Assembly: GCA_001822815.1 (NCBI GenBank)
Contig: MHSR01000025.1
Coordinates: forward strand, 1-50,230
DNA length: 50,230 bases
Origin: Candidatus Terrybacteria bacterium RIFCSPHIGHO2_01_FULL_43_35
Lineage (GTDB): Bacteria; Patescibacteriota; Minisyncoccia; Terrybacterales; GWB1-40-14
Direction: 5' to 3'
Made by a program: the position numbers and the translations under genes
The notes under the pieces: generated by a model
The model's input: only the letters and a program-made list of their open reading frames with translations
What the model was told of the DNA's origin: nothing
Database searches by the model: none
Shown: positions 1-50,230 of the stretch, in pieces
Numbering within the stretch: position 1 is the first letter of the stretch
Layout: each line of letters begins with the position of its first letter

Positions 1-143
1 TGCTATGAGTAGTTGAGTATTATGTGTCATTACCTCCATGATACGGAGGTGTCAGATATGATCGTATAGCATACCTTTTAACATTGACGCAACAAAGAAT
101 GTATGGTACAGTTTTTTAAAGAATATAGTGAGGTCTTTGAAAA

Positions 144-686
144 ATGCCGCATGTGCTTAAATGGATCATTACTCCATTTGGCTCGCTTAATCAATTTTTG
201 GCTGTGTACTTATTCTTTTTGATCACCCGTTTTGCAGATATGGCAACCACTCAATATTTTTTAAGCAGATATTCGTGGTCCGTTGAGATGGAAACGAACC
301 TTGTGGGGCGCATTTTACTGCAAAATTTTGACTTCACGAGCGTTGTAGCTGGAAACATTATTTTATCCTCTATTCTTTTAATTCTTGTGGCTCAATACCT
401 TTTTTGGGCTTTATATAAGCTATATCCAGCAAGAAAACCAACAGGCTTGTCGTTGCGTGGCGTTTATGCATTAATAGCCGGTTTTTCTGTTCAAGGAACG
501 CTTATTGTGCTGTGGAACATGGAGTTGTTTCCTCACGATATTCAATATTCCATCATGAATGCCTTATCTTGGCCTCATTATAATTGGTTAGGGATTTGGC
601 TGGGAGCAATTTTACAGGTAATACTGTGTGTAGTTGTGATAGTAATCTTGAAATTGCCTGCAAAAAATAATAGTCCCGCCGGATAG
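144..686 (+). CDS. hypothetical multi-pass membrane protein
   Basis: 180 aa ORF with several hydrophobic segments; stop codon lies inside an intrinsic terminator hairpin. Confidence 0.75.
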   Translation: MPHVLKWIITPFGSLNQFLAVYLFFLITRFADMATTQYFLSRYSWSVEMETNLVGRILLQNFDFTSVVAGNIILSSILLILVAQYLFWALYKLYPARKPTGLSLRGVYALIAGFSVQGTLIVLWNMELFPHDIQYSIMNALSWPHYNWLGIWLGAILQVILCVVVIVILKLPAKNNSPAG

Positions 687-700
687 TTCGGCGGTTTTTT
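676..700 (+). terminator. intrinsic terminator
   Basis: CCGCCG-GATAGTT-CGGCGG followed by TTTTTT. Confidence 0.8.
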
Positions 701-740
701 GTTCTTTTATGTAGGCGTAAAAATGTTGTATTATAAGCTT

Positions 741-854
741 ATGGAGCAGTCTAAAATCAAAAAACATTGTTGGATATGTATTTTGGCGCCTTTGGCATTC
801 ATAATTTTCGCCATCAGCGCGGTATTTTTTGTTTTTTGGCGTTCTGGGCATTAA
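741..854 (+). CDS. 37-aa single-pass membrane miniprotein (candidate, not in ORF track)
   Basis: ATG at 741, TAA at 852-854: MEQSKIKKHCWICILAPLAFIIFAISAVFFVFWRSGH; basic N-terminus then hydrophobic helix; ends 9 nt before nth. Confidence 0.45.
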   Translation: MEQSKIKKHCWICILAPLAFIIFAISAVFFVFWRSGH

Positions 855-863
855 AGTTTAAAT

Positions 864-1535
864 ATGCACAAGACATTTTTTGCCGCCAATCCAAAACATA
901 AAGAAGTATTGGTCATACTGAAGAAAACATATCCCGAGGCTACAATAGCTTTAAAGTACGGCAATAATATCCAACTCTTGGTGGCGGTTATTCTATCTGC
1001 CCAATGTACGGACAAGAAGGTTAATGAGGTTACGGGAGATTTATTTAAAAAATATAAAACCGCGAAAGATTTTACGAATGCCAATATCAAAACTTTTGAG
1101 CAGGAAATAAGATCAACCGGTTTTTATCATAATAAAGCCCGCAATATTATTGCCGCCTGCAAAATAATTGAAAAGAGTTTTAACGGAGAGGTTCCCAAAA
1201 CCATGGAAGAAATACTAACTTTGCCTGGGGTAGCGCGCAAAACCGCTAATGTTGTTCTCGGCAATGCGTATGGAGTAGTAGGGGGCATTGCGGTAGATAC
1301 GCATGTTAAACGTCTATCTCAACGTTTAGGATTCTCACAATATGACAATCCGATAAAAATAGAAAAGGACTTAACGGAACTTTTCCCGAAGAAATATTGG
1401 TTTGGCTTAACTTATATCCTAATTGAACACGGTCGAGCCATTTGCAAGGCGCCAACACCACTATGCGAAAAGTGTCCTGTGGCAAAATTATGTCCGACAG
1501 GAATTAAACGCCAGGGTTTAAATGTAAAATTATGA
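864..1535 (+). CDS. nth: endonuclease III
   Basis: HhH region LPGVARKTANVVLGNAYG, VDTHVKRLSQRLG, C-terminal FeS pattern C-x6-C-x2-C-x5-C. Confidence 0.95.
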   Translation: MHKTFFAANPKHKEVLVILKKTYPEATIALKYGNNIQLLVAVILSAQCTDKKVNEVTGDLFKKYKTAKDFTNANIKTFEQEIRSTGFYHNKARNIIAACKIIEKSFNGEVPKTMEEILTLPGVARKTANVVLGNAYGVVGGIAVDTHVKRLSQRLGFSQYDNPIKIEKDLTELFPKKYWFGLTYILIEHGRAICKAPTPLCEKCPVAKLCPTGIKRQGLNVKL

Positions 1536-2167
1536 TTGAAAATATTAAATGGTTTAAACAATCTGGTTTTCTGTTTGATGGCACAAGTAATGTTTATATA
1601 GACCCCTGGGATATACCAGCCGGATATCCTAAAGCAGATATTATTTTGATAACTCATGCGCACGCAGATCATTTTGATATATCTACGATACGAAACCTTG
1701 CGCATAAAGATACGCAAATTGTTGCGCCGCACGATGTATCTATAGAGCTTAAAATGGAAGGATGTAACGTCATAAAAGTTGGCCCAGAAGAAACCCAAAA
1801 TATCCTTGGTATAAATATAGAAGTCTTTCCGGCATATAACTTAAATAAATCCTATCATCCGCGTAATAATAACTGGGTCGGATATATCATAGACATAAAT
1901 GGAAAACGTTATTATCATGCCGGCGATACCGATCATATTCCCGAAATGTCTAACATCAAATGTGATGTAGCGTTATTGCCGATAGGCGGAACATACACCA
2001 TGGATGTAAAGGAAGCCGTTGAGGCGGCTTCTGTCATTAACCCTAAACTGGCCGTGCCAATGCATTATGGGTTTGTGGTGGGCAAAAAAGAGGATGGAGA
2101 TATGTTTAAGCAAAAATCTACCGTTCCGGTTGAATTAATGTTGCCGATAGTGTCGTTTGAAAGGTAA
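1532..2167 (+). CDS. metallo-beta-lactamase fold hydrolase (UPF0173-like)
   Basis: THAHADHFD motif, YYHAGDTD, VPMHYG. Confidence 0.88.
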   Translation: MIENIKWFKQSGFLFDGTSNVYIDPWDIPAGYPKADIILITHAHADHFDISTIRNLAHKDTQIVAPHDVSIELKMEGCNVIKVGPEETQNILGINIEVFPAYNLNKSYHPRNNNWVGYIIDINGKRYYHAGDTDHIPEMSNIKCDVALLPIGGTYTMDVKEAVEAASVINPKLAVPMHYGFVVGKKEDGDMFKQKSTVPVELMLPIVSFER

Positions 2168-2311
2168 TGTAGGAGGATCTTGACTGTTCGGGGGGCGGTA
2201 GAATAATAAAGATAGCGCAAAATGTAAAGCTAAAGGCGTAAAACATAAAGCATAGAGCGGGAGGCGTAAAATAATATTTTGCACCTTTCACTTTAAGCTT
2301 TACACTTTTAT

Positions 2312-2752
2312 ATGCTAAATCCAGAACAAGGCGGCCCATCGCCTGAAGAGATGGGATTAGATAAGTGGGGAGCTCCTCTAAAACCAGAAAGAAAGCTACA
2401 AGTTGACAAGGAACATCTAACAGAAATATTACATAGAGGCTCTTACAAAGGTGGTAGGGGGACTTCACATTTTTATCAAAACGAAAATGGTCAGAAAGCC
2501 AGGTTGGCGAGAAGCGAACTAAGAGCTGCGGAAAAGTTGGTGGTGCCAGAAGGAAGAACAGCTGAACAGCACGAACAAACCTTAGTTAAAGACTTTAAAG
2601 AACGAATAAAGAATTCAACATCCTTAGACGAATTGTTGCAGACAATAGAAAGTGTGTTACCCGAACTAAAACATCTAGTAGATAATTCTCAGTATAAAGT
2701 CTTGAAGGAGGGCGTGGAAAGGGAAGATGATGCCAAAAAGTATACAGGATAA
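2312..2752 (+). CDS. hypothetical protein
   Basis: 146 aa ORF, charged, followed by a clear terminator. Confidence 0.6.
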   Translation: MLNPEQGGPSPEEMGLDKWGAPLKPERKLQVDKEHLTEILHRGSYKGGRGTSHFYQNENGQKARLARSELRAAEKLVVPEGRTAEQHEQTLVKDFKERIKNSTSLDELLQTIESVLPELKHLVDNSQYKVLKEGVEREDDAKKYTG

Positions 2753-2762
2753 ATAGAAAAAA

Positions 2763-2787
2763 TGCCCAGTACAACTGGGCATTTTTA
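2763..2787 (+). terminator. intrinsic terminator (potentially bidirectional)
   Basis: TGCCCAGT-ACA-ACTGGGCA followed by TTTTTATTA. Confidence 0.9.
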
Positions 2788-2885
2788 TTAAGATCGTGAT
2801 GTGCGGAACATCATTAAATAGTTTGACGTATATAAATATTTGCGTATTATGAGCGTTGTACGATCTTTAAAAAAGGAGATGCGAA

Positions 2886-3080
2886 TTGCGCGGACAAGAT
2901 AATATCGAGGCGCGCCGCGAACGGATTTATTATGCCGCTCTTGCCCGCGCCGCTCGGCGAGACCGGGCCGTTGCCGCGGCACAAGTAACGGCAATCGGGG
3001 TTGAATCCTACGCACGTTTGGTATGGCTGGCCGAGGAAGCTATGACCTTTGTGCTGCGGATGGCGCGTGGAGAGATATGA
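2886..3080 (+). CDS. small Ala/Arg-rich hypothetical protein, TTG start
   Basis: AAAGGAG-like SD a few nt upstream of TTG at 2886; 64 aa; terminator follows. Confidence 0.5.
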   Translation: MRGQDNIEARRERIYYAALARAARRDRAVAAAQVTAIGVESYARLVWLAEEAMTFVLRMARGEI

Positions 3081-3126
3081 ATTTCGTCTGTGCTAGCATC
3101 AACACGACCGTATTATAAGCGAAAAA

Positions 3127-3158
3127 ACAGCCGCAAAACGACTGTTTTTATTTTAAGC
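3127..3158 (+). terminator. intrinsic terminator
   Basis: ACAG-C-CG-CAAAA-CG-A-CTGT followed by TTTTATTTT. Confidence 0.65.
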
Positions 3159-3180
3159 AACGTTAATGATTTAAACCGAT

Positions 3181-4131
3181 TCAAGAGCGGAGTTCTTGTT
3201 TTATTAAATTGCGGTGACCGTTTAGAAAACTTTTTCCGTCCATTGGTTCGCCGCCTTCTTTTTGGACTTTTTCAATCATTAGGGCGTTTTTACCGCATGC
3301 TACGGCCATTTCACCTGTGTCAGTCAAAAAAACAGTTCCGCTTTCGTATCTTCCATCTTCTATATTCAAAATTCTAACTTCTAATAACTTTAATCTTTTA
3401 CCGTCAGGCAAGAAAGTAAAGGCTCCCGGCCAAGGGTAATAGGCACGTGCTGTTCTATCAATTTCGTCGGCGGATTTTGACCAGTCTATTTTACCATCAT
3501 CTCGGGATATTATTTTTGTAAATGTGGCTAAAGAATGATCTTGCTCTTGCGGTTTTATCCTACCCTCCAGCCATTTGGGCAGAGTTTTAATCAATAATTC
3601 GGCCCCTAAAGAAGCACATCTCTGCGTTAATGAAATATAGGTATCTTTATCATCCACATAGGTTTTTTCTTGTATGATTATCGGTCCATGATCCATTTTT
3701 TCATCGGTAAGCATTAAAGTTACACTGGTTTCTTTTTCGCCGCTCAAGATTACGTTTTGAATAGGGGATGGGCCTCGCCATTTTGGGAGCAATGAGGGAT
3801 GAACATTTATGGAGCCGAACTTAGGTATGTCCAAAATCATCCCTGGTATTATTTTGCCAAAAGCCGCAATAATGATTAAATCTGGATGCAAAGAAACAAT
3901 TTCGTTTAAAAAACCCGGATCTTTTAAATCCGTAGGTTGAATAACTTTAATACCCGCGTCTTGACTCCACAGTTTTATTATTGGACTTTTGAGTTGCTTG
4001 CTTCTCCCAGCAGGTTTATCTATAGATGTAACCACTGCGACTATCTCGTATGAAGCGCAACGCAGTTCATCAAGAATTGGAATACCAAATTCGGAAGAAC
4101 CAAAAAAAATAAGTTTAATTGGCTTACTCAT
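3181..4131 (-). CDS. fmt: methionyl-tRNA formyltransferase
   Basis: MSKPIKLIFFGSSEFGIPIL, INVHPSLLPKWRGPSPIQ, MDHGPII; start trimmed from the longer ORF at 4182. Confidence 0.95.
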   Translation of the reverse strand: MSKPIKLIFFGSSEFGIPILDELRCASYEIVAVVTSIDKPAGRSKQLKSPIIKLWSQDAGIKVIQPTDLKDPGFLNEIVSLHPDLIIIAAFGKIIPGMILDIPKFGSINVHPSLLPKWRGPSPIQNVILSGEKETSVTLMLTDEKMDHGPIIIQEKTYVDDKDTYISLTQRCASLGAELLIKTLPKWLEGRIKPQEQDHSLATFTKIISRDDGKIDWSKSADEIDRTARAYYPWPGAFTFLPDGKRLKLLEVRILNIEDGRYESGTVFLTDTGEMAVACGKNALMIEKVQKEGGEPMDGKSFLNGHRNLIKQELRS

Positions 4132-4633
4132 CGTTTTCTTCTTTAATGTATACGTGCAAACTGTCCGGATCTGCCCGATCAATGAAAAGCTTTCCTTCTA
4201 AATGATCAGTTTCATGCTGTAAAACTCTAGCTAAAAGACCCTTACCGCTTAAGCGGAACTTCTTATTGTTTAGATCATAGGCTTCTACGGTCACCGCTAG
4301 AGCTCGTTTTACTGTTCCAAAGATGCCTCTTACCGAAAGACAACCCTCTTCTCCAACAACTCTTTTGAACGATTTCTTTATTAGTTTGGGGTTTATAAAT
4401 ATATCGGAAGGTAAGTCAATATCCAAAAAGGATTGCTTATCAACAAGAAAAATCCTTTTAGATTCTCCTACTTGAGACGCGGCTATGCCTATACCGTTTA
4501 AAACCTTCATGGTTTGACGCATATCCGTACAAAGATTTTTTAAATGTAAAAAAGAACCGTTTTCTGGCTTAACTGGCTCTGCCGTCTCTCTTAAGATAGG
4601 ATTTGGTTCTTGCAGCGTTTTAAGTATGGACAT
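4124..4633 (-). CDS. def: peptide deformylase
   Basis: GIGIAASQVG, EGCLSVRG, HETDHLEG motifs; start probably MSILKTLQ. Confidence 0.95.
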   Translation of the reverse strand: MSILKTLQEPNPILRETAEPVKPENGSFLHLKNLCTDMRQTMKVLNGIGIAASQVGESKRIFLVDKQSFLDIDLPSDIFINPKLIKKSFKRVVGEEGCLSVRGIFGTVKRALAVTVEAYDLNNKKFRLSGKGLLARVLQHETDHLEGKLFIDRADPDSLHVYIKEENDE

Positions 4634-4782
4634 AAATATTAAATCCAAATATCAGGGTTCAAATGTCAAATCATAGATTCGATTTCGCTCACCATGACCC
4701 TGAGAAGAGCCGAACGGGTCAAATCTGAATGCTTAAACGTTAAAAGGTGTTTGTAATTTGGATTTTGGAATTTGAGCTTTAT

Positions 4783-6669
4783 TTATAATATGCTTTCTGG
4801 GTTGACGTCAATATCTAGATTAGCCGGGATTAATTTAGCTAGCCGTTCTTGTAGGGCGGTATTTAAATAATCTTTTGGACCAATAGACTCCTTTAGCAAT
4901 ATATGCCAGCGATAGCGGCCGCGCATTTTATGTATAAAAGCAGGATAGGGTCCGGATATTTCAATCTTCGGTTTTTGCTCTCGTTGCATGGCCCTTATAT
5001 CTTTAAGCAGTATTGCAAGTGCGTGTCGGCCCCTTTCTTCTTTAGTATTTTCAGCTGTGATTTTAATAAGTTTAGTGAAAGGAGGCCAATCAAGTTCTTT
5101 ACGTAATTTCAGTTCATTTTTAATAAAACCTCTCAAGTCGTCGGCGGCTATATATCCAAGAACATCTTGATTGGCTTTATATGTGTTTATAAAGATGCGG
5201 CCGTGTTTTTTAAGAAAAGTCTTTAATTTTTGTATCATATCAAATAACCATTCTTCTGCTTGAAAATTGGGTATGGTCAAAAATTGATCGATATTGGGTA
5301 GACCGATGAAATCAAGAGGCTTCAAGTATTCTTCTATGATTACCTTCGTGGTTATAAGTATTGCGCCAGACGAATCATTAAATTCAGAAACTATCTTTCG
5401 ACGCTTACTCTCGTTTGCGCTTGTTGCATCTACGGTAAATATTTTTGCAGAATTGAACAGTTTTTCAAGACATGAGGCAATCTGATTTGTTGTCAAGCCG
5501 ATGGTTTTGAATTGCCATCCTTCACAATTTGCGCAGGTTTTTGGCGCCGAAATCATTTTGCCGCAATAACGACATATTAATTTCTTTTCGTCGCTAACCG
5601 ATGAAGGTAAGTTTTTATTGCTTTTTGATGTAATTGAATGCAGGGATAAGGGAGAACTGCAAGACGGACATTTTATTATCTCTTTACATTCTTTGCATAT
5701 TAAGCCTCCGGCATCACCTTTTCTTGCCGATACTATTAAGGCACGCCCGCCATTTTTAATAATTTCATCTAAACCGTTCAAGAAACTACGCGAGAATGGA
5801 TATTTCTCAAAACGGATATTATTGGCGCGTAAATTATCTATAACAATTACTTTTTTATCAAACGCCGTATTTATATTTAAAGACTCTTTATTTAAAAAAT
5901 AAGTGCTTTTTGCCGAAGGCATTTGGCCGCCAAACATTATTGTGCAGCTAGCGAGCCTAGCCAACATTTCTGCAGCTTCTCTCGCATCATATTTTGGATG
6001 TTGTAGGGCTTGCTTATGAAAAGGACTATTCTCATCCTCAACAATAATAAGCCCAAGATTGTTTGTTGGCGCGAACAATATTTTTCTTGTTCCCACCAAG
6101 ATTCGATTTACTCCATATTTTCTGATAAGAAAAGCGAATTTTTCTTCAATCCCACTCACTTGTTTTATGGTCGGAACCATCAGAATAATATTTTTGCCTT
6201 GCTTAATTGTTTTATTTATATACTTACTGTATTCTTTAAATCTTTTTGAACCGAAGGTATACTTTTTGGAAAATCCTTCCGCGCTTGAAGTATCGGCTGT
6301 GATAATTTGCCCTTTTTTTATATCGGAAAGGGCATTTTTAAACATGAAACCCAATGGCGTGATATAATATCGAGATACCCATTCAACTAATTTTAATGTG
6401 TTTGAATTTATGACAGGTTCTATAGAAACTATAAAGTTGATGGATTTTAAGGAAGGTACATGCCTGGGTATTATATGATCCTTATTTTTAAGAACAATTC
6501 CTGAGAATGCACGTCTTCCCAGAGGAACATTGACTAAGGAGCCTTCTTGTAGATCCATATCCGATTCATAGCTGAAAATAGATGAGTGCGGACGAGGAAT
6601 ATAAGTCAGCGGCGCAACGTTGATAATATATTTATTCATACCCGGTAGAATTATCTCGACTTTTAACAA
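4783..6669 (-). CDS. priA: PriA-like primosomal protein N' with degenerate helicase motifs
   Basis: N-terminal 3'BD-like (GSLVNVPLGRRAFSGIV), Cys pairs CKEC/CPSC/CRYC/CANC, C-terminal ISGPYPAFIHKMRGRYRWHILLK and DVNPESIL; Walker A/B not conserved. Confidence 0.85.
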   Translation of the reverse strand: MLKVEIILPGMNKYIINVAPLTYIPRPHSSIFSYESDMDLQEGSLVNVPLGRRAFSGIVLKNKDHIIPRHVPSLKSINFIVSIEPVINSNTLKLVEWVSRYYITPLGFMFKNALSDIKKGQIITADTSSAEGFSKKYTFGSKRFKEYSKYINKTIKQGKNIILMVPTIKQVSGIEEKFAFLIRKYGVNRILVGTRKILFAPTNNLGLIIVEDENSPFHKQALQHPKYDAREAAEMLARLASCTIMFGGQMPSAKSTYFLNKESLNINTAFDKKVIVIDNLRANNIRFEKYPFSRSFLNGLDEIIKNGGRALIVSARKGDAGGLICKECKEIIKCPSCSSPLSLHSITSKSNKNLPSSVSDEKKLICRYCGKMISAPKTCANCEGWQFKTIGLTTNQIASCLEKLFNSAKIFTVDATSANESKRRKIVSEFNDSSGAILITTKVIIEEYLKPLDFIGLPNIDQFLTIPNFQAEEWLFDMIQKLKTFLKKHGRIFINTYKANQDVLGYIAADDLRGFIKNELKLRKELDWPPFTKLIKITAENTKEERGRHALAILLKDIRAMQREQKPKIEISGPYPAFIHKMRGRYRWHILLKESIGPKDYLNTALQERLAKLIPANLDIDVNPESIL

Positions 6670-6741
6670 CCAAGTGCTAAAAGGGCGGAGTGAATTAAAA
6701 AGTTAATTGTTTACTTTTGATATATTTTCCCGGCCTTACTT

Positions 6742-6767
6742 GTTCTTTTTGCTAGAGCAAAAAGAAC
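6742..6767. repeat. perfect inverted repeat in divergent intergenic region
   Basis: GTTCTTTTTGC-TAGA-GCAAAAAGAAC, 11-bp arms. Confidence 0.85.
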
Positions 6768-6815
6768 TGTCGATATATCTCTACTGGGCATAATAGATGT
6801 ATTATACAGAACTAT

Positions 6816-7604
6816 ATGGATTCAGTATATTCAATAAGAAAAATATCTTTAGCGAATGTCAATATTAGTGTTTTGGATATGAACGAAGCGATTGGTTGGG
6901 CGGGCAGTATTTTAAGTTCTAAAACCAATAAGCCCGCGTTTGTGGTAACGCCAAATCCAGAAATTCTGGTTGAGGCATCGCGAAACAGTTCATTGGTAAA
7001 AGCACTTAATGAAGCCGACATGTCTTTTGCCGACGGAACGGGGTTAATTTTAGCAGCCAAGCTTAAGGGATATAAAATACATAAAATTACTGGCATAGAT
7101 TTTGTTGAAGATCTTATTAGACACCATAAAACAAGCTCGTTAAAAATATTTATAATTGGCGGGTTTGATGATACTGCCAAAAACGCGGCCGTGTTTTTAA
7201 AGAAATGCTTTCCGCGGCATGATTTCCAGGTAGCTTCTTTCGCGCCATTCATAAACCAAGATGGTACGTTCAGTCGCGATTATGAACAAAAGAAAACGCT
7301 TAATGAGATAGTGCATTCCTTTGCGGATATTCTTATAGTTGGTTTCGGCGCCCCAAAACAAGAATTATGGATTTCCAAATACAAAGATAATTTTCCGATG
7401 ATAAAAATTGTTATCGGTATCGGCGGCGCATTGGATATTTGGGCTGGCAACAAAATTCGGGCGCCTAAATTCTTGCGTTTTTTGGGCTTGGAGTGGGCAT
7501 GGCGATTTCTAATAGAACCCAAGCGTGCCAGCCGAATGCTCAACGCCTTATTTGTTTTTCCGCTATTGTTATTAAGGTATGGTCATGAGAAAACTATTAA
7601 ATAA
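6816..7604 (+). CDS. WecG/TagA/CpsF family glycosyltransferase
   Basis: TPNPEILVEASRN, FADGTGLILAAKLKG, VGFGAPKQELWI, RAPKFLRFLGLEWAWRFLIEPKR. Confidence 0.93.
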   Translation: MDSVYSIRKISLANVNISVLDMNEAIGWAGSILSSKTNKPAFVVTPNPEILVEASRNSSLVKALNEADMSFADGTGLILAAKLKGYKIHKITGIDFVEDLIRHHKTSSLKIFIIGGFDDTAKNAAVFLKKCFPRHDFQVASFAPFINQDGTFSRDYEQKKTLNEIVHSFADILIVGFGAPKQELWISKYKDNFPMIKIVIGIGGALDIWAGNKIRAPKFLRFLGLEWAWRFLIEPKRASRMLNALFVFPLLLLRYGHEKTIK

Positions 7605-9021
7605 TGCTTCACGCATACATTTAATCGGCATTAAGGGCGTGGGTATGACTGCGCTTGCCCAGATTTTATCCGGCTACGACAAAAAAATAACCGGATCTGA
7701 CACTGACGAGCGTTTTTTTACGGATAAAGTACTTAAGCATTTGAAAATCAAAGTTTACCGCCATTTTTCAAGAGAAAATATTGGTGATGTTGATGCGGTT
7801 ATTTGTTCCGCAGCCTATATTCTTGAAAAAGAGGGACAAGTTTTCGGTTTTGGTTCTGCGAAAGAAGAAATAGAGAAGGCCAAAGCAATGAATATTCCGA
7901 TTCTGCTTTATTCTGAAGCAGTTGCCGAAATTTTTAATGCTACATACGGTATTGCCGTTGCCGGCTCTCACGGGAAATCAACCACAAGCGCTATGGCGGC
8001 AGTTATGCTTGAAAATGCTGGCCTTGATCCACTCGCCATAGTTGGCACAAAAGTACTCAATTGGGAGGCAAATGCCAGAATCGCGCAAAATAAAAATTTT
8101 AAAAGCCTTTTTGTGTTGGAAGCAGATGAATATAAGGATGCCTTTTTGAGATATGATCCCAAAACCATAATGCTAACTAATATAGACTGGGATCACCCCG
8201 ATTACTTTAAAACGCCCTTGGCGTATAGAAAATCATTCCAAAAGTTTATTGCTAAATTAAGTAAAAAAGATAAATTTATATTTTTTGTCGATGACCCAGA
8301 GATTAAGGTAATTTCTGTCTCATGTCATGCGGGAATGAAAATAGGATACGGATTTTCTCCAGCAAGCCGTCTGCAGATTGTTTCATGGATCAGTCATAAA
8401 AATGGCAGCAGTTTTTGCTTGTATTTTGATGGCAAAAATATCGGCACATTCGATATACGACTCTTTGGACGACATAACGTTCTGAATGCCGCGGCGGTTG
8501 TAAGCTTAGGATTATCTTTAGGTATACCAAAAGATAAAATACGCCGTGGCTTGTATGCTTTTAAAGGAACGACCAGGCGTTTCGAAATATTATCGGCAAG
8601 TAATCCGGTAATTATAGATGATTACGCCCATCACCCTTCTGAAATAAAAGCCACCATTGGGGCAGCCCGAACAGCCTTCCCGGATAGAAGAATAGTAGTA
8701 TTATTCCAACCGCATACTTTTTCCAGAACCAAGGCGTTGTTTAAAGATTTTGTAGCAGCGTTAAAATTAGCTGATTTGCCATTAATACTGAGAACCTATG
8801 CTTCGGCTAGAGAAAAAGAATCGAGCGGAGGCATAACCTCAGTTGCCCTTTCCAGAAAATTAAAAACATCGCATTATAATAATATTGGTCAGGCCCAAAA
8901 AAATTTAAAGAAAATTTTACATCCGGATGATATATTGATAACCATGGGGGCGGGTAATGTATGGGAGGTAGGGCAATATCTCGCTAAACAACAACTCCAC
9001 GGCAAACAAGCAAGCGGCTAG
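7585..9021 (+). CDS. murC: UDP-N-acetylmuramate--L-alanine ligase
   Basis: HLIGIKGVGMTALAQIL, AGSHGKSTTSAM, DDYAHHPSEIKATI, FQPHTFSRTKAL; start trimmed to MRKLL. Confidence 0.92.
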   Translation: MRKLLNNASRIHLIGIKGVGMTALAQILSGYDKKITGSDTDERFFTDKVLKHLKIKVYRHFSRENIGDVDAVICSAAYILEKEGQVFGFGSAKEEIEKAKAMNIPILLYSEAVAEIFNATYGIAVAGSHGKSTTSAMAAVMLENAGLDPLAIVGTKVLNWEANARIAQNKNFKSLFVLEADEYKDAFLRYDPKTIMLTNIDWDHPDYFKTPLAYRKSFQKFIAKLSKKDKFIFFVDDPEIKVISVSCHAGMKIGYGFSPASRLQIVSWISHKNGSSFCLYFDGKNIGTFDIRLFGRHNVLNAAAVVSLGLSLGIPKDKIRRGLYAFKGTTRRFEILSASNPVIIDDYAHHPSEIKATIGAARTAFPDRRIVVLFQPHTFSRTKALFKDFVAALKLADLPLILRTYASAREKESSGGITSVALSRKLKTSHYNNIGQAQKNLKKILHPDDILITMGAGNVWEVGQYLAKQQLHGKQASG

Positions 9022-9097
9022 ATCGTAAGACTTATCTCTGATGAATGGATGAAATTAAAGACTACCCAAATAAGCTAATTTTTGATAAAATTTAGAT

Positions 9098-11785
9098 ATG
9101 AAAGGACTTGTTGTATATAAAGCCTTTTTTGCCACAGCTTTTGCAGTGGCGATTTTATTTTTTGCGATTTGTGCCCAGGCTCAGGATATAGATCAAAATA
9201 TCATCACTAATATTACTTTAGACGCCTATGGCCAGCCAATAACAAACTTGCCCCCGTCAACCCAAAACTCTTCAAATAGCGACGTGCCTCAAATACTGCC
9301 TCGCAGTACCTGGGAAAATACCATAGAACTCAAGAATTTGATGTTGTGGTTCCCAGAGGAAGATCATGTGCCACCGGATTATGCAGCCATAGAAAGAATA
9401 ATCGTGCATGACTTGGGCTGCTCTCTTTCTTCGCCAGCCTGCAACAGCGATACTGTAAATCCGGTTTATTTAATACAAAATATTTATCGTTTCCATGCCG
9501 CGCAGCGCGGGTGGGATGATATCGGCTACAATTATATAATTGACCGTCAGGGTCGCATTTATGAAGGTAAATTTGGCGGCAATGGCGTAAGGGGCGCGCA
9601 TGCCTACGTAAGCTCGAGATGCGAAAATTTTAATATTGGCAGTGTGGGGATTTTATTGTTGGGCAACTATTCCTCACCCCAGATAACACCGTTGCCGGAG
9701 GCTATGCAAAAAAGCTTAGTTAGACTTTCCGCGTGGATTGCGGCAACAAACGGATTAGATCTCACAGGAGTTTCAACCGAAAAAATATGGAAGAATATAA
9801 AAGTTTCAGACGGCAGCTGCGATATATCTCAGGGAGACTGGTCCGGAACATTTAGCGGACCGGTACTATTAAGTCATGGAGATGTTGAGCCCGGCAATTC
9901 CGATAAGTTTGATTTTACGAATTTACGTATCGAAGCTAAGCTCTATACGGACAAAATAAAAAATTTGGCGTACAGAGAAAATAACAGTACTTCTGCATAT
10001 AAAATTTCTGATGGAGTACTAAGAGAATTTGTGTCAGGGAGTCAAGATGAGGTTGTAGTCATGCCTAAAACACAACTCGATCTTTTCCCAATTGAGGTTT
10101 CAACAAAACTGCCGGACGGAACACTATTACGTTCTTACACACGCGATAGAATATATGTAATTGAAAATGGCAAGAGGAGAGGCATTACATCATCCGAACT
10201 TTTCACGTCTTTAGGATATAAATGGGAAGAGGTAAAATTGCTTTCTGACAGAGGCTTGGCTCTTTATCCGCTCGGCGATTCCAAGCCCTATCCGGATGGA
10301 GCTTTAGTTAAAGGAAATGGACCAGAAGTTTATAAATTTGAATCTTCGGCTTTAAGATACATAACTTCAACGGCCCTATTTCCAATTTTCCATTTTAGTT
10401 GGTCAAAGATAATAAAAATAAGCGATAAGGATCTTAATTCTTATTCGCAAGGTCCACCGATATTATTTCCAGATGGTACGCTTATAAGTACAGGTAAACC
10501 AAAAGCAATAATATATAAGGTGGAAGAAGGTCAAAAACGGCCGATAAGTTCAATGATTTTATTCGCAAAACTTAAGCTAAATTCCAAAAACGTCAAAAAG
10601 TTAAGCGAAAAAGAAGTAAGCTACTATCCGAGCGGCAAGTATATATCTTGGCCCGACGGAACCTTGTTGAAAACTAAGGATAACGACAAAATATGGTATA
10701 TTCAAAAAGGTTTTAAGCGCTGGATACAAAGCGCGGTGGTTTTCAAAGCCGCTGGATTTTCATGGAAATCGATAAACGTAATTTCGGCTGATGAATTAAG
10801 CGATTATCCGGAAGCGCAGGTGATTGCCAAAAAGGCGGATATAAAAGCCGCTCCCGTTGCTGTCGTGCAAGGCGATCAAACCTCAAGCGGCCAGGCTAGT
10901 TCCGAACAGCCAACAATTCCAGGCGCGACTTCGCAAGAATCAATAATAAGAATAGGTATTTATTCTCTTTTAAGCACAGAAAGTATCAGTATAAGTGTAA
11001 ATTCTGCTTATACCATAACCAGGACGAGCGCAGCCGACGAACAAAAAAATGCCGGCGATATGGTTAATATCGTTCCTTCGCAGAATTCGGTAATTCGTAT
11101 AATTCCTAAAGACGATAATGCCATAATAACAGTTAATTCCTATTCTAATCCTGCCTACAATGGAGGTAACGACAATACCTTCAGAGGCAAAATGGAAATC
11201 GCTTATTCAAGCGCCTCTCAAAAATACTGGGTTATAAATGAATTGTCAGTTGAATCGTATTTGAAAGGCATTGCCGAAATGGGCAATGGCGAACATCCAG
11301 AATACGCCAAAGCTTTTATGACAGCTGCTCGTTCGTACGCTTTACATTATGTACAAATAGGCGGTAAACGAGCCGGAGAAATTTTTCATCTCAATAATAC
11401 GTCAGGCGATCAATGGTATAAGGGATATAATTTTGAATTGCGCGCTAAAGACACTGTTGTGGCTGTGCTGGCTACACGCGGCATGGTTGCGTCGTTTAAC
11501 AGTAAGCCAATTTTGGCCGCGTATTCATCCGGCGCTCCCGGACCAACAAAAAACGCCTGTTTGGTTTGGGGCGGTAAATTTTGTACTGCCGACTTCCCTT
11601 ATCTTGGTGGAGGCGTTGATGATCCGCCGTCTACCGTCTATAAAAACATAGCCTGTTCTGATGCCAATCATTGTGTAGGCCTTGATGCCGATGGTGCCAG
11701 ACAAATGGCTTCTATAGGAGTTAATTTTGAAAATATACTTAAAACTTATTATTCAAGCACGATATTAACGCAGATATATAAATAA
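9098..11785 (+). CDS. secreted PGRP/amidase_2 - four tandem repeats - SpoIID domain protein
   Basis: N-terminal signal peptide; IIVHDLGC...FHAAQRGWDDIGYNYIIDRQGRIYEG (PGRP); C-terminal YLKGIAEMGNG.HPEYAKAFMTAARSYAL (SpoIID). Confidence 0.88.
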   Translation: MKGLVVYKAFFATAFAVAILFFAICAQAQDIDQNIITNITLDAYGQPITNLPPSTQNSSNSDVPQILPRSTWENTIELKNLMLWFPEEDHVPPDYAAIERIIVHDLGCSLSSPACNSDTVNPVYLIQNIYRFHAAQRGWDDIGYNYIIDRQGRIYEGKFGGNGVRGAHAYVSSRCENFNIGSVGILLLGNYSSPQITPLPEAMQKSLVRLSAWIAATNGLDLTGVSTEKIWKNIKVSDGSCDISQGDWSGTFSGPVLLSHGDVEPGNSDKFDFTNLRIEAKLYTDKIKNLAYRENNSTSAYKISDGVLREFVSGSQDEVVVMPKTQLDLFPIEVSTKLPDGTLLRSYTRDRIYVIENGKRRGITSSELFTSLGYKWEEVKLLSDRGLALYPLGDSKPYPDGALVKGNGPEVYKFESSALRYITSTALFPIFHFSWSKIIKISDKDLNSYSQGPPILFPDGTLISTGKPKAIIYKVEEGQKRPISSMILFAKLKLNSKNVKKLSEKEVSYYPSGKYISWPDGTLLKTKDNDKIWYIQKGFKRWIQSAVVFKAAGFSWKSINVISADELSDYPEAQVIAKKADIKAAPVAVVQGDQTSSGQASSEQPTIPGATSQESIIRIGIYSLLSTESISISVNSAYTITRTSAADEQKNAGDMVNIVPSQNSVIRIIPKDDNAIITVNSYSNPAYNGGNDNTFRGKMEIAYSSASQKYWVINELSVESYLKGIAEMGNGEHPEYAKAFMTAARSYALHYVQIGGKRAGEIFHLNNTSGDQWYKGYNFELRAKDTVVAVLATRGMVASFNSKPILAAYSSGAPGPTKNACLVWGGKFCTADFPYLGGGVDDPPSTVYKNIACSDANHCVGLDADGARQMASIGVNFENILKTYYSSTILTQIYK
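10109..10816 (+). repeat. four tandem protein repeats (~55-65 aa each) starting PDGtL
   Basis: LPDGTLLRSYTRDRIYVIENGKRRGI / YPDGALVKGNGPEVYKFESSALRYI / FPDGTLISTGKPKAIIYKVEEGQKRPI / WPDGTLLKTKDNDKIWYIQKGFKRWI. Confidence 0.85.
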
Positions 11786-11914
11786 AAAAGTCCCTTACCG
11801 AGAGATAGCAACGAGGGAATAGATTATCGCGATGAGAGACTGCGGACAAATAGATTACCGGTTATTCTTATTCGGCGGTACCAACCCAAATTGAGTAATA
11901 TTGTATGACATAAC

Positions 11915-12844
11915 ATGGTTCAGCAAAAGATTTTCATTATTGTATTAAATTGGAACGGTTGGCAAGACACTATCCAATGCCTAAACTCTCTTAAAACCGT
12001 CTCAGGCGGTCCGTTTAATATACTTGTGGTTGACAATGCGTCAACTGATGAATCTGTTGAGGAAATTAGTGAATATATTCAAAATCATCAACAACAAAAA
12101 ATTGCATTATTACAGAACGATAAAAATTATGGTTTTGCCGGTGGAAACAACAAGGGCATCAAAATAGCGCTTGAGCAAGGAGCCGAATGGATACTCCTGC
12201 TTAATAACGATACACAAGTTAACGAAAGTTTTATCAGCGAATTATTAAAAGTCGCCCAATCGAATCATAGATTCGGTATGCTCAACCCGAAAATTTTATA
12301 TGGTGAGCCAGGGGCGACAAAGCTAATTTGGTTTATTGGGAGCAAAATAAATCCTGTAACCATGCGCGCTACGCATATTGATTATCAAAAACAGGATATC
12401 GGGCAATATGACACCAAACAATTTATTAAAAGTGATTATGCTACCGGTTGCTGTGTATTAGTTTCGGCTAAATTAATAGAAAAAATAGGCATGATGCCAG
12501 AAGATTATTTTTTATACTATGAAGATGCCGAATGGAGCCTGAAAGCCAGGAAACAAGGTTTCAAGTGCGTGGTTGTACCAAGCTCCGTAATTTGGCACAA
12601 AGGCGCGGCATCAAGTAAGGCCGGTTCATCAAATTATATACGCTATCACGTACGAAACGGTTTAATGTTCGTTTCCCGCAACGGCAATTTTGTCCAAATA
12701 TTGCTAGCATATTTAACTAGTATTCCAAGATTTTTATGGCAAGTGATCAAACTAATATTTGTACCGTCCAAAAGATTATGGGCCAAAGCAGCGATGCGCG
12801 GTATAATAGATGTCTGGCTTAAGAAAAAAGGCAAAATTGATTAA
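11915..12844 (+). CDS. glycosyltransferase family 2 (rhamnosyltransferase-like)
   Basis: VLNWNGWQDTIQCLNSL, VVDNASTDES, LLLNNDT, YYEDAEWSLKARKQG. Confidence 0.93.
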   Translation: MVQQKIFIIVLNWNGWQDTIQCLNSLKTVSGGPFNILVVDNASTDESVEEISEYIQNHQQQKIALLQNDKNYGFAGGNNKGIKIALEQGAEWILLLNNDTQVNESFISELLKVAQSNHRFGMLNPKILYGEPGATKLIWFIGSKINPVTMRATHIDYQKQDIGQYDTKQFIKSDYATGCCVLVSAKLIEKIGMMPEDYFLYYEDAEWSLKARKQGFKCVVVPSSVIWHKGAASSKAGSSNYIRYHVRNGLMFVSRNGNFVQILLAYLTSIPRFLWQVIKLIFVPSKRLWAKAAMRGIIDVWLKKKGKID

Positions 12845-12846
12845 TT

Positions 12847-13995
12847 ATGAAGATGGCCATAGATGCGCATTGTTTAGAGGGTAACCGTACCGGCGTTGGC
12901 CGGTATCTTTCAAGTATACTTAAAGAATGGCGCAAGGCTAACCTTAAACACGAAATAATACTTTATTTCAAAGACGAGATACCGGAAGATTTTTCTGCAC
13001 TCAACAATTTTTTCATTCCGAAATTACTGCCGCGAATATTTGGCAGGCGTAGCACTTTTCTTTTTATCCATTTTGCCATACCAAAAGCCGTCAAAGATGA
13101 TTCACCGCAGGTATTTTTTGCTCCAGAATATATAGCTCCGTTGGGATTGAAAATCCCGCTGGTACTTACCTTGCACGATATAATTTATGCCTCAAAACCA
13201 AAACTACATTCTTGGCCAAGTCCTTTTGACCGAATTTTTCTAGGCATGGTTTCGAAACGTGCGGCCAAAAAAGCCGCAGCTATACTTGTCCCATCAGAAT
13301 TCACAAAACTTGAAGTAATGCGCGTTTGGTCAATAGGGAAGAAAAAAATTTTTATAACACAATTGGCGGCTGGCAAAGAATTCACGCGCACGCAAGATAA
13401 GGGACTAATTGAAAAAATCAAAAATATTTACGGCATTACCGATAAATTTTTTATGTTTGTCGGTTCAGCTTTCCCAAGACGACATGTGCTGGAATGTATG
13501 AAAGCTTTTGCCAAAATCGCAGACCAAAATAGTGATTACCAATTTTTGATAGCCGGTGTTGATTGCTATAAAAAACCGGGCATACTTGATACCGTTGCCA
13601 AAAATTTTAATCAAGAACTTGGCCGAGAAGCCTTAGTAAGAAAAAATTTTGCTGCAAGTTCAGATCTACCAATTTTATATAGCGCGGCTGAGGCAACGAT
13701 ATGGCTTTCGGATTATGAAGGCTTCGGTCTTCCACCCCTTGAATCAATTTCTTGCGGGACGCCAGTTATTACCAATAAAGCTGGATCTTTGCCAGAAGTT
13801 GTAGGAGATTGTGCTTTTTTTGTCAGCGATCCATCAGACGCAAGCTTAATTTCATATGCCATGCTTAAAATAATCGAGGGGGGAAGAAATAAAGAGGCGC
13901 TTCAGTTATGTGGTCCCAATCGCGCAAAAAATTTTTCTTGGGAACAATGTGCTAAACAAACAATGGAAATTTTAATCAGTTGTGCCGGAAAATAA
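12847..13995 (+). CDS. glycosyltransferase family 1/4
   Basis: GNRTGVGRYLSSIL, YEGFGLPPLESISCGTPVITNKAGSLPEVVGD. Confidence 0.93.
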   Translation: MKMAIDAHCLEGNRTGVGRYLSSILKEWRKANLKHEIILYFKDEIPEDFSALNNFFIPKLLPRIFGRRSTFLFIHFAIPKAVKDDSPQVFFAPEYIAPLGLKIPLVLTLHDIIYASKPKLHSWPSPFDRIFLGMVSKRAAKKAAAILVPSEFTKLEVMRVWSIGKKKIFITQLAAGKEFTRTQDKGLIEKIKNIYGITDKFFMFVGSAFPRRHVLECMKAFAKIADQNSDYQFLIAGVDCYKKPGILDTVAKNFNQELGREALVRKNFAASSDLPILYSAAEATIWLSDYEGFGLPPLESISCGTPVITNKAGSLPEVVGDCAFFVSDPSDASLISYAMLKIIEGGRNKEALQLCGPNRAKNFSWEQCAKQTMEILISCAGK

Positions 13996-13996
13996 T

Positions 13997-15778
13997 ATGA
14001 CTGCTGTCAAAAAAATGGTCTTCTTGACTACCGCTGAGGCAATCTGCGTTTTTGCCATATATGCCGGCGTTTTGCCGTCAAAGACAGTCTTTGTATTGTT
14101 GGGCGGTTTAATATTAGTCATGGCAATTTTATCTTTGGATGAAGCAGTGATTTTTTTTGTACTTTCCATACCATTGTTTACCGCATTACCCCTAAGCATC
14201 GATTTTGATAATTTTGCGGCTTGGCGAATAATTGTTTTGTGGCTTTTTTCTGTTTGGATTTTCCGGCAACGTAAAACCGTATCAGCATTGAACTTAAGTC
14301 GGATAAAAAGTTTGTTATTACAGATCAACGTTTTTGAATGGTGCATCATGAGTTTATTTTCAGTCAGCTCGTTTTCTTTATTAGTTGCGGAAGATATTGG
14401 GTTTGGACTGCGTAAACTTATTTTTCTCGCAAATTTTATTCCATTATATATATTAGTTCGTTGGTTAAGCGCTCAAAGCGGCCCCAGAAATAAAATTTTA
14501 TTAAGCATTTCTTTAGCCGGATGCATTGCTGTTTTCGGAGGAATATTGCAATTTATCGTCATCCAATTTATTTCTCTTCATACATTCTGGAAACACTGGG
14601 CCCAGTGGGTTATACCTGTCTTTTACGGCAGCGGTCTTGGCGGGGTTTTGTCTGCCAGCAACACGTGGTTTTCTTATTATTCTAATGCGCCTCCAACATT
14701 GAGACTTTTTTCCTTTTTTCCAGATTCACATTCATTCGGTTTATTTTCTCTTATTGCTACCTTACCTACGCTTATTATTTTTAAAATATCTGCGGGATTA
14801 GCACGAAAAATAATGCTGACGCTGTGGATAATTTTATCATTATCTATATATCTTTCGGGAACACGTGGATTATGGCTTGCGGCTTTACCGATATTTTTTG
14901 GAGTTTTGCTAATTTATCTGCTCACAAACCACTTTCTTAATATCAAAAGAAGGTTGGCAGTAACCTTTTTGATTTCTTTTGTCGTAACAGTTTCTTTAGA
15001 AGCGTTAGTTTTGAACAATATTGCTATGATTGTAGCCTTCGGCGCATGCACTAAAATGCCTTTACTTTGTTCAAATCTATTAAATAGCGCATTTGAGTTG
15101 CCGTATAATCTTTGGGTTATAGTCTTGGGGCTCACGAGCGCATTGTTGATAACGCTAATAACTTACTGGTTAACGATCAAAAAACATGTCATGGAATATT
15201 CCTTAGCTAGAATAATACTTTTACCGCTTTTAGCTTTTCTATTACTATTGCCGGTATCCTCCATATTACTATCACGAGCTCACGGTGCAGGCGTAGTTAC
15301 AAAAGATGAAACACTTATTTTTAACCGAGCCAAATCAATCTTAGATATAAACGAAACCTCAAATAAGGCCCGTCTGGATATATGGCAAATCACAGCAAAA
15401 TCTGTTTTGGCCCATCCGATTTTCGGAGTTGGTCTTGGAAATTATGCCAAAGTATTAGGCGAAAAATTTGAAGCTAGCCGCCGTGGGGCTTCAGCTCATA
15501 ATTTATATCTTGATTTTGCCGCGGAAACTGGCCTCGTTGGCGGAGGTTTACTGATTGCGTTCTTTTGTACCATAATTTTTTATAGCTATAGGTTATTAAG
15601 ATATGCAAAGGAAGAAAGATTGAAAATTACCGGAGCCATTTTTGGCATTTACTTTTTATGGATAATGTTCTACAATTTTTTTGATGTCGTACTGATAAAT
15701 GATAAGGTTCTGTTATTGTTTTCATCGTTACTCGGGGCCTTCTCGGGTATTTTTATTGAAAAACGTTCGCGTATCTAA
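13997..15778 (+). CDS. O-antigen ligase/polymerase-like membrane protein
   Basis: multi-TM; NKARLDIWQITAKSVLAHPIFGVGLGNYAKVL...AHNLYLDFAAETGLVGG (Wzy_C-like); ORF track start at 13982 overlaps upstream gene. Confidence 0.85.
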   Translation: MTAVKKMVFLTTAEAICVFAIYAGVLPSKTVFVLLGGLILVMAILSLDEAVIFFVLSIPLFTALPLSIDFDNFAAWRIIVLWLFSVWIFRQRKTVSALNLSRIKSLLLQINVFEWCIMSLFSVSSFSLLVAEDIGFGLRKLIFLANFIPLYILVRWLSAQSGPRNKILLSISLAGCIAVFGGILQFIVIQFISLHTFWKHWAQWVIPVFYGSGLGGVLSASNTWFSYYSNAPPTLRLFSFFPDSHSFGLFSLIATLPTLIIFKISAGLARKIMLTLWIILSLSIYLSGTRGLWLAALPIFFGVLLIYLLTNHFLNIKRRLAVTFLISFVVTVSLEALVLNNIAMIVAFGACTKMPLLCSNLLNSAFELPYNLWVIVLGLTSALLITLITYWLTIKKHVMEYSLARIILLPLLAFLLLLPVSSILLSRAHGAGVVTKDETLIFNRAKSILDINETSNKARLDIWQITAKSVLAHPIFGVGLGNYAKVLGEKFEASRRGASAHNLYLDFAAETGLVGGGLLIAFFCTIIFYSYRLLRYAKEERLKITGAIFGIYFLWIMFYNFFDVVLINDKVLLLFSSLLGAFSGIFIEKRSRI

Positions 15779-15780
15779 TT

Positions 15781-16824
15781 ATGCAAAACCAGCCCCTTGT
15801 TTCTGTAAATATGGTTGTTTATAACGGCATGCACTGGCTAGAAAAATGTCTTGATTCTTTATTAAACCAGACATATCCAAATATCGAAATTTTGATTCTT
15901 GACAACGGCTCCAAGGACGGAAGTCGAAAATGGCTCCAGGATTTTACATCAAAATATGAAAAGATTAGATTAGTGTTAAATGAAAAAAATCTTGGCTTTG
16001 CGTCAGCGCATAATATCGGAATAAAAATGGCCAAAGGTAAATTCGTTTGTCTTTTAAACCAGGATATTATTTTAGACGAACAATTTATTGCAAACGCGCT
16101 CACTGGGTTTGTTTTTGGAAATACAGATAATGCTAGAATAGCTGCGGTTCAGAGTAAACTCTGTCGTTTGACACAAAATCTTAAGAAAACGAATATTCTT
16201 GACTCAACAGGTTTGGTTATATTAAAAAATCGCCGGGTAATAAGCCGAGGGCAAGGACAAGAAGATCGCGGCCAATACGAACAAAGAAAATTCATTTTTG
16301 GCGCAGACGGAGCGTTACCTTTATACAGCAAGGAAGCGTTGGAGGATATAAAAATTCCAACAGCAAATGGAGAATGGGAATATTTTGATGAAGATTATTT
16401 TATGTATAAGGAAGATGTCGATTTGGCTTGGCGTTTTATTCTTTTTGGATGGAGAACAGTTTATATACCGGAGGCTAAAGCCTGGCACGCGCGTGGTGCA
16501 GGAGAATCCGCCGCAAGATCTTCTATGGCCATAATAAAAGAACGAAGAAAGGTGCCTTCATGGACAAAATTCTATTCATGGAAAAATCAGCGCTTAATGC
16601 AGGTTAAAAATGAATCATCGGCATTATTTATAAAACATTTACCGTTAATTTTATGGAAGGAATTTCGCTCTTTATTATATATAATTTTTTTAGAACCACA
16701 GAATCTCAAAGCTATACCGGCGTTTATAATGCAGTTTCCTAAAGCTCTACGTAAACGTTCCTACATTACTCGTCATAAGCGCATAAACGACAACGAAATG
16801 AATCAATGGTTTAATCAGACATGA
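15781..16824 (+). CDS. glycosyltransferase family 2
   Basis: VSVNMVVYNGMHWLEKCLDSLLNQTYPNIEILILDNGSKDGS, YKEDVDLAWRF. Confidence 0.93.
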   Translation: MQNQPLVSVNMVVYNGMHWLEKCLDSLLNQTYPNIEILILDNGSKDGSRKWLQDFTSKYEKIRLVLNEKNLGFASAHNIGIKMAKGKFVCLLNQDIILDEQFIANALTGFVFGNTDNARIAAVQSKLCRLTQNLKKTNILDSTGLVILKNRRVISRGQGQEDRGQYEQRKFIFGADGALPLYSKEALEDIKIPTANGEWEYFDEDYFMYKEDVDLAWRFILFGWRTVYIPEAKAWHARGAGESAARSSMAIIKERRKVPSWTKFYSWKNQRLMQVKNESSALFIKHLPLILWKEFRSLLYIIFLEPQNLKAIPAFIMQFPKALRKRSYITRHKRINDNEMNQWFNQT

Positions 16825-17876
16825 ATAAATCTTCAGAAATAAAAAATAATATTTCAGAAAAAATAAATAAATTGAAGAATGTCGCAACCGCAGATAAAAA
16901 AGGGGTTAAGCTAAAACCGCTTATTTTCTTTTTGAGCGGATTTTTATTCGTATCCGCTTTATTCACAATAATTTTGATATTCAAAGCCAATACGACTTTT
17001 AATATCGTGTCGCAACGTATAACCTCATTTTTAAGTGTTAATCTTGCCAATCTCCCTCCTGCCGATCCAAAGGAACGTGAGCGTCTAGATGTTTTAATTC
17101 TGGGCATACGCGGCGAAAACGACCCTTACGGCGGACAACTAACAGATACGATTATTCTGGCAAGTATAAATACTAAATCGCATAAGACGGCATTAATTTC
17201 TATTCCTCGCGATACATATATTAAACTGCCGATAGTTAATACTTCGGCTAAACTTAATGAAGCATATGAGGTGGGAGAACATAAACAACCCAATGGCGGC
17301 GGCATAGCTTTAGCTAAATTGGCCGTCGAGAAAATAGCAGGGGTTAATATAGACTATGCAATAGTGATTGATTTTTTGGCCTTTAAGGAAACGGTCGATC
17401 TTTTGGGCGGAATTGATGTGAATGCGGCCAAACCACTTCACGAGAATTTACAGTGGGGCGGCAAGGATTTTGTTGTCGAACCGGGCATAAACCATATGGA
17501 TGGAGACACGGCCCTATTTTACGTACGCTCACGTTTTACCACTTCTGATTTTGATAGAGCCAGGCGTCAACAAGAAGTCATATTGGCCATAAAACAAAAA
17601 GCGACCTCACTTGGATTTATTTCAAGTCCACAAAAATTATTTGGCGTGCTTGATATTCTCGGCCGCCACGTCAAAACTGATTTAACCGCATCCGAAATTT
17701 CAAAACTATATTCTATCGGTCAAAAAATTGACTCTTTTAATGTTCGTCTCAAGATTATTGATACGTCGGAAGACTTACTTATACCATCTTATAATGATGC
17801 CGGCGCTTATATATTATTGCCGGCAGGAAACGATTTTTCACAAATCCATGACGTTGTTCGCAATATCCTCAATTGA
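16821..17876 (+). CDS. LytR-CpsA-Psr (LCP) family protein
   Basis: single N-terminal TM; LTDTIILASINTKSHKTALISIPRDTYI, FYVRSRFTTSDFDRARRQQEVI. Confidence 0.93.
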   Translation: MNKSSEIKNNISEKINKLKNVATADKKGVKLKPLIFFLSGFLFVSALFTIILIFKANTTFNIVSQRITSFLSVNLANLPPADPKERERLDVLILGIRGENDPYGGQLTDTIILASINTKSHKTALISIPRDTYIKLPIVNTSAKLNEAYEVGEHKQPNGGGIALAKLAVEKIAGVNIDYAIVIDFLAFKETVDLLGGIDVNAAKPLHENLQWGGKDFVVEPGINHMDGDTALFYVRSRFTTSDFDRARRQQEVILAIKQKATSLGFISSPQKLFGVLDILGRHVKTDLTASEISKLYSIGQKIDSFNVRLKIIDTSEDLLIPSYNDAGAYILLPAGNDFSQIHDVVRNILN

Positions 17877-17885
17877 TTTATAAAA

Positions 17886-18716
17886 ATGCTTTCAATAATA
17901 ATCACACATTATAAAACACCCCATCTGCTGAAGCTCTCATTACGCTCAATAGAAGAAACGTGTAAAGATATGAAGCCCGAGATTATAGTTAGCGAATCTG
18001 AAGTACAAGATGAAACCAAAGAAATATTGGAGCATGAATTCCCTCATGTAAAGCATTTGGCTTTTACTGAAAATGTTGGTTATGCCAAACTAGTAAACGG
18101 GGGTATTTTAAACAGTCAGGGTGAATACATACTAATTTTAAATGCGGACATTGTATTATTAGATAATACCGTTGAGTTTCTAGTTGATTTTTTAACCAAA
18201 CACGATGAAGTCGGAATGGTCGGACCAAAGTTGTTGAATTTTAACGATACGCATCAATATTCGTGCTTTAAATTTTACAGGCCCTTCACGGTTATAGCTC
18301 GAAGAACTTTTTTGGCTAAAACATATTTCGGTAAGAAAGAGATAAAATCTTTTCTTATGCTAAATGAGCTGAATAAAAACGCTAACAAGCCCCTAACGGT
18401 TGATTGGTTAATGGGATCGATCATATGCGTTAAGCGTTCCGCTGTAAATAAAGTTGGTCTGTTAGACGAAAGATTCTTTATGTATTTTGAAGACGTTGAC
18501 TGGTGCAGACGCTTTTGGGAAAATGGGTTGCAAGTTATTTATTACCCAAAAGCACAGGCTTACCACTACCACCAAAAAGCCAGTGATGCCGGCAGGGGAA
18601 TGCTGGATGTTTTTTTCAACAAACAAACCAGAATACACGCTTCCAGCGCCATAAAATACTTCAAAAAATATCGGGGTAAATCCATGCCAGCTTTAAGATC
18701 GCAATCAAAAATATAA
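17886..18716 (+). CDS. glycosyltransferase family 2
   Basis: IIITHYKTPHLLKLSLRSI, LILNADIVL, FMYFEDVDWCRRF. Confidence 0.92.
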   Translation: MLSIIITHYKTPHLLKLSLRSIEETCKDMKPEIIVSESEVQDETKEILEHEFPHVKHLAFTENVGYAKLVNGGILNSQGEYILILNADIVLLDNTVEFLVDFLTKHDEVGMVGPKLLNFNDTHQYSCFKFYRPFTVIARRTFLAKTYFGKKEIKSFLMLNELNKNANKPLTVDWLMGSIICVKRSAVNKVGLLDERFFMYFEDVDWCRRFWENGLQVIYYPKAQAYHYHQKASDAGRGMLDVFFNKQTRIHASSAIKYFKKYRGKSMPALRSQSKI

Positions 18717-18719
18717 TTT

Positions 18720-19910
18720 ATGAAACTATTGCTTAAAATTACCGTCCCGGCTTTTTTAATTTTAGCCAGCATCGGCGCCGGTATGATCATGGAATATTAC
18801 GTCCAACCCCTTGCTTCTTTCGCAGAAAAACAAAATCATAATACCGTTTCGTTAGATACCGACAAGCTGAATAATGTATGGAGCTTACTTAATCAAAAAT
18901 ATGTTAATCCTGATTCCTTGAACAGCCGAAATGCCTTGTTTGGTGCGATACGAGGTATGGTTAATGCTATAGGCGACCCCTACACCACCTTTTTTGATCC
19001 TCAAGAAGCTAAACTTTTTCTATCTGATGCTGAAGGTTCTTTTGAAGGTATTGGAGCCGAAATAGGTGTACGCAGAGATTTAATCACCATCATTTCACCC
19101 ATACATGGAACTCCTGCTGACGAAGCTGGACTCAAAGCAGGAGATATAATATTAAAAATAGATGAAAAACCAACAGCGTCTTTGGGTTTGGACGAGGCCG
19201 TATCGTTGATACGCGGCGATAAAGGAACTATTGTCAAATTACTTATTGCTCGAGATGAAAATGACCCGTTTATCAAAGAAATCATACGCGCGCAAATTAC
19301 TATACCTTCTGTAGCATTAAAGATGGACGGTTCAATTGCGTATCTGCAATTATTCAATTTTACTCAGAAATCCTCGGAAGAGTTCAATGCCGCGGCGCTA
19401 CAACTCATAAATAATCATGCTCAAGGTATAATTCTTGATTTGAGGAATAATCCAGGCGGATATTTGGAACGATCAGTTGATATAGCCGGTTGGTTCCTGG
19501 CGCGCGAATCAGTTGTGGTTATTGAGGAAGATAAAAATCAGCAACGAACTTATGAGAAGTCAAAGGGCAGCGGCAGATTAAAGGATATACCCATGATTAT
19601 CTTAATAAACGAGGGCTCGGCTTCAGCCGCGGAAATTCTCGCCGGAGCTCTATCTGATAATCTACACGTTCGTTTGGTAGGCACGAATAGTTTCGGTAAG
19701 GGTTCAGTTCAAAGCCTTGAGGAATTACCAGACGATTCAGCTGTTAAGATAACTGTGGCCAAGTGGCTTACACCTAACGGAGCTTCAATTAACGACCAGG
19801 GGATTAAGCCGGACATTGAGGTAAAACTTACCCAAGAAGACGAGGACGAAAAGAAAGATCCGCAGTTTGAAAAAGCCAAAGAACTTTTGCTGGAATCTTT
19901 AAAGAAATGA
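18720..19910 (+). CDS. S41 family C-terminal processing peptidase (PDZ)
   Basis: PDZ region GTPADEAGLKAGDIILKID; catalytic NEGSASAAEILAGAL and GTNSFGKGSVQ. Confidence 0.95.
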   Translation: MKLLLKITVPAFLILASIGAGMIMEYYVQPLASFAEKQNHNTVSLDTDKLNNVWSLLNQKYVNPDSLNSRNALFGAIRGMVNAIGDPYTTFFDPQEAKLFLSDAEGSFEGIGAEIGVRRDLITIISPIHGTPADEAGLKAGDIILKIDEKPTASLGLDEAVSLIRGDKGTIVKLLIARDENDPFIKEIIRAQITIPSVALKMDGSIAYLQLFNFTQKSSEEFNAAALQLINNHAQGIILDLRNNPGGYLERSVDIAGWFLARESVVVIEEDKNQQRTYEKSKGSGRLKDIPMIILINEGSASAAEILAGALSDNLHVRLVGTNSFGKGSVQSLEELPDDSAVKITVAKWLTPNGASINDQGIKPDIEVKLTQEDEDEKKDPQFEKAKELLLESLKK

Positions 19911-20173
19911 GTGGTAATACAGATAAAAACAATGTAAGTTACGCCAATATTATAGTTTCTGGTAAAGTTCAAGGAGTATTTTTCAGGACTAACGGACTTA
20001 ATATGGCTAAGCAATTAGGATTAAAATGTATTGCAGAAAATCAATCAGATGGTACAGTATATTTTACTGTCGAGGGACGCAAAGAAAACATCGATGCCTT
20101 CATCGCCTGGTGTCGTAAAGGCCCACCGTTGGCGCAAGTCACGAATGTTGCTTCATTTTGGGATTTGGAGTAA
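19907..20173 (+). CDS. acylphosphatase
   Basis: VSGKVQGVFFRTN...GLKCIAENQSDGTVYFTVEG. Confidence 0.9.
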   Translation: MSGNTDKNNVSYANIIVSGKVQGVFFRTNGLNMAKQLGLKCIAENQSDGTVYFTVEGRKENIDAFIAWCRKGPPLAQVTNVASFWDLE

Positions 20174-20233
20174 ATTATATTAATCATATTAAGTAAACTC
20201 GAAGTTTTGAAATCGCAAGCAATCCTTACTTTC

Positions 20234-20701
20234 ATGAAAATAATTCTAATGAAAAACCTGGAGAATGTGGGGGAACAATGGGATGTAAAAAACGTTGCCG
20301 ATGGCTACGCAATGAATTTTCTTATTCCTCGAGGCCTGGCTATCCCGGCTACACTCAAAACTATCGCGGAAGCAAATAGGAAGAAAGGGGAGTTGATTAA
20401 ATCTGCTGAAGCCGATCTAGCTAAGGTACAGCAATTAGCCGCATCACTCGGAGATTACGAGATCACTATACCGGTTAAGGCATCGGCGGAAGGAACGCTT
20501 TATGCCGGCATTACCGCAAAGATAATCAGCGATGCGCTTCTTAAACAAGGTTTTCATGTACCGGTTAAATATGTTAAATTAGTTGAAAATATACATTCCT
20601 TAGGAGAATACCAGATTTTGCTTGCATTTGATCACGGTCTTGAGGCAACTATAAAGGTTATTGTTGAGCCGGTACAGCAAGATGTCTTGATTGAAAATTG
20701 A
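20234..20701 (+). CDS. rplI: 50S ribosomal protein L9
   Basis: MKIILMKNLENVGEQWDVKNVADGYAMNFLIPRGLAIPAT; start trimmed from 20207. Confidence 0.95.
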   Translation: MKIILMKNLENVGEQWDVKNVADGYAMNFLIPRGLAIPATLKTIAEANRKKGELIKSAEADLAKVQQLAASLGDYEITIPVKASAEGTLYAGITAKIISDALLKQGFHVPVKYVKLVENIHSLGEYQILLAFDHGLEATIKVIVEPVQQDVLIEN

Positions 20702-20728
20702 TTTTAAAGAGCGCAACGTATACAAAAA

Positions 20729-20765
20729 CATCCCTTCGATAATTAGGGATGCTTTCATTTTTATT
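20729..20765. terminator. convergent terminator between rplI and rpmA
   Basis: CATCCCT-tcgataatt-AGGGATG followed by T-rich tract. Confidence 0.8.
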
Positions 20766-21042
20766 TTTCTTCAACTACGCTTACGATATTGGAAATACGC
20801 GATCGGCCGTCAAAACGCTTTTTCTTTATGGCCCTGAATTTAACGATTCCTACAGTTAAAGAGAATAATGTATCGTCGGCGGCCCGTTTGACATTTTCTC
20901 CAGGCAAAAATTTTGTTCCGCGCTGGCGTATCAAAATAGAACCGGCTTTAGCTCTTTCCCCGGCAAACAGTTTTACTCCAAGCCTTTTAGATATTGAATC
21001 GCGTCCTAGTTTTGTAGAGCCCGAGGCTTTTGTCTTAGACAT
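20761..21042 (-). CDS. rpmA: 50S ribosomal protein L27
   Basis: [47 protein letters not shown]. Confidence 0.95.
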
Positions 21043-21131
21043 GCTAGTTGTTGCCCACGAGCTACGCGAGTAGATGCAACAATATGCATCTCTTCGAGTC
21101 TGAACGACCCGAGCAGAGTCGAGGGATTACT
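21043..21131 (-). repeat. hairpin element plus short repeat module (copy A)
   Basis: gctagttgttgcccacgagctacgcgagtagatgcaacaa (37/40 identical to 37836-37875), then tgcatctcttcgagtctgaacgacccgagcagagtcgagggattact. Confidence 0.85.
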
Positions 21132-21206
21132 CTTATTGATCAACTTAAAAATAATATACGGATGGATAGTATATGTCAATACGGCTAACATTGCACGACA
21201 TCAATT

Positions 21207-21578
21207 ATGGAACTTACTTTCTGGAAAAGAAATAAAACTAATCAGAAAGATATATGGATAGCCATAACGGTTGCTTTAATGGTATCCGGTTCTTTTTTCG
21301 CTGGCTATCTTTTGGCGCCAAACCCAGAAAAAGGCGCCTTAATCGTCCAAAATATACCCGAAGAAGCCTTAAAAATAGGGGATAATTCGGCTATTAATAC
21401 CCCTCAAAACGGCCCAAAACAGGTCCTAGGAGCCTTTTTCGGCTCAAGGGATGGGAAAAAGTACTACCCTTTAACTTGCCCCGAAGCGACTAAGATTTCC
21501 GAAGATAAGAAAGTCTGGTTTATCTCCAAAGAAGAAGCAGAATCGGCTGGATATCAACCATCTAAAACTTGCTTTTGA
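21207..21578 (+). CDS. membrane-anchored protein with C-terminal Ada-like metal-binding motif
   Basis: one N-terminal TM; YYPLTCPEATKISEDKKVWFISKEEAESAGYQPSKTC. Confidence 0.75.
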   Translation: MELTFWKRNKTNQKDIWIAITVALMVSGSFFAGYLLAPNPEKGALIVQNIPEEALKIGDNSAINTPQNGPKQVLGAFFGSRDGKKYYPLTCPEATKISEDKKVWFISKEEAESAGYQPSKTCF

Positions 21579-21637
21579 AGTCGATTCTAGGCTTTATAGC
21601 CTAAAAATAAGCATTTTCTAAAAAGGGGGATCTAAAT

Positions 21638-21665
21638 TTGACAAAATTTTATTTTGTGCTATAAG
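21638..21665 (+). promoter_or_regulatory. sigma70-type promoter with extended -10
   Basis: TTGACA-N16-TATAAG preceded by TGC. Confidence 0.7.
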
Positions 21666-21707
21666 GTTGTATACAGAACCTTAAAACGTCTTAAAGGAGG
21701 CCGTTAA

Positions 21708-22052
21708 ATGCCGGAAGTCGCAAACGGATGGAATGCGCATTGCAAAGAATACAGAAAGGCGGTAGGAAAGGTTCCGTCGGGGGATTTATATGCAATTGTT
21801 CTGGTTGTTTCAATTGAAGATCATCCCGAATTGAACCATGCTGAATACTGCGTTCGCTTGGGACAGAAAGACGGCCATTCTGAAATCTCTTTATCGAGCT
21901 TTCTGCCGATAGTATTGCGGACAATAACACCAACAGATAAGGATTGGCAAAAGAACTGCAGATTAAATCTTGCCGCAGAAGGATTTGGTGACGCGCCATA
22001 TATGGAATATCCAATTACGGTACGTTGGAAGCCAAAAAGACTTCTCGTATAA
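21708..22052 (+). CDS. hypothetical protein (orphan)
   Basis: 114 aa ORF with AAAGGAGG SD upstream of ATG and strong promoter. Confidence 0.7.
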   Translation: MPEVANGWNAHCKEYRKAVGKVPSGDLYAIVLVVSIEDHPELNHAEYCVRLGQKDGHSEISLSSFLPIVLRTITPTDKDWQKNCRLNLAAEGFGDAPYMEYPITVRWKPKRLLV

Positions 22053-22151
22053 CAAGGATAGGGGGGAATATGCCTTTTATCCTTATTTATTTGACATATT
22101 GCGTCGTACAATATATCTTTCGCGACGCGAAATGAGCCGCTATTTAAAGTC

Positions 22152-22800
22152 TTATTTAATATCCTTATAAAAAGGCTTATAGTTTAGGGGTTCTGATAAT
22201 GGTTCTATCTTTTTTATTGTATTCAAAAAGTCATCTATTGATATTATTTTTATATTTTTCGCTAATTGGTTCTTTTTTCTGCTTATAAACAAATCTACAT
22301 CAGAGATATCTATCTCAGAATTTGCATATACAAAATAAATATCTATCTGCGAATCCATATTCTTATATACCCTCTCCTTTATATTAACCGAACGTTTTAA
22401 AGACCTAATAGAATCCGGATAAAAGATATCTACCGCGAACGTTTTATTCTTTGCATAAATCACAAAATCTGGTCTAATATTAATTCCAATATTTCCTCCC
22501 ATTGTTTTCCGCGTTGACCGATGAGTTTTGCTAAGGAGCTCCTAGTTTCGCCTTTAGTGAAATCTGTAATATCAAATCCTAATAATTCTCTTAATTTTTA
22601 AGTCCACCAAAATTTCTTTGGATTTGCCTAGAGCTTGGTAAGTATTTATAATCATCTACATCAAATGTTGTGGGATAACGACCGTTTTCTTTATAAAATA
22701 GATCAAAGCCTTGTTTTATTTTCTCTAAATCCCAATATTTTTCTAAACCACTCCATTTATACTTGCGTTCCGAAATATTTCTTAAATTTTTATCACGCAT
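22152..22800 (-). pseudogene. frameshifted gene: homing-endonuclease-associated repeat plus nuclease-like C-terminal region
   Basis: ORF 22591-22800 (FYKENGRYPTTFDVDDYKYLPSSRQIQRNFGGLKN*) continues in another frame as KLRELLGFDITDFTKGETRSSLAKLIGQRGKQWEE, then in a third frame as NIRPDFVIYAKNKTFAVDIFYPDSIRSL. Confidence 0.65.
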
Positions 22801-22812
22801 AAATAATTCCGA

Positions 22813-23169
22813 TCAAACTTTATTTACCGGTTGAATTGCCTGCAGAATGATCAAAACAACTTCCTTGAAGGCCGTAAGTAATATCGTGAATATTTTGAAA
22901 GCTACATTGCTTATTTTCTCTATTGTTGCCGAAGGTATATTTGACAGACCGAGATCTTTGAGACTGGGCAAAAACTTAGATCCCAATTTTAAAAATGAAT
23001 CGCTTGAACCAGAAACTGATATATTATTGCCGTTAACAGAAACATTTATTCCCGGCCCATCACTTTGAGATTCAACATCTGCGGCGTGACTAAATTTAAA
23101 AATAAACACGGAAAAAACTATGGCGACGATCAAAAAAGTGTATTTTTTAAAACTCGTATATTTAATCAT
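22813..23169 (-). CDS. secreted/membrane hypothetical protein
   Basis: N-terminal signal-like segment FLIVAIVFSVFIFKFSHA, C-terminal hydrophobic segment. Confidence 0.65.
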   Translation of the reverse strand: MIKYTSFKKYTFLIVAIVFSVFIFKFSHAADVESQSDGPGINVSVNGNNISVSGSSDSFLKLGSKFLPSLKDLGLSNIPSATIEKISNVAFKIFTILLTAFKEVVLIILQAIQPVNKV

Positions 23170-23173
23170 AACT

Positions 23174-24409
23174 TTATAAATATTCTAAAGGATCCAAATG
23201 TCCTCCTAGGGGTAATGGACCATACCATCTGTCGATAACTTCAAAAGTGCTTGTTGCATAAACCGTAAAATGTAAATGCGAACCGGTCGAAAAGCCAGTT
23301 GAACCCATGAAACCGATTACGTCACCCTTACTTACGGTTGCGCCAACCGATACGGCTTGTTTAGAAAGATGCGCATACAAAGTAATGAGTCCATTTTTAT
23401 GATCTATGGCAACCCATTTGCCATAAGCGTATCGTCCATCATTCCCAACCGCTATAACCTTCCCGTCCCCGGCTGAATATATTGGCGTGCCCAAACCGGT
23501 TGATGGTGCCAGATCTATACCGTTATGGAACTGATAGCCGTCATTTATAAAACCTGTTTCAGATGTGGGACCGTAATACTGTGTTATCCGGACTTCGTTA
23601 ACGGGCCAGGATAAAATCCCTTTCCCTTTAGGCAAAGAACTAGGATCTATAGCAAAACGCAATTTGGCTTCCAGCGCTATTATGTTTTTTTGAATTTCTG
23701 TCTGCTGCGATTCTAATTGCTTAACTGATTTTTGGTATACGGTTTCTTGTTGACGGGTATCCTTCAGCAGTATATTTTTTTCTGAACGCTGATCTTCGGT
23801 TAATTCTTGTTGCAAGGTTAATTGCGTCCGTAAAGCAACTAGATTGTTTTCTTGGGCCTTAGCATCCGCTTCATCCTTAACTAAATTAGCCGATAATTCT
23901 TGAGCAACATTAAGGCGCGTCTTAAGTTCTCCTTCCAATTTCTGAACGCTATATAAGTTTTGAAACATTGAGCTTAGACTCTTGGCGTTTAAGGAAAGTT
24001 CTACTATATCCGGTGGTCCAGTCTCATAAATTAATTGCAGGGTTGAAGCAATACGGCTTTTCTCAAGATTTATAGCTTCTTGGGTCTGTTTAATTTTGAT
24101 TTCTATTTCTTCTATTTTTAATTTGACCTCATCAATTTGTTCTTCGGTTACGGCTATCTCAAGTTCAAGAGCCTCTATTTGTTTATTGAATTTATAGATT
24201 TGATTTTGCAATGATCTCTCCTTACTCTGGGCTTCAGCTAAGCTCTGTTTGGCTTCAGCGGCTCTTTGCTGTAAATCCTTAACTTCCTGACTTTTAGCTG
24301 CTATCTGCTGACGTAAATCGTCTATTAATCCTCCGTTCGCGACAAAAGGCAATAAAAACAAAAAGCCCATAAATATAAGGGCAAAAATTGTATGGAGATG
24401 CCTTCCCAT
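23174..24409 (-). CDS. EnvC-like coiled-coil M23 peptidase
   Basis: signal peptide, long coiled coil, YQFHNGIDLAPSTGLGTPIYSAGDGKV...GSHLHFTVY. Confidence 0.93.
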   Translation of the reverse strand: MGRHLHTIFALIFMGFLFLLPFVANGGLIDDLRQQIAAKSQEVKDLQQRAAEAKQSLAEAQSKERSLQNQIYKFNKQIEALELEIAVTEEQIDEVKLKIEEIEIKIKQTQEAINLEKSRIASTLQLIYETGPPDIVELSLNAKSLSSMFQNLYSVQKLEGELKTRLNVAQELSANLVKDEADAKAQENNLVALRTQLTLQQELTEDQRSEKNILLKDTRQQETVYQKSVKQLESQQTEIQKNIIALEAKLRFAIDPSSLPKGKGILSWPVNEVRITQYYGPTSETGFINDGYQFHNGIDLAPSTGLGTPIYSAGDGKVIAVGNDGRYAYGKWVAIDHKNGLITLYAHLSKQAVSVGATVSKGDVIGFMGSTGFSTGSHLHFTVYATSTFEVIDRWYGPLPLGGHLDPLEYL

Positions 24410-24460
24410 ATATTAATGATAACAGAAAAACGTCTTTGATGTAAATTCTAACAAGTTAAA

Positions 24461-24480
24461 AAGGCCTTAAATAAGGCCTT
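24461..24480 (-). terminator. intrinsic terminator overlapping the end of the HD-domain CDS
   Basis: minus strand AAGGCCTT-ATTT-AAGGCCTT then TTT; stop TAA lies in the hairpin. Confidence 0.75.
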
Positions 24481-25069
24481 GTTCTTCGATTGCCGCGCAG
24501 GCTTTTTCAAGTTCTTGGGCAAGATATGCATTTGTCTGTCTGGCTAATGGGATAAAAAACTCTTTTGTTTCTTTCAGGTTTCGTGCCTGTTTATCTGGAG
24601 TGCAAGCGCTCAAACTTCGTACGTTATCCAAACGGTCAGCTAATTTGAGTATTTTTACATCTTCCGTTGCGTTCGCAATATTAGCAAGATAGGTTTTCTT
24701 CTGACGTTTGTTGGGTTTAGGATCCTTGGTCAGCAAACGCACGAGTCTGTATACCCTCGGACCAAAAATCCTTTTTAAGTCTTTCCACGTAAGCAAAAAG
24801 GTGTCTTCCATTACGTCGTGAAGTAAAGCGCTTTCATGCATTTCCACATCCCATATGCTCAATTCATCACCAAGAATACGAGCTACTCTTTTGGGATGCT
24901 CGAAATAGCGTTCGCCGCTATCTCGCCATTGATTACGGTGGCCGTATTTTGAATGCCTATAAGCCAAACGGGCACGCTCAAGTTTTTCTTCGGAAATCCC
25001 ATCATTATGATCTTTAAGACTTTTTGCAAATACCAACTCGCCGCGCTGTACTCGCATGACACACCTCAT
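24467..25069 (-). CDS. stand-alone HD-domain protein, SpoT/MESH1-hydrolase-like
   Basis: YGHRNQWRDSGERYFEHPKRVARIL, ESALLHDVMEDTFLLTWKDLKRIFG, ILKLADRLDNVRSL; no synthetase domain. Confidence 0.8.
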   Translation of the reverse strand: MRCVMRVQRGELVFAKSLKDHNDGISEEKLERARLAYRHSKYGHRNQWRDSGERYFEHPKRVARILGDELSIWDVEMHESALLHDVMEDTFLLTWKDLKRIFGPRVYRLVRLLTKDPKPNKRQKKTYLANIANATEDVKILKLADRLDNVRSLSACTPDKQARNLKETKEFFIPLARQTNAYLAQELEKACAAIEEQGLI

Positions 25070-25101
25070 TTTTCAAAGAAGGTGCGTAATTTATAACACG
25101 T

Positions 25102-26607
25102 TTAATTAATTTTGGCAACGGCCTCATCAATGCGTTTTAAAGTCTCTTTTCGGCCTAAACTTTTCGCTATTTCAACCGGACCGGGAGATTTATCTAGACC
25201 AGAAAGAGCTACCCGCATCGGCCACAAGACGGCTCCCCTATCCCCATATTTTTGGGCAAGATCCATAACGTCGATTTCAATACGCTCATCCCAATCATTT
25301 TCATTGATATGCGAGATTATCTCTTTAATTTTAATAAGCGCGGTTTTGGCTTCAGCTAAACTTTTCATTTTTTTCCACAATAATAAAGTACTGTCGTAAG
25401 GCGGCGTATTCTCTAAAAATGAAAAAAGTTCTGGAATATGTGGAATGTCCGACGGCCCGTGCAGACGTTGTTCTATCATTCCAAGCATTGCAGTGGCGGC
25501 GTTTGCATTAGAGATAATATGGGCTGGAATAAATTCTTTTATCAGTTCGCGACGCAAATCTACGTCTTTAGGGGTCAACCAACGGTTCTCTTTATGCTTA
25601 TGATAATAATCATCTAACCAGTTAAGTTTATTGTGATCAAATATCGCTCCGCTCTTGTGAATGCGTTCAATAGAAAATTCTTTTGTTAAGTCGTCCAGCG
25701 AAAATATCTCTTGCTCCGTTCCAGGATTCCAACCGAGCAACGCTACAAAATTCAATACCGCCTCGGGATAATAACCTTTAGCAAGATAGTCTTCTACCGC
25801 AACATCACCCTGCCGTTTTGAAAGCTTGGAACGATCGGGGTTCAATAGTAAAGGCAAATGAGCAAAATAAGGCACTTGCCAGTCAAATGCTTTATATAGC
25901 AAAACGTGCTTTGGGGTTGATGGCAACCACTCTTCGCCACGTATTACATGCGTTGTTCCCATTAAGTAATCGTCAATTATGTTTGCCAAGTGATATGTTG
26001 GATAACCATCGCTTTTTAACAAAACATAGTCGTCAAGGAGCTTATTCTGGAAAGAAATCTTGCCGCGTATCATATCCTCAAATGTTGTTTCGTCGCCTTG
26101 GGGCATTTTGAAACGAACGACAAATTTCTCTCCAGCAGTTTGTCTTTTTTCAATCTCTTCTGCACCAAGCTTGCGACAAAGTCGATCATAACCCGTAGGA
26201 ATTTTTGCCCCTTCCTGTTCTTGGCGCAATTTTTCAAGCCGTTCTGGCACACAAAAACACGGATAGGCCTTACCGCTAGCTATTAATTGATTGGCGCTCT
26301 GTTGATAGATTATAAGGCGTTGGGACTGTAGATAGGGGCCAAAATCCCCCTTCTGTTCAATATGATCATTTTTTAAAAACGGACCTTCGTCATGCTCTAT
26401 GCCCATTGCGACAAGTGTTCTTAAAATATTTTCCGCACCTCCTTCCACAAAACGTGATTGATCCGTATCTTCAATACGAATATAAAAAACTCCCTTATGC
26501 TTACGTGCAAAAAGAAAATTATAAAGCGCCGTGCGAAAATTACCCACATGCATCATCCCCGTTGGTGAGGGCGCATAACGCACTCTTACTTTTTTACCTG
26601 TTTCCAT
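25102..26607 (-). CDS. gltX: glutamyl-tRNA synthetase
   Basis: RYAPSPTGMMHVGNFRTALYN, KLSKRQGDVAVEDY; start trimmed from 26637. Confidence 0.95.
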   Translation of the reverse strand: METGKKVRVRYAPSPTGMMHVGNFRTALYNFLFARKHKGVFYIRIEDTDQSRFVEGGAENILRTLVAMGIEHDEGPFLKNDHIEQKGDFGPYLQSQRLIIYQQSANQLIASGKAYPCFCVPERLEKLRQEQEGAKIPTGYDRLCRKLGAEEIEKRQTAGEKFVVRFKMPQGDETTFEDMIRGKISFQNKLLDDYVLLKSDGYPTYHLANIIDDYLMGTTHVIRGEEWLPSTPKHVLLYKAFDWQVPYFAHLPLLLNPDRSKLSKRQGDVAVEDYLAKGYYPEAVLNFVALLGWNPGTEQEIFSLDDLTKEFSIERIHKSGAIFDHNKLNWLDDYYHKHKENRWLTPKDVDLRRELIKEFIPAHIISNANAATAMLGMIEQRLHGPSDIPHIPELFSFLENTPPYDSTLLLWKKMKSLAEAKTALIKIKEIISHINENDWDERIEIDVMDLAQKYGDRGAVLWPMRVALSGLDKSPGPVEIAKSLGRKETLKRIDEAVAKIN

Positions 26608-27754
26608 AAAAATTTTCCTCCTGGTTGGATAAATCAATTATTATTTTGGCAATTATCGTTGTCGCTTCCGGTTTGGCAAAACTTTTGGCGGCTTGAGCCA
26701 TTTGGGACAACATCAACGGATTGGCAAACAATTCTTTTGTTTTTTCTAAAAATATATGCGGAGTGGCATTATCACCCAAAAGCATAATACTCGCGCCGAT
26801 TTTGGTATATATTTCTGCGTTTTTGAGCTGGTGGTCGCCTGCTGACCCTTGGAGAGGAATAAGAATGCTTGGCTTGCCGGCCAGAGCTATTTCAAATATT
26901 GATCCTGCCCCTGCCCGACTTATTATAACATCGGAAGATTTATAAGCCTCAACGAGTTCTTCTGCGGAAAGAAAAGGCCGCAGATGATAAAACTTGGCCA
27001 GCTCCGGATTTTTCTCAAGAACCGTTTGTGATTCAAGCGACATATCCTTAAAATTTTTATCGCCGCATTGATGAATAATATCGGCAAAACCCAAGAGTTG
27101 CGTGAGGGTTTCCATAATAAGCGCGTTTATTTCTTGCGCTCCTTGACTGCCGCCTAAAACCAGAAGCGTTTTTCGTATCTTTGAATTATCATGCGATGTA
27201 TCCAAAAACTTAGAAAATTCGCTGACTATTTCTTTTCTTATTGGGTTGCCAGTCAAAACTGTTTTACTTTGTGGGAAAAATATCTTGCTAGATGGGAAAG
27301 ATAAGACTATTTTGCTAGCCAGATGCGAACTAATTTTATTGGCTAATCCAGGAACTGCATCGGATTCATGAATTAAAATCGGTATCTTAAATAACCAGGC
27401 GGCTAATACCGGGCTAAAACCTCCAAAGCCACCTTTACTGAATACTACATCCGGCATGATTTTCCACATATGCCATATTGCTAAAACGATAGATACGGGA
27501 ATCTTAATCATTTCCCATAAGATTTTTGGCGTAAAATAACGCGGAATTTTCCCAGCGGGTATTATTATGACTTTGATTCCCAAATGCTTCAAAGCGTCCA
27601 CGCCAAATCCGTTAGGTCCTAAAAAATAAATATCTATATCTGTATCTGTAAGAATGCTTTTCAATTCCGAGATAAGGGCAATAATGGGAAACATATGACC
27701 ACCAGTACCGCCTCCAGAAACAACCAAGCGAAAATTTTTAAGATTAGCGTTCAT
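26594..27754 (-). CDS. murG: UDP-GlcNAc--undecaprenyl-PP-MurNAc-pentapeptide GlcNAc transferase
   Basis: VVSGGGTGGHMFPIIAL, VLGGSQGAQEIN, VIISRAGAGSIFEIAL. Confidence 0.95.
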   Translation of the reverse strand: MNANLKNFRLVVSGGGTGGHMFPIIALISELKSILTDTDIDIYFLGPNGFGVDALKHLGIKVIIIPAGKIPRYFTPKILWEMIKIPVSIVLAIWHMWKIMPDVVFSKGGFGGFSPVLAAWLFKIPILIHESDAVPGLANKISSHLASKIVLSFPSSKIFFPQSKTVLTGNPIRKEIVSEFSKFLDTSHDNSKIRKTLLVLGGSQGAQEINALIMETLTQLLGFADIIHQCGDKNFKDMSLESQTVLEKNPELAKFYHLRPFLSAEELVEAYKSSDVIISRAGAGSIFEIALAGKPSILIPLQGSAGDHQLKNAEIYTKIGASIMLLGDNATPHIFLEKTKELFANPLMLSQMAQAAKSFAKPEATTIIAKIIIDLSNQEENFYGNR

Positions 27755-28848
27755 GCTTCTTCGTTAATTCTAGATATGCCAAAAATTACTCCTATAGAAA
27801 TTAAAGTTATGGCTAAAGACGATGAGCCGTAGCTTACAAAAGGCAGGGTTATGCCAACCAAAGGCGTCAAAGACAAATTACCCGCCATATTCAATAATGC
27901 CTGTATTACTATCCAGGACGTCAAACCGAAAGCAAAAAGTTGTAAGAATTCGCTTGATGCGCGTAATGCTATCCTAAAACCTCGCCAGGCTAATAAAACA
28001 AACATAACAATAAAAGTTGCTGAACCCACAAGACCAATTTCTTCCCCCATTACTGCAAATATTGAGTCACCAACGGGCTCAGGTAAATACAAGAATTTTT
28101 GTCTAGAAAAACCAAAACCGCGTCCAGTTAGTCCGCCAGAACCTATGGCTAGCGTTGCCTGACTTATTTGATAGCCATGTCCCAACGGATCTGACCCCGG
28201 GTTAATAAAAGCCGTCAATCGGTTCAAACGGTATGGAGCTACCATAATCAACAAAATAAGAACAAGCGCACCTAAACCAAGGGTTCCAAAAATATGTTTC
28301 ATTTTAGCTCCAGCAACAAACAGCATGGCCAAAGCCGTAAACGACAAAACGCCTAAAGTGGAGATGTCCGGCTGCAAAATCAAGAATATACCTACTGTTC
28401 CGGAAATGGCCAAAAATGGTAACAAGCCTTCTTCAAATGAACCAAGTTCATCTTTATGTTTAGAGAGCCAAGCCGCCAGATAAAGTATAAATGTAAATTT
28501 GGCTATTTCGGCAGGCTGAAAACCTAAAGGCCCAAACGATATCCAACGATGAGCGCCGCCTGCGCCATAGCCAACGTCAGGAATAAAAACTAATACTAAA
28601 AGTAGTATGGTCAAAACCATAAGCGGAAAAGCTAAAGCTCTCCACAATCCTTCTTTGATGCGTGAAGCGACGAAACCCAACAAAAGCCCCAAGGGAAGCC
28701 CAAGTATCATCTGGCGTGAAATATAATAAAATGGCTGATCAAAATCCGCAGTCCCTTGAACCACGGAGGCGCTGGTTAACACCAAAAGTCCGCTACCAAG
28801 CAAGGCTAGGGATAAAAAAATTAAAATTCTATCGCCTTTGAAATTCAT
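27751..28848 (-). CDS. ftsW: FtsW/RodA-family SEDS protein
   Basis: multi-TM; LGFQPAEIAKFTFILYLA, GLTGRGFGFSRQKFLYLPEPVGDSIFAVMGEEIG, VGITLPFVSYGSSSL. Confidence 0.93.
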   Translation of the reverse strand: MNFKGDRILIFLSLALLGSGLLVLTSASVVQGTADFDQPFYYISRQMILGLPLGLLLGFVASRIKEGLWRALAFPLMVLTILLLVLVFIPDVGYGAGGAHRWISFGPLGFQPAEIAKFTFILYLAAWLSKHKDELGSFEEGLLPFLAISGTVGIFLILQPDISTLGVLSFTALAMLFVAGAKMKHIFGTLGLGALVLILLIMVAPYRLNRLTAFINPGSDPLGHGYQISQATLAIGSGGLTGRGFGFSRQKFLYLPEPVGDSIFAVMGEEIGLVGSATFIVMFVLLAWRGFRIALRASSEFLQLFAFGLTSWIVIQALLNMAGNLSLTPLVGITLPFVSYGSSSLAITLISIGVIFGISRINEEA

Positions 28849-28851
28849 AGT

Positions 28852-30267
28852 TCAGAGTTTTATGCTAAAAACAGCATTTTTGAATTTATCTCCGCGATCA
28901 AATTCATGAGCAAAAAGGTTAAACGATGCGGCTCCGGGGGAAAGCAAAACTATATCTCCGGCTTCGGCTCGTGCTCGAGCTTCTTTAACTGCTATATCTA
29001 AATTGTTTATACCCTTGATAAACTTATTCCAGCTTAAATTGTTTAATTCTTTAAGCAAGGCGTTTGAAGCCGAACCCTCTAATAATATTAAAAATTTGAT
29101 GCCCTTAACTATTTCTTCAGCCAAAAAAGCATAAGAAAGATTTTTATTTTCGCCTCCGGCAATCAAAATAATCCTATCTTTCGGGTATGAATTTATTGCC
29201 GCATAAGTTGCATCGGGAGTTGTAGATGAAGTATCGTTTATATATCTTATGCCGTTCAATACAGCTAACTCTTCAAGGCGTCCTTGAGGAGGTCTGAAAG
29301 AAATTATTGCCTCGCGTACAATATCGGCATGGATATCTTTTATTGGCGAATCTGGATGCTTTAGAATTGCCCCTATTGCCGCAACGGCCGCAACAACATT
29401 CTGTGTATTATGACGTCCCTTAAGCGGTATATCCTCTACGTTCATCAGTGCTGTCTGTCCAAAAAAATCGGAGAATATACGACCATCATTAATAAAAACT
29501 GCCAATGGAGTTTCCGATGAATCCCCTGCCGTACTGAAGAATTTTATACGGCTCTTGCTGTTTCGTGAAGCAGTTTTAACATATCTGTCATCAAAATTTG
29601 CCACCAAAAAATCTTTTTTTGTCTGAAATTTAAAAATCAATTTTTTGGATTCGCCATACTCTTCCATAGAACCATATCGGTTCAAATGATCCGGCAAAAG
29701 ATTCAAAAAGGCAGCAACTTGAGGACTCCAATTATGGCCTTCTAGATCCTCTAGTTGCCACGAAGAAAGCTCCAAAACGACCACATCTTTTTTTTTGATC
29801 TGCGGCAGAATTTCAAGAACAGATATCCGTATATTTCCGGCAAGTAATGTTGCAACACCGGCCGTCTTTAAAATATGCGCAATAAGTGAGGCTGTTGTGG
29901 ATTTGCCCTTTGTACTGGTAATACCCACGGTAAACGCCAAGTTGCGTTCAACAAATAACCCGATATCGCTGGTTATTTTTATTCCGTGGGCGCGGGCTAG
30001 AACAAGCCAAGGAGAATTTACCGGCACGCCAGGGTTTTTAACTATTAAATCCGCCTCAATAAAATCGTCCTTGTCATGTCTGCCCAAGATAAAACGCACC
30101 GGCAAACCCTTTAACGCTTCAAGAGCCGGCGCCAATTTATTTTCATCACGTAAATCGGTTGCGGTGATAACCGCGCCCTCTTTGGCCAAAAATTTTATTG
30201 TTCCGATCCCACCGCCATGCAAGCCTATACCCATTACGGTCACCTTTCTATTTTTGAGACTTTGCAT
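28852..30267 (-). CDS. murD: UDP-N-acetylmuramoylalanine--D-glutamate ligase
   Basis: GITSTKGKSTTASLIAHIL, ELSSWQLEDL, INDTSSTTPDATYAAI, LLSPGAASFNLFAHEFDRGDKF. Confidence 0.94.
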   Translation of the reverse strand: MQSLKNRKVTVMGIGLHGGGIGTIKFLAKEGAVITATDLRDENKLAPALEALKGLPVRFILGRHDKDDFIEADLIVKNPGVPVNSPWLVLARAHGIKITSDIGLFVERNLAFTVGITSTKGKSTTASLIAHILKTAGVATLLAGNIRISVLEILPQIKKKDVVVLELSSWQLEDLEGHNWSPQVAAFLNLLPDHLNRYGSMEEYGESKKLIFKFQTKKDFLVANFDDRYVKTASRNSKSRIKFFSTAGDSSETPLAVFINDGRIFSDFFGQTALMNVEDIPLKGRHNTQNVVAAVAAIGAILKHPDSPIKDIHADIVREAIISFRPPQGRLEELAVLNGIRYINDTSSTTPDATYAAINSYPKDRIILIAGGENKNLSYAFLAEEIVKGIKFLILLEGSASNALLKELNNLSWNKFIKGINNLDIAVKEARARAEAGDIVLLSPGAASFNLFAHEFDRGDKFKNAVFSIKL

Positions 30268-30281
30268 AGTTTGTATCTTAT

Positions 30282-30312
30282 TTTAAAAAGTCCGTTGTTT
30301 CTTACGGACTTT
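30282..30312 (-). terminator. intrinsic terminator between D-aminoacylase and murD
   Basis: minus strand AAAGTCCGT-aagaaaca-ACGGACTTT then TT. Confidence 0.8.
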
Positions 30313-31890
30313 CTAACCTTTTCGTTTTATCACCCGACCCGCATAAACACCGCTTAGGCCCTTGGGATTCAGGGCAATCTTGCCGTTAACCAAAACATAT
30401 TTTATGCCAACCGGATATTTAAACGGATTTTTGAAGCGCGAGCGGCTGGCTATTGTCTTGGGGTCAAATATAACTACATCCGCCATAAAACCCGGCATTA
30501 ATTTACCCCTATCCGATAAACCTATATGTTCTGCCGGCTCCGAGGTCATTTTTGAAATTAAATTTTCCCAAGGCATATTCCATTTCCTGGCACCTATAGC
30601 CAAAGCTCTGGGGAAGGCTCCAAAGGAACGCGGATGCGGAAATTCATTTGTACTACTCCAAGACATATCGTAACCGGCTCCGGCGGTTGCAATAAAAGAT
30701 GCCTGGTGGGCAAAAAAACCTTGCAAATTTATTTTAGAAATATCAGCCATAAAAATACTGACCCGCCCCTCATTGGCAACCATGACATTGCATAATGCTT
30801 CAGCATACGATACGCCTTGGTTGCTGGCGATTTCGGCTATCTTTTTGCCCGCAAAAGTTTTATCGCGATGAACAGTACCTATTCTTATCGTGCCTAAAAG
30901 TTCCTTGTATGGCCCGTTATCCATCTCTTCAATAATTTTTGCTCGTTCTTTGTTCTCTTTAAGGCGGTTTAACATTACTCGCCTGCCGCCTTCCTGCGCC
31001 CAATGCGGGAAAAGCAGATATAAAACAATATACGATCTTAGATAAGGGTAAACATCAAAATGTACCGGAAGATCTTTCTTAATAGCCTCGTCTATAAGCT
31101 CAATAACTTGTTTGGCCAGATGCCAAGAAGAAGGACCGCTTACTTTCAAGTGAGCAATCTCTGTTTTTACTCCGGTTTCTTTGACCAAATCCAAGACCTC
31201 ATTGATGCTGTCTAAAATTTTCTCTCCTTCGTCGCGCAAGTGAACGCTGAAAAGGCCTTTTCTTTCCGCTACCATCTTAACCAACGGTAAAAGTTCATTC
31301 TTGCCGGCCGGGCGGCCGTGCAAATACGCCGGCGCAAAAGACAAGCCAAACGCTCCTTCGTCAAGGGCATCCGATAACAGGCGGCTCATTTTTTTAATAT
31401 TTGCTTCACCGGCTTCTTCCATAGAATGGTCAAGAAAGCCGCGTCTTAAGGTCGCATGTCCCACAAGGCTGGCAAAATTTATGCCCAAGTTGAATCCCGA
31501 AAGCGCATCAAGATATTCACTGAATCTTTCCCAGTTAATATTAACTCCACTTATATCGCCCCATTTCTGCACCGATGTTATCAACTCTCCGCGTATCAAT
31601 GGAGCCAAAGAAGAGCCGCAATTGCCGAGCAGAGCCGTGGTAATCCCCTGCCTCAATAAACTTTCCGATGATGGTGTTTTTAAGATTGTAAGATAAGCAT
31701 CAGAATGATTGACTATATCTACAAAGCCCGGCGCAACAAAAAGGCCTTGAGCGTCAATGATATCGCCGGCTTTAATATCGGCAAAAGAGCCGACGCCTTC
31801 GATCTTGCCGTTTGATATAGCAATATCGGTTTGTTTGGCCGGCGTATTTGTACCGTCAAGCACTGTTCCGTTTTTAATTAGAATGTCCAT
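30313..31890 (-). CDS. N-acyl-D-amino-acid deacylase (amidohydrolase)
   Basis: IKNGTVLDGTNTPAKQTDIAI, APGFVDIVNHSD, LSFAPAYLHGRPA, VIFDPKTIASRS. Confidence 0.9.
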   Translation of the reverse strand: MDILIKNGTVLDGTNTPAKQTDIAISNGKIEGVGSFADIKAGDIIDAQGLFVAPGFVDIVNHSDAYLTILKTPSSESLLRQGITTALLGNCGSSLAPLIRGELITSVQKWGDISGVNINWERFSEYLDALSGFNLGINFASLVGHATLRRGFLDHSMEEAGEANIKKMSRLLSDALDEGAFGLSFAPAYLHGRPAGKNELLPLVKMVAERKGLFSVHLRDEGEKILDSINEVLDLVKETGVKTEIAHLKVSGPSSWHLAKQVIELIDEAIKKDLPVHFDVYPYLRSYIVLYLLFPHWAQEGGRRVMLNRLKENKERAKIIEEMDNGPYKELLGTIRIGTVHRDKTFAGKKIAEIASNQGVSYAEALCNVMVANEGRVSIFMADISKINLQGFFAHQASFIATAGAGYDMSWSSTNEFPHPRSFGAFPRALAIGARKWNMPWENLISKMTSEPAEHIGLSDRGKLMPGFMADVVIFDPKTIASRSRFKNPFKYPVGIKYVLVNGKIALNPKGLSGVYAGRVIKRKG

Positions 31891-31943
31891 AATTCCCTAA
31901 AAATCCTAAACTCTAATATCTAAATCCTAAACAATATCAAAAT

Positions 31944-32576
31944 TTACTCGATAAATTTAAAGGTGGAAAGAATTTGATCAAAAATATTTTCGATAGATAC
32001 ATTAATTGATTTAGCGCTCTCATTATCACCCAATTCTTCCTCAAACATCACAAGTTGTTTTTCGATCGGAATGCTAGCTATTAGAACATATTGACCGTAT
32101 GCGTTAGTGCTGCTTACTCTACTATAATAAACTCCGTTTTGGTTTTTTATACATTCTATTTTATCTGATTTACATATTACAGCTAATATTTCATCTAATG
32201 TTTGATTATTATATTCAGCTATACTGCTAATACTTATACCGTTAGTATGGCCTTTTAAAGATATGGGCGGATTTATGACAACATATAAATCCTTATAAAT
32301 CTGAGTAGATCCTGAATCTATATTCCAATCATTGGGGTACATAAATTCAAACCCATATTTTTCATTGCGATAGGTTTTCCAATCTGATATATCTCCTAAT
32401 TCTGTATTATTTTGGGCTTTTTGTTCTGCTTCTGTCTGTTTATCTTGTGCTACGCGCAACATTTCCGAAGCCTTTTTGTTTTCCTGCCATAAAACATAGC
32501 CTCCGCCGCCGAGAATTAAAGCTGCAGTCGCTAAACCGCCTACTGCTATACCGATCTGTACCTTAGTAATAATCAT
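31944..32576 (-). CDS. membrane-anchored hypothetical protein (PsbP/lipoprotein-like)
   Basis: N-terminal TM; WKTYRNEKYGFEFMYPNDWNI. Confidence 0.75.
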   Translation of the reverse strand: MIITKVQIGIAVGGLATAALILGGGGYVLWQENKKASEMLRVAQDKQTEAEQKAQNNTELGDISDWKTYRNEKYGFEFMYPNDWNIDSGSTQIYKDLYVVINPPISLKGHTNGISISSIAEYNNQTLDEILAVICKSDKIECIKNQNGVYYSRVSSTNAYGQYVLIASIPIEKQLVMFEEELGDNESAKSINVSIENIFDQILSTFKFIE

Positions 32577-32611
32577 ACGATAACGTAAAGCTAAAAGCGA
32601 AAAGCATAAAA

Positions 32612-32953
32612 CTATTTCTTAACTTTTTGATTTGCTGCTAACAAGACAAAGTTATCAAAATATGGCTGCAAATTTTTGAAAGAAGTATTATAAAGTTTTC
32701 CTCCGTACACCGCGTCGCAGAAAACTTCGCGCGCGCGTGCTATCTCCCATCTTCTACCTCGCCAGCGCTCATCGCTTAATGTTAAATCAAAAAGGTCAAG
32801 CGCGCGTTCAACCGCTCCCCAAAATAGCCTTTCGTCTTTATGCTGCCAGCGCGCCGCACGCGATACTTCACTTCCGATATTGCCAAGCTGTTGAGCAAGG
32901 GGAAATTCAAACCACCTGCCGGCAGCTAAACCTTTATGTATGAAAGACGCCAT
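32612..32953 (-). CDS. hypothetical protein
   Basis: 113 aa compact ORF, Trp/Arg-rich, in operon-like context. Confidence 0.65.
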   Translation of the reverse strand: MASFIHKGLAAGRWFEFPLAQQLGNIGSEVSRAARWQHKDERLFWGAVERALDLFDLTLSDERWRGRRWEIARAREVFCDAVYGGKLYNTSFKNLQPYFDNFVLLAANQKVKK

Positions 32954-32958
32954 ATAAG

Positions 32959-33318
32959 TTATTCAAGAATGAGTTTTCTAACAATCTGTTTAATTTTTTC
33001 CTGTATTTCATCGCTATCAACGGAACGAGATCGGTTATTAAAGACCGGTTTCAAATTAATCATTGAATCAAATTCTATCCATTCCTTCTCGTCTTTTTTT
33101 GGATAAATATTAATTCCCCATGTATATTCTCTTTTTGATCCTTCTTTTTCCGTTAGCTCAACTTCTTCATCTGCGTGAAGTTCCCCGCCCAATGCCATAA
33201 TCCCTTGTTCTATATCTACAACCGCTTTGACTAAATCGCCGAATTCTTCTTCAGCAAGCCTTTCTACCTCCTCTCTCTTCATGGGCATTTTAACTATAAT
33301 TATCGGCATATAAAGCAA
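32959..33318 (-). CDS. DUF5674-like protein
   Basis: EEEFGDLVKAVVDIEQGIMALGGELHADEE...YTWGINIYP. Confidence 0.75.
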   Translation of the reverse strand: MLYMPIIIVKMPMKREEVERLAEEEFGDLVKAVVDIEQGIMALGGELHADEEVELTEKEGSKREYTWGINIYPKKDEKEWIEFDSMINLKPVFNNRSRSVDSDEIQEKIKQIVRKLILE

Positions 33319-33321
33319 GAT

Positions 33322-34152
33322 TTAAATTAATCGCGCTTTAATTGGATGGCCCATAAAACGAGCGGCTTGTTTTGAAAAGCCTTTGGGCAGGTCGCTGACG
33401 TAAAAGCGGCGGTGCGGATACTTGTTTAACTTATTTAGGTAATTCCTCGTCGTCAAAACTCCTTGAGGTTTCGCTTTTTGTTGCCTAACAAAAAGCTCAA
33501 TCTTTTCGGCCGTCTGCACTGCAGGATTAATGATTTTAACCTTATCCCCCATCATATCACGAACCAGTTTGGCTATAAACGGATAGTGAGTGCAGCCTAA
33601 AATTACCGTGTCCACACCGGCTTTTTTAAGTGGGTTGACATATTCTCTCAAAATGGATTTGGTTTCGGGTCTGTACTCCCACCCAGCTTCTATTAAAGGT
33701 ACCAAAAGCGGTGCTGGAACCGAAACAACTTTATAACCCGGTAATAAGCGCTCATAAATTCTGGAATTAACAGTCGTTGGTGTGGCCAAAACGCCTATTT
33801 TTTTATTTTTTGTAGCTTCTTTTGCTGCTTCAACCGCAGGCTCAATAACATTAAAGGTTTTTGAATTCTTGAATATTAGGCTGATTTTTTTATTTGCGCC
33901 TTTGGTTTTTAAAATCGCGGCGGACGCGGTATTGCAGGCAATAATCGGCATGGTCGCGCCTTTAGCTTTCAAGAATTTAGAATTCTGTATGGCATAATTT
34001 ACGACCGTTGAGGCTGTTTTGGTACCGTAAGGCAGACGTGCCGTATCTCCAAAATAAACATAAGAAACGCCGGGTATGCGGCGTTCTATTTCTCGTGCGA
34101 CGGTCAATCCGCCGATGCCCGAATCAAATATTCCCAATACAACATTTTTCAT
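33322..34152 (-). CDS. murI: glutamate racemase
   Basis: GIFDSGIGGLTVAREI, YFGDTARLPYGTK, IACNTASA, VILGCTHYPFI. Confidence 0.95.
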   Translation of the reverse strand: MKNVVLGIFDSGIGGLTVAREIERRIPGVSYVYFGDTARLPYGTKTASTVVNYAIQNSKFLKAKGATMPIIACNTASAAILKTKGANKKISLIFKNSKTFNVIEPAVEAAKEATKNKKIGVLATPTTVNSRIYERLLPGYKVVSVPAPLLVPLIEAGWEYRPETKSILREYVNPLKKAGVDTVILGCTHYPFIAKLVRDMMGDKVKIINPAVQTAEKIELFVRQQKAKPQGVLTTRNYLNKLNKYPHRRFYVSDLPKGFSKQAARFMGHPIKARLI

Positions 34153-34155
34153 ATC

Positions 34156-35226
34156 TTATCCACTTAACCTTATTATAACACCGATAAGTGCCGCGACAGC
34201 TGATATTATCCAAAAGCGCATGGTTACTTTATAAGAAGGCCAGCCTAATGCTTCAAAATGATGGTGGAGAGGCGCCACCAAAAAAACCTTTTTGCCGCGT
34301 AAACGCTTAGATGCCAATTGTATTATTACTGAAGATGATTCCAAGACTAAAATAAGGGTTATTATCGGCAAAACAAAAACTGAATCGGTAAGAAAAGCAA
34401 AAACCGTAACAACGGTAGTCAAACCCAATATACCCGTCTCGCCCATATAAAAACGCGCCGGAGGAATGTTAAACCAAAGAAAAGCAAGAAGTGCACCCAT
34501 TATCACCCCAGCCATTGCTGCCAGATCTATCTGGTTATTGAAAAAAGCTATTATGCCGAATGCCGCAAAAATCGTTGCAAAAACCCCGCCAGACAAGCCA
34601 TCAAGCCCATCAACAACGCCTCCGCTAAATACTCCGAGCATGACTATTACGAACAAAGGAATGTATAATACGCCGATATTAAAATCGCCAACAAATGGAA
34701 CATGTATCATGCTCTGTTCTAACCTGAAATAAAACCATAGCGCTCCGAGAAGCCCTATAAAAGCTACGACCATTAACCGTCGCGAAAACCTCAGACCCCC
34801 CGCGGCATAACCACCTTTTTTATATATCTGTAAAAGATCATCGAGAAGACCGACCAAACTTGCCGCGACCATTGTAGCCAAAGGCAGCCAGGTCTGATTG
34901 CGGCTCAAAAAATTAATTTTCTGTAAAACAGGACCGCCTACAAATAGAGACAAAAGATAAAAAATTATCGCTGTGCCCAAAACCGTAATCCAAATCAGTA
35001 AACCGCCCAGGCGAGGAGTACCTATTTCCTTTCCTTCGTGCAATTTGGCAAAAATAGGCGTGCCTGAACCATCAGGACTTTTTTGGCGCACCTCCTTGCG
35101 CCACATTTTGTATTTATACATGTAATGCGTGAGCAGAGGTGTCCAAAAAATTGCCGCGACAAAAGCAAGGGTGCTTAGGGCAAGAACCTTAATGATACTT
35201 GGGCCAAAGTCCGCGGATAGATACAT
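34156..35226 (-). CDS. mraY: phospho-N-acetylmuramoyl-pentapeptide transferase
   Basis: GTPRLGGLLIW, GLLDDLLQIYKK, NGLDGL-like VDGLDGLSGG, VAPLHHHFEALGWPSYKVTMRFW. Confidence 0.94.
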   Translation of the reverse strand: MYLSADFGPSIIKVLALSTLAFVAAIFWTPLLTHYMYKYKMWRKEVRQKSPDGSGTPIFAKLHEGKEIGTPRLGGLLIWITVLGTAIIFYLLSLFVGGPVLQKINFLSRNQTWLPLATMVAASLVGLLDDLLQIYKKGGYAAGGLRFSRRLMVVAFIGLLGALWFYFRLEQSMIHVPFVGDFNIGVLYIPLFVIVMLGVFSGGVVDGLDGLSGGVFATIFAAFGIIAFFNNQIDLAAMAGVIMGALLAFLWFNIPPARFYMGETGILGLTTVVTVFAFLTDSVFVLPIITLILVLESSSVIIQLASKRLRGKKVFLVAPLHHHFEALGWPSYKVTMRFWIISAVAALIGVIIRLSG

Positions 35227-35240
35227 GTGTGTATATATAT

Positions 35241-36275
35241 TTACCAGTGATAAGCCTTGCTAAGCCATTCAAGTATGGCGCGCATGTCGCCGAAACGATC
35301 TTGAGATCCCAGAATCACGGCATAAACCACAGGCAAAGACTCCTTGCGTTCGATTGCGCTGGATTCCGGCGGCCGCCAAGCTACGACCAAAGATTGCCCG
35401 GCCTCATCCGTAAATCCGGTTTTGCCCGCAACAACGCCGGGAAAAGAACCTAACAGCCAATTTGAAGTTACAAAACGGTGATATATTTTGCCGTCCAGAG
35501 ATCTGGTTTCATAAATAGATTTACTCAAGAGATTTTTTAGAGTCTCTATATTTAAATCGCTGCGGAAAATATTGATTATACCTTTTGCGGTAGCGTATTG
35601 ACCGGTCTCATCCAAACCAGAAGGATTTTTGAAACTAGCATCATTAATGCCCATATTTTTAACCTCTTCATTCATCAAAGATATGAATTTATCCCGGCCC
35701 ATGTATCCAGCTAAGGCTTCGGCGGCATCGTTACTGGAAGGCAAAAGAAGTGCGGCTAAGGCATCATAAAAACTTAAAGATTCGCCGGCAAAAAGATCAC
35801 CGGCCTTGCCTTCGGTAGCTGCCGCCTCGGCGGATACTAAAATAGGCGCCGAAGGCGGTATATATTTTAAAGCAATAAAAGCGGTGACAAGCTTGGTCAA
35901 GCTTGCGACAGGTCTCTTTTCATTCTCGCCTTTGTTGAGAAGTATCGTATTGGTCTGCCCATCCAGAACAAAATAGCTTTGGGCAGTAATTTCAGGAATC
36001 TGGACCGACCAATCGCGAGCCGGGAGAATGGTTGGCGGCGGGGCAAGATAAGAAATAACTAAAGGCTCGGAATTATCCGGCTCGTCTATTTCCCCTCCTC
36101 CATTCTCCAAATTTATATCTACCGATATGGATTGCGTTAAGGAAGCCTTGGATAGAACTAAAGTTGAAGTTATTTTTGAAAGTATACGATTTACATCGGT
36201 ATAAACTCCGACGATTATAAGCAAAAAAATGCCCAATAAAACCAGCGAACTTGAAAAATGCTGTTTAGAATTCAT
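35241..36275 (-). CDS. D-alanyl-D-alanine carboxypeptidase (S11)
   Basis: RPVASLTKLVTAFIAL (SxxK), PSSNDAAEAL (SxN), VVAGKTGFTDEAG (KTG). Confidence 0.94.
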   Translation of the reverse strand: MNSKQHFSSSLVLLGIFLLIIVGVYTDVNRILSKITSTLVLSKASLTQSISVDINLENGGGEIDEPDNSEPLVISYLAPPPTILPARDWSVQIPEITAQSYFVLDGQTNTILLNKGENEKRPVASLTKLVTAFIALKYIPPSAPILVSAEAAATEGKAGDLFAGESLSFYDALAALLLPSSNDAAEALAGYMGRDKFISLMNEEVKNMGINDASFKNPSGLDETGQYATAKGIINIFRSDLNIETLKNLLSKSIYETRSLDGKIYHRFVTSNWLLGSFPGVVAGKTGFTDEAGQSLVVAWRPPESSAIERKESLPVVYAVILGSQDRFGDMRAILEWLSKAYHW

Positions 36276-36335
36276 AACTGAAATTATAAAATGTGCCTTT
36301 GTTGTTCCCGATCCTTGCCAGGAATTACAACAAAG

Positions 36336-36407
36336 TGCATCTCTTCGAGTCTGAAGACTCTTCAGAACCTGAATGGCCTGAACGATCCGATCGAAGTCGA
36401 GGGACTA
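36336..36407. repeat. 72-nt dispersed repeat (copy C)
   Basis: tgcatctcttcgagtctgaagactcttcagaacctgaatggcctgaacgatccgatcgaagtcgagggacta; 70/72 identical to 37934-38005. Confidence 0.95.
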
Positions 36408-36414
36408 TCTTAAA

Positions 36415-37833
36415 TTATATTTCTGGTTTTTTAACCGACAATCCAAGCTCGCGTAACTGTTCAAAACTTACTTGAGCGGGGGCATTCATCATCAAATCGC
36501 GTCCATCACCGGTTTTTGGAAAAGCGATGACTTCTCTTATATTAGGCTGGCCAGCCAATATCATTACCAACCTGTCCATGCCCCAAGCGATGCCGCCATG
36601 TGGCGGAGCGCCGTAGTGGAAAGCCTCAAGCATATGGCCAAAATTATTCTGTATTCGTTCTTCATCAAAACCCATTATCTTGAACACCGCTTCAAGCGCT
36701 TCAGCCTTGTGGTTACGAATGCTTCCCCCACCTATTTCCCAACCGTTCAGCGTAACGTCATATTGCGTGGTAAGTATTTTTGAAATGTTCTTTTCGGTCA
36801 GCAAATCTTTCATAAATTCTGGTTTTGGCGCAGAAAAAGGATTGTGAGTAAAGGTCCAGGATCCATTATCGGTTTTTTCAAAAAATGGAAAATCAATCAC
36901 CCAACAGAAAGCAAGAAGGTTGGGATTACTTTTATCTTTGCGCATGTCTGGTCGGTCGGTACCATATTTTTTTATCGCCTCGTCATAACTTATACGCGGA
37001 AAGGGCATTTCTTGTATTTCTTTATCAGGACAAATCGCCTTAACCAACTCTACCAACATGCGTTCATTCAAATTCATTACTTCTTCTTGGCCGACAAAAC
37101 TCATTTCTAAATCCATCTGCGTGAATTCCGGCTGCCTATCTCCTCTGGTATCTTCATCGCGAAAACATCTCGCTATCTGAAAATATTTTTCAATACCTCC
37201 AACCATCAATAACTGTTTATATTGTTGCGGAGATTGCGGCAAAGCATAAAAACTTCCCTTATGCAGACGCGATGGCACTAAATAATCACGCGCGCCCTCG
37301 GGTGTGGATTTGGTCAAAATAGGCGTTTCTATTTCCAAAAACCCTTCTTTATCCAGAAAATCGCGTATAAATTTTATTATTCTGTGCCGGAGAGCCGTAT
37401 TTTTATACCGCGTTGGGCGCCTAAGGTCTAAGTAGCGGTATTTCATTATTAATTCTTCGGAAACCTCTTGCATGGCCCGCTCATCAGAAATATCAAATGG
37501 CGGTGTTAAAGATTCGGAAATTATCTCTAAATTGCTGGCTAAAAGTTCAACATCGCCGGTAACCAACTCCGCATTCCTTGCATTTGCCGGCCTTTCGTTA
37601 ATCTTGCCTTCTATAGCCACTACCCATTCGGAACGCAAGTGTTTGGCATTCTCATAAACGCCTAAGCCCGCTTCATCGCGGCTTGGCGCAAAAACAACCT
37701 GCAATATGCCGGTTCGATCACGCAAATCTATAAAAATTATTTTTCCGTGGTCGCGTCTGACATGTACCCAGCCAGCTACCTTAACCTGACGGCCTTTATT
37801 TTCTGTTGTTTTTGCTATGGGTATGCGTTCCAT
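36415..37833 (-). CDS. aspS: aspartyl-tRNA synthetase lacking the bacterial GAD insertion
   Basis: ESTPEGARDYLVPSR, LPQSPQQYKQLLMVGGIEKYFQIARCFRDED, GIAWGMDRLVMILAG; 472 aa. Confidence 0.95.
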   Translation of the reverse strand: MERIPIAKTTENKGRQVKVAGWVHVRRDHGKIIFIDLRDRTGILQVVFAPSRDEAGLGVYENAKHLRSEWVVAIEGKINERPANARNAELVTGDVELLASNLEIISESLTPPFDISDERAMQEVSEELIMKYRYLDLRRPTRYKNTALRHRIIKFIRDFLDKEGFLEIETPILTKSTPEGARDYLVPSRLHKGSFYALPQSPQQYKQLLMVGGIEKYFQIARCFRDEDTRGDRQPEFTQMDLEMSFVGQEEVMNLNERMLVELVKAICPDKEIQEMPFPRISYDEAIKKYGTDRPDMRKDKSNPNLLAFCWVIDFPFFEKTDNGSWTFTHNPFSAPKPEFMKDLLTEKNISKILTTQYDVTLNGWEIGGGSIRNHKAEALEAVFKIMGFDEERIQNNFGHMLEAFHYGAPPHGGIAWGMDRLVMILAGQPNIREVIAFPKTGDGRDLMMNAPAQVSFEQLRELGLSVKKPEI

Positions 37834-37835
37834 CT

Positions 37836-38006
37836 GCTAGTTGTTGCCCACGAGCCGCGCGAGTGGATGCAACAACTGCATCCCGAGCGCAGCGAGGGAT
37901 TACTTTAGCCTCGCCCAGGGATTACAGCAACGTTGCATCTCTTCGAGTCTGAAGACTCTTCAGAACCTGAATGGCCTGAACGACCCGAGCGAAGTCGAGG
38001 GACTAC
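37836..38006 (-). repeat. composite repeat: hairpin element (37836-37875), 28-nt module, 72-nt repeat (37934-38005) (copy B)
   Basis: gctagttgttgcccacgagccgcgcgagtggatgcaacaa ... 72-nt unit shared with 36336-36407. Confidence 0.9.
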
Positions 38007-38043
38007 TTTTATTATTTATATTTATTTATAGCATATATATATG

Positions 38044-39018
38044 CTATTGCGCATCCACCAAGGCCAGTTGTATCAGATGTTCTAATAATTCGGCGAAACC
38101 CAAACCTCTAGCTTGAGCCTGTTTTGGCAAAAGCGACTGATCGGTTAGACCTGGCAGAGTATTTATTTCAAGTATATGAGGTACGTTATTTTTTAAGATC
38201 ATATCAACCCTCGAATAGTGTCGCGCGCCTATTGCTGCATGAGCCCTTAAAGCCGCCTCCCGTGCCAGCTCAGCCACTTTGTTGTCTATTGGTGCGGGAG
38301 TTATCTCCATGGTTTCTCCGGAATATTTTGCCGAAAAATCAAAAAAATCATGTTTAGGAGGAGGTATTATCTGCGTTAAAGGAAGCGCAAATATCTGCTT
38401 TGTTTTTAAATCCTCAAGCACGCCACAAGTAATCTCAATACCATCTATATATTCTTCCACCAAAATTACTGATCCAAATTTCCATGCTTCGGCCATTGCC
38501 GGCACCAACTGTTTGACATATTTTGCAAAACTAACTCCTACCGAAGAACCAGCCTGTGCAGGTTTAACAAGCCATGAGCCGTTTGGCATAACACGAATTA
38601 TTTCCTTAGCTCTTTCTTCAGGCGGCAGAGAATTTTTAATCATAACCATGCCTTCAGGAATATTTAATCCTGATGCTCGAAAAATTACTCGGCTGATGGA
38701 TTTGTCAAAAGCCAAGGCGCTTGCTCCCACGCGCGAGCCGGTATAGGGAACGCTGAAATTTTCCAATATGGCTTGCAAATGTCCGTCTTCACCCCATTGA
38801 CCATGCGTGGCAAGCAAAGCAACCTTTATATCAGATAATGCCCTTTCTATGGAAACGGTTTTGCCGTCAACATGCCAATAGCCTTCTTTACTTACAATTA
38901 TCGGTTTTATATTACGGTATCGCTCCGCCAAGACGCGCAAAATCATCTGCCCGGAATGAAGAGAAATCTCGTGTTCCGAGGACGGTCCGCCCATTATTAC
39001 CGCTATTGACTGCGCCAT
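38044..39018 (-). CDS. ddl: D-alanine--D-alanine ligase
   Basis: IMGGPSSEHEISLHSG, GSSVGVSFAK, ILEINTLPGLTDQSLLPKQA. Confidence 0.95.
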   Translation of the reverse strand: MAQSIAVIMGGPSSEHEISLHSGQMILRVLAERYRNIKPIIVSKEGYWHVDGKTVSIERALSDIKVALLATHGQWGEDGHLQAILENFSVPYTGSRVGASALAFDKSISRVIFRASGLNIPEGMVMIKNSLPPEERAKEIIRVMPNGSWLVKPAQAGSSVGVSFAKYVKQLVPAMAEAWKFGSVILVEEYIDGIEITCGVLEDLKTKQIFALPLTQIIPPPKHDFFDFSAKYSGETMEITPAPIDNKVAELAREAALRAHAAIGARHYSRVDMILKNNVPHILEINTLPGLTDQSLLPKQAQARGLGFAELLEHLIQLALVDAQ

Positions 39019-39025
39019 GCTCTAA

Positions 39026-39058
39026 TTTTCGCATAAAAAAAGCCGCGTAGCGAGCGCA
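39026..39058 (-). terminator. candidate terminator downstream of 39089-39361
   Basis: minus strand CTGCG-ctcgcta-CGCGG-C-TTTTTTT. Confidence 0.5.
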
Positions 39059-39088
39059 GTTGGTAAAGCGATAAATAAAGCTTAAATG

Positions 39089-39361
39089 TCACCCTCTCGA
39101 CAATTCTTTTCTTAAATTTTCCGCTTCTTGGAGTATAAATTTGGGGAAATCGGGCATGTACTCTTCCAAAAAAGCTAGTTTTATCTGGTCATCTAAATTG
39201 ACATCGTGAAAAAGCTTTAAAAAGCGTTCGGCTACTTTCGGCGACATTGCGTCATGAGCGCGTTTTATAGCGCGCAAAAGAATAATATGCTGGGCATCGG
39301 CCGAAATCTTATCTCGGTCTTCTTCAGGAAGTAAATTAAATAAATCCAACGGATCGGTCAT
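39089..39361 (-). CDS. small helical hypothetical protein
   Basis: 90 aa ORF in operon-like context. Confidence 0.65.
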   Translation of the reverse strand: MTDPLDLFNLLPEEDRDKISADAQHIILLRAIKRAHDAMSPKVAERFLKLFHDVNLDDQIKLAFLEEYMPDFPKFILQEAENLRKELSRG

Positions 39362-39375
39362 AAAAAATTAAATTT

Positions 39376-40662
39376 TTAAGCCCCGGCCTTAGCTTTTTCT
39401 GGCGAACCCTCAATCATACGCTTGGCCCAGGCAGGCGCGTCAGAATATAATTCGCTTGAAAACAGGTCCTTAACCACCCATTTCATTGTTTTTTCTATGG
39501 CCCACGTAAAAAGCCACAAGAAACTTAAGCCCAAAACGATCGCGCCGCCTTTAAGCGCTCCTTTGTCTATTTTACCCAAACCAGCTTTTTGCAAAAGAGC
39601 TTTTGCTGCCAGCATTGGAGCTGTTGGTGCAGCTATAACATATTGTTCATGATCATTAAGCCAATTTTCTATTTGGCCGAATTTTTGCCCAAGAGCTTGC
39701 ATTTGCGGTGTTTCCTTAATCTTTGATAGTTTTTCTTGTACAGCATCACGCCTGCGCAATAATTGTTCAAGTGTGTATTCGCCTAAACTTATTTCTTCTT
39801 TGCCGAGCTTCGCCAATAAAATATCAGCCTCGGCTTCTTTAACCAATGCTGAATTCCTGAAAGCCGTCTTACTGAAAGCGGATATCGCTTCATAATCAGC
39901 GCCGTTCTTCCAGGCCAAAGTGTGTACTATACTCTTGACCGCTTCGTCATGAACCGCATCATCTTCAAGAAGTTTAAGCGCCACTTTGGCATTTTCCAAA
40001 TTTCCTGCCCCGGCCATGTGCGCCGCAATCAATTTCAAGGCACGGTTTCGCTGTTCTTCATCTTCAATAAGCGCTGTCTTTAAAAGCAAGCCCGTGAATT
40101 CCCTTTTTGCTTTTTGGATTTTATATGCTTCAAGCCGTTCGGCAGAAATACCTTGAACGTCTTTCATAACGGCAAATCTATCAGAATGCAATACTTCATA
40201 TTTTTTTCTTGCCTGCGCAATTTTAATTTCGGCCTTATCCATTTCTTCAGCTGAACCAGCTCCAAGCAAGTTTTGAGTGGTATCATTGAGCCTTCCTTTC
40301 GCTTGCCTTTCTTCGGTAGATTCGTATTTAGATATAACTTCCACCAAAGCGGAGTTTTTCAAATCACCCGCAGCCAAAGCTCGGTTGGCCAATCTTATTT
40401 CTTCACGCAGCTCATCCGCTGCTTTTTCGTCCATCCGTCCATTTTGAACCGCATCTTTCAAATATTCCACACCGCTGTAAAAAATGCCGCGAGCGTAAGC
40501 CTCAAATTCAAAATTATCATTTAACAAATTTATATGTTTCGTTTCCGTGACCGCATCGGATTCAACTATTATATTCTCGGTCTGAATATCCGGGTTTGAA
40601 TCCGGTCTTTTTGTTTCTTTGTAAGCTTCTTGTTCGGGCATAGGATTCTCTGGATTAAACAT
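39376..40662 (-). CDS. hypothetical protein, helical with C-terminal TM
   Basis: 428 aa; charged helical repeats; GGAIVLGLSFLWLFTWAIEK near C-terminus. Confidence 0.75.
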   Translation of the reverse strand: MFNPENPMPEQEAYKETKRPDSNPDIQTENIIVESDAVTETKHINLLNDNFEFEAYARGIFYSGVEYLKDAVQNGRMDEKAADELREEIRLANRALAAGDLKNSALVEVISKYESTEERQAKGRLNDTTQNLLGAGSAEEMDKAEIKIAQARKKYEVLHSDRFAVMKDVQGISAERLEAYKIQKAKREFTGLLLKTALIEDEEQRNRALKLIAAHMAGAGNLENAKVALKLLEDDAVHDEAVKSIVHTLAWKNGADYEAISAFSKTAFRNSALVKEAEADILLAKLGKEEISLGEYTLEQLLRRRDAVQEKLSKIKETPQMQALGQKFGQIENWLNDHEQYVIAAPTAPMLAAKALLQKAGLGKIDKGALKGGAIVLGLSFLWLFTWAIEKTMKWVVKDLFSSELYSDAPAWAKRMIEGSPEKAKAGA

Positions 40663-40702
40663 ATCTTAATTATAATATAAATTTCTTACTTTGTCAATAA
40701 TT

Positions 40703-43246
40703 TTATCTGTTGGTTTCTCCGGGCACGAATGTTGCCGGACCGCTGGTATTTGCGGCAAGCTTAGAACGGCTGAATATCTCGTTTTCAACTTCTGCTTTGG
40801 GCCGGCCCCAGCGCATACGCGAAAGTTCTTTCAATGCCGCTATCGCATCCGGATTACCAGGACTTGGCGGAAACAATTCGGTATTGAACGGCAGGGTATT
40901 TTTACCGTGTACCATTAATTTCACATAATTACTGAAATTATCTATATTAACCAAATCTCGCTCATTAAAAACCGGGGCGAATTGTTTAACCAAAAACTCT
41001 GCATCCTTTGAACCTACACGGAAAGAAATTATTGATCCCACGTTGCCAAAAACAGCTTCGCGTATCTGATCGCTTAATTGCGAAATAAATTGATGAGCAA
41101 TTATTAGATCCAGTTTGTATTTCCGCGCTTCGGAAAGAATAGTAGATATAGAATCGGTCGTGAAATTCTGAAACTCGTCCACATAAAGGAAGAAATCTTT
41201 GCGGTGTTCTTCGGCCATGCTGGCGCGGGACATGGCCGCCATCTGCATTTTGGCAACCAGCACAAGACCCAAAAGCGATGAGTTGACTTCACCGGTTTTG
41301 CCTTTAGAAAGATTGGCTATGAAAATCTTGCCGCTATCCATTATTTCTTTCAAGTCAAAACCCGACTTTGCCTGACCGATTATATTCCGCAGCATTTCAT
41401 TCTCAACAAAACGGCCAACCTTGGAAATAAGATAACCCAACATTTCTGACTTATGAAACTCTGTAGTTTTAGCCATCTCTTTTTCCCAAAAAGCCTTGAC
41501 CATGGGATCACGGACTTTTGCGACTTTGGTGGCGGCGAAGACTTCATCAGTAAAAATGCGCGGTATTTCAGCTATGGTACCCGGATCTTCGGCATCGGCC
41601 ATTAGAGTAAGCATGGCATTGCGCATATTGTGTTCAAACATGGGGCCAATTACTTCTGGTGGAAACAACTTTTCAAAGATGCGGATCATTTCTTGCACCG
41701 CAAAATCTTTTTGCTCCGACGTTTTCCACTCAAGCATATTTAAGCCTATTGGTCTTTCTGTATCTGAGGGATCAAAATATATCACGTCTTCGGCTCTTGT
41801 ACGCGGTACAATCGCAAGAACACTGTCGGCCAAATCACCATGCGGATCAATTACTCCAACGCCGTTCCCGGCAAGTATATCCTGACGAATCATTTCCTGC
41901 AGAAGCGTGGTTTTACCTGTTCCAGTTTGACCTACTATATAAAGATGTCTTCTTCTGTCTTCAATAGCCATGCGCACTAAGGTTTCTTGGCCGCGATAAA
42001 TGTTACGGCCAAGGATAATACCTTCTTTGGACAAATCAACCGGTGGGGCAGACGGCCTAGCTTTAAGAAACTCTACTTTCGGCGTATCCAATGGAACGTT
42101 GGGAAAATGAAATATGCTGGCGATTTCCTCGGAACTTAAAGCGATGCTTTCTTCCGACCTGAATATCCTGAAAGCGTAGCGGAATAAAAGATTTTGCAAG
42201 GACTTGCCGCTTTTGCGCCTACTTCGGAAACTATTCAAATGCGGGTCGCTGAACTGCGCAAAAGCGCCTTCCATATGGATTAAAATCTCTTCGGCTTCGG
42301 GTTCGCTTGGCGCCGAAGCTATAAGTCGTATATTTGTATCAAAAAAAAGTTTTGAGCTTTTGTTTTCTACGGCTTTAATGATCTCCTGATGCATTGGGGT
42401 TATGGGTTGTTGGGATTCCGCAAACCATGGCGTACTTGCGTTGAGAGGACTCATGCGATTTTGTTGCTGTTGCGTTGCTTGGCGCTGCATTTCCTTATTG
42501 CTTTTGCCACCCAAAACTTTACCCATCTCGATTAAGACAGAATGAACGCTGACAGTGACTTCTCTTTTGGCTCTGAAGAAATCGTGGCCGCTTTTTTGCA
42601 TTTGTTTAGCTATCCTTACACTCAACTTTCTTTTTCTGTTGCCGCCCGGTCGTACAACTAACTGTATCGCTGCGCCCTCGCCGGTCTCTTTTAGTTTGCT
42701 TAACGCGTTGGTTATGGTTTCTAAAGGATCTACTTCAAGATTACGGTAAGTTTTTATAGGAAGCGCCCAATGATTAGATAAGACAAGAGTTGCTCCGGCG
42801 CTAATGCCTTGCGGATGAAAAATGTTGTAATCGTTAATTGGCATTATTTCGGCATCAGGATAAAGGCCGTGCACGGCTTTTTCAAAGGCGCTAACCCAAC
42901 GCCGTGGAGCGGCATAATAAAAAGTTATCTCCTCGCCTACATTTGGACTGGCGATCTCAAAAACAATATACGGCCGGCCCAAAATTAATCCTAATATCCC
43001 ACGTTCGCGCATCTGTGTGATACCTGACAATAATTGTTCCATAATACCTATCAAATCCTTTTGGGATCTTTGTTGCTTTTCGCCTACTTCCCTTTCAGTA
43101 AAAACTCTGGGCAGTCGCACTCTTACCAAAGTTAAATTAAGCGCGCGTATTAAAAGATAGTGTTCGCTTAAACGAGAAAATATAAAATAACCCGCCAAGG
43201 CTAATATTCCGACGAAAATAAAAAATATCATATGTGCTTTACTCAA
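40703..43246 (-). CDS. type IV secretion/conjugation-type DNA-translocating ATPase (VirD4/TraG-like)
   Basis: N-terminal TM; YIVGQTGTGKTTLLQEMIRQDILAGNGVGVIDPHGDLAD; FFLYVDEFQNF. Confidence 0.88.
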   Translation of the reverse strand: MSKAHMIFFIFVGILALAGYFIFSRLSEHYLLIRALNLTLVRVRLPRVFTEREVGEKQQRSQKDLIGIMEQLLSGITQMRERGILGLILGRPYIVFEIASPNVGEEITFYYAAPRRWVSAFEKAVHGLYPDAEIMPINDYNIFHPQGISAGATLVLSNHWALPIKTYRNLEVDPLETITNALSKLKETGEGAAIQLVVRPGGNRKRKLSVRIAKQMQKSGHDFFRAKREVTVSVHSVLIEMGKVLGGKSNKEMQRQATQQQQNRMSPLNASTPWFAESQQPITPMHQEIIKAVENKSSKLFFDTNIRLIASAPSEPEAEEILIHMEGAFAQFSDPHLNSFRSRRKSGKSLQNLLFRYAFRIFRSEESIALSSEEIASIFHFPNVPLDTPKVEFLKARPSAPPVDLSKEGIILGRNIYRGQETLVRMAIEDRRRHLYIVGQTGTGKTTLLQEMIRQDILAGNGVGVIDPHGDLADSVLAIVPRTRAEDVIYFDPSDTERPIGLNMLEWKTSEQKDFAVQEMIRIFEKLFPPEVIGPMFEHNMRNAMLTLMADAEDPGTIAEIPRIFTDEVFAATKVAKVRDPMVKAFWEKEMAKTTEFHKSEMLGYLISKVGRFVENEMLRNIIGQAKSGFDLKEIMDSGKIFIANLSKGKTGEVNSSLLGLVLVAKMQMAAMSRASMAEEHRKDFFLYVDEFQNFTTDSISTILSEARKYKLDLIIAHQFISQLSDQIREAVFGNVGSIISFRVGSKDAEFLVKQFAPVFNERDLVNIDNFSNYVKLMVHGKNTLPFNTELFPPSPGNPDAIAALKELSRMRWGRPKAEVENEIFSRSKLAANTSGPATFVPGETNR

Positions 43247-43652
43247 GTATTATTTTCTTTCTTTTAACCAATTCGTTGAAAAACATGCTGGTCAACGCGT
43301 CATGCAAAGAATCATAAACAAAAGGATCATTCAGACTTTTGACTACTTCAATGGCATGGTCAATACTTTGCTCAAGGGCAATATTAACCAAAATGGCAAC
43401 CTGTTTGTCTGGAGAAATAGAAATAAGTTCTTCTTTGCTAGGAACTTTAGTTGTGCTTTGGCCCTGTTTCATTATCGGTTGCGCAATAAATTGGGGCGTC
43501 TTGGCGCTGATCATACGTTCGGCCACCGCCTCGCGCACTATTTCTTTTTCAGGCTTTTGTTCTTGCGTGCCACTCAAGGCCTGCCGCTTTTCTGCAAGCC
43601 TAGCCTCCAAAGCGGCTATTTCCTGTTCTATATGTTGCGGCTGTTCAGTCAT
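43239..43652 (-). CDS. hypothetical protein, overlaps the ATPase gene
   Basis: 137 aa; N-terminal coiled coil EQEIAALEARLAEKRQAL; 8-nt overlap with 43246. Confidence 0.7.
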   Translation of the reverse strand: MTEQPQHIEQEIAALEARLAEKRQALSGTQEQKPEKEIVREAVAERMISAKTPQFIAQPIMKQGQSTTKVPSKEELISISPDKQVAILVNIALEQSIDHAIEVVKSLNDPFVYDSLHDALTSMFFNELVKRKKIILE

Positions 43653-43701
43653 TTTAATAAAAATGCTTAATTCCTATGTATATTATAACACAAAAGAACG
43701 A

Positions 43702-44742
43702 TTAAACCGATTTTAGATTTTTATCTATAAACAAAAAGGACAAAACTGTCCCTAAAATAAAAAGCAGAATTATGATAAATTTCGCAATACCGGCAAAAAT
43801 TATAGATAAAACTCCGGCCACGGATGTTATAACGAGCAAAAAAACTAAAATTTTCTTCTCGCTCCATCCGCGCTTAAGTAAACGATGGTGCAAATGAGTG
43901 GCATCACCGACAAAAATACTTTTGCGGCGCATAAACCTTCCGGCAATGACCCATAAGACATCTATTAAAGGTATGGCAAAAACCAAAAAAGTCGTAGCAA
44001 CTTTGGCGCCGGCAAAAACCGACATAGCGCCCAAAATAAATCCTATAGCTATGCTTGAACCGCCAAGATATATCTTAGCTTTAGGAAAATTCCAGATAAA
44101 AAATCCGAGGGTGGCACCGGCCAAAATAGATGAAAGTATGGCTACCGGCGGTTGAAAAACGCTTGCTGTTAAGGACAGCAACGCCAAGATAATAAAAGCA
44201 ATACTTCCCACTCCCGATGCCAAACCGTCTATTCCGTCCAGCCAATTGAAAGCGTTTGCGAAAACTAATAACCAGATAACGATAAAAATGGTTCCTAAGA
44301 TTGGAATGGAGTCAACACCCGGAAAATTTACCTGCCATTGATCTAATTTTAAAACTCCGCCAAAAGGATTATTTATATAAAATAATCTGACGCCTGACGC
44401 CACTATTACAAAACAAGCGGCTAGTTGAGCATACAGTTGAGTTTGCCACGATAAAGGTTTTATATCATCAACTATTCCTACCACAATAAGGAGCAGGGTT
44501 GCGGCTATTATGGCGGCAATTATTTTGGTTATCACTAAACCTGGATAAAACACCGTTATAAGCACAAAGGTCAAAAATATCGCGGCCCCGCCAAGCATAG
44601 GTTTTGCATGTAAGCCTGCATGCCTACTCCCAAGTCTGCTTAAAACTTTTAACCGTAAGGCTAAAAAACGTATAAAGGCAGTTAACGATAAAGATAAAAA
44701 AATAGCTGTTATTGTGGGCAGGAAAATATAGCTGAAAAACAT
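43702..44742 (-). CDS. undecaprenyl-phosphate GlcNAc-1-phosphate transferase (WecA/TagO-like)
   Basis: multi-TM; KPMLGGAAIFLTF, VGIVDDIKPLSWQTQL, NAFNWLDGIDGLASG, GDATHLHHRLLKRGWSEKKI. Confidence 0.93.
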   Translation of the reverse strand: MFFSYIFLPTITAIFLSLSLTAFIRFLALRLKVLSRLGSRHAGLHAKPMLGGAAIFLTFVLITVFYPGLVITKIIAAIIAATLLLIVVGIVDDIKPLSWQTQLYAQLAACFVIVASGVRLFYINNPFGGVLKLDQWQVNFPGVDSIPILGTIFIVIWLLVFANAFNWLDGIDGLASGVGSIAFIILALLSLTASVFQPPVAILSSILAGATLGFFIWNFPKAKIYLGGSSIAIGFILGAMSVFAGAKVATTFLVFAIPLIDVLWVIAGRFMRRKSIFVGDATHLHHRLLKRGWSEKKILVFLLVITSVAGVLSIIFAGIAKFIIILLFILGTVLSFLFIDKNLKSV

Positions 44743-44857
44743 AATCTAAAATAACCTAAAACTAAAAGCGTAAAGCACAAAAGAATAATCCGTACATATA
44801 ATCGAATGTTAAATTTTGCGCCGTTCTTTTTAATCTTTCGTTTTGCGGTTTGCGTTT

Positions 44858-45214
44858 TTAAATTCGATAGTTAAATCTAAGCAGAGCCATAAGCGCAATA
44901 AACAGAAAAATCTGTAATATTATTGGGAACACGTAAAATATATAAAATAATAAACCTTCGCGATTCTTAATAAAGATGGCGATCGCGGTATTCAAAACTA
45001 AAAGTACCAGCCCCAAAAACGGCACTATATACAAATTCTGCTGAGTACCGAAAATATCACTGCCGCTCAAAATAGAATAGTGTATCACGTAGGGTATTTC
45101 GGAGGGCGGAAATCCTCGCCAGACAATAATCCAAAGCGTTAAATTTATCAACGCGCTACTTAAAACCGAAGTAAAGAAAAGCGTATTTTTAGATTTAAGC
45201 TTTGTCAACTTCAT
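44858..45214 (-). CDS. hypothetical three-TM membrane protein
   Basis: 118 aa, three hydrophobic segments; overlaps 3' end of the ATPase gene. Confidence 0.7.
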   Translation of the reverse strand: MKLTKLKSKNTLFFTSVLSSALINLTLWIIVWRGFPPSEIPYVIHYSILSGSDIFGTQQNLYIVPFLGLVLLVLNTAIAIFIKNREGLLFYIFYVFPIILQIFLFIALMALLRFNYRI

Positions 45215-47864
45215 AAATTTTTAGCTGCTTTCTTTCTTTTTCATCTAAAAGGCCCAGAATAATCTTGATCATTTCGAAAAGGAGTACACCGAAGGCGACG
45301 TAAATAGCCACGATACCTAAATCACCAAACGATAACGGCACTGTTTGCAGTATGGCTTGCAGGGGCGGTAGGTATATGGCGCTGAACATCAGGCCCAAAC
45401 CGGCCAAAATAGCAGTAGGCATCCACGGGTTTTCCCATGGCTTGCTTTTCCAAATGGGTACACTCAACTTACGTATCGATAATATATAGAAAAGCGAATC
45501 AATGCCCGAGGCGGCAAAAACTATCGTGCGCGCCTCATCCAAAGGAATACTACCCTGCATCCAAATAAAAATACCTAACAGCAAAACACTAGTGGCTATA
45601 CTAACACCGAGCATAAGAGCCAATGCTTGTAGGTTCACTATGGGCATGTCGCGTGGTGTAGGCGGACGGCTCATAACATCGTGCTCTCCTTTTTCAAAAG
45701 CCAAGGCAAAATTAGGCAAGCTGTCCTCAGCCAGATTTATCCATAAAATCTGCGCTGCCAGAAGCGGCAAAATGCCGGTGGGCACAACACCAAAAATGCT
45801 TAGTAGAAGATAACCACCAACAAGTATAATCTCTCCCACCGAATCTATAAAAAGAAAAAGTGTGGCCTTGCGTATGTTATCAAATATGACCCGGCCTTCT
45901 TTTATAGCTTCAACTATCGTTTCAAAATTACTATCCAGTAAAATAATATCCGAGGCTTCTTTCGCCACGTCTGCGGCTCCGCCTACGGCAATACCGATGT
46001 CAGCCTTCTTTAAGGCCGGAGCGTCGTTTATACCATCGCCAGTCATGGCTACGACTTCGCCTTGTGCCTGAAGGGCCGAGACGATTTTCAGCTTTTGATG
46101 AGGCAATACTCTTGCGTATAACCCGACATTACTTACTTGCTGGGCGAAAATTTCATCCGGCATACTTTCAAGTTCTGTGCCGCTTATAACCCTTTCGCCT
46201 TTTTCAAAAATACCTAATTTAGCCGCAACGTTTTGAGCGGTTAAAATATGGTCGCCGGTCAATATTGAAACTTTCACACCAGCTCTCTCCATATCAACTA
46301 ACGCGTCTTTGGTACTCAAACGTAGAGGGTCTTCAATAACCGCAAATCCTATCAAGATCAGCTCTTCAAGAGGGTTATTTATGTCCTCAAGATGCAGAGG
46401 CGCGCCATCAACCTTAAAGCGGCGATATCCCAAAGCAATAAGCCTGTAGCCCTGTCCGCTTGATTCGTCGTGCTTTTGCATCAAACGTTCGCGATCCGCA
46501 TCCAACATCGGGATGTTTAAATCTTTATGCATGAAAAAGCTTGCTGAAGGCAAAAGTATTTCAGCGGCGCCTTTGACGTAAATGGTCGTGCCTTCTTCTT
46601 CTATAACCAAAGCGGCCATATACCTATTAAGAGATTCAAAGGGCAGGATGTCTAAGGTACGATCCTTGCGCATGGAAATAATATCGCCGTGTCCAGCTTC
46701 GCGTGCTGCATGCAGTAAGGCTACATCGGTTGTTTCACCTAATATTTTTCCGCCGGGTTCAATTTGCGCTTCGTTGCAGAAAATGCCCGCTCTCAAAAGC
46801 ATATCGCGTGTCGGCTCGCCTCCTTCAACAATAAAATCGACGACTTGCATTTGCCCCTCGGTCAACGTACCTGTTTTATCTACGCAAAGCGCCGTGACCG
46901 AACCTAGGGTTTCTGCGGCTACTAATTTTCTTATTAGTGCCTTGCGTTCTAAAAGGCGTCTCATGCCAACTGTGAGAATAATAGTTACTGCAACAACCAA
47001 TTCGGCTGGTATGGCCGCAACGGCTATAGCAACCGCGGTAGCAAATATTTTAACAGGTGGAATGGCCGTAGATAATCCGATGATAAAAATTGCAGAAGCA
47101 ATGCCAATAATGCCGACTGTAACAAAATTAGCCAGGTGCTGTAAACGTTTTTGCAACGGCGTCAATCCTTCTTCAAGCTCTACCAAACTTTGTGCAATAC
47201 CACCCGCTTGCGTATTAATTCCCGTTGCAACAACAACGCTTAGACCATCGCCGCGGTTAACTATTGTTCCGGCATATACCATATTGGTACGGTCAGGAAC
47301 AGAAGCGCCTTCGGCTATAACTTCAGAACTCTTCTTTATGGGCAATGTTTCTCCTGTAAGCAAGGCTTCAGAAATCTCGAGCATGTCGGCTTCAATGACT
47401 CGAGCGTCGGCGAGCACCCTCTCACCTGCTCTCAATATCAGAATATCCCCTGGAACAACTTGATCTGCCGGAATCATTATCAACGAACCTTCACGTATTA
47501 TCGGAGCATCATACTTCACTAGCGCCTTCAAGGCCTCAATGGTGCGCTCAGACTTCAATTCCTGAAAAAATCCAAAAAATACGTTCACGAACAATGCTAT
47601 CAGAATCACCAAAGAATCAAGGGGGTCTTTAAGCCAAAGTGTTATACCTGCGGCAATCAAAAGTATGACAACAAATGGATTCTCAAACTGCTCCCACAAA
47701 AAACCCACAATGGTATGCCTAGCTCCTTCGGGTAAGGTATTGGGCCCGAATTCTTTGAGCCTTTTCGCAGCCTCTGTATTATCAATACCAGCGCGCTTTG
47801 TTTTAAGCTGCGTTAAAACCTCCCTTTCGGGCAAAATATGCCAAGGTTTAGCATATATAGACAT
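45195..47864 (-). CDS. type II-like cation-transporting P-type ATPase
   Basis: LLTGETLPIKKS, CVDKTGTLTEGQMQV, MTGDGINDAPALKKADIGIAVG. Confidence 0.94.
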   Translation of the reverse strand: MSIYAKPWHILPEREVLTQLKTKRAGIDNTEAAKRLKEFGPNTLPEGARHTIVGFLWEQFENPFVVILLIAAGITLWLKDPLDSLVILIALFVNVFFGFFQELKSERTIEALKALVKYDAPIIREGSLIMIPADQVVPGDILILRAGERVLADARVIEADMLEISEALLTGETLPIKKSSEVIAEGASVPDRTNMVYAGTIVNRGDGLSVVVATGINTQAGGIAQSLVELEEGLTPLQKRLQHLANFVTVGIIGIASAIFIIGLSTAIPPVKIFATAVAIAVAAIPAELVVAVTIILTVGMRRLLERKALIRKLVAAETLGSVTALCVDKTGTLTEGQMQVVDFIVEGGEPTRDMLLRAGIFCNEAQIEPGGKILGETTDVALLHAAREAGHGDIISMRKDRTLDILPFESLNRYMAALVIEEEGTTIYVKGAAEILLPSASFFMHKDLNIPMLDADRERLMQKHDESSGQGYRLIALGYRRFKVDGAPLHLEDINNPLEELILIGFAVIEDPLRLSTKDALVDMERAGVKVSILTGDHILTAQNVAAKLGIFEKGERVISGTELESMPDEIFAQQVSNVGLYARVLPHQKLKIVSALQAQGEVVAMTGDGINDAPALKKADIGIAVGGAADVAKEASDIILLDSNFETIVEAIKEGRVIFDNIRKATLFLFIDSVGEIILVGGYLLLSIFGVVPTGILPLLAAQILWINLAEDSLPNFALAFEKGEHDVMSRPPTPRDMPIVNLQALALMLGVSIATSVLLLGIFIWMQGSIPLDEARTIVFAASGIDSLFYILSIRKLSVPIWKSKPWENPWMPTAILAGLGLMFSAIYLPPLQAILQTVPLSFGDLGIVAIYVAFGVLLFEMIKIILGLLDEKERKQLKIYEVDKA

Positions 47865-47941
47865 ACACTTAATTATAAGGCTTTAAGGCACACCCTCAAA
47901 GCGCTGGTTTACCAGCCAAAAAACGGCCTCGTTTAGAAAAT

Positions 47942-47971
47942 TTTACTATTTGTGGATAACTACACTATTAT
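47942..47971 (+). promoter_or_regulatory. possible promoter for the tRNA-like gene
   Basis: TTTACT-N18-TATTAT. Confidence 0.35.
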
Positions 47972-47984
47972 GTGCGTGTTAATA

Positions 47985-48014
47985 TAAAAATGAAGCGAAA
48001 AAATCGCTTCATTT
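47985..48014 (-). terminator. intrinsic terminator, minus strand
   Basis: minus strand AAATGAAGCGA-TTTTT-TCGCTTCATTT followed by TTATATT. Confidence 0.75.
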
Positions 48015-48017
48015 CGC

Positions 48018-48102
48018 TGGCTCCTTGCTGACTTTGGAAGTCAGGCTAATCCTTAAAATTAGTTTCGTGGGGCGAATAGAGGTTCGAATCCTCGGGAGCC
48101 AA
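48018..48102 (+). tRNA. atypical class II tRNA-like gene, apparent anticodon UUA (ochre); alternative reading degenerate tRNA-Leu(UAA)
   Basis: TGGCTCCT/GGGAGCCA acceptor, CTGACT/AGTCAG D stem, CTAAT-CCTTAAA-ATTAG anticodon arm, TTCG-TGGGG-CGAA variable arm, GAGG-TTCGAAT-CCTC T arm, discriminator A; no encoded CCA. Confidence 0.75.
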
Positions 48103-48110
48103 TTACACTT

Positions 48111-48145
48111 AAGTCACCTAAAAACGGGTGGCTTTTGTGTTTTTC
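48111..48145 (+). terminator. intrinsic terminator directly after the tRNA-like gene
   Basis: AAGTCACC-taaaaacg-GGTGGCTT then TTTGTGTTTTT (one T-G pair). Confidence 0.75.
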
Positions 48146-48191
48146 CTATTTTGATTATAACACGAAAAAGGTTAACGGTTGTGGATAATTT

Positions 48192-49637
48192 TTACTGTAT
48201 TTGTATTAGCCCGCCCGTGGCGCGAACTCTAAACATCGCTTTCTGTGACATTTCGGCAATGGTGCGTGCGCCTATATAACTCATTGTGGAACGTAAAGCG
48301 CCGGCCATCTGATCTATCAAATCTCCCACCTCTCCTTTTGCGGGGATCATTAAATGGTCACCTTCAGGAGTAATTTGCGCCGCACTCTGACTTAATACAT
48401 CTTTGCCATCGGCTTGCTGCAGCGTAAGATTAGCCCCTAACGATGCCATGCCTCGGTAAAGCTTATATGAAAGACCATTCATGCCAACTATAGTTTTGCC
48501 AGGGGTTTCCTCGGTTCCAGCGAACATTGCGCCCATCATTACCGTGGAAGCGCCAGCAGCCAATGCTTTACCCAAATCACCCAATTCTCTGATGCCGCCA
48601 TCGGCAATAACCGGAATATCATATTCTTTCGCGGCTTTCGCACATTCATAAACGGTGGTCATCTGACCGCCGCCAACGCCAGTAACTCCACGCGTCCTAC
48701 AGGCATACCCCGGAGCTATGCCTACTCTTATACCGGCGGCACCTGCTTCAATTAACATTTTGGTTAAATCGGCAGTCATTACATTACCGCTTACTATATC
48801 AACATGCTTGAAAGTTTCGGCAAGATATTTAGTTGCGTCGGCGCATTTCTTCAAACCGCCATGCGCAATGTCTACCACCAACGCATCGGCTCCTGCTTCA
48901 ACTAATTTTTCAGCCCGCTTGATAAAATCTTCATCGCGTATGCCCACCGCGGCAGCAACTCTTGGCCTACCTTGTTTGTCGCGCGCGGCCAAAGGATAAC
49001 GCTCAACAAACTCTATATCTTTCTGTGTGATTAAACCGACCAGAACATCGTTTTCATCTACAAGCGGCAATTTCTCAATACGGTTGTCGTGCAAAATTTT
49101 CTTAGCCTCCCCCATAGTTGTACCCGGAGGCGCTGTGACAAGCTCGTGATGATTCATAACGTCTTTGAGCAATGTATTTCCTTCTTCGGACATCATATCG
49201 CGCGTGGTCGCAATCCCCACCGCTTTCCTATTTTCCATATTTTCAACTACGACAATCCCTCCCACGCCGTGTTCAGAAATAATATTACGCGCATCCTGAA
49301 CAGTATGCTTGGGGGTTAAGACAACCGGATGTTCAATAATGAAATAGCCAGAGCGTTTCACTCGTGAAACCTCTTGAACCTGATAGTCAATTGAGGTGAA
49401 GCGCGGCAAAACTCCTATAGCGCCTTTACGAGCCAAGGCAATGGCCATGGCTGAACCCGTAACCGTATCCATTGGCGCGCTCACAAACGGTTTGTTTATA
49501 ACTATTCGTTTTGAAAAATGGCTGCTTAAATTTATTTCCTTGCGGGAACCTATATCCGAAAATTGCTGCTCCAAATCAACGTCATTATATTCGTACGCCG
49601 GATCTTCCCTAAATTTTGGTCCATCTAATTTATTCAT
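48192..49637 (-). CDS. guaB: IMP dehydrogenase with CBS domains
   Basis: [22 protein letters not shown] region, [41 protein letters not shown]. Confidence 0.96.
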
Positions 49638-49733
49638 AAAATAAGTAAATCTTAACCGCTAACCATTATAACAGATGCGCCCACTCCAATTCCAATTTTG
49701 CCTTACTAGACAAAAAATAAGAACCTCAAAAAA

Positions 49734-49838
49734 ACAAGCGGCGGATCTGCGAGCGGCCTTAAGGCTCGTTCCATTTAGCCGGAACGGCAATATCGTACGG
49801 AGGGATCCCTTGCAGACGCGAACAGACCAGCCGCTTGT
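49734..49838 (-). ncRNA. structured 3' element / candidate ncRNA ending in a terminator
   Basis: outer ACAAGCGGC/GCCGCTTGT 9-bp stem, inner TCTGCGAG/CTTGCAGA and GTTCC/GGAAC stems; minus-strand T7 tract follows. Confidence 0.5.
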
Positions 49839-49846
49839 AATCCTCC

Positions 49847-50230
49847 CTAAAGCTCCGACACAAAGACGAAACGATAAAGATCTTTAAGCTTATCAATAAT
49901 TTGGGGCAGAGCCGCCACATCCTCCTTGCTACCCACATGCATAAGCACTATGCCGTTGGGACCTATTTTATCTACAACTCTGCTTACTATTTCATAGGAA
50001 GAATGGGTCCCTTGCCAACCCAAAGAATCAAGGGTCCAAGGTGTCGGTTTATAGCCCAAAGATTTAACTATTTCATCCGTATGCCGATTCCTCTCGCCGT
50101 AAGGATATCTAAATAACGGCTTGGCCTCATATCCTTTAGCACGGAATATGCTCTCGGTTTTCACTAATTCGGAAGTTATTTGTTCATCGGCTAGATTATC
50201 CAAGATGAAATGCGGGTGGTCATAAGTATG
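49847..50230 (-). CDS. NodB-type polysaccharide deacetylase (5' end outside window)
   Basis: frame open to window edge: HTYDHPHFILDNLADEQ...PLFRYPYGERN...WTLDSLGWQG...GIVLMHVG. Confidence 0.88.
   Translation of the reverse strand, partial: HTYDHPHFILDNLADEQITSELVKTESIFRAKGYEAKPLFRYPYGERNRHTDEIVKSLGYKPTPWTLDSLGWQGTHSSYEIVSRVVDKIGPNGIVLMHVGSKEDVAALPQIIDKLKDLYRFVFVSEL

Follow-up and report, generated by a model that had tools for sequence, protein, structure and literature searches.

The window analysed here, a 50,230-nucleotide stretch from Candidatus Terrybacteria bacterium RIFCSPHIGHO2_01_FULL_43_35 (contig C25 of the host draft), carries at positions 48018-48102 of the plus strand an 85-base gene that reads as a complete class II tRNA cloverleaf with an 8-bp acceptor stem, a 4-bp T stem (8/4) and a UUA (ochre) anticodon. 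The 5' strand of the acceptor stem (TGGCTCCT, 48018-48025) forms 8 bp with GGGAGCCA at 48094-48101, the last pair being T.G, and is followed by the two-base linker TG (U8 and G9, 48026-48027) and by a D arm (48028-48044) in which a 6-bp stem, CTGACT/AGTCAG, closes the 5-nt loop TTGGA; the minimum free energy (MFE) structure computed with RNAfold draws this arm with 7 bp and a 3-nt loop. The anticodon arm, CTAAT-CCTTAAA-ATTAG (48046-48062), holds TTA at 48053-48055, complementary to UAA as in an ochre suppressor, and C33 at 48052, and may be extended by G48045.T48063 as a possible sixth pair. Next come a long variable arm of 16 nt with a 4-bp stem (T-TTCG-TGGGG-CGAA-TA, 48063-48078), a T arm with the 4-bp stem GAGG/CCTC and the canonical loop TTCGAAT (48079-48093), and the 3' acceptor strand with the discriminator A73 (48094-48102), after which the DNA reads T, not C74, and CCA is not encoded. 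The canonical motifs are present (G18G19, the TTCGAAT loop and a 7-nt anticodon loop), all 27 of 27 pairs are intact, and G3:U70 is absent. The 8/4 reading depends on the T8.G66 wobble and the T1-A72 pair; a 7/5 folding would have to accommodate A49.G65 as a mismatch and a linker of 3 nt, and the 8/4 form with its normal 2-nt linker is better. Hence, the geometry, stems, loops, UUA anticodon and C33 claimed in the original prediction are all borne out by the sequence, ARAGORN and the fold.

ARAGORN reported a single tRNA in the window, exactly this gene, and called it tRNA-Stop(tta). The MFE structure is the same cloverleaf (-31.3 kcal/mol, z = -2.9), and 8 of 1000 dinucleotide shuffles were as stable. 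When 405 kb of host DNA was scanned for an 8-bp acceptor stem, a 4-bp T stem, a TTCRA loop, a D arm with GG and a 5-bp/7-nt anticodon arm, the scan returned this gene together with five ordinary tRNAs that also satisfy the 7/5 geometry, and 4.86 Mb of dinucleotide-shuffled host DNA gave no match, which makes a chance fold unlikely. The general tRNA model of Rfam (RF00005) misses the gene, which is absent from the 49 host matches and from the local scans of that model, and an Rfam scan of the 2-kb neighbourhood gave no matches. A scan of 106 bases returned the tRNA-Sec model RF01852, also used to align the gene, as the sole family matching over the full length, at 34.8 bits, short of the 47-bit threshold. 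Since RF01852 scores ordinary host tRNA-Ser at up to 45.6 bits, this score reflects architecture, not selenocysteine identity, and RF01852 as the closest Rfam match is what is expected for a class II tRNA with a long D stem.

A Sec-like role was among the possibilities first raised. Like bacterial tRNA-Sec, the gene has an 8-bp acceptor stem, a 6-bp D stem with a short loop and a long variable arm; its D arm (6 bp, 5 nt) matches that of RF01852, in agreement with the Sec- or allo-tRNA-like D arm originally described. In contrast to tRNA-Sec, however, its T stem has 4 bp, not 5, so that the branch measures 12 instead of 13 bp, the anticodon is UUA, not UCA, the RF01852 score stays below the cut-off, and no SelA (PF03841) was found in the host genome at E<=0.01. 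A tRNA-Sec, or a remnant of one, is thus nearly excluded.

An extended -10-like element, TGTTAATAT (47977-47985, plus strand), lies upstream of the tRNA and would be a plausible promoter element for it; it was read by eye and is absent from the consensus scan, which gave a weak TTTACT/TATTAT pair (47942-47971) in its place. Between this element and the tRNA, the fold of 47985-48150 contains a perfect hairpin (47988-48014), likewise absent from the consensus scan, which is probably the terminator of guaB, as T-rich sequence follows it on the minus strand; if guaB transcripts end there, their 3' part would run antisense to the tRNA. Just 3' of the tRNA, the terminator scan placed an intrinsic terminator at 48111-48134 (plus strand), so that the gene has its own terminator, as had been claimed. 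The two neighbours, guaB (IMP dehydrogenase, 48192-49637; Pfam IMPDH, 1.8e-107) and a cation-transporting P-type ATPase gene (45195-47864; Pfam E1-E2_ATPase and Cation_ATPase_C/N), lie on the minus strand, as do the other main open reading frames between roughly 22.8 kb and the end of the window, which agrees with its description as a lone plus-strand gene in a minus-strand block. Pfam analysis of the neighbours revealed no mobile-element gene directly beside the tRNA.

At the orthologous locus of a same-genus genome (G001), gene order is conserved and guaB is 82% identical, and the interval from the P-type ATPase gene to guaB holds no tRNA. The gene lies well inside its contig, and this relative shares the contig's synteny, so that a chimeric assembly is disfavoured. 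In place of the tRNA, G001 carries a TTGACA/TATAAT-like promoter, then untranslated sequence and a hairpin resembling a terminator (L093, 875-1498), an element that is possibly a small RNA.

A DNA search of 55 genomes, comprising the host and its relatives, returned beyond the gene itself nothing but short matches to part of it, for the most part in the T arm. Two further models, both resting on the one natural sequence, were used for structure-based searches: R1, a single-sequence covariance model of the gene (286, 380 and 16 genomes), and R2, built from the gene and 12 invented sequences of the same structure for use as a probe only (384 genomes). These genome sets overlap and together comprise several hundred distinct Patescibacteria genomes; a first-look filter was applied and the best loci were read, and besides the gene the top-ranked loci examined are canonical tRNAs, mostly Leu. 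BLASTN against phages and plasmids found no relative, and four pattern scans of viral contigs yielded five loci, none of which (0/5) is a tRNA by ARAGORN. One locus (L118, 282-354; IMGVR_UViG_3300030101_004066) repeats the D hairpin, GCTGACTTTGGAAGTCAG, without a mismatch over all 18 bases, in a weak tRNA-like context (R1, 21.5 bits); with its anticodon and T arms broken and no ARAGORN call, it was rejected as a relative, and the match is probably due to chance. A route through guaB relatives in genome contigs led to one distant, uninformative locus. The ochre tRNA is a singleton in the collections searched, with no sign of long-term selection. A singleton in a draft of 25 contigs that is apparently metagenome-assembled (827 kb, 98% complete) invites the suspicion of a chance fold or an assembly artefact; however, the empty scan of shuffled DNA, the synteny with the same-genus genome and the gene's own terminator render this very unlikely.

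The host has 49 other tRNA genes, which cover every amino acid. Among those for Leu, Leu-UAA and Leu-CAA each occur twice and Leu-CAG, Leu-GAG and Leu-UAG once; since a normal tRNA-Leu(UAA) is thus present in two copies and no amino acid is left uncovered, the ochre tRNA gene is supernumerary. It also departs from the host norm, as C74 is encoded by all 49 others, even where CCA is incomplete. U33 occurs in 48 of these 49; the exception is one tRNA-Glu(UUC) gene, whose loop CCUUCAA differs from CCUUAAA by one base, and hence C33 is unusual but tolerated in this host. A73 is found in all seven Leu and both Tyr tRNAs, and G73 in all four Ser tRNAs. By nearest-neighbour score the ochre tRNA is the most isolated in the genome: it reaches 15.5, whereas every other host tRNA scores at least 18.5. 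Five host proteins match PF00587 (class II synthetase), a count close to what the enzymes for Thr, Ser, Pro, Gly and His would account for.

Stop codon usage was examined in 405 kb of the 827-kb host genome (36 + 147 + 93 predicted genes). Of these 276 genes, 178 (64%) stop with UAA, 55 with UAG and 43 with UGA. Another in-frame stop lies within the next three codons in 34/178, 13/55 and 11/43 cases, respectively, and there are no extra back-up stops behind UAA in this gene set. Eight regions within the same 405 kb where neighbouring genes meet in frame at a UAA were translated, and no UAA-split gene was found: the junctions link distinct, apparently complete proteins, and pairs such as MraY/MurI, YbeY/FtsA and DnaK..DnaJ read, from their translations, as ordinary neighbours. 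The tRNA-Gly(UCA) of the patescibacterial phage RSA-ATP1 likewise has a stop-complementary anticodon in a patescibacterial system, but it serves genome-wide UGA reassignment (PMC13059738), whereas UAA is the main stop of the present host and shows no sign of reassignment. The view that a global reassignment of UAA is unlikely, put forward in the original prediction, is upheld by the stop usage and the lack of any read-through signature in the half of the genome examined. As neither UAA-split genes nor an excess of back-up stops was seen there, suppression, if it occurs, can only be weak, conditional or confined to particular genes.

In its architecture the gene recalls the allo-tRNAs, reportedly described in 8/4 and 9/3 forms by Mukai and colleagues in 2017. 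Allo-tRNAs have 8/4 or 9/3 branches, a long D stem, a long variable arm and many different anticodons, ochre being known from those with a 9/3 branch, and in E. coli a number of them suppress efficiently (PMC7609411, PMC7590224); they have been reported from Clostridia, Proteobacteria and Acidobacteria and are read as Ser (or Ala) acceptors (PMC7609411). The gene shares with them the 12-bp acceptor branch, here 8/4 with a single T.G wobble at the junction, the long Sec-like D stem with its short loop, the long variable arm and a non-cognate anticodon, ochre being represented within the family. It differs in combining the ochre anticodon with 8/4 instead of 9/3, in its short 4-bp variable stem and C33, and perhaps in its identity elements, since the long variable arm is accompanied by A73, unlike the G73 of host Ser tRNAs, and not by G3:U70. 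We liken the gene to allo-tRNAs by architecture, supposing that it may work as they do, and claim no family membership.

We regard the locus as a genuine, supernumerary 8/4 tRNA gene of allo-tRNA architecture that is probably transcribed. By analogy with allo-tRNAs, its product may well suppress ochre codons weakly or under certain conditions, with LeuRS or SerRS as the probable charging enzyme; we hold this reading tentatively, as it presupposes transcription, processing, charging and decoding. Judging from the allo-tRNA studies, the 12-bp branch should still suit RNase P, the CCA-adding enzyme and EF-Tu. The charging enzyme would have to be one that pays no heed to the anticodon, the likeliest candidates being LeuRS, in view of A73 and the long variable arm, and SerRS, in view of the variable arm, and the UUA anticodon would then compete with release factors at UAA, with low-level, gene-specific or conditional read-through as the outcome. 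In E. coli, whether a tRNA accepts Leu or Ser depends on the discriminator base, and given that A73 is common to host Leu and Tyr tRNAs whereas host Ser tRNAs have G73, Leu charging is favoured over Ser. C33 and the missing C74 count against suppression, as they could mean poor translation or processing. These two departures from the host norm would sit more easily with a structured, processed tRNA-like RNA that acts outside translation, in regulation, as a non-ribosomal amino-acid donor or as part of a selfish element, and so would the dominance of UAA as stop and the isolation of the gene among host tRNAs. Such an RNA could be likened to the allo-tRNA-UAU group and to irregular forms from metatranscriptomes, and some allo-tRNA-like RNAs are inactive in translation and linked to transposons or toxin-antitoxin systems (PMC7609411). 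However, the T loop is still canonical, G18G19 and an anticodon loop of 7 nt have been retained, no mobile-element gene is directly adjacent and there is no known partner; we consider a non-translational role somewhat unlikely, yet a serious rival.

A possible origin is suggested by the T arm, TAGAGGTTCGARTCCTC, which equals that of host tRNA-Leu(CAG) minus U65, one loop substitution apart. When aligned to the 8/4 models, canonical Leu tRNAs use T(-1)-A73 as the eighth pair and carry one inserted base, and a single U65 deletion with recruitment of T(-1) as the first pair would convert 7/5 into 8/4, a hypothetical route that the sequences suggest. The gene could accordingly be a duplicated Leu-like class II tRNA remodelled in this way, recent, possibly dying and functionless. 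It shares A73 and the long variable arm with canonical bacterial tRNA-Leu, its anticodon loop differs at two positions from the CTTAAAA of Leu-UAA, and Leu is the closest isotype overall, albeit in a comparison set that the search itself had enriched in Leu. When the T arm is left out, however, no single isotype stands out, Leu being no closer than Tyr, Val or Met. The D arm does not resemble that of host Leu, and the fully paired stems run contrary to decay. The gene further differs from canonical tRNA-Leu in its 8/4 form with a 6-bp D stem and U1-A72, in place of a 7/5 form recognised by RF00005, and the 7-nt loop CCUUAAA reads UUA, not the UAA of tRNA-Leu(UAA). We judge the remodelled, functionless copy unlikely. 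The degenerate tRNA-Leu(UAA) offered in the original prediction is weakened by the intact stems, the two good Leu-UAA genes and a likeness confined mainly to the T arm, although a remodelled class II tRNA is a serious rival.

Were the gene a natural ochre suppressor, this would be unexpected in a standard-code bacterium, UAA being its commonest stop. A well-formed 8/4 ochre tRNA in a reduced genome would show that non-7/5 tRNAs also arise in the candidate phyla radiation, possibly by so simple a route as the loss of one T-stem base with recruitment of T-1, and would provide genetic-code work with a new scaffold. We rather doubt that a standard-code, mostly-UAA patescibacterium has a dedicated, functional 8/4 tRNA that decodes ochre and serves regulated UAA read-through or a non-ribosomal task, which would extend allo-tRNAs to this radiation; as a singleton known from sequence, the ochre tRNA remains a lead.

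Other host tRNA genes also show peculiarities. The only two CAU tRNAs appear to be the initiator and elongator Met species, a lysidine-type Ile-CAU not being evident among the host tRNAs, and locus L009 holds two tRNA-Ile(UAU) genes, apparent readers of AUA. Within the same locus, a dense array of nine tRNAs (C24:27089-28333; L009, 6190-7434) mostly repeats isotypes present elsewhere and looks foreign; many of its genes encode CCA, unlike most other host tRNAs, and one of them is a tRNA-Leu(UAG) with a variable loop of just 5 nt.
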